Assembly: GCA_903873395.1 (NCBI GenBank)
Contig: CAIQOJ010000109.1
Span: 1-64,000, forward strand
Length of the DNA: 64,000 bases
Direction: 5' to 3'
DNA from: an uncultured Acidimicrobiaceae bacterium
Lineage (GTDB): Bacteria > Actinomycetota > Acidimicrobiia > Acidimicrobiales > RAAP-2
Shown: piece after piece, positions 1 to 64,000 of the stretch
Numbering within the stretch: the stretch's first letter is position 1
Layout of the letters: the number at the start of each line of letters is the position of its first letter
Notes under the pieces: generated by a model
Seen by the model: only the letters and a program-made list of their open reading frames with translations
Told to the model about the DNA's origin: nothing
The model's database searches: none
Made by a program: the position numbers and the translations under genes

Positions 1-76
1 GGTGCGCTCGGCAGGATTCGAACCTGCAACCTTCTGATCCGTAGTCAGATGCTCTAATCCGTTGAGCTACGAGCGC
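1..76 (-). tRNA. tRNA-Arg (anticodon ACG)
   Basis: The minus strand folds into a full cloverleaf. A 7-bp acceptor stem pairs positions 70-76 with 4-10, the D arm has the usual AGCTC start, the anticodon loop reads CTACGGA, and the T arm has a normal GGTTCGAATCC. The anticodon ACG reads CGN arginine codons. Position 3 gives discriminator A, and positions 1-2 give CC, so a genomic CCA is possible but its last base lies outside the window. Confidence 0.97.
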
Positions 77-303
77 TTGTTGCCATCACTCGTGCACGGT
101 GCAGTCCAGTTCTTGAACTATCCCGCCCACGAGGACAGGCCGACACTCTAGCCGACCCGACCAGAGCCCGACCAAGCGGCCGTGACCTGAGCCAAAGGGA
201 AGCCGCTCCTCTACACTCACCTTGCCAGGAACTGCCCATCGGGAACAGGCCTGACCCCTCATCATCTCGATCCCTGACGGCCCAATCCGACCCCGGAGAA
301 CTC

Positions 304-1551
304 ATGCCCACCAACGCTCCTCTTCACGGCATCCGCATCCTTGAGGTCTCCGCCCTCGGACCGGCCGCCATTTCGATGCCCTTGATCGACCTCGGCGCCG
401 AGGTCATCAAAGTCGAGCCAGCGGCCGGCGACTACATCCGAGAGATGACCTGGCCCATTGTGGACGGCGTGTCGCTCATGCACCTCCATCTCAATCGAGG
501 GAAGCGCTCCATCGTCATGGATCTGCGCAACCCGGCCGATGTGGAGATCTTCAAGGAGTTGGCCGTGACCTGCGACGTGGTCGTCGAGGCCGGTCGGCCT
601 GGTGTTCTGGCCAAGCGGGGTGTGGGGTGGGACGACCTCTGTGCCCTCAAGCCCGACCTTGTGTTCTGCACCATCTCGGGCTACGGCATGACCGGTCCCT
701 ATAAGGACCTGCCCGCCCACGGCGTGGCCTTCGATACCTGGGCCGGCATCGTCTCCCCAGAGGTAAACGAACAAGGATTCTCCTACCTGCCTGAGCATGC
801 CTCCATGGGCATCCACGCCGGACCACTGTTCGGTGCCCTCGGGATCCTGGCCGCCGTGGTCCGGGCCAAGACCACCGGCGAGGGATCCTGCTTCGAGATC
901 GCCCAGTCCGACGCCGCTGCCGCCATGGACTGGTATCGGTCGGAGACCTGGCGGGCCTATGAGCGGCCCGAGACCGAGGTCACCGGCAACAGGTCTGACG
1001 ACTACGCCCGCCGTGACCCAGGAACCTCGGGCATGATCCACGGCGTCCGCTACCAGGTCTACGAGGCCGCCGACGGTCGCTACGTGCTCTTCATGGCCTC
1101 CGAGCAGTCACTGTGGAAGAACTTCTGCGAAGCGGTCGAGCGCACGGACCTCTTTGAGCGGTGGCCGGGCTCCAAGTATGCCGACCATGCCGTGGGCAAC
1201 CTCGAACTGCGTACCGAGTTGCGCGACATCTTCCGCACCAGGACCGCCGAAGAGTGGATCGCCTATGGCGTCGAGCGCAACTTCCCGGTAGCCCCGGTCA
1301 ACTCTCCGAAGACCATCGCCCACGACCCACAGTTCCAGGACCGCTTCTCGTGGTATCCGGTCGAGCAACTAGGTGCTGAGCAACTCGGTACCCCGCTCAA
1401 GTTCATCGGCGAGGAGCTCCCCACCCCCAGCCATGCACCAACCGTGGGCCAGCACACCGACGAGGTCGTGGCCGATCTTTTGGGGTGGGACGATGCTCGC
1501 CTGTCCGAGGCCAAGGCCCGCGGCGCACTGGGTGGAACGCCAGAAGGCTGA
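304..1551 (+). CDS. Family III CoA-transferase (CaiB/BaiF)
   Basis: A 415-residue protein of the formyl-CoA transferase/carnitine CoA-transferase family, which moves CoA between carboxylic acids through an aspartyl-CoA anhydride. The N-terminus (GIRILEVSALGP, residues 9-20) and the GAEVIKVEPAAGD segment are typical. Asp144 in AFDTWAG sits where the catalytic aspartate of the family lies. Length is normal (about 400). The ATG follows CGGAGAACTC, an acceptable ribosome-binding site. It is monocistronic. The acyl substrate cannot be told from sequence; nearby thiolase-like and oxidoreductase genes suggest fatty-acid, steroid or aromatic acid catabolism, which is inference. Confidence 0.9.
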   Translation: MPTNAPLHGIRILEVSALGPAAISMPLIDLGAEVIKVEPAAGDYIREMTWPIVDGVSLMHLHLNRGKRSIVMDLRNPADVEIFKELAVTCDVVVEAGRPGVLAKRGVGWDDLCALKPDLVFCTISGYGMTGPYKDLPAHGVAFDTWAGIVSPEVNEQGFSYLPEHASMGIHAGPLFGALGILAAVVRAKTTGEGSCFEIAQSDAAAAMDWYRSETWRAYERPETEVTGNRSDDYARRDPGTSGMIHGVRYQVYEAADGRYVLFMASEQSLWKNFCEAVERTDLFERWPGSKYADHAVGNLELRTELRDIFRTRTAEEWIAYGVERNFPVAPVNSPKTIAHDPQFQDRFSWYPVEQLGAEQLGTPLKFIGEELPTPSHAPTVGQHTDEVVADLLGWDDARLSEAKARGALGGTPEG

Positions 1552-1809
1552 TCGCCTGGTGAACCATGCGCTAGCCAGACGCCGGGCCAGCCCCGTTCCT
1601 TCGACGGCCCCGGCGAGCCCCAACCACCAGCGCGCCTTACTTGACCCAGGTCCCCACCGGGGGCGACGTGCTTGGGCATTCCGTCAAAGGACCCGTTGAA
1701 GCGCACTCGTCGGGTGGGCACTGGAGGGATCTTCCAATCTGGGCCGATCCTCACGTCACCAGAGTGGGCCCGAGCAAAGGATCGAGATTAAACCTTGTCC
1801 ATGATCGGA

Positions 1810-2721
1810 TCAGCGTGCCACCAACTGAGAAACCTCAGCACGTTCGTTAGGCGTAAGCACCCACGAGCCAGCCCGGGCATTCAGGCGGATCTGGTGGGCA
1901 TTGGTGGCTCCAGCGATGACCGAGGCCACTCCAGGGGTGGCGGCCAGCCACGCGAAGGCCAGATCGAGCAGCGTGTGCTTGCGGGCCTCGGCCCAGGCCG
2001 TCAGCGCATCGAGCACATCAAAGTTCTCGTCGGTCAACGAGGCGTCGCCCCAGATGGCCAACCGGGTGCCATCAGGCGGTGCCTGGCCCCGGACATACTT
2101 GCCACTCAGTAGGCCACTGGCCAGTGGAAAGAAGGGCAGGTAGGCCACGCCGGTGGCTACGCACTCGGGCAGGACTTCAGTTTCGTCTCCCCGCTCGAGG
2201 AGGTTGAAGTGGTTCTGCAGGCTGACGAAGCGGGCATCGTCGGGCCCTACAGCGGCCTCGGCCTCACGCAGTTGGGCGATCGAGAAGTTGGAACATCCGA
2301 TCTCTCGGACCTTGCCTTCAGCTACCAGTTCGTCGAGCACTCCCAATGTGTCGGCGATGTGCGTCTCGGGATCGGGTCGGTGCAGTTGGTAGAGATCGAT
2401 GCGATCGGTGCCCAGCGCCCGCAGGCTCCGCTCGACGGCGTGGCGCACGTAGTCCGGATGAGCCCCGCCCGTCCCGTCCTCGCCTACCGGGCTGCCGAAC
2501 TTGGTGGCGATGACCACGTGGTCGCGTCGGCGGCCCAAGGCCTGGCCGAGGCGCACCTCGCTGTCGAGATAGGAGTCAGCAGTGTCGAAGAAGTTGATCC
2601 CCTCTTCGATGGCGGCATCGACCACCGGCGGCACCGCGCCGGCTTGCATGAAGAAGCCGAAGTTGTTGGTTCCGAGCCCGACCACCGAGACGTCGAGACT
2701 GCCAATCTTGCGCATTTCCAT
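1810..2721 (-). CDS. Aldo/keto reductase
   Basis: A 303-residue NAD(P)H-dependent aldo/keto reductase with the (beta/alpha)8 family signatures. All four catalytic residues are present: Asp46 and Tyr51 in FDTADSY, Lys74 in ATKFG, and His114 in YQLHRPD. The C-terminal cofactor-binding part (SVIAGATN) is present. The frame stays open upstream to 3030, but residues before MEMRKIG have no family similarity, so the start is placed at 2721 (the ATG at 2715 is equally possible). The substrate is unknown. No obvious operon partner: the gene upstream (3208) diverges. Confidence 0.9.
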   Translation of the reverse strand: MEMRKIGSLDVSVVGLGTNNFGFFMQAGAVPPVVDAAIEEGINFFDTADSYLDSEVRLGQALGRRRDHVVIATKFGSPVGEDGTGGAHPDYVRHAVERSLRALGTDRIDLYQLHRPDPETHIADTLGVLDELVAEGKVREIGCSNFSIAQLREAEAAVGPDDARFVSLQNHFNLLERGDETEVLPECVATGVAYLPFFPLASGLLSGKYVRGQAPPDGTRLAIWGDASLTDENFDVLDALTAWAEARKHTLLDLAFAWLAATPGVASVIAGATNAHQIRLNARAGSWVLTPNERAEVSQLVAR

Positions 2722-3207
2722 GGGCGCATGGCTACCACGCCAGGTGGGTGACCAGAGAACCCGTGAGAGCACTCCCTTGGTGGTCAAGCCGTGTGTGAAC
2801 CCACAGACGATGAGCCCAGGGTTACCGGAGCGGGTGCCATGCATGCTCCCGATGTCGCACTGATGACCATGGGCGTGAACCGCAACGGCCAGGTGACCAT
2901 CCACAAGGAACTCCGAGATCGATCGGGATCCACAGCGGGTCCATGATGTTTCTCGAAGGTGATGGTGTCTTTCGAAGGTAACTGGGTGTCTGTCGAGGTC
3001 GACAGGGATGCCCTCGTCATCCGGCAGCATGTCGGGGTCAGTTAATGGCCCAGCACATGCGGAGTTGCGGCGACATCTCGATGATCGTCGACGAGATCAT
3101 GGCGCTGACCCGGCCAGCCTGATCCACGCTCCACGCTGGGGATGTGGCACCACCCCTCGGTGAACCTCCTCTCGTCCTGGTTTCTGACGGTCCGTTAGGA
3201 TCCCCTC
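2722..3207. other. Divergent intergenic region without a recognised gene
   Basis: This stretch of 486 bases separates the minus-strand aldo/keto reductase from the plus-strand DUF35 gene. The minus frame remains open through most of it, but the translation (His- and Arg-rich) resembles no family I know, so I do not call a gene. The right end holds the palindrome and -10 element described at 3184-3201. The rest shows nothing further that I can support. Confidence 0.5.
3184..3201 (+). promoter_or_regulatory. TetR-like palindrome overlapping a -10 element
   Basis: Positions 3184-3198 read CTGACGG-T-CCGTTAG, a 15-base inverted repeat with one mismatch. The -10-like TAGGAT (3196-3201) overlaps its right arm and ends six bases before the ATG at 3208, so the transcript is probably leaderless. 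Palindromes of this kind around TGACNGNCNGTCA are common operators of TetR regulators of acyl-CoA and steroid catabolism; that regulator is not in the window. Confidence 0.55.
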
Positions 3208-3684
3208 ATGTCCACGGCCAAGACCCGCGTGCCCGCCATTGAGGGCTGGTTCACCCTGGACGAGGACGCCCCTGCGCTTCTCGGCTCTGCGTGCACCAGC
3301 TGCGGGAACATCGCCTTTCCCAAAGAGACCTACTTCTGTCGTAACCCGGAGTGCCAGGGCCGAGAGTTCGCCGAGACGCCGCTCAGCCGCACCGGGAAGG
3401 TCTGGTCCTACACCGATGCCTGCTACCAGCCGCCCGATCCTTACGTGCCGGCCGATCCCTACGTGCCCTTCGCCCTCTGTGCGGTCGAGTTGGCCGCCGA
3501 GCAGATGGTGGTCATGGGCCAGGTCGTCCCCGGCATTGGCGTCGACGACCTCACCATCGGCACCGAAGTCGAGTTGGTCCTCGACGTCCTGCATGAAGAC
3601 GACGAGCACGAGTACATGGTCTGGAAGTGGCGCCCCGTCGGCGCAACGAGCAGTGAGACGAGCGAGGGAGCGGCCGGTGCCTGA
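3208..3684 (+). CDS. DUF35 OB-fold protein with zinc ribbon
   Basis: A 158-residue protein of the DUF35 family. A rubredoxin-like zinc ribbon at the N-terminus has Cys29, Cys32, Cys44 and Cys49 (CTSCG and CRNPEC), followed by an acyl-CoA-binding OB-fold (roughly residues 60-140). Such proteins form complexes with thiolase-like partners, for example the Ltp2-DUF35 aldolase of steroid side-chain degradation. Here the partner is the next gene, whose GTG start overlaps this stop by eight bases, so the two are translationally coupled. There is no Shine-Dalgarno sequence; see the -10 element at 3196. Family assignment is firm, the pathway is inferred. Confidence 0.88.
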   Translation: MSTAKTRVPAIEGWFTLDEDAPALLGSACTSCGNIAFPKETYFCRNPECQGREFAETPLSRTGKVWSYTDACYQPPDPYVPADPYVPFALCAVELAAEQMVVMGQVVPGIGVDDLTIGTEVELVLDVLHEDDEHEYMVWKWRPVGATSSETSEGAAGA

Positions 3685-4876
3685 CGACAAGAGAGTCGCC
3701 ATCCTGGGTGCAGGCATGCACCCCTGGGGCAAGTGGGGCCGGAACTTCGTGGAGTACGGATTGGCCGCTGCTGGCGATGCTCTCGCCGAGGCCAACCTGC
3801 CGTGGACGTCCATCCAGTACGTGGCCGGGGCCGACACCATCCGCAACGGCTACCCGGGCTTTGTGGCCGGAGCCACCTTCGCCCAGGCACTGGGCTGGAC
3901 CGGAGCGCGAGTCTCCTCGGCCTACGCAGCATGCGCGTCAGGTGCCCAGGCCATCAACAACGCTCGGGCTCAGATCCTGGCCGGCCTGTGCGACGTCGCC
4001 CTGGTCATCGGTGCCGACACCACTCCGAAGGGCTTCTTCAAGCCCGTCGGCGGTGATCGCAAAGACGATCCAGATTGGCTGCGCTTCCACCTGATGGGAG
4101 CGACCAACCCGACCTACTTCGCCCTCTACGCCCGTCGGCGCATGGAGCTCTTCGGTGCCACCGAAGAGGACTTCGCTGCCGTCAAGGTCAAAAATGCTCG
4201 CCATGGCTTGGAGAACCCCTACGCCCGCTATCGCAAAGAGGTGACGGCAGACGAGGTTCTGGCGTCGCCGATGGTGGCCGACCCGCTGCGGCTCCTCGAG
4301 ATCTGCGCTACGTCCGACGGGGGTGCAGCCCTGGTGCTCTGCTCGATGGAGTTTGCCAAGCGCCATGCCGGCAACAAGGACCTGGTCACCATCGATGCCG
4401 TGTCCACGGTCACCCCTCGATTCCCCCAGGCCATCATCGAGATGCCCAACTTCTCAACCGACTCGTCGGTGGCCGCGTCCTCGGTGGGCCCGACCTTCAA
4501 GAACTCGATCGCCCTGGCCGCCTACGAAGAGGCCGGCATCGGCCCCGAAGACGTGAGCCTGGCCGAGGTCTATGACCTCTCCTCGGCGCTCGAGCTCGAC
4601 TGGTATGAGGATCTCAACCTGTGCAAACAGGGCGAAGCCGAGAGGCTCCTGCGCGACGGCGACACGACGCTCGGCGGTCGGGTGCCGGTCAACCCATCGG
4701 GTGGTCTGTCCTGCTTCGGCGAGGCCATTCCCGCGCAAGCCATCGCCCAGGTATGCGAGCTCACCTGGCAGCTCCGTGGCCAGGCCACCGGTCGCCAGGT
4801 CGAAGGAGCGCGCGTCGGGATCACGGCCAACCAGGGCCTCTTCGGTCACGGCTCCTCGGTCATCGTCTCCCGTTAG
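3677..4876 (+). CDS. Thiolase-like lipid-transfer protein (SCP-x/Ltp family)
   Basis: A 399-residue thiolase-fold protein beginning at a GTG (3677) preceded by GAGGGAG and overlapping the DUF35 gene. Cys86 in AACASG is at the thiolase nucleophile position. The second half lacks the usual GHPxGATG and C-terminal CGGG motifs and instead has NPSGGLSCFGEAIPAQ and NQGLFGHGSS, as in actinobacterial non-specific lipid-transfer/thiolase proteins. It is therefore unlikely to be a plain acetyl-CoA acetyltransferase. With its DUF35 partner it may carry out retro-aldol or thiolytic cleavage of an acyl-CoA side chain; this is inference from known Ltp-DUF35 pairs. Confidence 0.85.
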   Translation: MPDDKRVAILGAGMHPWGKWGRNFVEYGLAAAGDALAEANLPWTSIQYVAGADTIRNGYPGFVAGATFAQALGWTGARVSSAYAACASGAQAINNARAQILAGLCDVALVIGADTTPKGFFKPVGGDRKDDPDWLRFHLMGATNPTYFALYARRRMELFGATEEDFAAVKVKNARHGLENPYARYRKEVTADEVLASPMVADPLRLLEICATSDGGAALVLCSMEFAKRHAGNKDLVTIDAVSTVTPRFPQAIIEMPNFSTDSSVAASSVGPTFKNSIALAAYEEAGIGPEDVSLAEVYDLSSALELDWYEDLNLCKQGEAERLLRDGDTTLGGRVPVNPSGGLSCFGEAIPAQAIAQVCELTWQLRGQATGRQVEGARVGITANQGLFGHGSSVIVSR

Positions 4877-4960
4877 GCGACTCTTCCTAGCGGACGGCGC
4901 TCGGCGATTGAGCGAATCCAGAGGGGCTCGGACAGGGCCTTCTCTGGCGGACTGAGCTGC

Positions 4961-5905
4961 TCAGACGACCAAGACGATCTTGCCGAGTTTGGCTCCCGAA
5001 GCGAAGCGCTCGTAGGCCGCCGTGGCCTCTTCCAAGGGATAGGTGGCCTCGACGGGAACCGACAACGTTCCCTCAGCCAAGAGAGGCACCACCCGGTCCT
5101 CCATCAGGCGCGCCACTGCAGCCTTTTCCTCGATCGAACGGGCCCGCAGCGTCGAGCCCCCTACGGTGGCCCGTGCTCCCATCAACGCCAGCAGGTTGAT
5201 CTGAGCCTTGGCTCCTGCGCCAACACCGATGACGACTACCCGGGCACCGGGAGCAAGGTGAGCCAACACAGCCTCGACGCCGGCGGCACCGACGAGTTCG
5301 AGAGAAACGTCATAGGGCCCGTGATCACCAACGGCCTCGGGCACGATCACCTCGTCGGCTCCGAGTGCAGCCACGGCGGCATGGTGATCGAGATTGCGGA
5401 CACTGGCCACGACATGAGCCCCGACGGAGTGAGCCAACTGCACAGCCGCCGTTCCGACCCCACCGGCTGCCCCGGAGATCAGGACCCGGTCACCGGCAGA
5501 CAACCGACCTTGGGTGAGCAGGGCATCGGCCGCCGTCGAATACGCCTCGGGAGCCCCTCCAGCCTCGGCCGTCCCCAGTGCGGCAGGAACGGGCAACAGA
5601 TGGGATTCAGGAACCACCACCCGCTCGGCCTGCCCCCCTCCGCCGGTGATGGCCATCACCCGATCACCGATGGCACATCTGCCCATCGTGTTCGGCCCCA
5701 ACTCCAGGACGCGCCCGGCGAACTCCAGGCCAGGGATGTCGACGGGCGCCCCGGCCGGAGCCGGGTAGAACCCACGCCGCTGCAGCAGATCAGCACCATT
5801 GATGCCCGCAGCGACCACAGCGACCACCACCTCCCCCGGTCCCGGGACGGGATCCGGCCGTTCGGTGACGACCAGTTCTCCTGCAACAACGGTGACAGCA
5901 CGCAC
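4961..5905 (-). CDS. NAD(P)H:quinone oxidoreductase-like MDR protein
   Basis: A 314-residue zinc-free medium-chain dehydrogenase/reductase of the quinone oxidoreductase type. The N-terminal GroES-like domain contains GINGADLLQRRGFYP (35-49), and the Rossmann domain has ISGAAGGVG (143-151). The structural zinc cysteines of alcohol dehydrogenases are absent. The start is a GTG at 5905, six bases downstream of a TACGGT -10 element (5912-5917 on the plus strand), so it appears leaderless. It diverges from the CHAD gene and converges on the thiolase-like gene. The physiological substrate is unknown. Confidence 0.9.
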   Translation of the reverse strand: MRAVTVVAGELVVTERPDPVPGPGEVVVAVVAAGINGADLLQRRGFYPAPAGAPVDIPGLEFAGRVLELGPNTMGRCAIGDRVMAITGGGGQAERVVVPESHLLPVPAALGTAEAGGAPEAYSTAADALLTQGRLSAGDRVLISGAAGGVGTAAVQLAHSVGAHVVASVRNLDHHAAVAALGADEVIVPEAVGDHGPYDVSLELVGAAGVEAVLAHLAPGARVVVIGVGAGAKAQINLLALMGARATVGGSTLRARSIEEKAAVARLMEDRVVPLLAEGTLSVPVEATYPLEEATAAYERFASGAKLGKIVLVV

Positions 5906-6023
5906 CTATCCACCGTACCGGTCGGACCAAGGTCGTCCATACGATGCCGTTCGGCCCGTGATGCGGTGACACCCGGTGGGGACCCTGACTTCACCAGGCC
6001 CCGGCCGTAGTCTGAGGTCAGAC

Positions 6024-7079
6024 ATGGAGATCACTTCCAACCCGATGACCCACGGCGGCGACCCAGGGTCCGAGCAGACCTCAGAGGCCTTCGTTGCCGA
6101 TGGGCTGACCGACCCGAGCGCGGGCATGGTCCTCCATCGGGTCCTGGCTCTGTCGGCTCGAACGTTCCTCATGAACGACCTCGGCACCGAACTCGTCGAC
6201 GAGCGGCGCCGAGCTGGGCTGTCCGATGCGCTGGCCACAGTGCTCGCCGCACCACCGGTCTGGGACAGCGCCTCTCTGAAGCGGGGCGGCCTGACACCAC
6301 CAGCGCGGGGCGAAGATCGCATCGAGCGGATCCACCAGAGCAGGGTGGCGATGCGGCGCATCCGTTCCAACCTGCGGACCTTCCGACTGCTTCTCGACCC
6401 CTCGTGGGAGACGACCTTGCGCGCCGAGTTGGCGTGGTACGGCAACGAGCTGGGACGAACCCGGGACCTCGACCTACTGGCCGATCTCGTCGACCGTCAG
6501 GGTCCCGACGTCCTCGATGATGCCGACGTGGCTGCACTTTCCGACGTGGTCGATGAACGTCGAGCCGGTGCCATGGCCCGCATCAGCCGCGAACAGGCTG
6601 GACCCCGAAGGTTCGAGCTGACCGAGCAGATGCTGGTCCTCTGGGAGGGTCCAGCCTTCAAGTCCAAGGCGGCACGGCCAGCGGACGAGGTACTCCCCAA
6701 GATGCTCGGGCGAGCTTGGCGTGACGTCCGAGGGGCCGCCCGCACGGCCAAGAAATCGACGACCGAGCTGCACCTTCACCAGCTACGCATCCGGCTGAAG
6801 GACCTCCGCTACGGCTGTGAGACGGTGGCCTTGGTGGCTGGTGGGCCAGCCCGCAAGACCGGCAAAGCAGCCGAGCGACTGCAGGCCAGACTTGGTGACC
6901 TGCACGATGCCGCTCTCAGCATCGAGTGGCTTGAGGCTTTGGCCACCGAGCGACCCGACCTGGCTGCACCGGCTCGGCGGTTGGCCGATGCCCAACGTGT
7001 CGTGGCCGCCTCCACCCGCAAAGGATGGAAGGACGACCTCAAGGACGTCGAGCGCCGATGGCGTTCCTGGCAGGGCTGA
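6024..7079 (+). CDS. CHAD domain protein
   Basis: A 351-residue protein with a conserved histidine alpha-helical domain. The first helix pair carries His104, Arg107, Arg111-112 and Arg114 (IHQSRVAMRRIRSNLRTF), and the second repeat has LHQLRIRLKDLRYG about 140 residues later. CHAD domains bind inorganic polyphosphate through these basic residues. No CYTH domain is fused, although the first 35 residues are unconserved. The ATG at 6024 follows GAGGTCAG. It converges on the polyphosphate glucokinase gene with only 43 bases between the stops, which links both to polyphosphate. Confidence 0.88.
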   Translation: MEITSNPMTHGGDPGSEQTSEAFVADGLTDPSAGMVLHRVLALSARTFLMNDLGTELVDERRRAGLSDALATVLAAPPVWDSASLKRGGLTPPARGEDRIERIHQSRVAMRRIRSNLRTFRLLLDPSWETTLRAELAWYGNELGRTRDLDLLADLVDRQGPDVLDDADVAALSDVVDERRAGAMARISREQAGPRRFELTEQMLVLWEGPAFKSKAARPADEVLPKMLGRAWRDVRGAARTAKKSTTELHLHQLRIRLKDLRYGCETVALVAGGPARKTGKAAERLQARLGDLHDAALSIEWLEALATERPDLAAPARRLADAQRVVAASTRKGWKDDLKDVERRWRSWQG

Positions 7080-7122
7080 TCCGTCTGGCGCCAGCAGTGA
7101 CCCGCGACGGGCCGCTAATGAC

Positions 7123-7989
7123 TCAGGCTGGCGGCTTCGGGGCGTCAGCACCCGGGGTCTTGGGGTCCCACAGTCGGATGCCCCCGAGGATGCCCGCCGT
7201 GTTGTCCACGATGGTGATGTCGTCAGCCAAGCTGTGCCGTGGGATGCGCCGGGAGTTTCCTCCGCCGAGATAGAGGTGATCGAAGGCGAACAGCGCTCGC
7301 ATGTTGGCGATCGCCTTGTGGACCCGCTTGAGCCAGCGACCCTCGCCGATCTCCTTGCGGGAAGCCTCGCCCAGTTGGCTGTCGTAGGTCTCGCCCTTGC
7401 GGAACGGCTGGTGGGCGATTTCCATGTGGGGCAGAAGCCGGCCGTCGAGGAAGAGTCCCGTACCAAACCCGGTACCCAACGTGATCACCAACTCGAGCCC
7501 TTGTCCGCTGACCACGGCGGCCCCTTGCACGTCGGCGTCGTTGGCCACCTTGGTGGGTATCCCGAACTCCGCGGTCAGGACCCCGGCCAGGTCGAAGTGG
7601 TCCCAGGCCTTGACGAGTGCGGGGTCGATCTCGGAGCCGGGTCCTGACTTGGTGATGAAGTGCGGCGTGGTCAGCACGACACCGTCCCGGACCATGCCTG
7701 GATAGCCCACCGAAGCCCGCTCCGCCTGAGGAAGCGGGGCGATCAGACGCTTGAAGTCGGCCACCATCTTCTCTGGTGGAAGCGGGTAGGTGGTCGGGAT
7801 CTTGACCCGATCGGCCACCATGACGCCTCGAGCGTCCAGCACCGATCCTTTGATGCCCGTTCCGCCCACGTCGATGGCCAGAGTGAACGGGTGCTCAGGA
7901 GGCGTAGGCGGCTGGGATTCACCCTGCTGGGATTCACCCTGCTTGGGTGCCACAGCGTCGTCAGTATCGGCGTCAGAGGCGTGCGTCAT
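7123..7989 (-). CDS. ppgK: Polyphosphate glucokinase (ROK family)
   Basis: A 288-residue ROK-fold kinase. The phosphate-1 loop DVGGTGIKG begins at residue 40, and the phosphate-2 segment LGTGFGTGLFLDG is present. The whole length matches actinobacterial strictly polyphosphate- or polyphosphate/ATP-dependent glucokinases, which make glucose 6-phosphate from glucose. It lacks the ROK zinc-finger CXCGXXGC, as PPGK enzymes do. An unconserved N-terminal tail of about 35 residues contains a duplicated QGES. The ATG at 7989 lies seven bases after TAGCGT, so it is probably leaderless; the open frame upstream is ignored. Confidence 0.92.
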   Translation of the reverse strand: MTHASDADTDDAVAPKQGESQQGESQPPTPPEHPFTLAIDVGGTGIKGSVLDARGVMVADRVKIPTTYPLPPEKMVADFKRLIAPLPQAERASVGYPGMVRDGVVLTTPHFITKSGPGSEIDPALVKAWDHFDLAGVLTAEFGIPTKVANDADVQGAAVVSGQGLELVITLGTGFGTGLFLDGRLLPHMEIAHQPFRKGETYDSQLGEASRKEIGEGRWLKRVHKAIANMRALFAFDHLYLGGGNSRRIPRHSLADDITIVDNTAGILGGIRLWDPKTPGADAPKPPA

Positions 7990-8113
7990 GTCCCACACGC
8001 TAAACGGTACGGGGACTGGTGGGGGTAGGTTCACCGCATCGTCAGCCGATGTCGTCCGAGCGATCCGCTGAGCGAGTGGGCCAGCCGGTTCAATGAGAGC
8101 ACCAGGAGGAACC

Positions 8114-9106
8114 ATGGAGCAGCGCACGCTTGGGGCAGCAGGGCCGGTCTCGGTCATCGGTCTGGGCTGCATGGGGATGTCCGGCGCCTACGGCCCCGCC
8201 GACCGCGCCGAGTCGATCGCCACCATCCGCGCCGCCACCGAGGCCGGTGTGACGTTGCTCGATACCGGTGACTTCTACGGCCAGGGCCACAACGAGCTCC
8301 TCATCCACGAAGCCCTGGCCACCAGCAATCGCGAGGACGTGGTGCTGTCGGTCAAGTTCGGAGGCCTTCGTGGTCCCGACGGTGCCTGGCACGGCTTCGA
8401 CTGCCGGCCGGCCGCGGTGAAGAGCTTCCTCGCCTACTCACTGAACCGCCTGGGTGTCGACCACATCGACATCTACCGGCCGGCGCGCTTGGATCCCGAC
8501 GTACCCATCGAAGAGACGATCGGTGCCATCAGCGAAATGGTGGTAGCGGGCTGGGTGCGCCACATCGGTCTGTCCGAGGTCGGCCCCGAGACCATCCGCA
8601 GGGCGGCGGCGACCGCTCCCATCTGCGATCTGCAGATCGAGTACTCCCTCATGTCACGTGGCATCGAGGACCAGATCCTGCCCACAGTTCGCGAACTCGG
8701 AATCGCCGTCACCGCCTACGGCATCCTGTCGCGAGGCCTGCTCTCGGACCGTTGGTCCGCCGACCGGCACATCCCGCTCAGCGACTTCCGGTCCCACGCC
8801 CCTCGTTTCACCCGATCCAACCTTCCGACCAACCTGGCCCTCGTCGAGGCGCTGGCCGAGGTGGCGGCGGACATCGGTGGCTCGGTTGCCGAGGTGGCCA
8901 CGGCCTGGGTGCTTTCCCGTGGACAGGACATCGTGCCGCTGGTCGGCGCCAAGACACGCCAGCAACTGGCCACAGGACTCTCTGCGGTGGCACTCGACCT
9001 ACACGCCGAGCAGTTGGCCGCCATCGAAGCGGCGGTGCCCGCCGACCAGGTCGCTGGCACGCGTTATGCCCGACCTCAGATGCGCACCCTCGACTCGGAG
9101 CGCTGA
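8114..9106 (+). CDS. Aldo/keto reductase lacking the catalytic His
   Basis: A 330-residue aldo/keto reductase (AKR13/pyridoxal reductase-like). Asp50, Tyr55 (DTGDFYG) and Lys81 (SVKFGG) are present, but the segment that normally reads YYQHR is YRPARLDP, putting Ala124 where the His of the tetrad should be. The same substitution occurs in a known subgroup of the family, so it is not a sequencing oddity. The start at 8114 is set by AGGAGGA four bases upstream. It diverges from ppgK and is followed by the amidase after 97 bases. Substrate unknown. Confidence 0.88.
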   Translation: MEQRTLGAAGPVSVIGLGCMGMSGAYGPADRAESIATIRAATEAGVTLLDTGDFYGQGHNELLIHEALATSNREDVVLSVKFGGLRGPDGAWHGFDCRPAAVKSFLAYSLNRLGVDHIDIYRPARLDPDVPIEETIGAISEMVVAGWVRHIGLSEVGPETIRRAAATAPICDLQIEYSLMSRGIEDQILPTVRELGIAVTAYGILSRGLLSDRWSADRHIPLSDFRSHAPRFTRSNLPTNLALVEALAEVAADIGGSVAEVATAWVLSRGQDIVPLVGAKTRQQLATGLSAVALDLHAEQLAAIEAAVPADQVAGTRYARPQMRTLDSER

Positions 9107-9114
9107 CACACACC

Positions 9115-9153
9115 GTCCAGACGCCCTGTCCAGACACCCTGTCCAGACACCCC
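9115..9153. repeat. 13-bp tandem repeat, three copies
   Basis: Three adjacent copies of GTCCAGACACCCT (9115-9127, 9128-9140, 9141-9153) with one or two substitutions, between the aldo/keto reductase stop and the amidase promoter. Confidence 0.9.
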
Positions 9154-9203
9154 ATAAGGGCGGTCGAGGGCACAGATGCCCCAGGCTCGCTACCGTGTGC
9201 GCC

Positions 9204-10613
9204 ATGAGCGAACCGTGGACCGATGATGCTTGCGCCCTGGTCGATGCCTTCCGGGCCAAGACCCTGAGCCCCACCGAGGCCCTCGAGGCCTCGCTGGCGG
9301 CCATCGAAGCCTCTGATCTGAACGCCGTATGCCACCTCGATGTCGAGGCCGCCCGAGCCCAAGCATCCTCTGCTGACGTCTCCCTTCCCTTCGGAGGGGT
9401 GCCCATGGGCATCAAGGAGCTCGAATCGGTAGCTGGCTGGCCCTACACCGAGGCCTCGCTGGTGTTCGCCGACCGCCAAGCCGACCACGACTCGACCCAG
9501 GTCTCGCGCCTTCGGACCGCCGGAGCCGTCATAGCCGCCCAGACCACGGCGTCGGAGTTCGGTGGCACCAACTGCACGAGCACCAAGCTCCACGGAGCTA
9601 CCCAAAATCCATGGAACCCCGAACGGACACCTGGTGGTTCATCGGGTGGGTCGGCAGCTGCAGTGGCCGGTGGTCTCCTGCCCATCGCCAGCGGTGGCGA
9701 TGGTGGTGGTTCCATCCGCATCCCCACCGGCTTCACCGGCCTCTTCGGCCTGAAGGCGACCTATGGCCGCATCCCTCGTGGTCCCTCCACCCTGCAGCCT
9801 CCGCTGACCGTCACTCTCGGCTGCACGGCCCGATCCGTGCGAGACACCGCTCGGTGGTTCGACGTCTGCAACGGCTTCGACCGGCGCGACACGCTCAGTC
9901 TGCCCCGCGTCGACGGATGGGAGATCGGTCTCGACTCCCACGAGCTGGCTGGCAAGCGAGCCGTCATCTCGGTCGATCTCGGGGCAGCCGTGGTCGAACC
10001 ACGGGTGGCCGCCATGGTGACCGAGGCTGCGGAAGCACTGATCCGTGATGCCGGACTCTCCCGTGTAGACGTTGTTGTTGCCCTTCCCCAGGGAGGCTTC
10101 GAGTGGGCCCTGTCGAACCTGGTCGGCCTGGTGGGCGAGCTCGACGACCGCTATCCGGCGTGTTCTGACGACCTCACCCCCGAGATCCAAATCGGTATGA
10201 ACCTGGCCGAGCACCACTACTCCATCAAGACCGCTGCCCAGGCTGATCTGTTCCGCATCGCTCTCAACGAGCAGATGGCTGACGTGTTCGACCAAGCCGA
10301 TTTCGTCTTCTGTGCCACCAATCCCGATGTGGCCTTCGGGGCAGCGGGACCGATGCCCACCACGGTCGGCGATATCGACCTGATCGCCACCTACGGGTTC
10401 GACAAGGCCATCGGTAACAACGGGGCCCTGACCATTCCCGCCAATCTCACCGGCCAGCCCGCCATCTCCATCCCGGCCGGCACCATCGATGGTCTCCCCG
10501 TGGGACTCCAAGTGATCGGACGACACCACGAGGAGCAACTCCTTCTCGATCTTGCCCGCATCGCCGAACGCGAGCGCCCGTGGCCCCTGGTGGCCCCATC
10601 AGCTCGCACCTGA
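9204..10613 (+). CDS. Amidase (amidase signature family)
   Basis: A 469-residue amidase signature enzyme. The Lys-cisSer-Ser triad is visible: Lys71 in MGIKE, the GGSSGGS loop at 144-150, and nucleophile Ser170 in GDGGGSIRIP. These enzymes hydrolyse amides or act as amidotransferase subunits; there is no gatB or gatC here and the C-terminus is that of a general amidase, so I do not call it GatA. The open frame runs upstream into the previous gene, but the start is fixed at the ATG 9204, seven bases after the -10-like TACCGT (9191-9196), a leaderless arrangement. Confidence 0.9.
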   Translation: MSEPWTDDACALVDAFRAKTLSPTEALEASLAAIEASDLNAVCHLDVEAARAQASSADVSLPFGGVPMGIKELESVAGWPYTEASLVFADRQADHDSTQVSRLRTAGAVIAAQTTASEFGGTNCTSTKLHGATQNPWNPERTPGGSSGGSAAAVAGGLLPIASGGDGGGSIRIPTGFTGLFGLKATYGRIPRGPSTLQPPLTVTLGCTARSVRDTARWFDVCNGFDRRDTLSLPRVDGWEIGLDSHELAGKRAVISVDLGAAVVEPRVAAMVTEAAEALIRDAGLSRVDVVVALPQGGFEWALSNLVGLVGELDDRYPACSDDLTPEIQIGMNLAEHHYSIKTAAQADLFRIALNEQMADVFDQADFVFCATNPDVAFGAAGPMPTTVGDIDLIATYGFDKAIGNNGALTIPANLTGQPAISIPAGTIDGLPVGLQVIGRHHEEQLLLDLARIAERERPWPLVAPSART

Positions 10614-10677
10614 CCAACGATGACCCCGTCCGACCAGTTGCACCCCATCACGTCGCCCACGCCGAACGGAGTTCGTC

Positions 10678-11550
10678 ATGCCTGATGCCGTCCCATCTGA
10701 TTCCGCCGCATCTGCACGCGTCGTCCTGATCACCGGCTGCTCGTCTGGCATCGGCCTGTCCACTGCCGTGGCCGCGGCCAGCGCAGGCTTCATCACCGTC
10801 GCCACCATGCGCGACCTGGCCAAGGACACCGCCTTGCGGTCTGCCGCTGAGGCCGCAGGAGTGACTCTCGACATCCGGGCCTTGGATGTGACCGACGTCC
10901 AATCACTTGGCACCGCCATCGATGCGGTGGTCGCCGATCACGGCGCCCTTGACATCTTGATCAACAACGCCGGTCGGGGTTACGTCGGCACCGCTGAGCA
11001 GATCCCCATCGATGACCTCCGAGAGATCATGGAAGTGAACTTCTTTGGAGTGGCCGCTGCCACCCAGGCTGCTCTCCCTCATCTACGCGTTTCTCAGGGC
11101 CGGATCATCACCGTGACCAGCGTCGGGGGCATTGTCGGCCAGCCGTTCAACGAGGCCTACTGCGCGGCAAAGTTCGCCGTCGAGGGCTACATGGAGTCCC
11201 TGGCCCCAGTGGCGGCCACTGTCGGCGTGGACGTCTGCGTCGTCGAACCCGGCCCCGTGGCCACCGAGTTCGTCAACAATGTCGGAGTCGACATCGAGGC
11301 CATGTTTGCCAACGCCGGCGACTACCTCAGTGCCATGCAGAGTTATCTGACCTATGTCATGTCCCACTTCATCGACGGCAGCGCCCAGACCGGTGACGAC
11401 GTGGCCGCGGTGATCCTCGAAGCGATGACGGCAGACCAGCCGGCCTTTCGTTATCTGACCTCGGCATGGGCTGAGGAGTTCACTGCGCCGAAACTGGTCG
11501 ATGGCGATGGCCACGCCATCCAGGCCATCACCCGCTCCTGGGTCGGCTAG
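10678..11550 (+). CDS. Short-chain dehydrogenase/reductase
   Basis: A 290-residue classical SDR. The cofactor motif TGCSSGIG is at 19-26, NNAG at 96-99, and the catalytic Ser148, Tyr161 and Lys165 (YCAAK) are in place. Together with the KR-like C-terminal segment following FAVEG, it resembles NADP-dependent oxidoreductases of the retinol/steroid dehydrogenase-like group. It lies 64 bases after the amidase on the same strand and may be co-transcribed with it. The start follows CGGAG. Substrate not predictable. Confidence 0.9.
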   Translation: MPDAVPSDSAASARVVLITGCSSGIGLSTAVAAASAGFITVATMRDLAKDTALRSAAEAAGVTLDIRALDVTDVQSLGTAIDAVVADHGALDILINNAGRGYVGTAEQIPIDDLREIMEVNFFGVAAATQAALPHLRVSQGRIITVTSVGGIVGQPFNEAYCAAKFAVEGYMESLAPVAATVGVDVCVVEPGPVATEFVNNVGVDIEAMFANAGDYLSAMQSYLTYVMSHFIDGSAQTGDDVAAVILEAMTADQPAFRYLTSAWAEEFTAPKLVDGDGHAIQAITRSWVG

Positions 11551-11576
11551 ACCTCCACCGAACGCCGAACCTCGAC

Positions 11577-12089
11577 TCAGCCTGGAGCGACGACGCTGAC
11601 CGCCGGGGTGGCCTTGCTGTGGCGGCCCTTGGCGTTCCACACCTTGACCTTGACGTTGTAGGTCTTGCCCGGCTTGAGACCAACGACGGTGCAGGTGAAG
11701 CTCATGTCGTTGCATGCCGACCAGGACTTGGCTGGCACACCCATGAGGTCGTAGTCGGTGATCACGTAGGGAAGCGTGACACCGAAGCGATTCACCCAGT
11801 TGCCGTTGTAGGCAGGCGGTGCCCAGGTGACAACGACCGTGCCTGCCGCCTGCCCGGGCACGGCTTGGACGAACTGCACGGGGCTGGGCTGCTTGCTCGG
11901 CGCCTTCCCCTTGGCCGGAGCCGGTGGGGCCGGAGCCGGTCCTGAGTTATGAACGACCGGAGCCAGCGCCACGTCGGTGGCTGCGGTGGCCGTGGTCGAT
12001 GCGGAGAGAGCGAGGATGCCCGCTCCGCCAAGGATGACTCCGGCGTGCACTGCTCCCCATGTCAACCGCCGGATCCGATGCCCACTCAT
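11577..12089 (-). CDS. Small secreted protein with a fibronectin type III domain
   Basis: A 170-residue exported protein. Residues 1-37 form a Sec signal peptide: RIRR, a hydrophobic stretch GVILGGAGILALSAS, then TATA-A. A Pro/Ala/Lys-rich linker (about 50-70) follows, then one Fn3-like domain with VTWAPP and the C-terminal KPGKTYNVKVKVWNAKG. Two cysteines (ACND and FTCTVV) could form a disulfide. Its role is unknown; isolated Fn3 domains are often found in surface or polysaccharide-binding proteins. The ATG at 12089 follows AAAGGGGCAG; an in-frame ATG at 12122 would add 11 residues. Confidence 0.75.
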   Translation of the reverse strand: MSGHRIRRLTWGAVHAGVILGGAGILALSASTTATAATDVALAPVVHNSGPAPAPPAPAKGKAPSKQPSPVQFVQAVPGQAAGTVVVTWAPPAYNGNWVNRFGVTLPYVITDYDLMGVPAKSWSACNDMSFTCTVVGLKPGKTYNVKVKVWNAKGRHSKATPAVSVVAPG

Positions 12090-12452
12090 TGCCCCTGCTG
12101 CCCCTTTCGATCGCCCGCTCATTACTGCGCATGGCGTTCGCTCATCAACCACCTTGTGCACCGTTGTGCAGTGGTCGGCTCGTGAGCCGACCCAAACAGC
12201 GTTCCGCGTGCAGCCCTGCCTGTCAAGCCGTCTGGCACCCACGATCCAACCACTCTGCTCCCGGGACGACACCGTCCCCGACCGCCAGGCATGTCACACC
12301 CGGTGCCTAGCCTGGGAACCTTGTCCGATGCCCGACCGCAGCCCCGGTCGGTCCTACGTCGTGGTGCTGGCGGCATCAGATGTCATCGGACGGCGCACGC
12401 ATCGGGTCCTGGTGGCGGGCAGCCGACCGGACCCCTGAAGGAAGGCGGATCG
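12090..12452. other. Divergent intergenic region with spaced direct repeat
   Basis: No gene is recognised in these 363 bases between the secreted Fn3 protein and the clamp-like gene. TTGTGCA occurs twice (12154-12160 and 12164-12170), one helical turn apart, which could be a regulator half-site pair. Nothing else stands out. Confidence 0.4.
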
Positions 12453-13622
12453 ATGGAGAACACCAGAATCAGCATCACCCAAGGCGAGTGGCAGCGGGTC
12501 TACCAGGACATCGCCCCATTCACCCAGGACGACGAACAGCGGGCCTCGGGCCATGTCCTCTTCACTGCCAAGGGCGGCGCCCGATCCTGGGTCGCCACCG
12601 ACGGGAAGTGTCTGGCCGTCCTCGAATGCGACGGTGCTGCCGGCCCGGACGTCGAACTCCTCATCAGCCCCCGCCTGGTCAGTGCGGCGTGCGCCCTGAG
12701 CCAGGCGGCCGACGAGTCGGTCGATCTCGTGGTCGATGCCGACCGTCCCGGGGTGGTGTCGGCCAGTGCGGGTTGTGGCTCGGTCACCCTGCCGGTCTTC
12801 GACGGCGACGTGCCCGCCTGGCACGACGGCCTGGCCATCGCCCGAGCCCGGGCTTCCAGCACTGCGGTGGTCGCCCGAGACGCCATCTGGAGCGTGATGG
12901 CCGAAGCTCGACGGGCCCCTCAAGGGATCGATCTCGAGGCCGTCAACCCACCGTTCTGGCTGGCCAGCGAGCCCGGTGTGGTGACGGCCACCGTGGAGTG
13001 GCCCCGGATTGGGCCGTCGCTTTTCGTGGTTCCCGTGGCTGGCGGCTCATCGGCCAGGGTATGCGTCAACCCACGACGCCTGGTCAATCTGGTCTCTTCA
13101 GCCGCTCCAGGTGACATCACTCTGGCCCTGCCTGATGCCCCAGACGGTCCGGTCCTGGTATCCGACGACACCGGCTGGAGTGGGTTCTTGATGGCGGTCG
13201 ACCGGGTCGAAGAAGAGCTGCGGCCCGCCCTCGAAGCCACCTTGACCGATGCCTTTGGCGATATCCCCTTGGTCCGTGACGAAGACGGCGACTACGTCCT
13301 TCCTTTCGGCACCGTGCCTGTCTACGCACGTCTGGTGGGTGGTGACTCACACCGCGTGCAGGTGTTCAGCGTGGCCGTCACCGACATCCGCACCTCCCGC
13401 AAGCTCCTGGGCGAACTCAATGATCAGAACTGCCGGATCCCGTTCGCCAAGGCCCTGTGGTTCGCCAGCCAGGTCCTCTTCGAGACCGAGCATGAGATCG
13501 ACCAACTTGATCCCGAATCTCTGATTGAGTCCTGCAGTCGTGTGGCCGAGTTGGCCTCACGTCTTGGTCCGCTCCTGGCCATGGCCTTTGGTGGCCAGGC
13601 CACCGCTGGCGATACGCCCTGA
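12453..13622 (+). CDS. Sliding-clamp-like protein fused to a TY-Chap (YbjN-like) domain
   Basis: A 389-residue protein in three parts. Residues 33-125 resemble the middle domain of the DNA polymerase III beta clamp, including ATDGKCLAV at 48-56 (compare ATDGHRLA in DnaN) and the strand pattern ending TLPVFDGDVPAW. Residues 135-250 resemble the third clamp domain, with CVNPRRLVNLV and a final GFLMAVD in place of the YLVMPVR end. Residues 252-381 match the T3SS/YbjN chaperone-like (TY-Chap) fold seen in many actinobacterial proteins. The first clamp domain is missing, so it cannot be the replicative clamp. The start at 12453 follows GAAGGAAGGCG. Function unknown; the domain calls are from pattern recognition. 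Confidence 0.6.
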   Translation: MENTRISITQGEWQRVYQDIAPFTQDDEQRASGHVLFTAKGGARSWVATDGKCLAVLECDGAAGPDVELLISPRLVSAACALSQAADESVDLVVDADRPGVVSASAGCGSVTLPVFDGDVPAWHDGLAIARARASSTAVVARDAIWSVMAEARRAPQGIDLEAVNPPFWLASEPGVVTATVEWPRIGPSLFVVPVAGGSSARVCVNPRRLVNLVSSAAPGDITLALPDAPDGPVLVSDDTGWSGFLMAVDRVEEELRPALEATLTDAFGDIPLVRDEDGDYVLPFGTVPVYARLVGGDSHRVQVFSVAVTDIRTSRKLLGELNDQNCRIPFAKALWFASQVLFETEHEIDQLDPESLIESCSRVAELASRLGPLLAMAFGGQATAGDTP

Positions 13623-13713
13623 CTGCGTCAGGCCTTGTTGCGGCACGGCCTGTGCGGCACGGCCTGTACGGCATGGCGACCGCCAAGACACCGTCTCGAG
13701 GAACGATCCTCGG

Positions 13714-13719
13714 TACGAT
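13714..13719 (+). promoter_or_regulatory. Candidate -10 element for the sugar-modification operon
   Basis: TACGAT fits the actinobacterial TANNNT -10 pattern and would give a 5' leader of about 150 bases before the ATG at 13876, containing the 15-bp tandem repeats. No -35 sequence is clear. Confidence 0.3.
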
Positions 13720-13801
13720 TGGCACTTGATCCGCGGCGCACGTCCTCGGGTGAGGGCAGCCGACGGGCAGGCCAGGGAGGCAGCAGACCCACATGGACAG
13801 G

Positions 13802-13855
13802 CCCACCGTGCACCAGCCCACCGTGCACCAGCCCACCGTGCACCAGCCCACCGCC
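13802..13855. repeat. 15-bp tandem repeat, about 3.6 copies
   Basis: CCCACCGTGCACCAG is repeated perfectly at 13802, 13817 and 13832 and then partially. It ends about 20 bases before the NeuD-like start codon. In the frame of that gene it would encode repeated HRAPA, so it is either in the leader or in an unrecognised N-terminal extension. Confidence 0.92.
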
Positions 13856-13875
13856 ATCTCACGACACCCGTCGCC

Positions 13876-14529
13876 ATGAGCGCCTTGGAAGCCAGCACCG
13901 CTACACCCCACGGCACGGTCGTCATCCTCGGAGCAGGCCGCCAGGCCCTCGAGACCTGTGGCTACCTGCAGAGCCAAGGCATAACAGTCGCCGCTCTGAT
14001 CGAAGAGCACGCGCCGGACTATCCCCGAGACCCCGATCTGTTTGCCGCACCGATCTTCACCATGGCCACCCTGCCTGACGTCATGGGATCCCTGCCTGTG
14101 GTCACCGCCGTCGGTGACTCCGACCTCAGGCGAGCCCTGGTGGACCGGTTCCCTGGGGTCGCCTTCACCAGCGTGGTGGCTCCTGGGGCATGGATCTCTC
14201 CGACAGCCACACTGGGCGCCGACGTGACCGTGGGACCCCTGGCCATCGTGAACGCCCGAGCCCTGATCGGCGATCACGTCCTCGTGAACTCCGGGGCCAT
14301 CGTCAGCCACAACGTCCGACTCGATGACTACGCAACCGTCGGGCCGGGAGTCCGCATCGGTGGCGACACTGGCATCGGGGCGTCGACCACCATCGGTATC
14401 GGGGCCACGATCATCGACCACTTGCGCATCGGATCGCACGTCGTCGTGGCCGCCGGAGCGGTCGTCGTCAGCGACGTGGCTGACGGCACCACGGTGATGG
14501 GCGTGCCAGCCCGACCGGTCGACCGATGA
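13876..14529 (+). CDS. NeuD/PglD-like sugar O/N-acyltransferase
   Basis: A 217-residue left-handed beta-helix acyltransferase. The N-terminal half is the Rossmann-like PglD_N domain (VVILGAGRQALETCGY at 14-29) that binds the UDP-sugar, and residues about 110-212 are hexapeptide repeats (ATLGADVTVGPLA, GVRIGGDTGIGAS) that bind acetyl-CoA, ending in VMGVPARPV. It acylates an amino sugar or sialic-acid-like sugar. The stop overlaps the next start as ATGA (14526-14529), so it is coupled to the DegT aminotransferase that would make its amino-sugar substrate. The frame is open upstream, but conservation starts here. Confidence 0.85.
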   Translation: MSALEASTATPHGTVVILGAGRQALETCGYLQSQGITVAALIEEHAPDYPRDPDLFAAPIFTMATLPDVMGSLPVVTAVGDSDLRRALVDRFPGVAFTSVVAPGAWISPTATLGADVTVGPLAIVNARALIGDHVLVNSGAIVSHNVRLDDYATVGPGVRIGGDTGIGASTTIGIGATIIDHLRIGSHVVVAAGAVVVSDVADGTTVMGVPARPVDR

Positions 14530-15659
14530 GCCCCGTGACGAAAGCGACTCCGTTCCTCGTCCCGACCTTTCCGTCCCCCGAAGCGTTGGCCGCTTCGTTC
14601 GTGGAAATCACGGCCTCGGGGATCTTCTCCAACAACGGACCCGCCTCTCGGGAGTTCCGAGCTGGATTAGCTGAGTGGTTGGACTGCCCGGCTGACCAGA
14701 TCGCCCTGGTCTCGAGCGGAACCACCGGTCTCCATCTGGCCATCCAAGCCCTCGTCGATCCAGCCCGCACCGATGTTCTGGTGGCCTCGTTCACCTTCGC
14801 TGCCGGTCCCCTGGTCATCACGGCCGCCGGCCTGCGGCCGATCTTCCTAGACATCGAACCATCCACGTGGCAGCCCAACTTCGACCAAGCCGAGGCCTGG
14901 TGTTCCTCGCATGGGTCGTCGCTGGCCGGCATCCTCTTGACCAGCACCTTCGGTGTCGCCGTTCCTGACATCGCTCGATGGGAAGCACTGGCCGCCGAGC
15001 ACGGTGTTCCCCTGGTTGTGGATTCGGCCGCCGGCTTCGGCTCGACCCACGAGGACGGCGAACCGGTCGGACTCCGAGGCGATGCCGAGGTGTTCTCGTT
15101 CCACGCCACCAAGACGTTGGCCATCGGCGAAGGCGGAGCGGTCCGTTGCAGGAATGCCTCGGTGGCGGCGACCATCGAACGGCTGGCCAACTTCGGGTTC
15201 GACGACCAGCGGCGCAGCATCGCCTTAGGCACCAACGGCAAGCTCGACGAACTGTCGTCGAAGATCGGGTCGCTTCAGCTGGCCAATCTTGAGGCACGCT
15301 TGGCGGCACGCCAAGAAATCTTGGCTCACTACCGGGAAGGCTTGTCCAGCCTGGGCGTCACGTTCCAGCCCGGGGCCGAGCGCTCGGCGCTCCCATTCGT
15401 CTCCGCCGCCCTTCCCGACCCTGACCAGCGAGATGCGGTCATGGTCGCCCTCGCCGCCGGAGCCATCGAGTCACGCAGCTATTACAACCCTCCCGTCCAC
15501 CTCCACCCGGTCTTCTCCGAAGCCACCTCGCTTCCCATGGCCAGCACGGAGGATCTGTCGTCCCGGATCATCTCCTTGCCCATGAACGACGCGTTGGCCC
15601 CATGCGAGATCGCCCGGATCTGTGCCATCGTCGGCGACGTGATCGGACCATGCACATGA
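14526..15659 (+). CDS. DegT/DnrJ/EryC1/StrS family sugar aminotransferase
   Basis: A 377-residue PLP-dependent aminotransferase that converts a nucleotide-linked keto sugar to the amino sugar. Asp166 (VVDSAAG) and the PLP Lys196 (FSFHATKTLAIGEGG) are in the expected places, as is the SSGTTGLH phosphate-binding segment at 63-70. Length is standard. It is the middle gene of a three-gene set with ATGA overlaps on both sides, between a NeuD-like acyltransferase and a glycosyltransferase, as in surface-glycan amino-sugar pathways. No dehydratase or sugar-nucleotide transferase is in the window, so the sugar cannot be named. Confidence 0.9.
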   Translation: MSPVTKATPFLVPTFPSPEALAASFVEITASGIFSNNGPASREFRAGLAEWLDCPADQIALVSSGTTGLHLAIQALVDPARTDVLVASFTFAAGPLVITAAGLRPIFLDIEPSTWQPNFDQAEAWCSSHGSSLAGILLTSTFGVAVPDIARWEALAAEHGVPLVVDSAAGFGSTHEDGEPVGLRGDAEVFSFHATKTLAIGEGGAVRCRNASVAATIERLANFGFDDQRRSIALGTNGKLDELSSKIGSLQLANLEARLAARQEILAHYREGLSSLGVTFQPGAERSALPFVSAALPDPDQRDAVMVALAAGAIESRSYYNPPVHLHPVFSEATSLPMASTEDLSSRIISLPMNDALAPCEIARICAIVGDVIGPCT

Positions 15660-16510
15660 CCGACCCGGACGGCCCCTTCGTCTTCATCCTCAGCTGGGAA
15701 CGGCCTGTCTATCTGTGGGCCAGCCTCGACTCGATCTTCCGTCGGACCCAGACGCCCTGCCGGTTCGTCCTGGTCGACAACGGCTCGCTCGACCCACTGG
15801 TCCGGGAGGTGATCGCCGGTTTCCAGCGCCGAGGCATGTTCCATGCCGTCCACCTCATGGAGACCAACGAGCCCGGGAATCTCGCTGCCGTGCTCGACGA
15901 CTATCTCCCGCAGGTCGGTTCCCACTTCGTCTACATGGAGTCGGACATCACCATCGAAACTCCGGTCGAGGGCTGCTGGCTCGCCACATTGCTCGAGTTG
16001 GCCGAGGTCGACCCGCTGCGAGCGATGATCGGCTCCTATTGCGATCCCCGGGACTTCCCCGACATCGAAGGGACACGCCATCTCTTCCCCGACATGGATG
16101 ACGAGGCCTACCTCCGGCTCGTCAAGGCCTCGAGTCCCGAGCGGACACTGTCCGTGGTTCCGCCCGCGGAACCCCTGATCTCACCGTTCAACCCACCGGG
16201 CCGCCTGCTGCTCTTACGTACCGAGGCCATCGCCCCCATCGGCATGCGTGCCGATGCCGAGCTCCACCAGACACTCGTGGCGCAAGGCTGGACCACCGGA
16301 ATCGCCACCGCCGTCCGACATCGCCACCTCTCCCTGCTGCATGTCTTCGACGAGCCCGCCTATGACACGGCCGGCCGGGCGGTCTTCTTCGAGCAGTTCA
16401 GCACCGCCGGTGCCGAACGAGCAGCACCATCCACGACGCCCACCGCCCCCGAGGAGGGCGCTGCGCATCCCTCACCAACTCGTCGCTCACTCTTCCGACG
16501 TGGCTCGTGA
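15656..16510 (+). CDS. Glycosyltransferase family 2-like protein
   Basis: A 284-residue GT-A fold glycosyltransferase candidate. It has the nucleotide-sugar entry FILSWERPVYLWASLDS at 10-26, VLVDNGSLDP, and YMESDI at 93-98 in the place of the DxD metal motif (as ESD). Downstream segments vary from typical GT2 members, so the assignment is by fold. The ATG at 15656 forms an ATGA overlap with the aminotransferase stop; the ATG at 15650 is an alternative. It probably transfers the sugar made by its two upstream partners. Its 3' end overlaps the convergent TraG-like gene by 24 bases. Confidence 0.7.
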   Translation: MTDPDGPFVFILSWERPVYLWASLDSIFRRTQTPCRFVLVDNGSLDPLVREVIAGFQRRGMFHAVHLMETNEPGNLAAVLDDYLPQVGSHFVYMESDITIETPVEGCWLATLLELAEVDPLRAMIGSYCDPRDFPDIEGTRHLFPDMDDEAYLRLVKASSPERTLSVVPPAEPLISPFNPPGRLLLLRTEAIAPIGMRADAELHQTLVAQGWTTGIATAVRHRHLSLLHVFDEPAYDTAGRAVFFEQFSTAGAERAAPSTTPTAPEEGAAHPSPTRRSLFRRGS

Positions 16511-18133
16511 ACGGAGCCAGGGCTCGTCGAACCACGTCCGCAGCCTGATCCGGGCCGGAGCCAGGTCGCGGTAGACGAGGACTCCTGTGCCCGACGGCAG
16601 TCGTCGCAAGGCATCTGGGGGAGCAAGTCGTCTCACCGAGGGAGAGCGGGTTGTGCTCGAGCCATGGGGACCGCCGGCGGTCACCGCGGACTGGTGGCGC
16701 TCCTCGTCTCCGATGAGATGACTGGCGTAGTCCAACGTGCCCGGGTCAGAGATACCGGACAAGAACAGTTTGGCTCGGTGATTGTTGACCACCGTCGTCG
16801 CTCGAGGACCGAAGCGGGCGGTCATCTGAGCCAGATCGTGCCAGATGGTCACCAGCTGGATGCCATGGCCCGCCGCCGTCGAGGCCAGGGCGTCGAGATC
16901 AGGCACCGGGGCGATATTGGCGGCCTCGTCCAAAACGACCAGCAGCGGTGGATCGAGTGGCCTGCCGGTGCGGGCCACCTGGTCATAGGCGTGATCGAGC
17001 ACGCTGCGCAGCACCCCAACGAAGAGCGGCGTGAGGCGACGCTGGTCGTGGGCAGGTGCCGTGAGAAAGAGGGTGCCGGATCCGTCGAGCAGAGCGGCCG
17101 GATCGACCACCGGGAGCGGCACGGCGTGCGGCGCCGCCGCACCGAACGGCTCCAGGAGTGTCTCCAAGGTGGTCACGATCGAACTCCGTTGTCGCTCCTC
17201 TTTGGCAAAAGCGGAGCGAGCAGCATCCACAGCTGGGGCGACCCCGGCCCACGTCAGCAGATCGAGCACCTCGTTCTCCTCCCCGGTCTCCACCCAGCGG
17301 ACGACGTCGGTCATGTCACGTCGGCCCAAAGCCGCAGCAAAGAGCAGCGGGGCAAGCAGTCGCGAGGCGGTGGCGAACCAGAAGTCTCCGTCGGCCATGC
17401 CGCCCACCGATCCCCGCCCGACCTCAGTCAGGGTGGCGGCAGAGCGTTTGGCTCCGGGCCAGGTGGTGCTGGCGGGAAGTGGTGACCACGTCACATCACC
17501 GCGGCCGGTGATGCCCGATGGATCGAAGCAGGACACCAGGCCCCCCTGTGAGCGGTGATGGATGGTGTGGTCGAGCAGGTCGGTCTTGATGCTGGCCGCC
17601 AGAACCGGTCCCTCCCATCCCAAGATGGCCGGCACCGCCAGCCCGGTGGTCTTGCCCGACTGTGTGGGCCCGAACACGATCAGCGAACTGGCCTCCTCGC
17701 CGGCCAGCACGTGGCCGCCGCCCCAGAACGGAAGCCGGCCGATGCCACCACGGTGGCTCGTTTCGGGATGCCCGAGCACCAAGCGACCCGGTGGTGGCGG
17801 CCGGTGACCCGGCACCACGAGGGCAGCCACGTCCGCCCGACGGGCCCAGCGAGCGGTCTCGCCCGCCCGGCCCGACCCGCGACCCATCCACCGGGGGTGG
17901 GCAGAAGCACCGATGGCTCCAACAGTGGCCCGGGGCCCTCGCCATCCCCGCTCACGCACAGGGGACTGGCGCATTCGGGTCTGGCGCATTCGGGTCTGGC
18001 GCATGGACAACGGACGCGACGACGGTTTCGCCTCGGGACCTGGCCCTCGTTCTCCCGTTCCTTCGTTTCGGCCCCCGGCTAACGCCGCCACGACTGCAGC
18101 CGCAGCGACCAACTCGAAGACGACGGCGTTCAC
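16487..18133 (-). CDS. VirD4/TraG-like coupling ATPase
   Basis: A 548-residue T4SS coupling-protein-like ATPase. Walker A is GPTQSGKTTG (155-164), Walker B is LLVVLDEAANI (397-407), and the family segment WHDLAQMTARFG follows. Only one N-terminal hydrophobic segment (about 4-19) is present, less than in classical VirD4. A stretch with MRQTR repeats precedes the ATPase domain. The GTG start at 18133 overlaps the VirB4-like stop as GTGA. It would recruit substrate (DNA or protein) to the secretion channel. It is the last gene of a five-gene operon lacking a relaxase, so the substrate is not known. Confidence 0.85.
   Translation of the reverse strand: MNAVVFELVAAAAVVAALAGGRNEGTGERGPGPEAKPSSRPLSMRQTRMRQTRMRQSPVRERGWRGPRATVGAIGASAHPRWMGRGSGRAGETARWARRADVAALVVPGHRPPPPGRLVLGHPETSHRGGIGRLPFWGGGHVLAGEEASSLIVFGPTQSGKTTGLAVPAILGWEGPVLAASIKTDLLDHTIHHRSQGGLVSCFDPSGITGRGDVTWSPLPASTTWPGAKRSAATLTEVGRGSVGGMADGDFWFATASRLLAPLLFAAALGRRDMTDVVRWVETGEENEVLDLLTWAGVAPAVDAARSAFAKEERQRSSIVTTLETLLEPFGAAAPHAVPLPVVDPAALLDGSGTLFLTAPAHDQRRLTPLFVGVLRSVLDHAYDQVARTGRPLDPPLLVVLDEAANIAPVPDLDALASTAAGHGIQLVTIWHDLAQMTARFGPRATTVVNNHRAKLFLSGISDPGTLDYASHLIGDEERHQSAVTAGGPHGSSTTRSPSVRRLAPPDALRRLPSGTGVLVYRDLAPARIRLRTWFDEPWLRSRATSEE
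17966..18004. repeat. 15-bp tandem repeat inside the TraG-like gene
   Basis: CTGGCGCATTCGGGT occurs at 17966 and 17981, then a partial third copy. It encodes MRQTR-type repeats in the linker between the membrane segment and the ATPase domain. Confidence 0.9.
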
Positions 18134-19482
18134 CCGACATCCCCCGGCAGAGGACCTGTCGGCGACATGGCTCCGTCGGTGTCCACCAGCCACCGCTCGT
18201 GGCTGGAGAGGTGATGTTGGACCAGGAACGACCGTCGGCCGACCTTCCAAAGTGCGGTGCCCCGATGCAACTGGGTGACCAGCGCCGCCTCGGTCGAGGT
18301 GAGACCGAGGAGGTCTGCACTGCGGGCAACCTCGCCGTGAGGCTGGGCATAGATCACGCGTGTCTCCGAGTCCGACAAGAGACCCTGGGCCAGACCCACC
18401 TGCTCCGAACCTGCAGCACCGACCGATGCCAGGTCGCTCAGGCGATGAAGTACAGCCATGTTGGCCACGCCGAAGGCCCGAGACAGCTTCCAGGACGACT
18501 GCAACCACCGAGCCACCCCCAGGTCGCCCAGGATGGCCCATGCTTCATCGACGACCAGCAGAATGCGGTTGCGCCGTGCGGCCGTCACTGCGCTCTGGAG
18601 CCAGGCCGCGGCACAGGCCATGAGGATGCCCAGCGCTGGCGAGTGGTAGACGGCGGAGAGGTCCAGCACGACCAGAGGGCCAGCCAGATCGATGCCTGGT
18701 GTCGTCGGGCCATCGAACATCCCCCGCAGGTCGCCATGAACCAGACGGCGCAGTTCCAGGGCCACGTCCCTTCCGTCCTCGACCAAGGCTGTTCGGGTCG
18801 TGCGCAAGGTGGCCGCCGCTTCGGCCGTCGGATCGAGGAGCGCATCGACCACCTGAGGGAGTGTCGGCGCTGGCCGGCAGGTCGACTGGCGTGTAGCCCG
18901 GGGTGTCGGGTGGGGCACCGAGCCACGTTGCTCACCGCCGCCTGGCGGCCCCACGGCAGCCAGAGCAGCATCGACCGCTGCCCGCTCCCGAGGCAGCAGA
19001 TCGCGGCCCAGGCAGGACACGGCCAACGACACGCAGAGGGAGGTGCGACGCAGGGCCGCTCCGTCGTCATCCCCGGAGGCCGGCCCGGTATCGAGGGGAT
19101 TGAGCCGAATAGGTCCTCCCGGTCGAAGTGTCAGCGGGGTCGACCCCCAGGCTGCCGCCAGTGGTCCGTATTCGCCTTTGGGATCGATCACCCAGGCGCT
19201 GCGTCCGAAGACAGCTTGGCGCCACAGATAGGACTTGACGAAGGCGCTCTTGCCCCGACCGATCTGACCCAGGACGATCATGTTCGGGTTGGTGATGACA
19301 CCGTCGCCATAGAGAGCGAAGGGGTCATAGGCGAACGAGCCACCAAGAACGTCGCGACCGACGACGACACCGGCATGGCCCAGGCCAGCCTCGGACACCA
19401 TCGGGTAGGCGGCGCAGAGATGACGGGTGGTGGCCACGTGCGCTGGAACCACGGGACCGAGCCTGGGAGTCGGGCCTCTCAT
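18130..19482 (-). CDS. VirB4/TraE-like ATPase (ATPase domain only)
   Basis: A 450-residue HerA/VirB4-type ATPase. Walker A is GQIGRGKS (72-79), Walker B is ILLVVDEAW (307-315), and IDPKGEY follows the first strand as in VirB4. Conjugation VirB4 proteins are usually 600-800 residues with a large N-terminal non-ATPase domain; here that part is absent and is probably supplied by the SCO6880-like gene immediately upstream. The ATG at 19482 is preceded by GAGGAG, ten bases after the upstream stop. It would power pilus assembly or substrate transfer at the inner face of the membrane. Confidence 0.85.
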   Translation of the reverse strand: MRGPTPRLGPVVPAHVATTRHLCAAYPMVSEAGLGHAGVVVGRDVLGGSFAYDPFALYGDGVITNPNMIVLGQIGRGKSAFVKSYLWRQAVFGRSAWVIDPKGEYGPLAAAWGSTPLTLRPGGPIRLNPLDTGPASGDDDGAALRRTSLCVSLAVSCLGRDLLPRERAAVDAALAAVGPPGGGEQRGSVPHPTPRATRQSTCRPAPTLPQVVDALLDPTAEAAATLRTTRTALVEDGRDVALELRRLVHGDLRGMFDGPTTPGIDLAGPLVVLDLSAVYHSPALGILMACAAAWLQSAVTAARRNRILLVVDEAWAILGDLGVARWLQSSWKLSRAFGVANMAVLHRLSDLASVGAAGSEQVGLAQGLLSDSETRVIYAQPHGEVARSADLLGLTSTEAALVTQLHRGTALWKVGRRSFLVQHHLSSHERWLVDTDGAMSPTGPLPGDVG

Positions 19483-19492
19483 CTCCGGCTCC

Positions 19493-20965
19493 TCATGTCA
19501 GGCCTCGTCCCAGAGGAAGAAGGCACAGCAGTGCCACGTCTTGTTGGCCCAAGAGTCGACGGACTTCGAGTCGAGCATGACCAGCCGCCTGCTCGAGAGC
19601 GGCACAAGCACCTTCGAGTTCACCAGCTGATGCTTCCGTCACTCCGACGAACCCCGAGTAGCGGAGCTGCGCGTGGCCGTCGGCCAACTCGACGTCCCGA
19701 GCGTCCACGCTCTGGCGCTCACGTTGGTGACGTGCGGTGGCCAGGAAACCTCCGCGCCGTCTGAGCTCGGCGTCGGCCAGTCCTGCCGTGCGGGACTGGG
19801 CCACCTGGCGCGCTGCTCGGGCGGGATCGATGGGCTCCAGGACCATCGATAGCGTCCGATTCAGTGGTGCGAACAGAAGGGGGCCGAGGAACTCTGGCGT
19901 GACGTCGACCCGGGGCCACTCAGACACCCAATAGATGGCATGCCAGGACCGGTCCGTACGGACCGCGTCCCACGTGGCCTCGATAGCCACGGGCCAAGGT
20001 CGCGAGACATCAAGGACGTGATCCTCACGACCCGGGTCGACCCTAGGCCTGCTCCAAGTGACGTCATCGAGACCTGTAGCCAAGGTCTGAGCCAACGCCC
20101 CTCGGCCCAGCACGCCTTCCACCTCCAGGTCAGCTGACGCCAGGGCTCGCGCCACCGAGGCCACCTCACCAGCCAGGACAGCTCCTGCGCCATCGAGGCC
20201 ACCTCCGTGGCGCCGGACGGCGCGGGCCGATCGGCCTCGATGGATCGTCACGGCGATGAGGACACGGTGACGCCGCGTCACCGGGGCCACCTCGTCAAGG
20301 AGCGCTGCATACGAGCGGGCAGCCATGTCCTGCCCATCGAGCACGCCATGATCGGCCAGATGCCCGCGGACACCACGACCATCGTCAGCACGGCAGATCT
20401 CGAGCCACTGCAGGCGGTGGACCGCTGCACCTTCTCGGGCCAACGAAGCCAGGACTCGGGCCCAGGCTCCGACCCGAGCCTCCTGGTCGTCTGGACCCAG
20501 CAAGGCGAAACTTCCTCCGGCCACCTGCAGCACGGCGGTCAGCGTCCTGGCCGGTCCGTCGATGACTGCTCCCATCCCCTCGACGCCAGCGTCACTGGCA
20601 ACGTCGACGACCTCGAGGCCTGCGAAGACCGAGACCGGTGTCCGCCCAGGTCGCAGATCAGGATCCAACTGCAGTCGGCGGCCCATGACACCCGCCCAGG
20701 CCCATCGAGTCACGATGGGGATCCACTGGTCGCCGGTTCGTCCTGACAGCGGCCAGAAGGCAGTGGCCGCCCCAACTCCGACAACGGCAACGGCGATGGC
20801 GACGCCACCCACGTTGGGCCGACCTCGGACAGCCAGCACGGCCAGAACCAGTGCCGTCGCCACTGATGCCAACTGCCCAGCCCGCCATCCAGCCACCACC
20901 CCTCGACGTTCGAGCGGCGGGAAGCGATAGCGGGTGCGCCCCTCGCCGGTCTCGCTGGTACTCAC
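19493..20965 (-). CDS. SCO6880-family conjugation protein
   Basis: A 490-residue protein of the SCO6880 family found in actinobacterial conjugative and integrative elements. Two adjacent transmembrane helices (about 26-46 and 52-72) are followed by PLSGRTGDQWIPIV, then a large soluble domain (80-490). The two helices recall VirB3/PrgI and the soluble part recalls the N-terminal domain of VirB4. The start is a GTG overlapping the VirB6-like stop as GTGA. It presumably sits in the membrane next to the ATPase encoded by the next gene. Family assignment is good; exact function is inferred. Confidence 0.82.
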   Translation of the reverse strand: MSTSETGEGRTRYRFPPLERRGVVAGWRAGQLASVATALVLAVLAVRGRPNVGGVAIAVAVVGVGAATAFWPLSGRTGDQWIPIVTRWAWAGVMGRRLQLDPDLRPGRTPVSVFAGLEVVDVASDAGVEGMGAVIDGPARTLTAVLQVAGGSFALLGPDDQEARVGAWARVLASLAREGAAVHRLQWLEICRADDGRGVRGHLADHGVLDGQDMAARSYAALLDEVAPVTRRHRVLIAVTIHRGRSARAVRRHGGGLDGAGAVLAGEVASVARALASADLEVEGVLGRGALAQTLATGLDDVTWSRPRVDPGREDHVLDVSRPWPVAIEATWDAVRTDRSWHAIYWVSEWPRVDVTPEFLGPLLFAPLNRTLSMVLEPIDPARAARQVAQSRTAGLADAELRRRGGFLATARHQRERQSVDARDVELADGHAQLRYSGFVGVTEASAGELEGACAALEQAAGHARLEVRRLLGQQDVALLCLLPLGRGLT

Positions 20966-22680
20966 GATCCGTCCCCTTCTTCGTCGAAGAGGTGATGGCC
21001 GAGGAGCACCGGACCCATGGCGTCTCGGCCTAGATGATGACGTCCACTCGTGCCACTGGCCTGGGCCAGAGGACCGACATAGGCGACACCATCAGGTAGG
21101 CGAGCACCGGGTCGCATCGGCGGAGGTGCTGGCGAAGGGGGCGACGAGCGTGCTGACTGGGCCTCGGTTTCCTCACCGGTCCACGTGCTGGCCAGTCGGG
21201 CCGGGAGCTCGTGGTCGTAGAGGCCTGCCTGATAGTCGTCCATCGAGAAGTTGTTCCAGGCTTCGGTGGCCGCGGCATTGGGCTCCATCATGGGGATGCT
21301 CGAACCGGGGACCCATCCGGACCACGATCCGTCATCAGCACCGCTGCCACCATCACCCGTGCTGCGGATGCCGGAGCGCCCGTTGGATCCACCCGAGCCC
21401 TTGGTGGGCAAACCATCGGCCATGGATCCAGCCATAGGTCCAGACATTGATCCAGACATTGATCCAGACATGGATCCAGCCAAACCACCGGGTCGAGAGC
21501 CGGAGCCAACCTTCGAGCCAACTACTGGCCCGATCACGCCGATAGGTCCGGCCACCGCTGCAGCAGCAGCTCCGGCCGCATTGGCCCGAAGGGCCGCCGA
21601 GGCAAGGCCCTTGGCCGGTGCCGCCATGCGGTGGCGAGCTCGATCAGCCAGGCCCTCCAAGTGTCCGACGGCACCGGCCTCGATGAAAGGCAGCAGCCGA
21701 AAGAGCGACCACGGGGCGAATGCAGCCAGCAAGAGCAGTGCGGCCCCAGCCAGTACCGAAGAGAAGCGGCCATCGGCCGCGGGCGAGCCCGCTGGCGTCG
21801 ATCCCGTGCCTCCGGCCAGAGCCCCGGCCGCCAAGGACAGCACGGCCACGATCACCACCTTGCCCAAGACCAGCGCGGCGAGGGTGTCGGCCAGCCGACG
21901 GCTCCAGTGGGCGATGGCCGGCCAGGCCAACGAGGCCAAGGCCAGCGGGAGAAACAGGACGGCCACATAGACAGCAGCCGAGCGGACCAAGAGCTCGACC
22001 CACACCATCAAGGCACCGAACACCAGCACGATGCCGCCCAAGAAGACCACGAAGCTGGGTGCGCTGGGCTGGCCAGCCAGGGCGGAGGTGGGTGCCAGGG
22101 CGGCAGCCACACCGGCGAGAACGTGGCCGGCATCGGTTCCTGACCCCTTGGCGATGGCCGTGCACATCCAATCCGTCACGGCGATTCCGGTGCGCACCAA
22201 CGAGACAGCCACACCGGTGAGGACGAGTGAGAGCGGTACGTGCACCAGGGCCGATCGGATCAACATGCCGGCACTCTGACGATAGACGGCCTGGATGATG
22301 CCAAGGAGAAGAAGAGGGACGACCACCACCCCAGCAAGGGCAGCCATGGTTGCGTAGTGGGCTCCGAACCATGGGGCCCCCAAATCGATCGACGTCGACG
22401 AACCGAGTACACCGCCAAGTTGACCGAGCAACCACGCAGCACCTCCGGTCACCCACTCACCGACGCCGCCCAGGACCGAACTCACCCCCGATCCCACCAG
22501 TGACCCCACGACGTCGGACACCGCACCGCCAGCTGCCGAGGTCACTCCGCCCAGCACGCCGTTCCCCGGCGCAGGGTTCGTGCACACGGTGGCTGGGCCA
22601 GCCGTGCCCAGGGCGGCGGCTGCAGGAGTGCACGCGACGGAGGGGAGGGCAGGGAGGCTGAGGAGGGAGTGTGACGGCAT
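20962..22680 (-). CDS. VirB6/TrbL-like polytopic membrane protein
   Basis: A 572-residue protein with an N-terminal hydrophobic region followed by several transmembrane helices, for example VVVVPLLLLGIIQAVY, LVLTGVAVSLVRTG, FVVFLGGIVLVFGALMVWV and VYVAVLFLPLALASL. A long Gly/Ser/Met-rich cytoplasmic tail contains GSMSGSMSGSMS repeats encoded by 12-bp tandem repeats (21439-21474). Size, order and context fit the VirB6/TrbL channel component of T4SS. The start at 22680 is chosen before MPSHSLLSLPALPS; an in-frame upstream extension is not hydrophobic. Confidence 0.75.
   Translation of the reverse strand: MPSHSLLSLPALPSVACTPAAAALGTAGPATVCTNPAPGNGVLGGVTSAAGGAVSDVVGSLVGSGVSSVLGGVGEWVTGGAAWLLGQLGGVLGSSTSIDLGAPWFGAHYATMAALAGVVVVPLLLLGIIQAVYRQSAGMLIRSALVHVPLSLVLTGVAVSLVRTGIAVTDWMCTAIAKGSGTDAGHVLAGVAAALAPTSALAGQPSAPSFVVFLGGIVLVFGALMVWVELLVRSAAVYVAVLFLPLALASLAWPAIAHWSRRLADTLAALVLGKVVIVAVLSLAAGALAGGTGSTPAGSPAADGRFSSVLAGAALLLLAAFAPWSLFRLLPFIEAGAVGHLEGLADRARHRMAAPAKGLASAALRANAAGAAAAAVAGPIGVIGPVVGSKVGSGSRPGGLAGSMSGSMSGSMSGPMAGSMADGLPTKGSGGSNGRSGIRSTGDGGSGADDGSWSGWVPGSSIPMMEPNAAATEAWNNFSMDDYQAGLYDHELPARLASTWTGEETEAQSARSSPPSPAPPPMRPGARLPDGVAYVGPLAQASGTSGRHHLGRDAMGPVLLGHHLFDEEGDGS
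21439..21474. repeat. 12-bp tandem repeat in the VirB6-like gene
   Basis: TCCAGACATTGA occurs at 21439 and 21451, and once more with one change at 21463. It encodes the SMSG repeats in the tail of the protein on the minus strand. Confidence 0.88.
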
Positions 22681-22764
22681 GGCGGGTCCTGACGATCGGT
22701 GACTTGGGCGACGGTGTCGCATGGCATCGACGACGGCAGTGCTCGAGATGCACGGCGATGTCGA

Positions 22765-22812
22765 CAGCGAGATGGACGACGCAGTCGTCAGCGAGATGGA
22801 CGACGCAGTCGT
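22765..22812. repeat. 24-bp direct repeat, two perfect copies
   Basis: A 24-base unit (22765-22788) is repeated exactly at 22789-22812, between the small membrane protein stop and the VirB6-like start. The second copy reaches into the stop codon of the former gene. Confidence 0.93.
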
Positions 22813-23189
22813 CAGTGCACGCTGCGTCCAGCGGCAAAGAAGAAGTTGACGATGGCCGGCCCTGCCCCGATCAGCAGGGCCGCCAACCCCGAGATCAGCA
22901 CAGCTCGCCGGCCGGTGAAGGACTGCTGGTAGTTACTGCCATGGGAGCCGACCGCCCAGGTGGCTGCACCCACGAGCAAGCCAGCCAGGGCCAGGATCAA
23001 GGCCCAGCCACCTAGACCGTTCATCAAGTGCTGGAGCACCTGGCCACCAGGCAGTGCCGTGGGATCCGGGCTCAGCGTGACGTCCACCAGGTGGAGTGCG
23101 TCGGTAGTCGCCCTGTCACCGACCCATGGCACCGTTGTGGTCGCCGGGCCAGACAGGGACAAGGTGGGGACGGCGTGCAGAAAGGTCAT
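22812..23189 (-). CDS. Small two-helix membrane protein, possible pilin-like T4SS component
   Basis: A 125-residue protein with two hydrophobic helices in its C-terminal half (about 60-80, GGWALILALAGLLVGAATW, and 95-117, VLISGLAALLIGAGPAIVNF) separated by a short polar loop. This layout resembles the VirB2/TrbC pilins and DUF6112-like small proteins of actinobacterial conjugation loci. The N-terminal 50 residues are probably outside the membrane. The ATG at 23189 lies seven bases after TACGGT (23197-23202), so this is the likely leaderless first gene of the secretion operon. Identity as pilin is inferred only from topology and position. Confidence 0.6.
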   Translation of the reverse strand: MTFLHAVPTLSLSGPATTTVPWVGDRATTDALHLVDVTLSPDPTALPGGQVLQHLMNGLGGWALILALAGLLVGAATWAVGSHGSNYQQSFTGRRAVLISGLAALLIGAGPAIVNFFFAAGRSVH

Positions 23190-23308
23190 GCCGGCAACCG
23201 TAGGGAGGGCCACGCCGCATTCCGCTGGCTGCCAGGAGATCGGATGGTTCCTGGCAAGGTTCCAGCCAAGTGGATGCCCCGAGGCCATCAGCCTGCCAGA
23301 CTGGCAGC

Positions 23309-24547
23309 GTGAAGCCGTATGTCATCGGGTACATCGCCATCGGTGTGGTGGCCGTCGTCGCCATCATCGTGGCCGCCCGCCTGGGTCGTCGCGCCGGTCG
23401 GCGCAGCCTCCAGCAGCGGCTGACCGCCCTGTCGAACCGACTCGGAGTCGAAGCACCTGACGAGTCAGGCATGGAGCCCGTGCTCAGCCACCTCGAGAAG
23501 GTGGCTGGCGACGCCGCCGAGGCAGTAACCGAGGCGAGCGCCGATGCCATCCGCTTGCGTCGGGCCCTCGACACGTTGTCCCAGGGGGTCATCGTGTGCG
23601 ACGAGAACGGCGACGTGGCGTTCCGCAATGCCCGAGCCGCTGCGCTCATGAGCAACCGCCATGGTGATGCCCTGGCCGCCCAAGCCGTCACCGAACTGCT
23701 CGAGAACGCCTGGCAGGGGGGCTCGGCCGAGCGCACCGTCGACCTCTACGGTCCGCCTCGCCAGACCTTGGCCGTGCGGACACGGCTCATCGACGACGGA
23801 CGTCGTCCGCTCGGTGTGATCGCCATCATCGACGACGTGTCTGAGCGGCGACGTCTCGAGGAGATCCGTCGCGACTTCGTGGCCAATGTGAGCCACGAAC
23901 TCAAGACGCCGATTGGGGCGCTTGGCCTTCTGGCCGAGACGCTCACCGTGGAACCGGACCCCGAGGTCTCCCATCGTCTGGCGTCACGCATCCATACCGA
24001 GGCCTTCCGGGTCAGTCGCATCATCGATGACCTACTCGACCTGAGCCGCATCGAGTCAGAAGAGGCGCCACCTCGGGAGCCGGTCATGGCCAATCTCATC
24101 TTGGCCGAGGCCGTCGAGCGAGTCCGCAGTGCTGCGGAGCAGCGCAAGGTGCACCTCATCCTCGACGAGCCCGAACCGCCCATCCATCTTGTCGGTGATC
24201 GTCGCCAACTCGTGTCGGCCATCCATGCCTTGCTTGAGAACGCCGTGGCCTTCTCCTACGAGGACGGCACGGTGCGCATCTCGGGTAGCGAGGCCGACGG
24301 CGAGGTGCGTCTCTCCGTGGCTGACACCGGTGTCGGCATTCCCACCCGAGACCTCGAGCGCATCTTCGAACGTTTCTATCGGGTGGATCACGGCCGCAGC
24401 CGCTCCACCGGAGGCACCGGCCTCGGGCTGTCGATCGTGCGCCACGTCGCCTCCAACCACCAGGGCCGAGTCGAGGTCGACTCACGGGAAGGCGAGGGCT
24501 CCACGTTCACTCTCGTCCTGCCCAGTCCGCCGGATTACACCACCTGA
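23309..24547 (+). CDS. senX3: Sensor histidine kinase, SenX3/PhoR type
   Basis: A 412-residue sensor kinase. One N-terminal transmembrane helix (about 5-24) is followed by a coiled region, a PAS-like domain (85-175), HisKA with phospho-acceptor His196 in NVSHELKTP, and a HATPase domain with LLENAVAFSYEDG, DTGVGIP and GGTGLGLSIV. A single helix plus cytoplasmic PAS is the SenX3 layout for phosphate sensing. The GTG at 23309 is used; no upstream residues are conserved. The response regulator follows after 23 bases. phoU, usually close by, is not in the window. Confidence 0.88.
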   Translation: MKPYVIGYIAIGVVAVVAIIVAARLGRRAGRRSLQQRLTALSNRLGVEAPDESGMEPVLSHLEKVAGDAAEAVTEASADAIRLRRALDTLSQGVIVCDENGDVAFRNARAAALMSNRHGDALAAQAVTELLENAWQGGSAERTVDLYGPPRQTLAVRTRLIDDGRRPLGVIAIIDDVSERRRLEEIRRDFVANVSHELKTPIGALGLLAETLTVEPDPEVSHRLASRIHTEAFRVSRIIDDLLDLSRIESEEAPPREPVMANLILAEAVERVRSAAEQRKVHLILDEPEPPIHLVGDRRQLVSAIHALLENAVAFSYEDGTVRISGSEADGEVRLSVADTGVGIPTRDLERIFERFYRVDHGRSRSTGGTGLGLSIVRHVASNHQGRVEVDSREGEGSTFTLVLPSPPDYTT

Positions 24548-24570
24548 GCCAGGGCAAGCAGGAAGAAGTC

Positions 24571-25383
24571 ATGTCGAAGAAGAACGATGCAGCACCAAGC
24601 ATTCCTGTGCCCACCCAGACCCGGGTGCTCCTCGCCGAGGACGACGAGTCGTTCGTCGATGCCCTCGTTGTGGGTCTCGCTCGTGAGGGTTTTGACGTCA
24701 CGGTCGCCACGGATGGGCCCGAGGCACTTCGCCTCTTCGCCGAAGTGCAGCCCGACCTGATCCTCCTCGACCTGATGCTGCCTCGCCTGTCAGGCATCGA
24801 CGTCTGCCGGTCCATCCGGGCCCATTCGTCGGTGCCCATCATCATGGTGACGGCCAAGGGAACAGAGATCGACACGGTGGTCGGCCTCGAGGTCGGTGCC
24901 GATGACTACGTGACCAAGCCCTACCGGCTCCGCGAACTCGTGGCCCGCATGCGCGCCGTCCTCCGCCGCACCCCTGGGGACGAACCGGAGATCAGCTCCC
25001 AGCCAACCTCCACCGCCAAGAACCAACCGAGTCAGGAGGCCGCGCGCGCCAACGACACAACGGTGCTCGAAGCCGGAGGGATCCGTATCGACGTGGACCG
25101 TCACCTCGTGACCATCCGGGGCGAAGAGGTCCACCTGCGACGCAAGGAGTTCGAGCTCTTGTCGCTCCTCATGGAGAATGCAGGCCGGCTACTCACCCGG
25201 GATGTGCTCATTGATCGAATCTGGGGTTCGGACTACTTCGGCGACACGAAGACTCTTGACGTGCACATCAAACGCCTTCGTACTCACATCGAAGAAGAGC
25301 CGTCCAAGCCGACCCTGATCGTCACCATCCGTGGTGTTGGCTATCGCTTCGATGCACGCCGCACCGCCAGCGACCAGGACTGA
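24571..25383 (+). CDS. regX3: Response regulator, RegX3/PhoP type (OmpR family)
   Basis: A 270-residue regulator. The receiver domain has the acidic pair AEDDE (22-26), phospho-acceptor Asp67 in LLDLMLP, and KPY near 116. A winged-helix OmpR domain follows with RRKEFELLSLLMENAG and VRGVGYRF-like end (IRGVGYRF). A low-complexity linker of about 30 residues, rich in Ser, Thr, Gln and Ala, separates them; this is longer than in RegX3 of mycobacteria (about 227 residues in total). It is co-transcribed with the kinase and preceded by AGGAAG. Probably regulates phosphate genes. Confidence 0.88.
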   Translation: MSKKNDAAPSIPVPTQTRVLLAEDDESFVDALVVGLAREGFDVTVATDGPEALRLFAEVQPDLILLDLMLPRLSGIDVCRSIRAHSSVPIIMVTAKGTEIDTVVGLEVGADDYVTKPYRLRELVARMRAVLRRTPGDEPEISSQPTSTAKNQPSQEAARANDTTVLEAGGIRIDVDRHLVTIRGEEVHLRRKEFELLSLLMENAGRLLTRDVLIDRIWGSDYFGDTKTLDVHIKRLRTHIEEEPSKPTLIVTIRGVGYRFDARRTASDQD

Positions 25384-25425
25384 CCCTGTCCGGCTAGTTC
25401 GTGCCGGTTCACCGATTCCGGCAGT

Positions 25426-25477
25426 GATTACCGATAACGATTGCCGATAGTGATTGCCGATAGCGATTGCCGTTACT
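25426..25477. repeat. 13-bp tandem repeat, four copies
   Basis: Units GATTGCCGATAGT (variants at 25426, 25439, 25452 and 25465) lie head to tail between the convergent 3' ends of the regulator gene and serS. The period is 13 bases with one to three changes per unit. No stem-loop is formed. Confidence 0.9.
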
Positions 25478-25519
25478 CGTGCCCAACTGTCCCATGTGTG
25501 TCACCAGCCTGTCTGTGTG

Positions 25520-26809
25520 TCAGCCAGGCGCGTCGACGACGGTCCGGCCTCCGAGGTAGGGAGCCAGCACGTCGGGAAGTACCACCGAGCCGTCGTCTTG
25601 TCGACCTGTCTCGACCAGTGCAGCCCAGATCCGGGCCCAAGCCAACGCTGAGCCATTCAACGTGTGCACGAAGACTGGGCCTTTTCCTTCCTCGGGCCGA
25701 TAACGGATGTTGGCTCGTCGAGCCTGATAGTCCGAGCACCACGAGACCGAGGAGACCTCCAGCCACATGTCGACACCGGGCGAATAGACCTCAAGGTCGA
25801 ACGTGCGAGCGGCCGACAGACCGATGTCGCCAGCACACAGATCGAGCACCCGATACTGCAGGCCGAGCGCTTGGAGCAGGTCCTCGGCCCGGGCCACCAT
25901 GGCCTCGTGCTCCGCAGCGGCCTGGTCAGGCGTGCTGTAGGCGAAGAGTTCCACCTTCTCGAACTCGTGGACACGCAACAGGCCCCGCGTGTCCCGGCCG
26001 GCCGAGCCCGCCTCACGTCGGTAGCACGACGTCCCCGCGGTGAGACGAAGTGGGAGGTCGGCCTCGTCGAGGATGTCGCCCCGCCACATCGAGGTGAGCG
26101 GAACCTCTGCGGTGGGGATCGCCCACAGGTCGTCCCGCTCGAGGTGGTAGGCGTCTTCCTCGAACTTGGGCAGGTGCCCGGTGGAGACCATGGTCTCCGT
26201 CAGGACCAGAGTGGGCGGGCGGATCTCTTCATAGGCATCGGCATGACGGTCGAGAGCGAAGGACTCGAGAGCACGAACCAAGCGCGCCCCCATGCCTCGA
26301 TAGAGAGGGAACATCGACCCGGACAGCTTGGCCCCTCGCTCCATGTCCAAGAGGCCGAGAGCGGCTCCCACCTCCCAGTGTGGAACGCGCTGGTGGTCGC
26401 CGTAGACCGGGGCGACCTCGGGCCACGACCGGGCCACGACGTTGTCCTCAGGCCCCGCACCGTCAGGGGCATCCGCGCTGGGAAGGTTGGGCAGGACCAA
26501 GAGGATGGACCGGACCTGGTCTTGGATGTCGGTGGCTGTGACATCGAGTTCGCGTTCGCGTTCCCCGGCATCCCGGCTCTCCTCGGACAGCGCTTCGGCG
26601 CGTGCAGTGTCACCGTCTCGACGGGCCGCACCCACCTCTTTGGAGATGGCCTTGATACGGGCTCGCACCTCGTCTCGTGCGCCTATCGAGGACCGGGCCT
26701 GAGCATCAAGCGCCACGAGGCGGTCGATGTCTGCCGGGTCGATCCCGCGGCGACCCAGGGCCGCCTTGATTGCCTCAGTGTCGTCACGGACCAGTCGGAT
26801 ATCGATCAT
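25520..26809 (-). CDS. serS: Seryl-tRNA synthetase
   Basis: A 429-residue class II synthetase that charges tRNA-Ser. The N-terminal MIDIRLVRDDTEAIKAALGR and a helical tRNA-binding arm (about 30-110) are followed by the catalytic core with motif 2 (SCYRREAGSAGRDTRGLLR) and the motif 3 region near LNGSALAWARIWAALVE, where motif 3 usually ends in R-x-x-x-x-x-x-E; the family position is filled. The start at 26809 fits all homologues. It is read divergently from the ABC exporter with only 28 bases between the start codons; see the shared -10 region. Confidence 0.95.
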   Translation of the reverse strand: MIDIRLVRDDTEAIKAALGRRGIDPADIDRLVALDAQARSSIGARDEVRARIKAISKEVGAARRDGDTARAEALSEESRDAGERERELDVTATDIQDQVRSILLVLPNLPSADAPDGAGPEDNVVARSWPEVAPVYGDHQRVPHWEVGAALGLLDMERGAKLSGSMFPLYRGMGARLVRALESFALDRHADAYEEIRPPTLVLTETMVSTGHLPKFEEDAYHLERDDLWAIPTAEVPLTSMWRGDILDEADLPLRLTAGTSCYRREAGSAGRDTRGLLRVHEFEKVELFAYSTPDQAAAEHEAMVARAEDLLQALGLQYRVLDLCAGDIGLSAARTFDLEVYSPGVDMWLEVSSVSWCSDYQARRANIRYRPEEGKGPVFVHTLNGSALAWARIWAALVETGRQDDGSVVLPDVLAPYLGGRTVVDAPG

Positions 26810-26819
26810 GTCGGGCACA

Positions 26820-26829
26820 ACGGTAGCGT
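26820..26829. promoter_or_regulatory. Overlapping divergent -10 elements
   Basis: ACGGTAGCGT contains TAGCGT on the plus strand (26824-26829, eight bases before the ABC gene ATG at 26838) and TACCGT on the minus strand (26825-26820, ten bases before the serS ATG at 26809). Both fit TANNNT and share the central TA. Each transcript would be leaderless or have a leader of only a few bases. Confidence 0.55.
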
Positions 26830-26837
26830 GGCCATCC

Positions 26838-27935
26838 ATGCATGATGCCCACACTGCAGGTAGCACCACCGGACCTGACTTCGACGCAGGTCCGGCCGTC
26901 GAGTGTCAGGCGGTGACTATCCGCTACGGCACCACCACTGCGGTCGACGGCCTGTCGTTCCAGGCTGCCCGCGGCGAGGTGGTGGCGCTCCTCGGTCCCA
27001 ACGGGGCAGGCAAGACCAGCACGGTCGAGGCCCTCGAGGGCTACCGACCCGTCCAGGGCGGCTCGGTCCGGGTGCTCGGACTCGATCCACGGGCCGACCA
27101 CACGGCCCTGGTGGCCCGCATTGGCGTCATGCTGCAAAAGGGAGGCGTCTACCCCACCCTGACGCCTGTTCAGGTTCTCCATCTCTTCAGCGCCTACTAC
27201 CCCGATCCCGAGGATCCCGATGCCCTGCTCGATGTCGTGGGGCTGACCCGGGCCCGCCGGACGCCCTGGCGTCGACTCTCGGGAGGCGAGCAGCAACGCC
27301 TTGCTCTTGCCCTCGCCCTCGTCGGTCGGCCCGAGGTCCTCTTCCTCGACGAGCCGACAGCCGGTGTGGATCCCGAGGGACGCCTGATCGTCCGCGATCT
27401 CATCACTGCCCAGCGTGATCTCGGTCGGTGCGTCCTGCTCACCACCCACGAACTCGGTGAAGCCGAGCGATTGGCTGACCGAGTGGTGATCATCGACCAC
27501 GGACGCCTGCTGGCCGAAGGGGCGCCCGCCGACCTGGCAGCGGGAAGCGCGGACGGATCGATTCGGTTCACGGCCGAAGCCGGACTCGACATCACGGGCC
27601 TGGTCACCGCCCTCGGCGCAGGCGCACAGGTGACCGAGGAGCGTCCTGGCTCCTACCGTTTGACCCTTCCCACAACGGCGGATACACCAGCCATGGTGGC
27701 CGCACTGGCCGGATGGCTGGCCGCCAACGGTCACGCCCTCGGGGATCTGCGAACCGGGCAGTCGCTCGAAGAGGCCTACCTGGCCATCACGGGAAGCCGA
27801 GGTGAGCCCGAGACCTCCGACGATGGCTCAGGATCTCATGGCCGGCGTGGTCGGGGCCGACGGTCGGGCCGGCGTGGCAGTCGGAACGAGCAACAGACAG
27901 GAAGCGACGGACAGTCACGGAGCGAGGTCGCCTGA
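26838..27935 (+). CDS. ABC transporter ATP-binding protein (DrrA-like)
   Basis: A 365-residue ABC-2 exporter ATPase. Walker A GPNGAGKT (53-60), signature LSGGEQQR, Walker B VLFLDEPTAGVDPEG and H-loop TTHELGEAE are all intact. Beyond the usual C-terminal region there is an Arg/Gly/Ser-rich tail of about 35 residues. The stop overlaps the permease start as TGATG. In mycobacteria the equivalent two genes sit beside ctaA, and the ctaB/ctaA genes lie just downstream here, so a role in heme or oxidase assembly is possible; the substrate is not known. Confidence 0.9.
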   Translation: MHDAHTAGSTTGPDFDAGPAVECQAVTIRYGTTTAVDGLSFQAARGEVVALLGPNGAGKTSTVEALEGYRPVQGGSVRVLGLDPRADHTALVARIGVMLQKGGVYPTLTPVQVLHLFSAYYPDPEDPDALLDVVGLTRARRTPWRRLSGGEQQRLALALALVGRPEVLFLDEPTAGVDPEGRLIVRDLITAQRDLGRCVLLTTHELGEAERLADRVVIIDHGRLLAEGAPADLAAGSADGSIRFTAEAGLDITGLVTALGAGAQVTEERPGSYRLTLPTTADTPAMVAALAGWLAANGHALGDLRTGQSLEEAYLAITGSRGEPETSDDGSGSHGRRGRGRRSGRRGSRNEQQTGSDGQSRSEVA

Positions 27936-28672
27936 TGCGCCCGCTCATCGCTCAACTCCGTGCCGAGGTGACCATGGTCGCCACCAACGGCGAGACGCTC
28001 TTCCTCACCTTGGGGATTCCCGTCGTGTTCCTGCTGTTCTTCGCCACCGTCCACGTGCTGCCGACCGGTGTCGACCATCCGGTCGATTTCTTGGTTCCCG
28101 GAATCCTCGCCTTGGCCGTCATGGCTACGTCGATGACGGCACTGTCGATAGGCACCGGATTCGAACGCGGCTACGGCGTCCTCAAGCGGCTGGGTTCGAC
28201 CCCGCTCGGCCGGCCACGCCTCCTCGGGGCCAAGATCTTGGCCGTCTTGGGCATCGAGCTGGTGCAGGCCGGCGTCCTCATCGCCGTGGGGGCCCTGCTG
28301 GGATGGCACCCCGGAGGACCTGGAGGATCAGCCTGCATCGGCTGGGCAGTGGTGGCCATGGCCCTCGGCACCCTGGCCTTCGGCGGGTTCGGTCTCGTAC
28401 TTGCCGGCGTACTCAAGCCACTGGTCAACCTCGCGGTGGTCAATGCCCTCTTCGTGATCCTGCTACTGCTGGGAGGCATGTTGGTGCCGCTCGACAAACT
28501 TCCCTCCTGGCTGGCCGACATCTCCAAAGTGCTGCCCGCAGCCGCCCTGGCCGATGCACTGCATGCTGCCTTGGGCCAAGGAGTGCCTCCGACGGCATCC
28601 GACTGGGTGGTGCTCGTCATCTGGGCGGTGGCCGCCCCGGTGGTAGCTGCACGCACATTCCGCTGGGAGTGA
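27935..28672 (+). CDS. ABC-2 type transporter permease
   Basis: A 245-residue membrane protein with about six helices, including FLTLGIPVVFLLFFATV, AVMATSMTALSIGTGFERGYG, VLGIELVQAGVLIAVGALL and VVLVIWAVAAPVVAA. The segment GVLKRLGSTPLGRP is the cytoplasmic coupling region of DrrB-like permeases. It starts on the last base of the ATPase stop, so the two proteins are made together and form the exporter. Length is normal for this type. Confidence 0.9.
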   Translation: MRPLIAQLRAEVTMVATNGETLFLTLGIPVVFLLFFATVHVLPTGVDHPVDFLVPGILALAVMATSMTALSIGTGFERGYGVLKRLGSTPLGRPRLLGAKILAVLGIELVQAGVLIAVGALLGWHPGGPGGSACIGWAVVAMALGTLAFGGFGLVLAGVLKPLVNLAVVNALFVILLLLGGMLVPLDKLPSWLADISKVLPAAALADALHAALGQGVPPTASDWVVLVIWAVAAPVVAARTFRWE

Positions 28673-28740
28673 CCGACGGGTATCGCTGTGCCCCACGGCG
28701 GGCATCGGAGGCCACTGGGCTCCACATCGTCAGTTCTGAC

Positions 28741-28766
28741 CAGCCACTTCTGTTCAGAAGGTGCTG
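28741..28766. terminator. Weak stem-loop between convergent genes
   Basis: CAGCCACTTCTG and CAGAAGGTGCTG (28741-28752 and 28755-28766) can pair with two mismatches around a TT loop. It lies between the permease stop and the TlpA-like stop. No T-tract follows, so the call is tentative. Confidence 0.35.
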
Positions 28767-28767
28767 A

Positions 28768-29478
28768 TCAGCCCTTCACACCGCCCAAACGGTGGAGCCA
28801 GCGATTGAGTTGGCTTTCTGTCACCGGACCGATGGTGTGGCCGACAACGATGCCCGAGGCATCGATGAAGAAGGTGTTGGGCTCGCCGCTGAGCCCATAG
28901 AGGCCTTGGGTCACTCGGAACGTCGAATCCTGGCCGACCGGATAGGTGATCCCGGACTGCTGGATGAAGGCAATGGCGTCTTGAGGTGGATCCGCCCCAT
29001 CGACCCCGACAAACTGGACCACCGACCCTTTGGCTGCTTCAGCTCGGGCCGTCGACGCCAGCAGAGGCGTCTCTTCTCGGCACGGAGTGCACCAGGAAGC
29101 AAAGAAGTTCAACACGACCGGCCGATGGCGATCGACTCCCAGGGCATGGAGATCGACCGGTGGACCTCCGACGACCGAGGGGAGCACAAACCCGGGTGCT
29201 GGATCACCCACGCCGACCACCGGGCCTCCGCCCGTGGCCTTTGGTGATGAGGTGGAGCCCAGCACCACGAAGAGCAGGATGGCCAGGGCGGCGGCCAAGA
29301 CCACGCCGATCAAGAACGCTCGGAGCCGTCGAGGACGGCGAGTCACCGGTGTCGGGGAGGCTGGCGTCCCAGAGGTGGGCCCGTCGGCATGCTCATCGAC
29401 GATCGCAGCCTGGGCATCGGAATCGAATGATGGTTGGGTGTCTTCCCCGTCGGATGACGGTGGGGTGTCGGTAGTCAC
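28768..29478 (-). CDS. TlpA/ResA-like membrane-anchored thioredoxin
   Basis: A 236-residue thiol-disulfide protein. A hydrophilic acidic N-terminus (1-50) precedes a single transmembrane helix (53-74) and an extracytoplasmic thioredoxin domain with the redox pair C130-TP-C133 (FFASWCTPCREE) and the cis-Pro region SGEPNTFFID. Such proteins reduce cysteines in cytochrome c or the CuA site of oxidase. The GTG at 29478 overlaps the ctaB stop as GTGA, so it is coupled to heme O synthesis, fitting a job in cytochrome oxidase assembly. The reading frame is open far upstream but that part is antiparallel noise over ctaB. Confidence 0.88.
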   Translation of the reverse strand: MTTDTPPSSDGEDTQPSFDSDAQAAIVDEHADGPTSGTPASPTPVTRRPRRLRAFLIGVVLAAALAILLFVVLGSTSSPKATGGGPVVGVGDPAPGFVLPSVVGGPPVDLHALGVDRHRPVVLNFFASWCTPCREETPLLASTARAEAAKGSVVQFVGVDGADPPQDAIAFIQQSGITYPVGQDSTFRVTQGLYGLSGEPNTFFIDASGIVVGHTIGPVTESQLNRWLHRLGGVKG

Positions 29479-30380
29479 CCGGTGACGAAGACGTCGACCG
29501 CCATGATCACGAAGAGCAGCGTCAAGTAGGTGATTGAGTAGCTGAACAGCTGCATCGACGCCTTCGGTGTGGCTTTGACCCACAGACGCAGGGCCATGGC
29601 CAAGAACCCTGCCCCCAGCACCGCTGCCGAGACAATGTAGAGCCAGCCCAGATGGGCCACCGGGGCCAGCACGAGGGTCAGGCCCACCATGACGACCGTG
29701 TAGACGAAGATCTCGATAGAGGTCCGGCGAAAGGTGGCCACCACGGGCAGCATCGGCACGTTGGCCGCTGCGTAGTCGTCCTTGTACTTGAAGGCCAGCG
29801 CCCAGAAGTGAGGCGGCGTCCACACGAAGATGATGGCGAACAGCACGATGGGAGCCCAGGTGATCGTGTTCTGGACTGCTGCCCACCCGACCAGGACCGG
29901 CACTGCGCCCGCCGCTCCACCGATGATGATGTTCTGGCTGCTCGTGCGCTTCAGCCACAACGTGTACACGAAGACGTAGAAGAGCGTGGCCGATACGGCC
30001 AGGACGGCCGAGAGCAGGTTGACCCAGGCCCACAACTCGATGAACGCCACTACTTCGAGAGTGATGGCGAAGATCAGGGCATTGCGGGGTGCAACGGCCC
30101 CGGTCACCAGAGGACGCTTCGAGGTCCGATGCATCAGGCGGTCGATGTCCCGGTCGACGTACATGTTGATGGCATTGGCGCCACCGGCAGCCAGCGCTCC
30201 ACCCAGCAGTGTGGCCACCATGAGCCAGACCGAAGGGAGCCCACCCTGGGCCACGACCATGGTCGGCAGGGTGGTGATGAGCAGCAGCTCGATGATCCGC
30301 GGCTTGGTCAGGGCCACATAAGCGCTGACGCGCTCCATGAAGGTCAATCTCTGCGGGGCCTCGACGGCGGACACTGCCAC
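29475..30380 (-). CDS. ctaB: Heme O synthase (protoheme IX farnesyltransferase)
   Basis: A 301-residue UbiA-type prenyltransferase that adds a farnesyl group to heme B. The Asp-rich motif NMYVDRDID (72-80) and the following RTSKRPLV are intact, as is the second cytoplasmic loop with Tyr-x-x-x-x-x-Lys (YTLWLKRTSSQN). Eight to nine membrane helices are visible. The GTG start at 30380 is six bases after TAGCAT (30387-30392), hence probably leaderless. It is read divergently from ctaA, which uses its product. Confidence 0.95.
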   Translation of the reverse strand: MAVSAVEAPQRLTFMERVSAYVALTKPRIIELLLITTLPTMVVAQGGLPSVWLMVATLLGGALAAGGANAINMYVDRDIDRLMHRTSKRPLVTGAVAPRNALIFAITLEVVAFIELWAWVNLLSAVLAVSATLFYVFVYTLWLKRTSSQNIIIGGAAGAVPVLVGWAAVQNTITWAPIVLFAIIFVWTPPHFWALAFKYKDDYAAANVPMLPVVATFRRTSIEIFVYTVVMVGLTLVLAPVAHLGWLYIVSAAVLGAGFLAMALRLWVKATPKASMQLFSYSITYLTLLFVIMAVDVFVTG

Positions 30381-30478
30381 TCCCTAATGCTAGCCCTGCT
30401 GGCCCACAGGCCCCAGCGGGCCTCGTGACGGTGACTGGATGGGCCATGACGAGCCCAGCCCGATACCATCGGGAAGCG

Positions 30479-31435
30479 GTGCCCCGCGTCCTTACTTCTC
30501 CCCGTGCCGTACTGATCCTCTCGTGGGCCTCCCTGGTCACCGTCATCCTCAATGTGGCCACCGGGGCTGCGGTCCGTCTGTCGAACTCCGGACTGGGCTG
30601 TCCCGACTGGCCGACCTGCGCACAGCGCCAGCTCACCCCACCGCTGTCTCTCCACCCAGTGGTCGAGTTCGGCAATCGGATGGTGGTGGTACTGCTCGTC
30701 GTGGTCTGCGGCGCCACCTGGGTCGCCGCCATGATCCGTCAGCCCAAGCGCAGAGACCTGCGTTGGCTGTCAGGCGGTCTGATCCTCGGGGTGATGGCCG
30801 AGGCAGTCTTTGGGGCCGTCGTCGTCTACACCCACCTCAACGCCTATGTCGTCATGTCTCATTTCATGATCGGCATTGCCTTGCTGAGCGTGGCTGTCGT
30901 GTTGACCCTGCGAGCCAACGAAGGGCCCGGCCGAGGCGTACCGGTGGTCGGCAACGGGGTGCTGTGGGCCACCCGGGCCTACCTCGTCCTCTTGACTCTG
31001 GCCATCGCTGCCGGCACCGCCACCACAGGCGCTGGACCCCATGCCGGCGGTCCAGACGCCAAGAGGGTGCCGATAGCTCTGTCAGCAATGTCTCAGATCC
31101 ACGCCGAGACCGTCTTGGTCACTGGCGGGCTCCTGCTGGCAATCCTGTGGGTCCTGTGGCGCGCCGATGCTCCTGGCCGAGTCCAAGATGCCGGCCGAGT
31201 CCTGCTCGCCGCCATGGCCCTGCAGGGGATCGTCGGCTACACCCAGTACTTCACACACCTGCCGGCCATCTTGGTGGGCATCCACGTCCTGGGATCCTCG
31301 ATCGTCTGGTCGATCGCCCTGTGGTTCCACCACCGGCTCAGCGACCATGCGCCCGAAGTACTTCCGCCCTCGGGTGGACCCGATGCCGATGAGTCGACCA
31401 CGCCGGGCACCGAGCCCGTGAGCGTCTCCGCATGA
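30479..31435 (+). CDS. ctaA: Heme A synthase (COX15/CtaA)
   Basis: A 318-residue eight-helix protein that oxidises the C8 methyl of heme O. The extracytoplasmic Cys pair C41-PDWPT-C47 is the one found in Gram-positive Cta[17 protein letters not shown] and [10 protein letters not shown] supply the expected Glu/His positions. The GTG at 30479 is chosen because it gives the family N-terminus and follows TACCAT and GGGAAG; in-frame starts at 30446 and 30425 would add unconserved residues. The stop overlaps the clpS start as ATGA. Confidence 0.9.
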
Positions 31436-31761
31436 GTCCACTGCTTCGCCGAGCCCAGGCGGTGGTTCCTCCCGACGTTCTGCCCCGAGAAGACGTGGAC
31501 ACCGTCCTCGGCCAGGACATCGACACCGATCGCCCCTGGCTGGTGATCGTCTGGAACGACCCGATCAACTTGATGTCCTTCGTCACCTTCGTGCTCCAGA
31601 AGCTCTTCGGCTACTCCAAGGAGAAGGCCACCGGTCTGATGCTCGACATCCACCACAAGGGTCGTGCCGTGGTGACGTCGGGCACCAAAGAACGCGCAGA
31701 GCTCGATGTCTACCGCCTGCACGAGCATGGGCTGTGGGCCACGATGGAGCAGGCCTCGTGA
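31432..31761 (+). CDS. clpS: ATP-dependent Clp protease adaptor ClpS
   Basis: A 109-residue adaptor that delivers N-degron substrates to ClpAP/ClpCP. The core is recognisable: [20 protein letters not shown] holds the substrate pocket (ND and M), and HHKGRAVV and the C-terminal [12 protein letters not shown] complete the fold. An N-terminal tail of about 25 residues is normal for the family. The ATGA overlap with ctaA makes it part of that operon, and DUF2017 follows. Confidence 0.93.
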
Positions 31762-31774
31762 CCCTGGTGCCCAC

Positions 31775-32269
31775 GTGAGCGCCCCCGTCCGTCGGCGCCG
31801 TGACGGTCGCTACGTCATCCGCCTCGATGCCAACACCCGGGCAGTCTTGGGAGATCTGGCCCTGCAGGTCACTGCGACCATCGACGACCGGGGGCCGGCC
31901 ACCAGGCGTCTCTTTCCGCCTGCCTACCTGTCCGTCGAGATGGCCGAAGCAGAGGCCGACTATCGATCCCTGGTCGACACCCCATTGGCCAACCACCATC
32001 GACGCTCGCTCGAGGTACTGGCCACCACTGCCGAAGCCGACACGCTCAGCGAGTCCGAGTTCCACTCCTGGCTGGATGGGATCGGGACGATGCGCCTGAT
32101 GCTCGGAACCCGCCTGGACGTAACCGAGGACATGGAGACTCCAGGTCCGGACGACCCCCGAGCTGCCGAGTACGGCCTCTACCTCTTCTTGTCCGAACTT
32201 CAGTATCTGATGGTGGAGGTCCTGGCGGCAGAACTGCCCGCCAAGGGACGTCCAGAAGACATGCTCTGA
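31775..32269 (+). CDS. DUF2017 family protein
   Basis: A 164-residue soluble protein. DUF2017 members regularly follow clpS in actinobacteria. Visible features are a basic start (RRRRDGRYVIRLDANTR), helical middle and the C-terminal AAEYGLYLFLSELQYLMVE. The GTG at 31775, 13 bases after the clpS stop, is the likely start, since the upstream in-frame residues come from the antisense of clpS sequence. Function is unknown; the constant neighbourhood suggests a link to ClpS-dependent proteolysis. Confidence 0.85.
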   Translation: MSAPVRRRRDGRYVIRLDANTRAVLGDLALQVTATIDDRGPATRRLFPPAYLSVEMAEAEADYRSLVDTPLANHHRRSLEVLATTAEADTLSESEFHSWLDGIGTMRLMLGTRLDVTEDMETPGPDDPRAAEYGLYLFLSELQYLMVEVLAAELPAKGRPEDML

Positions 32270-32306
32270 GGGTCTGCTAATGTCGGGCAGCCCCTAGAGG
32301 GAACGA

Positions 32307-32379
32307 GCCCCCATCGTCTAGCGGCCTAGGACGCCGCCCTTTCAAGGCGGTAGCACGGGTTCGAATCCCGTTGGGGGTG
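32307..32379 (+). tRNA. tRNA-Glu (anticodon TTC)
   Basis: A complete cloverleaf: acceptor stem 32307-32313 with 32372-32378 (ending in a G-T wobble at 1-72), anticodon stem CCGCC/GGCGG with loop CTTTCAA, T arm with GGTTCGAATCC. Discriminator G; CCA is not encoded. Confidence 0.97.
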
Positions 32380-32412
32380 CGTGGCGCCCCAGCATGCATT
32401 TTTGCTGGTTGG

Positions 32413-32487
32413 GGACCTGTGGTGCAGTTTGGAGTGCACGCCGCCCTGTCAAGGCGGAGGTCGCGGGTTCAAATCCCGTCAGGTCCG
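32413..32487 (+). tRNA. tRNA-Asp (anticodon GTC)
   Basis: A complete cloverleaf: acceptor GGACCTG/CAGGTCC, anticodon stem CCGCC/GGCGG with loop CTGTCAA, T arm GCGGG-TTCAAAT-CCCGT. Discriminator G; CCA is not encoded. Confidence 0.97.
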
Positions 32488-32509
32488 CTACCTCGGGAGA
32501 CCGAGGCTT

Positions 32510-32585
32510 GGTCGGGTAGCTCAGTTGGTAGAGCGCGCGCCTGAAAAGCGTGAGGTCACCGGATCGACGCCGGTCCCGACCACCA
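32510..32585 (+). tRNA. tRNA-Phe (anticodon GAA) with unusual T loop
   Basis: A complete cloverleaf: acceptor GGTCGGG/CCCGACC, D arm GCTCAGTTGGTAGAGC, anticodon loop CTGAAAA, variable AGGTC, T stem ACCGG/CCGGT, encoded ACCA end. The T loop reads ATCGACG, so position 54 is A instead of the nearly universal T. The other identity elements are normal. Confidence 0.95.
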
Positions 32586-33196
32586 GGGAGTCGCAGTACG
32601 GAGCACTGCAGGGGGCGGTAGAGCCCCTTCGGGCCTCTGGTCCGTGCCCACTACGTGCCCAGAATGCTGGGGCGATGGTGGTGAGATCGACCGCGATCGC
32701 CAGAGTCGGTCAGCCTCAGACGCTGAACCCGAGCCGGCGATCTGGGACACCCGCCGGGAGCAGAAGGGGCTCATGAATGCTGACCCTGAAGCAGGAACTT
32801 CCCGCTCCACCAGCCTGACACCTGAACTGAAGGCGCTTCTGTCATTCTGAAGGCGCTTCTGTCATTTCAACGTGCCCTCCTCGGCTGCGTCTCGCTGAAC
32901 GTTCGTGGCGCTTGCGTAGAAGTTGGTGACGCGACGGTAGACCTCATTTGCTACGTGAGGCCCGAGATCACTGAAGACGAGTCCGTGAACCTGAGGTGCG
33001 CGGAAACAGAAGTGATGGCCGACTATCCGCCTGATGTCACCGTCGGGCTGCGATCTGTCGTTGTATCCGATCAATCGGAGCCATTACCCACGGTGGGACG
33101 CTGGGTCTACCTTCAGCGAGGTCTCAGAGTCACGTCGTGACTCTGTTGTGCGTGGGTCACCTACCCGACGTTCTTCAGGTGATCCCAGCTGGAGGG
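32586..33196. other. Gene-poor stretch after the tRNA cluster
   Basis: No gene is supported in these 611 bases. Open frames of 60-130 codons exist but none resembles a protein family. A 20-bp perfect tandem repeat lies at 32827-32866. The position directly after tRNA-Phe and before a toxin-antitoxin pair would suit a decayed integrated element, but no integrase or second copy of the tRNA end is visible. Confidence 0.45.
32827..32866. repeat. 20-bp direct tandem repeat
   Basis: CTGAAGGCGCTTCTGTCATT occurs twice without a gap (32827-32846 and 32847-32866). The unit contains the inner palindrome GAAGGCGCTTC. Confidence 0.95.
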
Positions 33197-33544
33197 TCAG
33201 AGCGCGAGATGAAGCCGAAGTGCCTCATCCAAGGCCGCCACCAAGTCAGTGGGCAGCTCACCGACCAGTCCTCCGATCCTTTCAACCGCCACCGCCCTGA
33301 CCTGCTCGGCTTGAGCCTTCGAGTCCTGGCGCAGCCCAGTCCTCGATGCAGGCAATAGAACTTGGAACGGGTACACCCGATCGGTCCTCGGGGTCACCGG
33401 CACCACAGTGAGCACACCTCGCCCGAGGCGTTCGGCGGTGCTGTTTGCTCCGTCGTTGCTGACGATCACTGCCGGAAGGCGTTTGCTGGCCTCGCTACCG
33501 CGTACGGGATCCAGATCGACGACGCGCACCTCGCCTCGTCGCAT
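33197..33544 (-). CDS. mazF: MazF/PemK-type endoribonuclease toxin
   Basis: A 115-residue MazF-fold protein. The N-terminal RRGEVRVVDLDPVRGSE, PAVIVSND, and VPVTP strands followed by LRQDSKAQAEQVRAV match the conserved core. MazF toxins cleave mRNA at short motifs. The Arg in the first conserved strand and the Ser/Thr of the VSND region are present. It overlaps the antitoxin stop by one base (33544), with the usual antitoxin-first order. Full length, so probably functional. Confidence 0.9.
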   Translation of the reverse strand: MRRGEVRVVDLDPVRGSEASKRLPAVIVSNDGANSTAERLGRGVLTVVPVTPRTDRVYPFQVLLPASRTGLRQDSKAQAEQVRAVAVERIGGLVGELPTDLVAALDEALRLHLAL

Positions 33545-33762
33545 CAGGTGAGACCGTCATCGACCGTCACGTTCCAGTCGTCGTCCAGGCCCCCAGTGGC
33601 CCACTCCTTCCACGCGTCCTCGTAGGCACCTCCGAGTCCTGATGCGCGGAGGAGACGCACCGCCTTGTGAAGCACGGCTGAGCGGGAAGTGATGCCCTGG
33701 GAATCGGCGTAGGCGTCAAGGAACTCAACATCCTCTTCAGGGAGACTGACACTGACTTTCAT
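33544..33762 (-). CDS. mazE: Ribbon-helix-helix antitoxin of a MazEF pair
   Basis: A 72-residue protein. MKVSVSLPEEDVEFLDAYA is the ribbon and first helix of an RHH domain that binds operator DNA as a dimer, followed by the helix SRSAVLHKAVRLL. The acidic C-terminus (YEDAWKEW, GLDDDWNVT) should bind and mask the toxin. The ATG at 33762 lies six bases after TAGCAT (33769-33774), so it is leaderless, and a palindrome lies just upstream. Confidence 0.88.
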   Translation of the reverse strand: MKVSVSLPEEDVEFLDAYADSQGITSRSAVLHKAVRLLRASGLGGAYEDAWKEWATGGLDDDWNVTVDDGLT

Positions 33763-33768
33763 ACTTTG

Positions 33769-33790
33769 ATGCTACCAGTAGTAGTACTAC
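33769..33790 (-). promoter_or_regulatory. Promoter and operator of the mazEF pair
   Basis: On the minus strand TAGCAT (33774-33769) is a TANNNT -10 element. The perfect palindrome GTAGTACTAC (33781-33790) lies seven bases upstream of it, where bound MazEF would block RNA polymerase. Autoregulation is known for this class. Confidence 0.55.
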
Positions 33791-33934
33791 AAGCGGACAC
33801 GAAGTGGCCGTGCGGCAGATCAACGGCGCATCGGATCGAATATGCGCGATTCCTTGATCTTTGTAGAGGAAGTCCTCACACACCTCCGAACCATCGCTGA
33901 TCTGGACAAACGCGAATCCGGCCCACAATGTGAA

Positions 33935-33977
33935 GTGGCAGCCGGCGGGCACCGAAGGCAGACCCGCCGGCTGCCAC
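33935..33977. repeat. Perfect 15-bp inverted repeat (hairpin)
   Basis: GTGGCAGCCGGCGGG (33935-33949) pairs perfectly with CCCGCCGGCTGCCAC (33963-33977) around a 13-base loop. No T-tract follows on either strand and it is far from any gene end, so it is not an obvious terminator. It could be a REP-type element. Confidence 0.85.
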
Positions 33978-34417
33978 AGCAATCCATGGAGATCAGGGGA
34001 TGTGCCCTGGTCGATAGTCCGATCGGCTTCTCTCTTGTCGAATCTGCCCGTTCGTCCGTGCCTATGCCACCATCACGGGGTGGGACGGCCGGGGACGTGT
34101 GATGGGCCAGTGACAAACAGAAGGATTCCGGAGTCCGCCGTGTACGGGACTCGATCTTTGCGACAGATCAGGACCCGGCTACCACCAGCCGTCGAGGAAT
34201 CCTGACGATCTTCGACTCCACCACCATCGTGGAGTGCGATCCCCACTCCGGGGAGCGACGCATCTTCGTCGATCCCTACCAGCCCATTGCCGGGCCGACG
34301 CGCCGGGTCCAGGGAGGGAGCGCAGCTCCCAGAGAGGAGAGCCGGCCAGTTGACGGTCGGACTGATCGAGTGAGATCCGGTGGGTCTTCTCACGGCCCTG
34401 TGGGTTACCCTCTCGGC

Positions 34418-34939
34418 ATGCGGACCTTCTTCTTGCGAACTTCAGCCCTGGCGGCAACCTTGGTGACTGTCACTGCCCTGAGCGGGTGCGGCTCGTCGTC
34501 GACCGACTCAACCACCACAACGAAGCCAGGCTCGCCTGCAACCACGACCGCCAGCGACCTCCCGGCCACGGGTAGCGTCGACGGTTTGATCCTCCAAGTC
34601 ACCTCGTCGCCCCGGACCGGCACCGTGGGATCCACCACGATCAAGGTCACCGCAACGCTCAAGGGGACCGTCGGCGCGGCCACCCTGCACTTCCAGGTGT
34701 CGAACGCTCCGTCGGCCAGCCAGGGACAGCCTGCCACTGATCAGTCCGTCAAGGTCACCGGACCTGGCACGTTCACCATGCCCAAGCCCTACTCCCCGAC
34801 CAAGGCCGGCAACTGGGCCGTCACCGTCACCTACGTGCCCAACGACACCGGCAACTCGACGCTGAGCGTGTCTGGTCTCCCGCCCGTCTCCGGGTCCAAA
34901 CCACCGTTCCCCCAGTTGGTCACCGACGTCACCAGCTGA
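34418..34939 (+). CDS. Secreted lipoprotein of unknown function
   Basis: A 173-residue lipoprotein. The signal peptide MRTFFLRTSALAATLVTVTA ends in the lipobox LSGC, with Cys at about residue 24, followed by a Ser/Thr-rich linker. The mature part (about 45-173) is a beta-rich, Ig-like domain with GTVGSTTIKVTATLKGTVG and NWAVTVTYVPNDTG. It is probably anchored outside the membrane. The ATG at 34418 is six bases after TACCCT (34406-34411), so the gene is leaderless. It shares a terminator with the convergent aldehyde dehydrogenase. Confidence 0.75.
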   Translation: MRTFFLRTSALAATLVTVTALSGCGSSSTDSTTTTKPGSPATTTASDLPATGSVDGLILQVTSSPRTGTVGSTTIKVTATLKGTVGAATLHFQVSNAPSASQGQPATDQSVKVTGPGTFTMPKPYSPTKAGNWAVTVTYVPNDTGNSTLSVSGLPPVSGSKPPFPQLVTDVTS

Positions 34940-34944
34940 GGTCT

Positions 34945-34966
34945 CACTCGGGATCGAGCCCGAGTG
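34945..34966. terminator. Bidirectional stem-loop
   Basis: CACTCGGG and CCCGAGTG (34945-34952, 34959-34966) form an 8-bp stem with a six-base loop, directly after the lipoprotein stop and just before the convergent aldehyde dehydrogenase stop. Confidence 0.6.
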
Positions 34967-34975
34967 GCGGTTCCC

Positions 34976-36499
34976 CTAGCGGCTGCGGCCGTGGAGAATC
35001 CCCATCACCTTGGCCACGCGAGCCGTAGCGTTCTCGGGCCGAGCAAAGCTCGTCAAGGGGATGGGCAGTGCGAACCGCTGGGAGGTCACTGCCTTGGCCC
35101 GGGTGAACTCACGCAAGCCATCGGGGCCATGGATCCGACCGAACCCCGACTCGCCCACCCCGCCGAAGGGCAGGCCGGGCACCATGGCAAATGTCATAAT
35201 CGAGTTGACCGAGGTCATGCCGGACCGCAGGCGGCGGGCCAACTCGATTCCTCGCCGACGCGACCGGGTGAAGACGGCCCCTGCCAGCCCGTACTCGCTG
35301 GCGTTGGCCAGATCCACAGCCTCTTCCACATCACGGACCTTGGTCACCGTCAGGGTCGGCCCAAAGGTCTCCTCCCGCACCGCAGAGGAGTCCTCAGGCA
35401 CGTCCACCAAGATGATGGGGCCGATACCTTCGGTGCTGATCGACTCGGGGCCACCGACAAGGGCTCGAGCACCTTCGGACAGCGCATCCTCCACGTGACG
35501 GCGGACGACGTCGACTTGGGACGGCATGGTCGGCGGGCCCCACGAGGCACCTTGCCCTGATCCGGGGCTCAGATCCTTGGCTTTGGTGACCAGAACGTCG
35601 AGGAATCGGTCATAGGCGGCTTCGGCCACATAGACCCGCTCGGTCCCGATGCACGTCTGCCCACCGTTGGCCATCCCGCACCACAGCGCAGCATCGGCGG
35701 CGGCATCGAGATCAGCGTCGGCATCGACGATCAGGGCATCTTTTCCACCGCACTCCATGAGGACCGGGACAAGGTTCTCCGCACAGGCAGCCATGACACG
35801 GCGTCCGGTAGCTGCCGAACCGGTGAAGGCGATCTTGTCGACGCCCGAGCGGCACAGAGCCGCCCCGGTCTCTCCCATCCCGGTCACCAGCACGAAGGCG
35901 TCCCGAGCCTCGGGCACGGACGTCGCCCAGGCGTCGACCAGCCACGCCCCGATGGCCGGGGTGTACTCGCTTGGCTTGAAGACCACAGCGTTGCCAGCGG
36001 CCAGGGCGTAGGCGATGGAGCCCATGGGAGTGAAGACCGGGTAGTTCCACGGACCGATCACCCCGACGACGCCGAGCGGCTGATACTCGACGGTGGCCGC
36101 CGAGTTGGCTGCCATCAGCCCGGTGGAGACCCTCTTGGGACCCAGCACCTTGGCGGCATGGCCAGCCGCCCAGTTCAGGTGGTCGAGCACCAGGGTGATC
36201 TCGAGCACGGCGTCGGCATGGGGCTTGCCGTTCTCCCGATGGATCAAGGTGGCCAGTTCGTCGATGCGCCCGGCCAACTCGGACTTGTAGCGCTTGAGCA
36301 GCCGAGCTCGCCCGTCGAAGCCCAGTGCCGCCCACCATGTACTGGCGGCTCGGGCCCGATCCACGGCTGCCCCCACGGTGGCCGCGGTATCGACCGGAAG
36401 TGTGGCCACGACCTCGCTGGTGCCGGGCCTGACGGACTCGAAGGTCTCCTGGTCAGCATCCAGAGGGTCGACGGAATGGAGGGAGTGCACGGTTGCCAT
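34976..36499 (-). CDS. Aldehyde dehydrogenase (succinate-semialdehyde type)
   Basis: A 507-residue NAD(P)-dependent aldehyde dehydrogenase. WNYP (151-154), GSAATGRR (227-234), the general-base Glu249 (MECGGKD) and nucleophile Cys283 (NGGQTCIG) are all in place, as is the C-terminal PFGGVGESGFGR. Sequence style resembles succinate-semialdehyde and long-chain aldehyde dehydrogenases of actinobacteria with a C-terminal extension; the substrate cannot be fixed. The ATG at 36499 is seven bases after TAGCCT (36507-36512), so it appears leaderless; the longer open frame is discounted. Confidence 0.93.
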   Translation of the reverse strand: MATVHSLHSVDPLDADQETFESVRPGTSEVVATLPVDTAATVGAAVDRARAASTWWAALGFDGRARLLKRYKSELAGRIDELATLIHRENGKPHADAVLEITLVLDHLNWAAGHAAKVLGPKRVSTGLMAANSAATVEYQPLGVVGVIGPWNYPVFTPMGSIAYALAAGNAVVFKPSEYTPAIGAWLVDAWATSVPEARDAFVLVTGMGETGAALCRSGVDKIAFTGSAATGRRVMAACAENLVPVLMECGGKDALIVDADADLDAAADAALWCGMANGGQTCIGTERVYVAEAAYDRFLDVLVTKAKDLSPGSGQGASWGPPTMPSQVDVVRRHVEDALSEGARALVGGPESISTEGIGPIILVDVPEDSSAVREETFGPTLTVTKVRDVEEAVDLANASEYGLAGAVFTRSRRRGIELARRLRSGMTSVNSIMTFAMVPGLPFGGVGESGFGRIHGPDGLREFTRAKAVTSQRFALPIPLTSFARPENATARVAKVMGILHGRSR

Positions 36500-36635
36500 G
36501 ACGGAGAGGCTAGCGAGGGATACGACTAGCCGCCCGGGTAGCAAGTCCCTAGCCATACGGGGAACTTCCCGAGTCCCCTCCGCCGGTCCGCGCCCCATCG
36601 GGACAGGGGTGCCCTACCCCCCCAACCTGTGCGTC

Positions 36636-37715
36636 CTACCCCCACCAGAAGGCAGTGGCGACGATCGCATAGAGGCCGAGCAGACAGACTCCCTCGAACC
36701 ACGTCGACTCGCCATCGTCGACCACCTGAGTCACGACGAAGGCGGCCAAGACCAGAGCGATCAGCAAGATCGGCGAGAGCACCAGGGTGAACGCACCGTG
36801 GCCGGTGGCGGCCGACCACAGCACCAGAACCGGGAAGAGCACATAGATGATCTGCAGGGGGCTCTGGACGATGACGGACACCGCATAGTCGGGCTTGTTC
36901 TGCGCAGCCAGACGCACGCCGACCACGTTCTCCACGGCATTGGAGGCGATGGCCACCACGACGAATCCGGCAAAGGCCTCAGACATGTGCAGCACGTGGA
37001 TGGCCGGGGTCAGGGCCATGACGAACCAGTCAGCCACGAACGCCGAGCACACCGAGGCGACCAGGAGCACGCCCACCACCAGCCGCATGTTCCACACGCC
37101 TCCACTGTGGACCTCGACCTCGCCGGTCGCACCCTGGGCCGAGGCAGGGATGGAGAATGCGAACAGCACGAGGAGGACCAACGAGGTCACCAGGCTGAGC
37201 GCCCCTTCATGGTTGGCCACGGGAATGTGAAGGTTGGCACTCAACGAGGGCACCGCAAGAGCGGCAGTGGCCAGAGCAAAGAGGGTGGCCAACTGCCTCG
37301 GGCCGACGTTGTCGAAGCGCTGAGGCCCGTGACGTCTGCCACCGACGACGAACGCCAGTCCGAGGACGGCCAGCACATTGGCCAGGATGGAGCCGACCAG
37401 TGCGGCGCTCACCACGGCGGTGAGACCGGCCCGCAACGCAAAGATGGCGAAGAACAGTTCAGGCAGATTCCCTAGGGCCGACTGCACGATCCCCGTGACA
37501 CCGGGACTGGTGCGGGCCCCGAGGTGGTCGGTGGCACGACCCACCGCCGAGGCCAACGCCGCCAAGGCCAGGGCGGTGACCGCGAAGCGAGCCAGCGCGG
37601 GGGCGTGGGCCAACTGACAGATGAGCGCTATGACGAAGAGGGTGCCTGATGCCGCCAGTGCGATCCGGTCACTGCGGGTAAGTCCTGTTGTCGTTACTGA
37701 AGTCGCCTCAGACAT
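36636..37715 (-). CDS. Ca2+/H+ antiporter family cation exchanger (CaCA)
   Basis: A 359-residue membrane protein with about eleven helices. The two inverted alpha-repeats are visible: GNLPELFFAIFALRAG in the first half and ASNAVENVVGVRLA in the second, each with the acidic residue that binds the cation. An acidic loop lies between (GATGEVEVHSGG). It should export Ca2+ against protons. The ATG at 37715 is seven bases after TAGGGT (37723-37728), so it is probably leaderless; pyrE ends upstream in the same direction with 17 bases between. Confidence 0.9.
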   Translation of the reverse strand: MSEATSVTTTGLTRSDRIALAASGTLFVIALICQLAHAPALARFAVTALALAALASAVGRATDHLGARTSPGVTGIVQSALGNLPELFFAIFALRAGLTAVVSAALVGSILANVLAVLGLAFVVGGRRHGPQRFDNVGPRQLATLFALATAALAVPSLSANLHIPVANHEGALSLVTSLVLLVLFAFSIPASAQGATGEVEVHSGGVWNMRLVVGVLLVASVCSAFVADWFVMALTPAIHVLHMSEAFAGFVVVAIASNAVENVVGVRLAAQNKPDYAVSVIVQSPLQIIYVLFPVLVLWSAATGHGAFTLVLSPILLIALVLAAFVVTQVVDDGESTWFEGVCLLGLYAIVATAFWWG

Positions 37716-37732
37716 GGGCGTCACCCTACGGC

Positions 37733-38302
37733 TCAGGCGCCCTCGTAGGGGAAACCGAGATCCGGGGCGGTGAGAAGTGCCCGGAACTCGAGTCCCTCGG
37801 CGGCGGCCATGGCCGCGCATGTGCCGCCCCGATCGACCACAGCCACCAGCAGCACGGGGGTGGCTCCCGCCTCGATCACGGCATGGGCCGCTTCGAGAAG
37901 GGACGTGCCACGAGTGACGGTGTCCTCAGTAATGACCACCCGATCACCCGGGTCGAGAGCGCCGGCGATACGCCCACCGCCGCCATGGTCCTTGACCTCC
38001 TTGCGGACGCTGAATGCCTTCAGCATCCGACCTCGGGTGGCGGCCACGCCTGCGGTCACGAAGGCCACCGGGTCGGCCCCCATCGTGAGCCCTCCGATGG
38101 CGGTGACGCCGTCAGGAATGACGGACAGGATTCCGTCGGCAACGAGGGTCATCGCCTCCGGTCGGCACACCGTCTGCTTGGAGTCGATGAACCACGAACT
38201 CTTGCGGCCCGATTTGAGCGTGAAGTCCCCACGCTTGACCGAGTGGTCGAGCAGATGGTCGCGCAGGGCGGTGAATTCAGTAGCGGGCAGGGGCTCGGTC
38301 AA
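37733..38302 (-). CDS. pyrE: Orotate phosphoribosyltransferase
   Basis: A 189-residue enzyme making orotidine 5'-phosphate in pyrimidine synthesis. The PRPP-binding motif VVITEDTVTRGTSL, the flexible loop with Lys residues (VRKEVKDHGGGGR) and the N-terminal FTLKSGRKSSWFID are typical. The start codon is a TTG (38302) preceded by GAGGAAC, unusual among its neighbours. It lies downstream of purM on the same strand but with 196 bases between, so it has its own promoter region, which contains a G-rich repeat. Confidence 0.93.
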   Translation of the reverse strand: MTEPLPATEFTALRDHLLDHSVKRGDFTLKSGRKSSWFIDSKQTVCRPEAMTLVADGILSVIPDGVTAIGGLTMGADPVAFVTAGVAATRGRMLKAFSVRKEVKDHGGGGRIAGALDPGDRVVITEDTVTRGTSLLEAAHAVIEAGATPVLLVAVVDRGGTCAAMAAAEGLEFRALLTAPDLGFPYEGA

Positions 38303-38410
38303 AGTTGTTCCTCACTGAACACGATCCGTCGGCTGAAGGGGCACGTTGCTGTATCGACAACGTGCTCGGCATGCGCAGACTGCCACGAACACCGGGTCGG
38401 TCGCACAGTA

Positions 38411-38452
38411 GGCAGGAGGGCGGGCAGGAGGGCGGGCGGAAAGGAGGGCGGG
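38411..38452. repeat. G-rich repeat with G-quadruplex potential
   Basis: The plus strand carries six GGG runs between 38418 and 38452 (38418, 38422, 38430, 38434, 38446, 38450) with loops of 1, 6, 1, 9 and 1 bases. The unit GGCAGGAGGGCG is repeated. It lies between purM and pyrE, in the pyrE upstream region. Confidence 0.7.
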
Positions 38453-38498
38453 AACCTTTGTGGTCAACACGCCAAGCAACTCGACGGGCTCTGGACGT

Positions 38499-39581
38499 TC
38501 AGGCATCCCATAGGGAAGGTCCGACCAATGAGCACCCACGCTCGCCAGCCTCGACATGGCCCACCACTCCGGCATCGATACCCGCCGCAGTAAGGGCAGC
38601 TATCGCGACCTCGGCGGTGTCAGCCGACACCATCAGCACCATGCCCAGGCCGCAGTTGAACACCCGGGTCATCTCGTCGTCATCGACGGGCCCCAGGCGG
38701 CGGATCTCCTGGAAGATCCGGGGCACCGACCACGTCCCCCGTTCGACAACGGCCCGGCACCCCTCGGGAAGCGCCCGGGGAATGTTCCCCTCGAAGCCTC
38801 CGCCGGTGATGTGGGCGGCCGCGTGCACCTCGGCGACTTCGATGGCCGAGCGCACCCCTGGCGAGTACAGCACCGAAGGCCGGAGCAGTTCGTCGGCCAC
38901 GGTGGTCGTCGCTCCCTCCCACGCCGGTGCGTCGAGGTCCAAACCCGCTCGCTCGAGCAGCACGTGGCGGGCCAGGGTGTACCCGTTCGATCGAAGCCCG
39001 GGCGAGCCCAGACCGACCAGCACGTCCCCTGGCTGGACCCGAGCAGATCCCAGCACTGCATCCCGGTCGACCACGCCCACCGCGAAGCCGACCAGATCAA
39101 ACTCGTCTGCCGCCATGACCCCGGCATGTTCAGCCATCTCCCCGCCGAGCAGCGTGGCCCCGACCTGACGACATCCTTCGGCCACCCCACTGACCAGCTC
39201 AGCCATGCGTTCAGGCTCGACGGCCCCGGTGGAGATGTAGTCCAAGAAGAACAGGGGCTCGGCCCCCTGACACACGAGGTCATCGACACACATGGCGACC
39301 AGATCGATGCCTACCGTGTCGAGCCGGCCAGCCAACCGTGCCACCTCGAGCTTGGTTCCCACCCCGTCCGTGGCCGCCACCAGAACAGGTTGGCCATAGC
39401 GGGCGGTGTCGAGAGCGAAGAGTCCACCGAAGTCGCCCAGACCGCCGAGAACCTCGGGGCGTCGCGTGGAGGCGACCATCGGCTTGATCAACTCGACTGC
39501 GGTCTCACCGGCATCGATATCCACGCCGGCTGCGGCATAGGTGGCAGGCACCGGCGCCCCATCGTTCACCGTTGCGCTCAC
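38499..39581 (-). CDS. purM: Phosphoribosylformylglycinamidine cyclo-ligase (AIR synthetase)
   Basis: A 360-residue ATP-dependent enzyme that closes the imidazole ring. The Gly-rich ATP loop GLGSPGLRSNGYTLAR, TDGVGTKLEVA, and GGEMAEHAGV are standard. It begins with a GTG overlapping the purF stop as GTGA, so it is made with PurF. Length is normal (about 345). The C-terminus ends at SLVGPSLWDA, not obviously truncated. Confidence 0.95.
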   Translation of the reverse strand: MSATVNDGAPVPATYAAAGVDIDAGETAVELIKPMVASTRRPEVLGGLGDFGGLFALDTARYGQPVLVAATDGVGTKLEVARLAGRLDTVGIDLVAMCVDDLVCQGAEPLFFLDYISTGAVEPERMAELVSGVAEGCRQVGATLLGGEMAEHAGVMAADEFDLVGFAVGVVDRDAVLGSARVQPGDVLVGLGSPGLRSNGYTLARHVLLERAGLDLDAPAWEGATTTVADELLRPSVLYSPGVRSAIEVAEVHAAAHITGGGFEGNIPRALPEGCRAVVERGTWSVPRIFQEIRRLGPVDDDEMTRVFNCGLGMVLMVSADTAEVAIAALTAAGIDAGVVGHVEAGERGCSLVGPSLWDA

Positions 39582-41050
39582 GCCCGGTCGGATGCGGCGG
39601 CAGGCACCGGAGACGGGTCGGCCAGTTCGATCGTCACCGGCACGGGCACGGGGTAGTTGCCGGTGAGACAGGCATCACAGAACCCGGCACCAGGAGCATC
39701 GATGGCCTCGACGAGGTGGTCAAGGGTCAGGTATTCGATGGAGTCGACCTTCAGATACTCGGCGATCTCGTCAGGTGTCTTGATGGCGGCCAGGAGCTCA
39801 CTGCGGTCCGGGGTGTCGATGCCATAGAAACAGGGCCACCGGAACGGTGGTGACGAGATGCGCAGATGCACCTCGGTCGCTCCCGACTCCCGCAGCATCG
39901 TGACCATGGCCCGGGTCGTTGTCCCACGGACGATGGAGTCGTCGACCACCACCACACGCTTGCCGGAGATGTTCTCACGCAGTGGATTGAGCTTCCGGCG
40001 CACGCCGAGCGCCCGCTCCGCCTGGGTGGGGGCGATGAAGGTCCGACCGATGTAGCGGTTCTTCACCAGGCCCTGCCCATAGGGGATGCCCGCTGCGAGC
40101 GCATAGCCCTCGGCTGCCGGCACACCCGAGTCGGGCACGCCCATGACCATGTCGGCCTCGACGGGACGCTGGGTGGCCAGGAGCTGACCCATGCGTCGAC
40201 GGGCGCCATGGACCTCGTTGCCATACAGGGTGGTATCGGGTCGGGCGAAGTAGACGAACTCGAAGATGCAGAGCTTGGGGTCGAGACGCTCGGCGGCGAA
40301 GGGCCGCTCGGAGCGGACCTCGGTGCCGTCGATGATCACCATCTCGCCGGGCTCGAGCTCGCGTATGAAGGTGGCACCGATGACATCGAGCGCTGGAGAC
40401 TCCGAGGCCAGGACCCATCCCACCGGAGCGGTGTCGGTCGCTTCGAGCCGGCCCAGACAGAGGGGTCGGAAGCCGTTGGGATCGCGCACGCCGATCACCC
40501 GGTCGGCATCCATCAGCACGAACGAGAAGGCTCCTTCGACCAGAGGAAGGATTGCCATGAGGGCCTGCTCGAGGTCAAGAGCGTGATCGGCACGCGTGCG
40601 TTCGGGGTCATCGGCCGGGAAGGCCTGCCCGAGCAGCTCGGCCACCAGATCACTGTCCGAGGAGACCAGCCCAGGCAGCATGGATGCCGCCTCGGCCAGG
40701 GCTGCGGTGTTGGTCAGGTTCCCGTTGTGAGCCAGAACGAAGCCGGCTTGGCCGACACCACGGAAGACGGGCTGGGCGTTGATCCAATCGCTCGAGCCGG
40801 CCGTGGAGTAGCGGGTGTGCCCGATGGCCAGATGGCCACGCAGACCGGAGAGTTTGCGCTCGTCGAACACCGTTGTGACGAGGCCCATGTCCTTCATCAC
40901 GGTGATGTGGTCGCCGTCAGAGACGGCCATGCCTGCCGACTCCTGGCCTCGATGCTGCAAGGCAAAAAGCCCATCGAACGTGAGATGCGACACGGTACGC
41001 CCCGGGGCAAAGACCCCGAAAACGCCACACGCTTCCTTGGCATCCATCAT
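39578..41050 (-). CDS. purF: Amidophosphoribosyltransferase
   Basis: A 490-residue enzyme that commits PRPP to purine synthesis. The glutaminase domain begins with a short propeptide MMDAKEA before the Cys8 nucleophile (CGVFGVF); HRGQESAGM and HNGNL follow. The PRPP domain has VVVVDDSIVRGTT. The four cysteines of the Fe-S type enzyme appear plausible (CLGRL and the C-terminal FCDACL), suggesting the oxygen-sensitive form, which is inference. The start ATG (41050 or 41047) is fixed by the propeptide; the upstream open frame is discounted. Confidence 0.96.
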   Translation of the reverse strand: MMDAKEACGVFGVFAPGRTVSHLTFDGLFALQHRGQESAGMAVSDGDHITVMKDMGLVTTVFDERKLSGLRGHLAIGHTRYSTAGSSDWINAQPVFRGVGQAGFVLAHNGNLTNTAALAEAASMLPGLVSSDSDLVAELLGQAFPADDPERTRADHALDLEQALMAILPLVEGAFSFVLMDADRVIGVRDPNGFRPLCLGRLEATDTAPVGWVLASESPALDVIGATFIRELEPGEMVIIDGTEVRSERPFAAERLDPKLCIFEFVYFARPDTTLYGNEVHGARRRMGQLLATQRPVEADMVMGVPDSGVPAAEGYALAAGIPYGQGLVKNRYIGRTFIAPTQAERALGVRRKLNPLRENISGKRVVVVDDSIVRGTTTRAMVTMLRESGATEVHLRISSPPFRWPCFYGIDTPDRSELLAAIKTPDEIAEYLKVDSIEYLTLDHLVEAIDAPGAGFCDACLTGNYPVPVPVTIELADPSPVPAAASDRA

Positions 41051-41278
41051 CGGTCGGTCACCACACACACCGGGGGTCGTCGGACACGCTCGTATGGCCC
41101 TGGGGACAGCCCCCGAACCGCGCCCTCTCACCCTAGTCCCGCTCACCGGGGTGCTGCCCGAGGGGCCGATCGCTACAGAACGAGGTCGATCGATGCGTGT
41201 GGTGGTCACCCAGGCGGCGTGCCTCGGGCCGGCTCCGGGGGTGCACCCGACCCCTGTCGCCGCGTCGCACCACGCCGA

Positions 41279-41284
41279 TAGCGT
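41279..41284 (+). promoter_or_regulatory. -10 element of the PHP gene
   Basis: TAGCGT, seven bases before the ATG at 41292. The start has no Shine-Dalgarno sequence, so this is a leaderless promoter. Confidence 0.5.
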
Positions 41285-41291
41285 CGGGGCC

Positions 41292-42134
41292 ATGATTGAT
41301 CTCCACACCCACTCGACCATCTCCGATGGGACTGATACGCCTCGTCGCGTCGTCGAGTTGGCCGCCGAGGCGGGCTGTTCAGCTGTGGCCTTGACCGACC
41401 ACGACTCGTTCGCTGGCCTGGCCGAGGCTCGAGCGGCCGCCGATGCCGCCGGCATCCGATTGGTGCCGGGATGTGAGGTCTCCTGCCTCCCGTCGCCGGC
41501 CGGTGGCGGAGTCCATGTCCTCGTCTACTTCGTCGACGACCCGTCGGGACCCCTAGGTCTCGAGCTTGCGGCACTCCGCAACGATCGGGCCGGTCGCAAC
41601 CAGGCCTTGCTCGAGCGACTCCACGAACTCGGAGTCCCCATCACCTGGGAACAGGTGCTGGCCAACGCTGGCTCCGAAGCTGGGGTCGGTCGGCCCCACT
41701 TCGCCAACGCCATGGTGGACGCCGGGGTGGTGGCCACGGCCTCTGAAGCGTTCGATACATGGCTGGGCAACGATGGCAAGGCCTACATCCCCAAGGCCCG
41801 TCTCACCGTGGGAGATGTCGCTCGCCTCGCTCGCGCATCCGGTGGGGTGGCTTCGCTGGCCCACCCCTTCACCACCCGTCTCGAAGGACGAGCGTTGGCT
41901 GACTGGGTGGCCGAGCAAGCCGAGGCCGGGCTGGTCGGCCTGGAGTGTTACTACGGAGCCTCATCACCCGAGGATCGGCGAGCGATGGTCGACCTCGCTC
42001 GACGGCTGGGCCTTGTCCCCACGGGAGGATCGGACTACCACGGGGCTCGCAAACAGGTGGCAGTCGGCACAGGCAACGGCTCGCTCAAGGTCCCGAACTC
42101 TGTTCTGGACGAACTCGAGGCTGCCCTGCTGTGA
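41292..42134 (+). CDS. PHP-domain phosphoesterase (TrpH/RnaAM type)
   Basis: A 280-residue PHP metal-dependent phosphoesterase. The metal-binding motifs are DLHTHSTISDG (3-13), TDHDS, SLAHP and GGSDYHG near the C-terminus. Homologues hydrolyse 3',5'-nucleoside bisphosphates such as pAp or trim RNA 5' ends. It is the only plus-strand gene between purF and purL, with its own leaderless promoter, so it is probably not part of the purine operon. Confidence 0.88.
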   Translation: MIDLHTHSTISDGTDTPRRVVELAAEAGCSAVALTDHDSFAGLAEARAAADAAGIRLVPGCEVSCLPSPAGGGVHVLVYFVDDPSGPLGLELAALRNDRAGRNQALLERLHELGVPITWEQVLANAGSEAGVGRPHFANAMVDAGVVATASEAFDTWLGNDGKAYIPKARLTVGDVARLARASGGVASLAHPFTTRLEGRALADWVAEQAEAGLVGLECYYGASSPEDRRAMVDLARRLGLVPTGGSDYHGARKQVAVGTGNGSLKVPNSVLDELEAALL

Positions 42135-42260
42135 GCAGGACCTGATAGGTCCGTGGGCAACCGGCAGAAGAACGGGCCGGCCGACTCTTCGCTGCGCTGG
42201 TTGGCGACAGTTGGTGCTGGCGAACGTGGTTACAGGCAACAGTGCCTGCCGGCGAAACGG

Positions 42261-44576
42261 CTAGTTGGTCACCGGGGCAACGCTGTCGAGCAGATCGGGC
42301 AGGCGACCCCGCCAGGCTGCCGTGGCCTCTGTGACGGCCACGTCGACGAGGCCATCGATGGTGATGCGATCGCCCCCCGTCGTACCGAGCACCCGGAAAG
42401 CCACGCCGGCATCGGCGGCTGCTGCCAGCAGGTCGTGGCTGCGGGTGGTGCAGACCACGACCCGGGACGGTCCTTCGAAGAAGAGTTCGCGGTGGCCGTC
42501 GATTCCCGAGACCGTCACGCCTATTCCCGACCGCATGCTCATTTCGGCCAGAGCGACCCCCAGGCCGCCACCAGACACGTCGTGGATACCGTCGACCACT
42601 CCCTGGCCGCCGCCCACCGTGGTGGCCACCATTTCGGTCACGAATGTAACCAGCCGTCCGTGAGCAGCCAGGTCGAGCGGAGGCAGGGTGCCATCTCGGT
42701 TTCCCCGGAGCTCGACGGCCCAACGTGATCCCGCTAGTGATGGGGTGACCGCACTCGAGGCCACCGCCCGGGGGCTGGCGTCGAGTAGGACGATGGTGGC
42801 ATCTTCGACCAAGGTGATCCCCGGCGGACGAGCAGCCAGGTGGTCGATTACTCCAAGGCCGCCGATGACCGGGGTGGGGTCGATGTCGCGACCGTGGCTC
42901 TCGTTGTAGAGCGACACGTTCCCGCCGATGACGGGCAGGCCGAGGGCCAGACAGGCCTCGCTCATGCCGTCGATGGCCTCGGACAGCTGCCACATGACCT
43001 CAGGGTGTTCGGGGTTGCCGAAGTTCAGGCAGTTGACGACGGCCTTGGGGACCGCTCCCGAGCAGGCCAGGTTGAGCGCCGCCTCGGCCACCGTGGCTGC
43101 CGTGCCCGCCCGGGGGTCGAGTGAGCACCAACGGGGATTGGAGTCGGTGGTGAGGGCGAGGCCACGTTGGCTCGAGGGCAGTCCAGGTGCAGCGAGACGC
43201 AGCACGGCACTGTCGCCGCCCGGGCCTTCCACGGTGTTGAGGAAGAGCTGATGGTCGTATTGGCGGTAGACCCAGGAGGGATCGGCCAAGAGGGCCAACA
43301 GGTCCGTGGTGCAGTCCGAAGGATCGGGAAGTGAGCCCGGTCCATTGGCCAGACGAGCGTCCTGGTCGGCCGGACGGGCGAGCGGGCGGTGATAGAGCGG
43401 AGCATCCTCAGACAGTGCAGCCGCGGGCACGTCGCCGAGTACGGGGCCGTCGAAGCCGTCCATGATGCGCAGACGTCCCAGGCCGTCAGCCGGTGCCTCG
43501 GTGACCCTACCGACCACGGCGGCTCGAACCTCCCAGCGGGCACAGACCTCCTCCACCCGGGCCAGGTCCGCCGGCGTCACGATGGCCAGCATCCGCTCCT
43601 GACTCTCCGAGGTCATGATCTCGTAGTCGACCATGCCCGGCTCCCGCCGGGGCACGGCGGAGATGTCGACATCCATGCCGACGCCGCCCCGCGCTGCGGT
43701 CTCGCTGGTGGCACACACGAGGCCGGCGCCACCGAGGTCCTGGATGCCCACCACAAGCTTGGCATCAAGCAGTTCCATGCACGCCTCGATCAGACGCTTC
43801 TCCTCATAGGGGTCACCCACCTGCACACTGGGGCGCTTGGCCGCCTCTTCGGCATCATCGCCGCCGCCGAATCCAGCCGAAGCCAGCACGCTGACTCCGC
43901 CGATCCCGTCGCGGCCGGTGGCCGAACCCAGGAGAACGGCCAGGTTGCCTGGACCAGATGCTTGGCCCAGCACGAGGCGCTCAGTGGGCAGGACGCCCAT
44001 GCACAACACGTTGACCAGCGGGTTCTGGGAGTAACAGGGATCAAAGGTGAGCTCACCTCCGATGGTGGGCACGCCCACCGAGTTCCCGTAGCCGGAGATT
44101 CCGGCGACGACTCCTTCGACCAACCACTGCTGCTTGGCTTCGGTCGGGTCACCGAAGAAGAGCGGGTCCATCACGGCGATCGGACGCGCCCCCATGGTGA
44201 AGATGTCCCGGAGGATCCCACCGACCCCGGTGGCTGCCCCTTGATAGGGCTCGATGCCACTGGGGTGATTGTGAGACTCGATCCTGATGGCCACAGCGAT
44301 GCCGTCACCGGCATCGATTACTCCGGCGTTCTCCCCCGGCCCGACCAGGACGTGTGGTCCCTCGGTGGGCAGGCGCTTGAGGTGCACACGTGACGACTTG
44401 TAGGAACAATGTTCACTCCACATGACCGAGAAGAGCGAGAGCTCAAGGTGGTTAGGTGGGCGTCCCAGGATGGACTCGACTTCGTCCCTCTCCCCATCGG
44501 TCAGGCCGAGGGCTCGATGCAGGGGCTCCCCCGTATCGGTCACCAGCACGCCGTCGTCGGATCCACTGCGCTCCAT
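42261..44576 (-). CDS. purL: Phosphoribosylformylglycinamidine synthase subunit PurL
   Basis: A 771-residue small-type PurL that works with PurQ and PurS. The segments MWSEHCSYKSS, GPGENAGVID, HNHPSGIEPYQGAATG, and SHGRDIDPTPVIGG are characteristic. Length is normal for the PurL-II form (about 750). The ATG at 44576 is six bases after TACGCT (44583-44588), so it is probably leaderless and independently transcribed from purQ, which lies 1.9 kb upstream on the same strand. Confidence 0.96.
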   Translation of the reverse strand: MERSGSDDGVLVTDTGEPLHRALGLTDGERDEVESILGRPPNHLELSLFSVMWSEHCSYKSSRVHLKRLPTEGPHVLVGPGENAGVIDAGDGIAVAIRIESHNHPSGIEPYQGAATGVGGILRDIFTMGARPIAVMDPLFFGDPTEAKQQWLVEGVVAGISGYGNSVGVPTIGGELTFDPCYSQNPLVNVLCMGVLPTERLVLGQASGPGNLAVLLGSATGRDGIGGVSVLASAGFGGGDDAEEAAKRPSVQVGDPYEEKRLIEACMELLDAKLVVGIQDLGGAGLVCATSETAARGGVGMDVDISAVPRREPGMVDYEIMTSESQERMLAIVTPADLARVEEVCARWEVRAAVVGRVTEAPADGLGRLRIMDGFDGPVLGDVPAAALSEDAPLYHRPLARPADQDARLANGPGSLPDPSDCTTDLLALLADPSWVYRQYDHQLFLNTVEGPGGDSAVLRLAAPGLPSSQRGLALTTDSNPRWCSLDPRAGTAATVAEAALNLACSGAVPKAVVNCLNFGNPEHPEVMWQLSEAIDGMSEACLALGLPVIGGNVSLYNESHGRDIDPTPVIGGLGVIDHLAARPPGITLVEDATIVLLDASPRAVASSAVTPSLAGSRWAVELRGNRDGTLPPLDLAAHGRLVTFVTEMVATTVGGGQGVVDGIHDVSGGGLGVALAEMSMRSGIGVTVSGIDGHRELFFEGPSRVVVCTTRSHDLLAAAADAGVAFRVLGTTGGDRITIDGLVDVAVTEATAAWRGRLPDLLDSVAPVTN

Positions 44577-44860
44577 GGCCGCAGCGTACCCGGCTGGACA
44601 GAACGCCTCGGGACCGGACGGGTCGTTGCGCCCCAAGCACTCGGCGTTTGCGTCAGTTATTGGTTGATGTCAGGCGTGTCGGCCGAATGGGGGTGTGTTT
44701 GAGGTTCGGCTTGGCCTGTCGGAGGTGGATGAAACCCCAGCACAGAGGCCAGAAGCTGGGCGCCGGCGAATGCAAGCCGATGTGTGGCGAACAGTCTCTC
44801 CGAGATACTCCCACTTGCCACCGTGGGCTAGTTCGATGCCGTGGGGGGTAGAGGAGGATC

Positions 44861-45088
44861 ATGGGACCCCAATCGGTAGAGACTGACAGCCGGAGTCGGG
44901 CCGTACTGCCCGGGCACGCCAATCAGCGCTTCTTGGTCCGAAAGAACTCTGACGGAAGCATCCTGCTCGAGCCGGCCCACATCGCGAGCGACGCTCAGCA
45001 CGAGTACGACAACTCGCCCGAGCTCCAAGAGATGCTCGCCCGGGCCGCTGCGTCGCCCCACTCGATCTCGCGTCGCAGTCGGGTCTAG
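44861..45088 (+). CDS. AbrB-like antitoxin candidate
   Basis: A 75-residue protein. The part SRSRAVLPGHANQRFLVRKN followed by DGSILLEPA resembles AbrB/SpoVT-like antitoxins, with a charged C-terminal helix (SPELQEMLARAAASP) that would hold the toxin. It has a strong ribosome-binding site (AGGAGGATC). The next open frame resembles a RelE-like toxin, as expected for this pair. The stop TAG lies in frame with the toxin. Confidence 0.6.
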   Translation: MGPQSVETDSRSRAVLPGHANQRFLVRKNSDGSILLEPAHIASDAQHEYDNSPELQEMLARAAASPHSISRRSRV

Positions 45089-45118
45089 GCGGAGCCGTCC
45101 TACTCCGCCGTCGCCCAC

Positions 45119-45148
45119 GAGCAGGTCGACCATGAGCAGGTCGACCAT
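45119..45148. repeat. 15-bp tandem duplication
   Basis: GAGCAGGTCGACCAT occurs at 45119-45133 and again at 45134-45148. In the toxin frame it duplicates EQVDH. Confidence 0.93.
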
Positions 45149-45364
45149 GTGCAGGCTTCAGGCGATACCGAGCTCTACAACGCGCTCGTCACCGTGTGTG
45201 AGTTCATCTTGGGCAACCCTGCACCGGCACAGCGCACTTCGGCGGCCATCACGACCGACGTAGGGATCCGCCTGCGCTACGCCGTGCCTGGTCACGCTCC
45301 GTACAAGGTGTTCTGGGCCTCGGAGGGGCCGACGATCGAGGCGGTCTTCCCCTTCCCCACCTGA
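45149..45364 (+). CDS. RelE-like toxin ORF with unclear start, possibly a pseudogene
   Basis: A 71-codon frame whose translation (ITTDVGIRLRYAVPGHAPYKVFW ending EAVFPFPT) matches the C-terminal part of small RelE-like proteins paired with AbrB-like antitoxins. The protein family normally starts about 20 residues earlier with a motif like AEPxYS; here that sequence exists in frame (45089-45148) but directly follows the antitoxin TAG with no start codon. The first in-frame start is the GTG at 45149. Either a truncated protein is made or the toxin has been inactivated. No ribosome-binding site is near the GTG. Confidence 0.5.
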   Translation: MQASGDTELYNALVTVCEFILGNPAPAQRTSAAITTDVGIRLRYAVPGHAPYKVFWASEGPTIEAVFPFPT

Positions 45365-45907
45365 GCGTGAGAACTCGTGAGGCGTACCGGTCAGCGACTA
45401 CATGGCGACCTTGGGGCAGCGACGGTCTGCGTATCAACCAAAAGCTGGCTCAAACGCCGAGCGCTGTGCCCCATGACCGCGCCACGTCTGGCGAACGTGG
45501 CCGTAGTCGCTCATTCGGAACATGCGACCCAGAGTTGATCACGACTACCAGGGCGCCAAAAGGGCCATGAATAAACCTGCGAGAGTGCTCGTCCACGGCC
45601 TTCTTCTCTTCCACTGCAGTCCGGACCAAGATATCGGTGCGATCTTAAATTGCGACATTCAATCGCCAGTGGATAGTCACGAGATTCGTCGGGTGATTCT
45701 GCAATCATGGATCGCTCAATCCAGCCGATAGGGCCATTAGTCCCTGGTAGTCAGCATCCGACGGGCCAAGATCACCAATCAATGCCGCGGAAGATGTGGC
45801 CTCCCAGTTGTCAATCAGACATCATCGGTCTGATCTATCGTTGTCAATCACTAGAGCAGAAGTACCTGCTTTGCTTTCTATGAATCGTTCTGTAATGATG
45901 ACCATCC
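45365..45907. other. AT-richer intergenic region with repeats
   Basis: No gene is supported in these 543 bases. From about 45540 the base composition is clearly less GC-rich than in the neighbours, a possible sign of foreign DNA. GTTGTCAATCA occurs twice (45807-45817 and 45840-45850, 33 bases apart). Between them ATCAGAC/GTCTGAT forms a 7-bp inverted repeat (45814-45820 and 45828-45834). These lie 60-100 bases before the next gene and may be operators. Confidence 0.5.
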
Positions 45908-46330
45908 ATGGCAACAAAGACACGTAAGAAGACGCCCATGAGCCCCGATCACAAGGCGGCTTTGGCCAAGGGACGCGAGGAAGGTCGCATTGTGCGCCAA
46001 TATCTCGAAGCCCTCGAGTCCACCAAACCACGCCGTGGGCGCAAGCGGACCCCAGACTCCATCCGCAAGCGCCTCACCACCATTGAGACCCAGCTGCCCG
46101 AGGCTGATCCGCTGACCCGCCTGCACCTGGTGGAAGAGAAGCAGCGTCTCCAAGCTGAGTTGGCAACGGTCGGAAACTCGGTAGATCTCGAGGCCCTCGA
46201 GAAGAACTTCGTCAAGGTGGCCCGCCAGTATGGCGAGCGCAAGGGCATCTCGTATTCGGCGTGGCGCACCGTTGGCGTCAGCGCCAATGTGCTCCAGCAA
46301 GCCAAGATTTCTCGCTCGAGCAAGTCCTGA
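45908..46330 (+). CDS. Conserved actinobacterial hypothetical protein
   Basis: A 140-residue, highly charged protein without membrane segments. A Lys-rich start (TRKKTPMSPDHKAALAKGREEGR) and KPRRGRKRTPDSI are followed by helices with coiled-coil character (60-100) and a C-terminal part GISYSAWRTVGVSANVL. Similar proteins are widespread in actinobacteria but no function is known to me; the basic helices would suit nucleic acid binding. It is monocistronic, flanked by a terminator and an AT-rich promoter region. Confidence 0.75.
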   Translation: MATKTRKKTPMSPDHKAALAKGREEGRIVRQYLEALESTKPRRGRKRTPDSIRKRLTTIETQLPEADPLTRLHLVEEKQRLQAELATVGNSVDLEALEKNFVKVARQYGERKGISYSAWRTVGVSANVLQQAKISRSSKS

Positions 46331-46400
46331 GCTGGCTAGTCGAGAACGAGGTTCCCGCAGTCTTCCTCGGACTCCGAGGCCTCTGCGTCAGAAGTGATCA

Positions 46401-46429
46401 ACGGCCCGGCACCCATGGTGCCGGGCCGT
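46401..46429. terminator. Strong stem-loop between convergent genes
   Basis: ACGGCCCGGCACC (46401-46413) pairs perfectly with GGTGCCGGGCCGT (46417-46429) around a CAT loop. It follows the hypothetical gene and lies before the convergent purQ stop, so it may serve both. Confidence 0.8.
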
Positions 46430-46515
46430 GTTCGTGTCCTTTGGGGTAACTGGCGCATGAGCACGCCACTGGCTCACGTCAGCCCGACAGGCAGGGCCTG
46501 CAGCTGCGTGGCTTC

Positions 46516-47196
46516 CTAGACGCCTACGGCGGAGCTGGCCGAGCGAAGGAGGGCTGCGAGGAGGACGATCCCGTCCTCCGAACCGAGCAGAGGATCACAC
46601 GCTCGCTCGGGATGTGGCATGAGGCCGACCACGTTCCGGCCCTCGTTGCAGACCCCAGCGATGTCATCGACCGACCCGTTCGGGTTGTCGACATAGCGAA
46701 GCACGACGCGGTCCTCGTCACGGAGGCGAGCCAGCGTCTCGGCGTCACAGGTGTAGTTGCCTTCAAAGTGGTTGATGGGGATCGCCACCTCGGTGCCGAC
46801 AGCCACTCCTTCGGTGAGGGCGGTGGCGCCTGTCTCCACCCGAAGCAGCACGGTGGTGCACAAGAAGCGCAAACCCCGGTTCTTCTGCAGCGCACCGGGC
46901 AGTAGTCCTGCCTCAGTCAAGACTTGGAAGCCATTGCAGATTCCGACCACCGGTCCTCCCGAGGCGGCGAACTCGGCAACCGCACCCATGACCGGGGAGA
47001 ACCGGGCGATGGCTCCTGGCCGGAGATAGTCCCCGTGGGCGAACCCGCCAGGCAGGATCAGTGCGTCATAGCCTGATGCCGTGGTTGCTCCGTGCCAGAC
47101 CAACTCGGCTTCGGCCCCGAGACGCTCGACTGCCTCGATGGCATCGTGCTCGCAGTTTGTCCCCGGGAAGAGGACGACTCCGACTCGGGTGGCCAT
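46516..47196 (-). CDS. purQ: Phosphoribosylformylglycinamidine synthase subunit PurQ
   Basis: A 226-residue class I glutamine amidotransferase that supplies ammonia to PurL. The nucleophile Cys is in [11 protein letters not shown] and the His/Glu of the triad is in MPHPERA. The start [18 protein letters not shown] is typical. It begins on the last base of the purS stop (TGATG), so it is translationally coupled to PurS. Confidence 0.96.
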
Positions 47197-47471
47197 CAGG
47201 CGTCGGTCGCCGGCACGACGACTACCGTCGACTCCTCGATGACCGGATTGGCCAGCAATCGATCAGCAACCTCCGTGGCCTGGGCCAAGGCGGAGGCCTC
47301 ATCGACTGCGGTCAGGTCGAAGCGGAACGACTTCCCGGTCCGCACGCCATCCACGCCAGCGAATCCCAGTGCCGGTAGTGCTCGTTCGATGGTGGCACCT
47401 TGAGGATCGGCGATGCCGCTGCGGAGCAGCACCTCCACCTGAGCGGACCAGCGAGTGGTGTCAGCGGACAT
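47196..47471 (-). CDS. purS: Phosphoribosylformylglycinamidine synthase subunit PurS
   Basis: A 91-residue PurS subunit that bridges PurQ and PurL. WSAQVEVLLRSGIADPQG, followed by GVRTGKSFRFDL and NPVIEESTVVVV, covers the whole fold. It lies two bases after purC and overlaps purQ by one base. Confidence 0.95.
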   Translation of the reverse strand: MSADTTRWSAQVEVLLRSGIADPQGATIERALPALGFAGVDGVRTGKSFRFDLTAVDEASALAQATEVADRLLANPVIEESTVVVVPATDA

Positions 47472-47473
47472 GG

Positions 47474-48370
47474 TCAGGCACCGTACCAGTCGACCAGCGA
47501 TCGGCCGCAGACCCGCTCATAGGCCGCCACGTAACGGGTCGAGGTCTCGGTAACGATCTCGGCGGGCAGGGCCGGAGGTGGGGCCTGCTTGTTCCAGTCT
47601 TGGCCTTCGAGCCAGTCCCGCAGTGGCTGCTTGTCGAACGAGGGAGGGTTCGTCCCAGGGGCGCAGTCGTCTGCAGGCCAGAACCGCGAAGAGTCCGGAG
47701 TGAGGACCTCGTCACACAAGGAGAGCTTCCCGTCGATGAAGCCCAGCTCGAACTTGGTGTCGCAGATGACGATGCCCTGCTCTTGTGCCCGAGCCGCAGC
47801 ACGGGCGTAGGCCGCGAGGCACAGTGCCGCAGCAGCTTCTGCTGCTTCTTTGCCGACGATGTTGATGGCCTCGTCCATGCCGATATTGAGGTCATGGCCT
47901 TCCGTGGCCTTGGTCGAGGGAGTGAAGATCGGCTCAGGCAGCGCCTCGGCGTGGAGCAGGCCGGCGGGCATAGCCATGCCGTGGACGGTGCCCGAGGCCT
48001 GGTACTCCTTGTACGCGGAGCCAGCCAAATAGCCACGAACAATGCACTCGATGTCGAGCATCTCGGCCTTGTGCACGAGCATGGTGCGCCCAGCCAGGTA
48101 GTCGAGTCCACCGGGCAGACCAGCGGCCCCCTCGGGAAAGTCGGACACATCGGCACTGATCAGGTGGTTGGGAGCCAGGTCGGCCAACTCCTCGAGCCAC
48201 GCCGCCGTCATGGCCGTGAGCACGCGCCCCTTGTTGGGGATGGGCTCGTCCATGATCACGTCGAAGGCCGAGATCCGATCCGAGGCCACCATGAGCAGGC
48301 GACCTGCACCAGCGTCGTAGAGCTCACGGACCTTCCCGGACGACAACAGGGGCAGGGTTGGTGCAGACAT
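47474..48370 (-). CDS. purC: SAICAR synthetase
   Basis: A 298-residue phosphoribosylaminoimidazole-succinocarboxamide synthase of the longer type also found in actinobacteria. SSGKVRELYDAG, DRISAFDVI, CIVRGYLAGSAYKEY and ICDTKFELGF are typical. The ATG at 48370 follows GGAGGAG. It is two bases from purB upstream and two bases from purS downstream, in the middle of the operon. Confidence 0.96.
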   Translation of the reverse strand: MSAPTLPLLSSGKVRELYDAGAGRLLMVASDRISAFDVIMDEPIPNKGRVLTAMTAAWLEELADLAPNHLISADVSDFPEGAAGLPGGLDYLAGRTMLVHKAEMLDIECIVRGYLAGSAYKEYQASGTVHGMAMPAGLLHAEALPEPIFTPSTKATEGHDLNIGMDEAINIVGKEAAEAAAALCLAAYARAAARAQEQGIVICDTKFELGFIDGKLSLCDEVLTPDSSRFWPADDCAPGTNPPSFDKQPLRDWLEGQDWNKQAPPPALPAEIVTETSTRYVAAYERVCGRSLVDWYGA

Positions 48371-48372
48371 GA

Positions 48373-49676
48373 TCAGTACTCCTCCAGGGCATCGACGAAA
48401 CGGTGGACTCTGCGCAGGGTACGCGAAAGATCGAAGGCGTCGTCCAACGCAGCCGCATCCAGCGTGACTTCGGGGTCCTCGTCCAAGATCTCTCGGAAGC
48501 TCCGGCTCTGCTCCCATGCGGCCCGAGCATCACGTTGGACAATCCGGTAGGCCGCATCACGGGACAGGCCCCCGCTGACGAGGGCCAGCAGGACCGACTG
48601 AGAGAACACGAGGCCATAGCTACCCTCGGTCAGGGTGGCCAGTGCCCGCTCGGGATGCAGGACGAGTCCTTCAACCAGGCCGGTGGCCTTCTGGAGCATG
48701 TAGAGGGTCAGCGTGCTGGCGTCAGGTAGCACGACTCGTTCCACCGAGCTGTGCGAGATATCCCGTTCGTGCCAGAGGGCCACGTCCTCAAGGCCAGCCG
48801 ACAGATAGCCGCGGAGCACTCGGGCCAAACCACACAGCCGTTCGGACAAGATCGGGTTGCGCTTGTGCGGCATGGCCGAGCTGCCCTTCTGGCCGGGCTT
48901 GAAGGGCTCTTCGACCTCACCAAGCTCGCTGCGGGCCATGTGCCGGATCTCCGTAGCGATCTGCTCGATGGTCGCCCCCACCGAAGCGCACGCCCACAGA
49001 TACTCAGCATGACGGTCCCGTGCCACCACCTGAGTAGCTGGAACCGGGGTCAGACCCAGAGCCGCGCACACGTGGGCTTCGACCTGGGGGTCGATGTTCG
49101 AGTAGGTGCCGACGGCCCCAGACAACTTGCCAACCGCCACCCGATCCCGAGCTGCCCGCAGCCGCTCGACGTCGCGGCCCGCCTGGAGGGCCCACAGGGC
49201 GAACTTGGCTCCGAACGTGGTGGGTTCGGCATGCATGCCGTGGGTGCGACCGGTCACCGGGATATCGATGGCCTCCCGGGCCCGAGCGGCACACGCCCGC
49301 TGCAAGCCCTCGGCCGCCGAGATCAAGAGGTCGGCGGCCCGGGTCAACGTGGCACACAGCGCCGTGTCGACGACGTCCGAGGAGGTCAGGCCATAGTGGA
49401 TCCACGATCCTTGCGGCTGGCCGATGGCTGTCTGGACGACGTCGACGAATGCGGCAACATCGTGATCGGTCACGCGTTCGCGCTCGGCCACGGCCTCGAC
49501 GAAAGCAGCATCGACGACCGGGGCATGCTCGTGACACCAGGCGGCATCTTCTGCCGGCACATCACCGATGGCCACCCAGCCGTCCGTGGCCAGCAGCTCC
49601 ACTCGGAGCCACATGGCGAAGCGGGCTTCGTCGCTGAACAGCGCAGCCATCTCCTTGGGTGCGTAGCGGGGGATCA

Positions 49677-49677
<1 letters not shown>
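48373..49677 (-). CDS. purB: Adenylosuccinate lyase
   Basis: A 434-residue fumarase/aspartase superfamily lyase used twice in purine synthesis. The signature loop GSSAMPHKRNPILSE is intact, with catalytic Ser; HGMHAEPTTFG and TSSDVVDTA hold the other conserved residues. The start overlaps the purD stop by one base. Confidence 0.96.
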
Positions 49678-52444
<2,767 letters not shown>

Positions 52445-52492
52445 TCAGCACATGGTGCGGACCCAAAGCGCCCCGTGGAACCCTCCCGGTCG

Positions 52493-52498
52493 TAGGAT
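52493..52498 (+). promoter_or_regulatory. -10 element of the repeat lipoprotein gene
   Basis: TAGGAT, ten bases before the ATG at 52509; a leader of about three bases is expected. Confidence 0.45.
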
Positions 52499-52508
52499 CG
52501 GGGCTCCG

Positions 52509-53498
52509 ATGCCTCGCCACATCCGCCGACCCAAGGCCGCCACTATCGCTGTGCTTGTCGTCATCGGCACGCTCACGGCTGCGTGCGGTGGAGAAGCCAG
52601 CACCGTCTCGGGCACCTGGTCTGCTCCCGTCCACCCCTACCCGGCCGGCACCACGGCCGACACCACCTCCATCTACGGGGTCTCCTGTCCCACAGAAGCC
52701 TTCTGTCAGGCCGTCGATGAGCAAGGCGGGGTGACCACCTGGAACGGTCGGACCTGGTCTGCTCCCCAACGGGTCTCACAGGGTGGCACCTTCAACTCCG
52801 TCTCCTGTCCCACCCCGGACTTCTGTGTGGCCATGAACAGCCAAGAGGCACTGACCTGGAACGGCACCTCATGGTCGGGGCCCACACCCGTCGGACCAGC
52901 CCCGGTCGGGCCGACGGGTGGGCAGTACCAGGTCTCGTGCACCTCGGCCTCGTTCTGCGCTTCGGTCAACACCGCTGGGGTGGTCGACCTGTGGAACGGA
53001 ACCACCTGGGGCCAGACAGCGGTCGCCGCCACCGGCACAGCCTCACAACCTGTGCAGACGATCTCGTGTGCCACGACCTCCTTCTGTGTGGTCGTCGGGG
53101 CCTCAGGAGTGATCTCCACCTACCGAGGGTCGTCATGGAGTCAGCAGCCCGCCCCCGGAGTCTCGCTGCTCCATTCGGTGTCCTGCCCGACGGACCAGTT
53201 CTGCATGGCCCTCGACCTGGCTGGCCGAGCCGTCTCGTTCGACGGGACCTCGTGGGCATCGGCAGGGGTAATTCCTGGTTCATCCGCGCTGACCTATGCC
53301 GTGTCATGCCCGACAGCATCGATGTGCGCCGTTGCTCGCTCCGACGGCTCGGTCTCCTGGTGGAACAAGGGAACGTGGACGACCGGCACCTCCGTGCTCC
53401 ATGACGGAACACTGGCCACGGTCACCATCTCGTGTCCGACGACCCGGTTCTGCGCCCTCGGTGCTTCAGACGGGGCACTCGCCACCTGGCGAGCGTGA
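52509..53498 (+). CDS. Lipoprotein with seven Cys-rich SCPTxxFC repeats
   Basis: A 329-residue lipoprotein. The signal peptide ends in LTAAC (Cys26). The mature protein consists of seven repeats of about 40 residues, each with the pattern SCPTxxFC-x-A/V-x(7-10)-W-x-G-x-x-W, for example SCPTEAFCQAV, SCPTPDFCVAM, SCPTDQFCMAL and SCPTTRFCAL. Each CxxxxxC pair can form a disulfide. Such repeats are abundant in Acidimicrobiia and Thermoleophilia and probably fold as a seven-bladed beta-propeller; the fold and binding role are inferred. It is read divergently from purA. Confidence 0.8.
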   Translation: MPRHIRRPKAATIAVLVVIGTLTAACGGEASTVSGTWSAPVHPYPAGTTADTTSIYGVSCPTEAFCQAVDEQGGVTTWNGRTWSAPQRVSQGGTFNSVSCPTPDFCVAMNSQEALTWNGTSWSGPTPVGPAPVGPTGGQYQVSCTSASFCASVNTAGVVDLWNGTTWGQTAVAATGTASQPVQTISCATTSFCVVVGASGVISTYRGSSWSQQPAPGVSLLHSVSCPTDQFCMALDLAGRAVSFDGTSWASAGVIPGSSALTYAVSCPTASMCAVARSDGSVSWWNKGTWTTGTSVLHDGTLATVTISCPTTRFCALGASDGALATWRA

Positions 53499-53506
53499 CC
53501 CCTGCG

Positions 53507-53546
53507 CCTGCGCTGGGAAGGAACATCTTCGTGCGCTCAGCGCAGG
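53507..53546. terminator. Inverted repeat between convergent genes
   Basis: CCTGCGCTG (53507-53515) and CAGCGCAGG (53538-53546) form a 9-bp stem with a 22-base loop. The right arm overlaps the last codons of clpB. No T-tract. Confidence 0.35.
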
Positions 53547-56029
53547 AGCACGGCTCCCTCGTCTGCGTCCACGATCACGGTCGAGCCCTCGGGGTAGCGA
53601 CCCTCGAGTAGCGCAAGAGCCAAGGGGTCCTCGACATCGCGCTGGATGACCCGCCGGAGTGGTCGAGCCCCGAAGTCAGGGTCGAATCCCGCATGGGCCA
53701 GCATGGCCTCGGCCGCAGGGGTCACCTCGAGGGTAAGGCGGCGCTCTGCCAGCCGCCCTCGCAGACCCTGGAACTGAATCGTGACGATGCGACCGAGATC
53801 GGCTTCGGTCAGGGAGTGGAAGCGGACGATCTCATCGATGCGGTTCACGAACTCCGGCTTGAAGTGGGCCACCGGCTCCCCGGGGATGTTGGAGGTCATG
53901 ATCAGCACGGTGTTGGTGAAATCGACCGTCCGACCCTGTCCGTCGGTCAGCCGACCGTCTTCTAGGACCTGAAGCAAGATGTTGAACACGTCCGGATGCG
54001 CCTTCTCCAACTCGTCGAGTAGGACAACGGCATAGGGGCGACGACGCACAGCCTCGGTCAGCTGCCCGCCTTCCTCATACCCGACGTAGCCAGGAGGAGC
54101 ACCGACGAGGCGCGACACGGCGTGGCGCTCCATGTACTCACTCATGTCGATGCGCACCATGGCCCGGCTGTCATCGAAGAGGAACTCGGCCAACGCCCGA
54201 GCCAGTTCGGTCTTACCCACTCCGGTCGGCCCCATGAAGAGGAACGATCCGATGGGCCGGTTGGGATCGGACAGACCGGCACGGCTGCGGCGAATGGCGT
54301 TGGACACGGCCGAGACGGCCTCGTCTTGGCCGATCACCCTGGCGTGCAGGGCGTCCTCCATGCGGATCAGCTTCTCCACCTCGCCTTCGAGCAGGCGACT
54401 GACGGGAACACCGGTGGCACGAGAGACCACCTCGGCCACGTCTTCCGCATCGACCTCTTCTTTCAAGAAGCGCTGCTCACCCTGCAGCCGGTCGAGGGCC
54501 TCGGTGGCTGACTCGATCTTCTGCTCCAGGCCGGGCACGACGCCGTAGGTGATCTCCGAGGCTTCAGCCAGATTTCCTTCTCGGCTGAGCCGCTCGGCGT
54601 CACTGCGCTTGGACTCGAGTTGGCCCTTCAGGGTCTGGATGGTGGTGATGGCCTCTTTCTCGGCCTGCCAATGGGCGGTCATGGCCGCCGACTCCTCGGT
54701 CAGGTTCGCCACCTCTTCGTCGAGTCGTTCCAGGCGCTCGACCGAGGGAGTGTCGCTCTCCTTGGCCAGAGCCATCCGCTCGATCTCGAGCTGGCGCAAG
54801 CGTCGGGTGACGATGTCGAGTTCGGTAGGCATCGAATCGATCTCGATCCGTAGGCGGCTGGCCGCTTCGTCCATCAGGTCGATGGCCTTGTCGGGCAGGA
54901 ACCGACCGGTCACGTAGCGATCAGAGAGCACGGCGGCAGCAACGAGGGCGGCATCTTGGATGCGCACCCCGTGGTGGACTTCGTAGCGCTCTTTCAAGCC
55001 GCGCAAGATGGCGATGGTGTCGGGCACCGATGGCGGAGGCACGAAGACCTGCTGGAAGCGGCGCTCGAGCGCCGCATCCTTTTCGATGTAGGTGCGGTAC
55101 TCGTCGAGCGTGGTGGCTCCGATCAGCCGGAGCTCGCCCCTGGCCAGCATCGGCTTGATCATGTTGCCAGCATCCATGGCGCCTTCCGAGCCACCTCCGG
55201 CACCGACGATCGTGTGGAGCTCGTCGATGAAGGTGATGACCTCGCCCTCGGCGTCGCTGATCTCCTTCAGCACAGCCTTGAGCCGTTCTTCGAACTCGCC
55301 TCGATACTTGGCCCCGGCGACCATCGAACTCATGTCCAGACTGATCAGCCGCTTGCCCTTCAACCCTTCGGGCACGTCGCCCTCGACGATCCGCTGGGCC
55401 AGGCCCTCGACGATGGCCGTCTTGCCCACGCCCGGCTCACCGATGAGGACCGGATTGTTCTTCGTGCGCCTCGACAGCACCTGGATCACCCGGCGGACTT
55501 CTTCGTCCCGCCCGATGACCGGATCCATCTTTCCCTGCCTGGCCTGGGCGGTGAGATCCCGTCCGAACTTCTCCAACGCCTGGAACGTCTCTTCGGGATT
55601 TTGACTGGTCACCCGGTGGCTGCCTCGTAGTTCGCGCAATGCTCCGAGCAGGGCCGCATGGTCCACGCCCAGCCGATCGGCCAAGGCCAGCAGCAGATGC
55701 TCGACCGAGAGATAGTCGTCACCCATGTCGCCCCGTTGGCGATCAGCAGCCTCGAGGGCATCACGAAGTGCCCGGTCCATAGTCGGCTCCGCACCGCCAT
55801 AGGCCTTGGGGAGACGGTCGAGATGCTCGGCGATCCTGGCACGCACAACAGCGGGCTCTACCCCCAGCCTGGTGAGGATGGGCCCGGCAATACCGTCCGA
55901 CTGATCGAGGACGGCGGCCAGCAGGTGCTCGGGAGCGACCTCGGCATTGGAAGCCGCCTTGGCACGTTCGACGGCACCGCTAAAGGCTTCTTGGGTCTTG
56001 AGGGTCCAACGTTCGGGGTTCAAGGTCAT
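53537..56029 (-). CDS. clpB: ATP-dependent disaggregase ClpB
   Basis: An 830-residue Hsp100 protein that rescues aggregated proteins with DnaK. There is an N-terminal Clp domain, AAA1 with Walker [11 protein letters not shown], a coiled-coil middle domain (about 400-520) and AAA2 with [10 protein letters not shown]. It is about 30 residues shorter than most ClpB: between TSNIPGEP and [11 protein letters not shown] the usual insert of some 20 residues is missing. The ATG overlaps the hspR stop as ATGA, so clpB is in the dnaK operon and should be heat-induced through HspR. Confidence 0.96.
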
Positions 56030-56430
56030 CGAGCACCTCCTTGGCTGCTGCGACGTTGCGGGCGGGTGGGCACGGGAAGTTGATTCAAGGGGACAAGGTC
56101 TCGGCGGTACTGGCGGTGGGTGATGGCCACGGCCTCTCGGGCAGCTGTGCGGGTCGCCTCCAACTCGGCGCGGAGATGGGCGACCTCGGCCTCGAGTTCA
56201 AGCACCCGACGCACGCCCTGGAGATTGATGCCCCCCGTGGTGAGGGCCTGGATATGGCGGAGGCGATCGAGGTCCTCTTCAGAAAACCGTCGGCTGCCAC
56301 CTTGGGTGCGAGACGGGTCGAGCAGACCCTTGCGCTCGTAGACACGGAGCGTCTGCGGGTGGACCCCGGCCAACTCGGCGGCCACCGAGATGACGTAGAC
56401 GGCGCGGGCGCGACGGTCGTCCGTGGTCAT
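56026..56430 (-). CDS. hspR: Heat-shock repressor HspR (MerR family)
   Basis: A 134-residue MerR-type repressor. Helix-turn-helix [21 protein letters not shown], wing [15 protein letters not shown], then an effector coiled coil (80-110) with a basic tail ([12 protein letters not shown]). HspR binds HAIR operators with DnaK as co-repressor. A HAIR-like sequence lies before dnaK. It overlaps dnaJ and clpB by four bases at each end. Confidence 0.95.
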
Positions 56431-57563
56431 GTCACCCCCAGCGTGTCCCGTGAGGGCGGTGCCATCACCTGTGCCAACGCCTCGACCGCGGACCGTTGCT
56501 CGTCGGTGAGCTCAGAGGGCACATCGACGTCCACAGTGACCAGCAGATCTCCCCCCGCTGCCTTTTTGCCAGCCGGCACTCCTCGGCCTCGAACCCGGAA
56601 GGTCCGTCCCGATGGCGTACCCGCGGGGATCCGGAGCGTCACCGAATCAGAAAGGGTGGGCACGGTCAGCGTGGTGCCGAGTGCGGCCTCGGTGAAACCG
56701 ACCGGCACGGCCAGCGTCAGGTTGCGGCCCTTGCGACCGAAAACGCTGTGTCGGCCCACTCGTGCGATGACGTAGAGGTCGCCCGCAGGCCCACCTCCCC
56801 GACCAGCCGCTCCCTTGCCCTTGACCCGAATCCGCTGACCGTCCTCGACGCCGGAAGGCAAGCGGACCTTGACCGAGCGGCTGCGCTGCTCAGTGCCGGT
56901 GCCTCGACATGTCGGGCACGGATCGGTCACTACCGTCCCCCGACCGGAGCACGAAGGACAGACCTGGCTGAGCGAGAAGAGGCCTTGATCGTCTTGAAGG
57001 GTCCCGGTGCCACCGCAACGGCCACACGAATCCGGGCGGGTGCCTGGTCGCGAACCGGAGCCCTTGCAGGACGCGCAGCGAGCGTCCGTTGTGAGGTTGA
57101 CCGAGGTCGTGACTCCCGAGACGGCGTCCTCAAAAGACAGGTGGAGTTCGGCCTCGACGTCGGTGCCTCGCTGAGGGCCAGAGGAGCCACCTCGACGTCC
57201 TCTGTTGAACAGGCCACCGAAGATGTCGCCGAGGTCACCCATGTCCTCGACACGGAAGGTGGTGCCCCCCGGATCACCGGGGAATCCGCCCCCGCCGAAG
57301 CCTCCGCGACCACCGCCGAAGCCGCTCGCTGCGGGACCCATGGCCCGGACCTCGTCGTACTCCTTGCGACGCGCAGCATCGCCGAGAACGTCATAGGCCG
57401 CGGTGATCTCCTTGAAGACCTCGTCGTCCCCCGGATTGGTGTCGGGATGGTGCTTCTTGGCCAGCTTGCGATAGGCGCTGGTGATCTCCTTGGCCGTTGC
57501 CGTACTCGGCACGCCAAGCGTCTTGTAGTAGTCCTTCTCGAACCATTCACGCTGCGGGGCCAC
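56427..57563 (-). CDS. dnaJ: Co-chaperone DnaJ
   Basis: A 378-residue class A J-protein. The J domain has KKHHPDTNPG with the HPD triad; a Gly/Phe-rich region (FGGGRGGFGGGGFPG) follows, then four zinc CxxCxGxG motifs (CASCKGSG, CGRCGGTG, CPSCSGRG, CPTCRGTG) and the C-terminal substrate domain with dimerisation region. It stimulates DnaK ATP hydrolysis. There are 114 bases between grpE and dnaJ, the longest gap in the operon. Confidence 0.96.
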   Translation of the reverse strand: MAPQREWFEKDYYKTLGVPSTATAKEITSAYRKLAKKHHPDTNPGDDEVFKEITAAYDVLGDAARRKEYDEVRAMGPAASGFGGGRGGFGGGGFPGDPGGTTFRVEDMGDLGDIFGGLFNRGRRGGSSGPQRGTDVEAELHLSFEDAVSGVTTSVNLTTDARCASCKGSGSRPGTRPDSCGRCGGTGTLQDDQGLFSLSQVCPSCSGRGTVVTDPCPTCRGTGTEQRSRSVKVRLPSGVEDGQRIRVKGKGAAGRGGGPAGDLYVIARVGRHSVFGRKGRNLTLAVPVGFTEAALGTTLTVPTLSDSVTLRIPAGTPSGRTFRVRGRGVPAGKKAAGGDLLVTVDVDVPSELTDEQRSAVEALAQVMAPPSRDTLGVT

Positions 57564-57677
57564 AGTGCTTCTTCTGTCTCAACTTCCTGCGCTCATGCGC
57601 CTTGCTCTTCGTCTTGTGGTGTGTGGCTTCGTAGTGGTCGTCTTGTGCGCTCAACATTTGAGCGACGACCGCCCGAG

Positions 57678-58289
57678 TCAGCCTCGAACGGTCACCATGG
57701 CCGGGCGCACCACGGTGCCATTGAAGCGATAGCCGGCCCGCATGACTTGAGCCACTACTGGGCCATCCTCTGCGGATTCGTCGTCTCCCTCAGGTGCTGC
57801 CTGCCCGACGGCCTCGTGAGCGGTCGGATCGAACGCCTCTCCGGAGGGATCGATTTTCTCCAGGCCCTGGCGAACCAGGACCCCTTGGAGCAGGCCAGCC
57901 GAGGCCACAAGGGCCTTGGCGTCAGCCGAGTCGGGATCGGCCATATGGTCGGTGGCCAGATCGAGAGCATCGAGCACCGGCAGGAGTTGGTCCACCAACG
58001 AGAGCGCTGCCCTCGACACCTGATCGGCCTGCTGTTTGGCCACCCGCTTCTTGTAGTTCTCAAACTCGGCCTGCAGACGGCGGAGGGCATCGAGATACTC
58101 GTCCCGCTCGGCCTGAGCAGCAGCGAGCGGGTCGAGCTCGATCGCCTCGACTACGTCGTCTTCGACGGAGATCTCGTCGACCAACTCGCCTTCGACGATG
58201 TCACGCTCCACCACTTCATCGACCGGGGTGCCGGCGACAGAGGCCTGATCGGCCCCTGTCCCGGTCCCCGTGCGCTCGTCACCAGTCAT
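57678..58289 (-). CDS. grpE: Nucleotide exchange factor GrpE
   Basis: A 203-residue GrpE. An acidic N-terminal tail (residues 1-50) is followed by the long dimer helix (AAAQAERDEYLDALRRLQAE, NYKKRV) and the C-terminal beta-domain ending VAQVMRAGYRFNGTVVRPAMV, which exchanges nucleotide on DnaK. It starts five bases after dnaK. Confidence 0.95.
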   Translation of the reverse strand: MTGDERTGTGTGADQASVAGTPVDEVVERDIVEGELVDEISVEDDVVEAIELDPLAAAQAERDEYLDALRRLQAEFENYKKRVAKQQADQVSRAALSLVDQLLPVLDALDLATDHMADPDSADAKALVASAGLLQGVLVRQGLEKIDPSGEAFDPTAHEAVGQAAPEGDDESAEDGPVVAQVMRAGYRFNGTVVRPAMVTVRG

Positions 58290-58294
58290 GGCGA

Positions 58295-60124
<1,830 letters not shown>

Positions 60125-60209
60125 GGTGGTTCCTCCTGCTCCGGGCCCTCTGCGAGCCCGGTTCGTTGCTGATTCTTCGTGTGATGCGGAGATCTGTCCG
60201 TTGATTCCA

Positions 60210-60247
60210 GAGACCAATATAGCAAAGTTGAGTGTGTATGTGGCAAG
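60210..60247 (-). promoter_or_regulatory. HAIR-like operator and promoter of the dnaK operon
   Basis: The plus strand reads GTTGAGT-GTGTATG-TGGCAAG (60227-60247). The HspR consensus is CTTGAGT-N7-ACTCAAG; the left half matches 6 of 7, the right half 4 of 7, and the spacing is exact. On the minus strand TTGCCA inside the site and TGCTAT or TATATT at about 60217-60226 can serve as -35 and -10, so a bound repressor would cover the promoter. Confidence 0.6.
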
Positions 60248-60291
60248 TTTTCTGATTTCTTATGATCAGGTACGACTGGTCACAGCGGAAG

Positions 60292-60297
60292 TACGCT
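60292..60297 (+). promoter_or_regulatory. -10 element of the phosphoglycerate mutase gene
   Basis: TACGCT, six bases before the ATG at 60304. No convincing Shine-Dalgarno sequence is present; probably leaderless. Confidence 0.5.
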
Positions 60298-60303
60298 CAA
60301 GCC

Positions 60304-61056
60304 ATGCCTACGCTTGTCCTCCTGCGCCACGGTCAATCCCTCTGGAATGCCGAGAACCTCTTCACCGGGTGGTACGACGTCGACTTGACCGCCCAGGGCG
60401 TGGACGAGGCCCGGGCCTCGGGCATGCTGCTGGCCGAAGCCGACCTCGATCTACGGGTGGTGCACACGTCGCTCCTGACTCGGGCCATCCGCACAGCGAA
60501 CCTGGCCCTCGTTGCCGCTGGACGTTCGTGGCTCCCCGTCGAGAGGCACTGGCGGCTCAACGAGCGTCACTACGGCGCGCTGCAGGGGCTGGACAAGAAA
60601 GAGACGACGGCCCGGCACGGCGAGGCTCAGGTCAAAGAGTGGCGTCGCAGCTACGCCACACCACCCCCCACGGTCGAGCGCGGAGACCAGCACGACCCGT
60701 CTGGGGACCCTCGCTACCGCGACATCCCAGCCGACTCGCTACCGCTGAGCGAGTGCCTGGCCGACGTGGTGGCCCGCGTGGTCCCCTACTGGGGCGACGC
60801 CATCGTGCCCGACCTCTTGGCCGAGGGACGTCGGGGCGGAGCAGTGTTGGTCGTGGCGCACGGGAACAGCATCCGGGCCCTGCGCAAGCACATCGAGGGC
60901 ATCGGCGACGACGACATCGTCGGCCTCGAGATTCCGACCGGCATCCCCTTCCGCTATGAGCTCGACGAGGACCTCTCGGTGATCAGCCAGGGATTCTTGG
61001 GTGATGCCGACGCCGCTGCAGCGGCGGCTGAGGCCGTCCGCCGCCAGGCCGGCTGA
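60304..61056 (+). CDS. gpmA: 2,3-bisphosphoglycerate-dependent phosphoglycerate mutase
   Basis: A 250-residue histidine phosphatase-fold enzyme of glycolysis and gluconeogenesis. [18 protein letters not shown] (6-23) contains the phospho-His9; [12 protein letters not shown] and [10 protein letters not shown] hold the other active-site residues. The long dPGM insertion (about 105-145) distinguishes it from cofactor-independent or phosphatase relatives. The ATG at 60304 fits all homologues. It diverges from dnaK. Confidence 0.95.
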
Positions 61057-61093
61057 GGAAGAACTCCCAGCAAGACCTGCTCGCCCGCGTCTG

Positions 61094-61131
61094 TTCACAA
61101 AGCCGAAACGATCGGGCAACAGCAGGGAAAC
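61094..61131 (+). promoter_or_regulatory. GlnR-like operator upstream of amt
   Basis: Four pentamers spaced exactly six bases apart: TTCAC (61094), GAAAC (61105), GCAAC (61116) and GAAAC (61127). This is the GlnR pattern GTnAC-n6-GaAAC repeated twice, as before amtB of Streptomyces. It lies 68 bases before the amt ATG. Confidence 0.65.
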
Positions 61132-61198
61132 AACGTTGCTCCACACTGGCCTCCGCCGCCCAGGTCCCTGACGCGGTGTGAGCGAAGGAAGGAGTGAC

Positions 61199-62840
<1,642 letters not shown>

Positions 62841-62884
62841 GCTTCGCCACAGCACCCGTCTGCGACCACCTCGGTGGTCATGCC

Positions 62885-62914
62885 AAGAGCCGCCACCTTC
62901 GGGTGGCGGCTCTT
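62885..62914. terminator. Terminator of the amt-PII operon
   Basis: AAGAGCCGCCACC (62885-62897) pairs perfectly with GGTGGCGGCTCTT (62902-62914) around a TTCG tetraloop, 44 bases after the PII stop. Confidence 0.85.
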
Positions 62915-63035
62915 GCGCGTCTAGTCAGGGATGGAAGGTGTTGGACCCAACTGCATGCTCTAGGCAGCCAGCATCGGCACACCATCATTCGTGATGATCG
63001 GTCAACGGGCCGGGCTGCCGGGTAGCATCGACTGC

Positions 63036-63458
63036 ATGGCATCCGGTCCGTCCAACGCCGATCTCAAATCGATCTGGCTGTTCTCGAGTTGCACAGCCAC
63101 CGAGCTCCGGAAGATCCGGGCGTCACTTGATGCGACTTCGGTGCCCGCAGGCAAGGTGCTGGTGGACGAGGGCAGCTTGGGGCGCGAGTTCTTCATCATC
63201 GTGGAGGGCACCGCAGCGGTGACCCGGAATGGGAAGAAGATCACCACGCTCGGACCAGGGAACCACTTCGGAGAGATGGCCATGCTCGACCGTCGGCCCC
63301 GCTCGGCCACCGTGACCTCGGAGACGGGCATGGACCTGTTGGTGATGTCCCAGCGTCAGTTCTCTGGCCTGCTCGAATCTGTCCCGACCATCGCCCTCAA
63401 GATGCTCTCTGCCCTCGCCACACGTCTGCGCGAGGTTGATGCCATCGCATTCGGCTGA
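63036..63458 (+). CDS. Cyclic nucleotide-binding domain protein
   Basis: A 140-residue single cNMP-binding domain of the CRP/PKA-R type. FSSCTATELRKI, then GREFFIIVEGTAAV, LGPGNHFGEMAMLDRRPRSATV, which is the phosphate-binding cassette with Glu and Arg, are present. There is no DNA-binding or catalytic domain, so it must act on another protein. The ATG at 63036 is seven bases after TAGCAT (63023-63028); probably leaderless. The ligand (cAMP or other) is unknown. Confidence 0.88.
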   Translation: MASGPSNADLKSIWLFSSCTATELRKIRASLDATSVPAGKVLVDEGSLGREFFIIVEGTAAVTRNGKKITTLGPGNHFGEMAMLDRRPRSATVTSETGMDLLVMSQRQFSGLLESVPTIALKMLSALATRLREVDAIAFG

Positions 63459-63595
63459 ACCACGCGCTCACGAAGCACCTAGCGGCACAACAGTTCCGAC
63501 CTGAGGCAGATGGACGAGGTTGGCCGGTGCATCGTGCTGATACCTCGCCGCCTCCAGGGGCGTTGCCGTCTGAGGCGGTTGCCCCCTGAGACGAC

Positions 63596-63727
63596 GCTGC
63601 TGACTCAGTGCCGGCGCTGACTCGGGGACGCTGCTGACTCGGGGACGGCGCTGACTCAGAGCTGGTGCAGACTCAGTGTCGCTGGTGACCCAGTGCCGCT
63701 GGTGACTCAGTGCCGCTGCTGACCTCA
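63596..63727. repeat. Degenerate 17-18-bp tandem repeat, about eight copies
   Basis: Units of the type GCTGACTCAGTGCCG, varying in length and with several substitutions, follow each other over 132 bases. Units are adjacent with no spacers, so it is not a CRISPR array. Confidence 0.8.
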
Positions 63728-63763
63728 GACACCCTCGTGTCCTCACAGGCCTCGCTGTCTGCA

Positions 63764-63805
63764 GTGCCCAGGGATCGCATCACGCGATGCACGACCCCTG
63801 GGCAC
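63764..63805 (-). terminator. Stem-loop after the Fe-S oxidoreductase gene
   Basis: GTGCCCAGGG (63764-63773) pairs perfectly with CCCTGGGCAC (63796-63805); the loop contains a smaller GCAT/ATGC stem. It lies directly downstream of the minus-strand stop at 63817. Confidence 0.65.
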
Positions 63806-63816
63806 CGGCAACGACC

Positions 63817-64000
63817 TCACTCGTCGGCGGCTGGCTCCTCGGTGGCCACGGGTGCACTTGCGCCCACGCCCGCCAACTCGTTCATCGACTCCTCGAGCAA
63901 CTGAGAGACGTCCATGACCCGGACATCGTCCTGGCGAGCATTGGCCTTCACGGCATCGTCCAGCATGATCATGCAGTAAGGGCAAGCCGTCGACACCACA
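63817..64000 (-). CDS. C-terminus of an Fe-S oxidoreductase with a CCG domain (partial)
   Basis: Only the last 60 or so codons lie in the window; the gene continues beyond 64000. VSTACPYCMIMLDDAVKA is the end of a CCG cysteine-rich domain as in heterodisulfide reductase-like and glycolate/glycerol-3-phosphate oxidoreductase Fe-S subunits, followed by VRVMDVSQLLEES and an acidic/Ala-rich tail. In actinobacteria such proteins often carry an N-terminal membrane domain and two 4Fe-4S clusters. The in-frame GTG at 63999 is internal, not the true start. Confidence 0.8.
   Translation of the reverse strand, partial: VVSTACPYCMIMLDDAVKANARQDDVRVMDVSQLLEESMNELAGVGASAPVATEEPAADE

Follow-up and report, generated by a model that had tools for sequence, protein, structure and literature searches.

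Conjugation is usually regarded as a trait of selfish elements. In Streptomyces, the cmdABCDEF genes include VirB4-, SCO6880- and SCO6881-like members, and their loss is reported to disturb sporulation (PMC2782261). The Ced and Ted systems of hyperthermophilic archaea are domesticated DNA-exchange systems, and Ced, which is induced by DNA damage, imports DNA (PMC9905601). A plasmid of Iamia sp. SCSIO 61187 (NZ_CP050950.1) carries a type IV secretion system (T4SS) that starts with a gene of the DUF6112 family. Our literature search on the system described here found nothing relevant in the Acidimicrobiia.

We analyzed a five-gene operon in a 64,000-nucleotide stretch of DNA (the window) from an uncultured Acidimicrobiaceae bacterium. 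The genome amounts to 2.8 Mb in 142 contigs and belongs to a family that we label f1; genome-wide statements rest on profile searches of the genomes' contigs. The operon likely supplies the channel and the motor of a core-genome conjugation machine that is inherited vertically; the other half of the machine is an unlinked locus encoding a relaxase and a second ATPase.

A five-gene T4SS operon

Table 1. Features of the operon, its surroundings and the relaxase locus. Positions are those of the window unless a contig of the same genome (G000) is given.
Feature	Position	Strand	Remarks
DUF6112 protein	22812-23189	minus	125 aa with two TM helices by prediction; opens the operon, in a pilin/VirB2-like position
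SCO6881-like polytopic membrane protein	20962-22722	minus	VirB6/TrbL-like putative channel; true start may be 22680
SCO6880 family protein	19493-20965	minus	Two TM helices and a VirB4 N-terminal-like domain
VirB4-type ATPase	18130-19482	minus	Motor half of VirB4; profile match and motifs
VirD4/TraG coupling protein	16487-18133	minus	One N-terminal TM; PF02534 7.7e-27, PF12696 6.8e-21
-10 box TACGGT (TANNNT type)	23197-23202	minus	Ends 7 bases before the ATG of the DUF6112 gene
PhoR-like kinase	23270-24547	plus	Divergent neighbour, outside the machine; synteny marker
OmpR-type regulator	24571-25383	plus	Conserved neighbour, outside the machine
serS	25520-26869	minus	Conserved neighbour, outside the machine
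Sugar operon	12291-16510	plus	Outside the machine; inserted between virD4 and SDR/amidase genes, this genome only
TrwC/MOBF relaxase	G000:C110:13391-14632	plus	PF08751; single copy in its genome, on a separate contig
Second TraG/VirD4-type ATPase	G000:C110 about 14685-16151	minus	Without TM segment; convergent with the relaxase

The five genes put forward in the original prediction are intact by gene calls, profiles and motifs (Table 1). Four-base GTGA overlaps occur at 20962-20965 and 18130-18133 and, as described there, virD4 shares 24 bases (16487-16510) with a convergent glycosyltransferase gene, the last of a sugar operon. The leaderless start proposed for the transcript is plausible from the position of the TACGGT box, and a TANNNT box close upstream of the DUF6112 start codon is kept in relatives.

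The DUF6112 protein is the candidate VirB2 pilin, based on its predicted helices and a match to Pfam PF19607 (35 bits, cut-off 25). The SCO6881-like protein matches NF047967 at 34.8 bits, below the NCBIfam cut-off of 325. The four top PDB matches to its structural model are TrwI/VirB6-containing chains of R388 (E 0.01, probability 1.00), which is suggestive of a VirB6-type fold and only suggestive because the model is middling (pLDDT 66, about 80 in the core). The SCO6880 protein scores 252 bits against NF042935 (cut-off 60), and its model (pLDDT 84.8) finds R388 TrwM-TrwK/VirB3-VirB4 complexes as its top 14 PDB matches (E 3e-10). In an NCBIfam scan the N-terminal half of a CD1110-type VirB4 profile aligns with this protein and the C-terminal half with the product of the fourth gene; we therefore read the two genes as one VirB4 cut in two, a membrane and N-terminal part followed by the motor. 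Judging from profiles and models, the SCO6880 protein is thus probably the half of the split VirB4 that corresponds to VirB3 and the VirB4 NTD. Both ATPases have intact motifs: Walker A GQIGRGKS and Walker B LLVVDEA in VirB4, GPTQSGKT and LVVLDEA in VirD4. Profile, motif and model tests together place a VirB4 ATPase, a VirB6-like channel and a coupling protein at the operon. No relaxase, integrase, peptidoglycan hydrolase or VirB8/10 was found at this locus, in agreement with the original prediction, and a comparison with PHROGs yielded nothing useful.

The adjoining sugar operon had been suggested to belong to the same surface apparatus. Clustering with 136 other loci gave no match to any of its four proteins, and relatives carry P450, SDR or amidase genes after VirD4 instead. 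The sugar operon is therefore ruled out as a partner of the machine, and is a local insertion.

Conservation and inheritance of the operon

We compared the locus in 37 f1 genomes, in 33 of which the junction is readable. The operon adjoins the same PhoR-like kinase in 32 of these, so that the same genes do recur at the same locus in relatives. In the remaining f1 genomes, it has been relocated (G027), the contig stops at the kinase (two genomes), or the region is missing from an incomplete assembly (two genomes). The usual order is serS, the regulator and the kinase, then, divergently, DUF6112, SCO6881, SCO6880, VirB4 and VirD4, often followed by a P450 gene and then an amidase gene. No integrase occurs among the annotated neighbours of the operon, and the best plasmid match is 43%. 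In several loci (L046, L055, L112, L154, L155, L163) several kilobases of unrelated genes lie between SCO6880 and VirB4, with all operon genes kept. In some relatives of the operon (L129, L132, L147, L089, L227) a TrwC gene lies divergently beside the DUF6112 gene; one of these is from a named strain, Acidiferrimicrobium sp. IK.

The operon genes are chromosomal, vertically inherited and under purifying selection. Distances along the trees of the machine genes track those of the vertical markers serS and the kinase (r 0.65-0.88, permutation maxima at most 0.50), the correlation of VirB4 with serS (r 0.67) being weaker than that of the other machine parts. For the T4SS genes by themselves r is 0.65-0.86, with permutation maxima of no more than 0.43. 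The dN/dS values of the T4SS genes in close pairs range from 0.03 to 0.41 and are mostly below 0.25, near the value for serS; the highest (VirB4, pair L095/L150) is suspected to be inflated by truncation at a contig end. In the VirB4 tree, the f1 copies group with copies that are linked to the kinase in five sister families and with a few relatives that have a relaxase next to them; no element-borne copy falls within this clade of 43 tips.

An unlinked relaxase locus

The operon had been predicted to be relaxase-free. This is correct for the locus itself and wrong for the genome, where a search with relaxase profiles uncovered one TrwC relaxase on another contig (Table 1). With PF08751, one open frame of 457 aa was found in the window's genome and one of roughly that size in most f1 genomes, whereas a profile search for PF03432 relaxases found none in the window's genome. 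Most f1 copies are about 390-490 aa long. The f1 relaxases form one clade, separate in the tree from ten sampled relaxases of larger elements. In some sister families a full-length relaxase of about 940-1040 aa occupies the same locus, so a loss of the helicase part in the f1 form is probable. The helicase domain, a hydrolase and a VirB8-like protein are absent from both the operon and the relaxase loci.

The relaxase keeps the residues expected for catalysis. The profile matches the TrwC structure 1omh (E 1e-50), with the HxxSR..DPxLHxH segment aligned. His152, His163 and His165 of the HUH triad are kept in 34 of 34 copies, and the catalytic Tyr15 in 33 of 34, the exception being a truncated copy.

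The conserved gene order is pafB, pafC, relaxase and the convergent second ATPase. Relaxase and ATPase are convergent in all 35 loci, with ends at most 300 bases apart and often overlapping in 34 (1 kb apart in G020), and pafBC lies just upstream of the relaxase in 33 of the 35. The mycobacterial counterpart of PafBC is reported to be a regulator of the DNA damage response activated by single-stranded DNA (PMC11804915). The relaxase has its own promoter, and its position behind pafBC may be incidental. Several genera have PafB and PafC fused into a single protein of about 650 aa (L180, L182, L184, L186, L187 and others). In many genomes, a type IV pilus gene set (PilB/T-type ATPases, PilC-type and prepilin-like proteins) lies a few kilobases upstream of the relaxase locus (L168:1-6205, L170, L177-L181, L186, L187).

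Both halves of the proposed machine are widespread. VirB4 was found in 138 of 150 family genomes (90 of the 98 that are at least 90% complete) and a relaxase match in 146 (97 of the 98), counts that take in element copies where present, most genomes showing one relaxase. The second ATPase or its relatives occur in 99 of 248 genomes of the order, mostly as a pair of one high-scoring and one lower-scoring copy, and TrwC is present in all 29 tested members of the order that have the second ATPase. In one genome (G180) relaxase and second ATPase were found and VirD4 was not seen.

The operon had also been proposed to be either a fixed remnant or a domesticated machine. If the operon were left over by chance from an ordinary integrative conjugative element (ICE) or integrated plasmid, this would account for gene families and an order like those on the Iamia plasmid. 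Some family members also hold true element copies, with a TrwC of 1,100-1,200 aa near a related T4SS and NlpC/P60 hydrolases. An ICE or its remnant would be one mobile module with an integrase and patchy occurrence; we find instead two unlinked loci, fixed in position in nearly every genome and present at the frequencies given above. The reading frames are intact, dN/dS is far below 1, the annotated neighbours include no integrase, and the VirB4 clade excludes element-borne copies. We thus reject a remnant as highly improbable. That the operon is fixed and domesticated stands, given the conserved locus, the vertical signal and the purifying selection. Separate, non-syntenic T4SS copies occur in four genomes (G007:C53, G018:C164, G013:C239, G036:C49), with a TrwC of about 1,200 aa on the same contig in G007, G018 and G013; these are likely true integrative conjugative elements that exist beside the core system.

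A chromosome-segregation or differentiation device like that of Streptomyces would share the homology of components and the chromosomal setting free of mobile elements, and cmd mutants have chromosome segregation defects according to the accessible text (PMC2782261). The same text reports no relaxase with cmd, whereas a catalytic relaxase is co-conserved here. Additionally, the family has streamlined genomes of 1.3-1.7 Mb and apparently does not comprise obvious sporulating mycelial types. Such a device is a very unlikely explanation.

A phased repeat array at both promoters

We identified a 10-bp-phased array of at least three copies of a unit of about CATGAAANNN (TGAAA type). In most f1 genomes of the window's genus and of several further genera it directly precedes the DUF6112 gene; in ten f1 genomes and in sister families it also stands directly before the relaxase gene. 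Searching 14 genomes for the pattern returned 18 matches, of which 17 fall at the two machine loci (15 at the T4SS promoter, two at the relaxase) and one elsewhere (G011:C36:3131-3156); the reversed pattern, used as a control, gave two. The array score upstream of the relaxase exceeds 12 in 10 genomes, compared with 0.8% of random 510-bp windows, a background sample that itself contains true sites. In examples counted by eye, the array ends in TTGAAA or TTGTAA, 17 bases from the -10 box.

The array is missing from both promoters of the window's genome (window 23190-23290 and L168:9185-9391), in which the genes are intact, and from both loci in a large genus (g10). Co-regulation is therefore not universal. 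The regulator of the array may have changed or been lost in the window's genome. We sought a motif common to both promoters of this genome and found none, and on inspection by eye we claim no match to a PafBC-type promoter upstream of the T4SS operon. No nic site was recognisable, and the array, which stands at promoters, may be only regulatory.

The operon and the relaxase locus belong together: their genes are conserved and co-inherited, the catalytic residues are kept, and the promoter array is common to both. In addition, the window's genome has one VirB4, with no second found by profile search, and one TrwC relaxase, which leaves this T4SS as the one channel found that could serve the relaxase. 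These observations weigh against a domesticated protein-secretion or surface apparatus for which the relaxase locus is an unrelated fixture. Such an apparatus would fit an operon that itself lacks a DNA-processing gene, as well as the genes inserted between SCO6880 and VirB4 in certain genera. VirD4 proteins can also recruit protein substrates. Set against the co-conservation of the relaxase with a second coupling-type ATPase, the array at both loci and the single VirB4, we regard protein secretion as unlikely.

Proposed function

In the core-genome conjugation machine that we favour, the relaxase would nick chromosomal DNA at a putative oriT. The soluble ATPase, VirD4 or both would hand the complex of relaxase and DNA to the SCO6880/VirB4 motor, and the DNA strand would exit by way of the VirB6-like channel with its candidate pilin, DUF6112. 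The array before the two transcription units is probably bound, in most relatives, by a dedicated regulator, and channel and relaxase would then be produced at the same time. We infer the transfer of DNA, its direction and a chromosomal cargo.

ComEC (PF03772) was not found in eight of eight family genomes, near-complete ones included, and was found in 10 of 14 controls; classical transformation uptake is therefore unlikely in these eight. This bears on a further alternative, in which single-stranded DNA is released to the medium rather than passed from cell to cell. A T4SS and relaxase can secrete single-stranded DNA contact-free in the gonococcal genetic island (PMC12857230). However, gonococcal donors profit from natural transformation, and given the ComEC result we view release to the medium as most improbable here.

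More tentatively, and with something short of even confidence, the two loci may constitute the first domesticated conjugation system in bacteria, a core-genome machine with which a whole clade of Acidimicrobiales swaps chromosomal DNA from cell to cell instead of relying on ComEC-dependent transformation. It would run parallel to the archaeal Ced/Ups, and the neighbouring pafBC could link it to DNA damage. The bacteria may exchange DNA through an apparatus that is no longer part of any mobile element. The full set of machine genes, with the nicking enzyme that is missing from the archaeal systems, is passed on with the chromosome throughout a bacterial family, even in genomes as small as 1.3-1.7 Mb. 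If the proposal is correct, an abundant uncultured group would have a built-in sex-like process, which would explain gene exchange in bacteria where ComEC was not found, and the DNA cargo of a domesticated T4SS would become a directly testable question.

Comparison with known systems

Like the T4SS of the gonococcal genetic island, the family system is chromosomal and accompanied by a relaxase, and the gonococcal relaxase acts on chromosomal DNA. The gonococcal system differs in being a genomic island that has F-like parts and a MOBH relaxase and is not fixed in a family (partly after PMC12857230). The Streptomyces cmdABCDEF genes (SCO4126-4131) and SCO6871-6884 are likewise chromosomal, located off mobile elements, and encode VirB4-, SCO6880- and SCO6881-like proteins, as far as the accessible text goes (PMC2782261). 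According to the same text, cmd has a role in sporulation and antibiotic production and no reported link to a relaxase (PMC2782261). Its gene set and neighbours differ from those of the family system.

The family system resembles Ced and Ted in that it is domesticated, chromosomal and off mobile elements, with vertically kept VirB4- and VirB6-like parts and a candidate VirB2-like one. The archaeal systems have no relaxase, whereas the family system keeps a relaxase and two coupling-type ATPases. By analogy, it may work like a domesticated Ced/Ted-type set without being a member, since the relaxase is kept.

The Iamia plasmid shares the gene order DUF6112, SCO6881-like, SCO6880, VirB4, VirD4 and a TrwC/MobF relaxase. 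Only the plasmid has ParA, a VanY/SLT cell-wall hydrolase, an extra protein of 287 aa, an HTH gene and a relaxase of 1,124 aa with a helicase. In contrast, the family system is chromosomal and compact, and its relaxase is short and unlinked. The Iamia plasmid system, from the same order of bacteria, is the mobile form of this machine.
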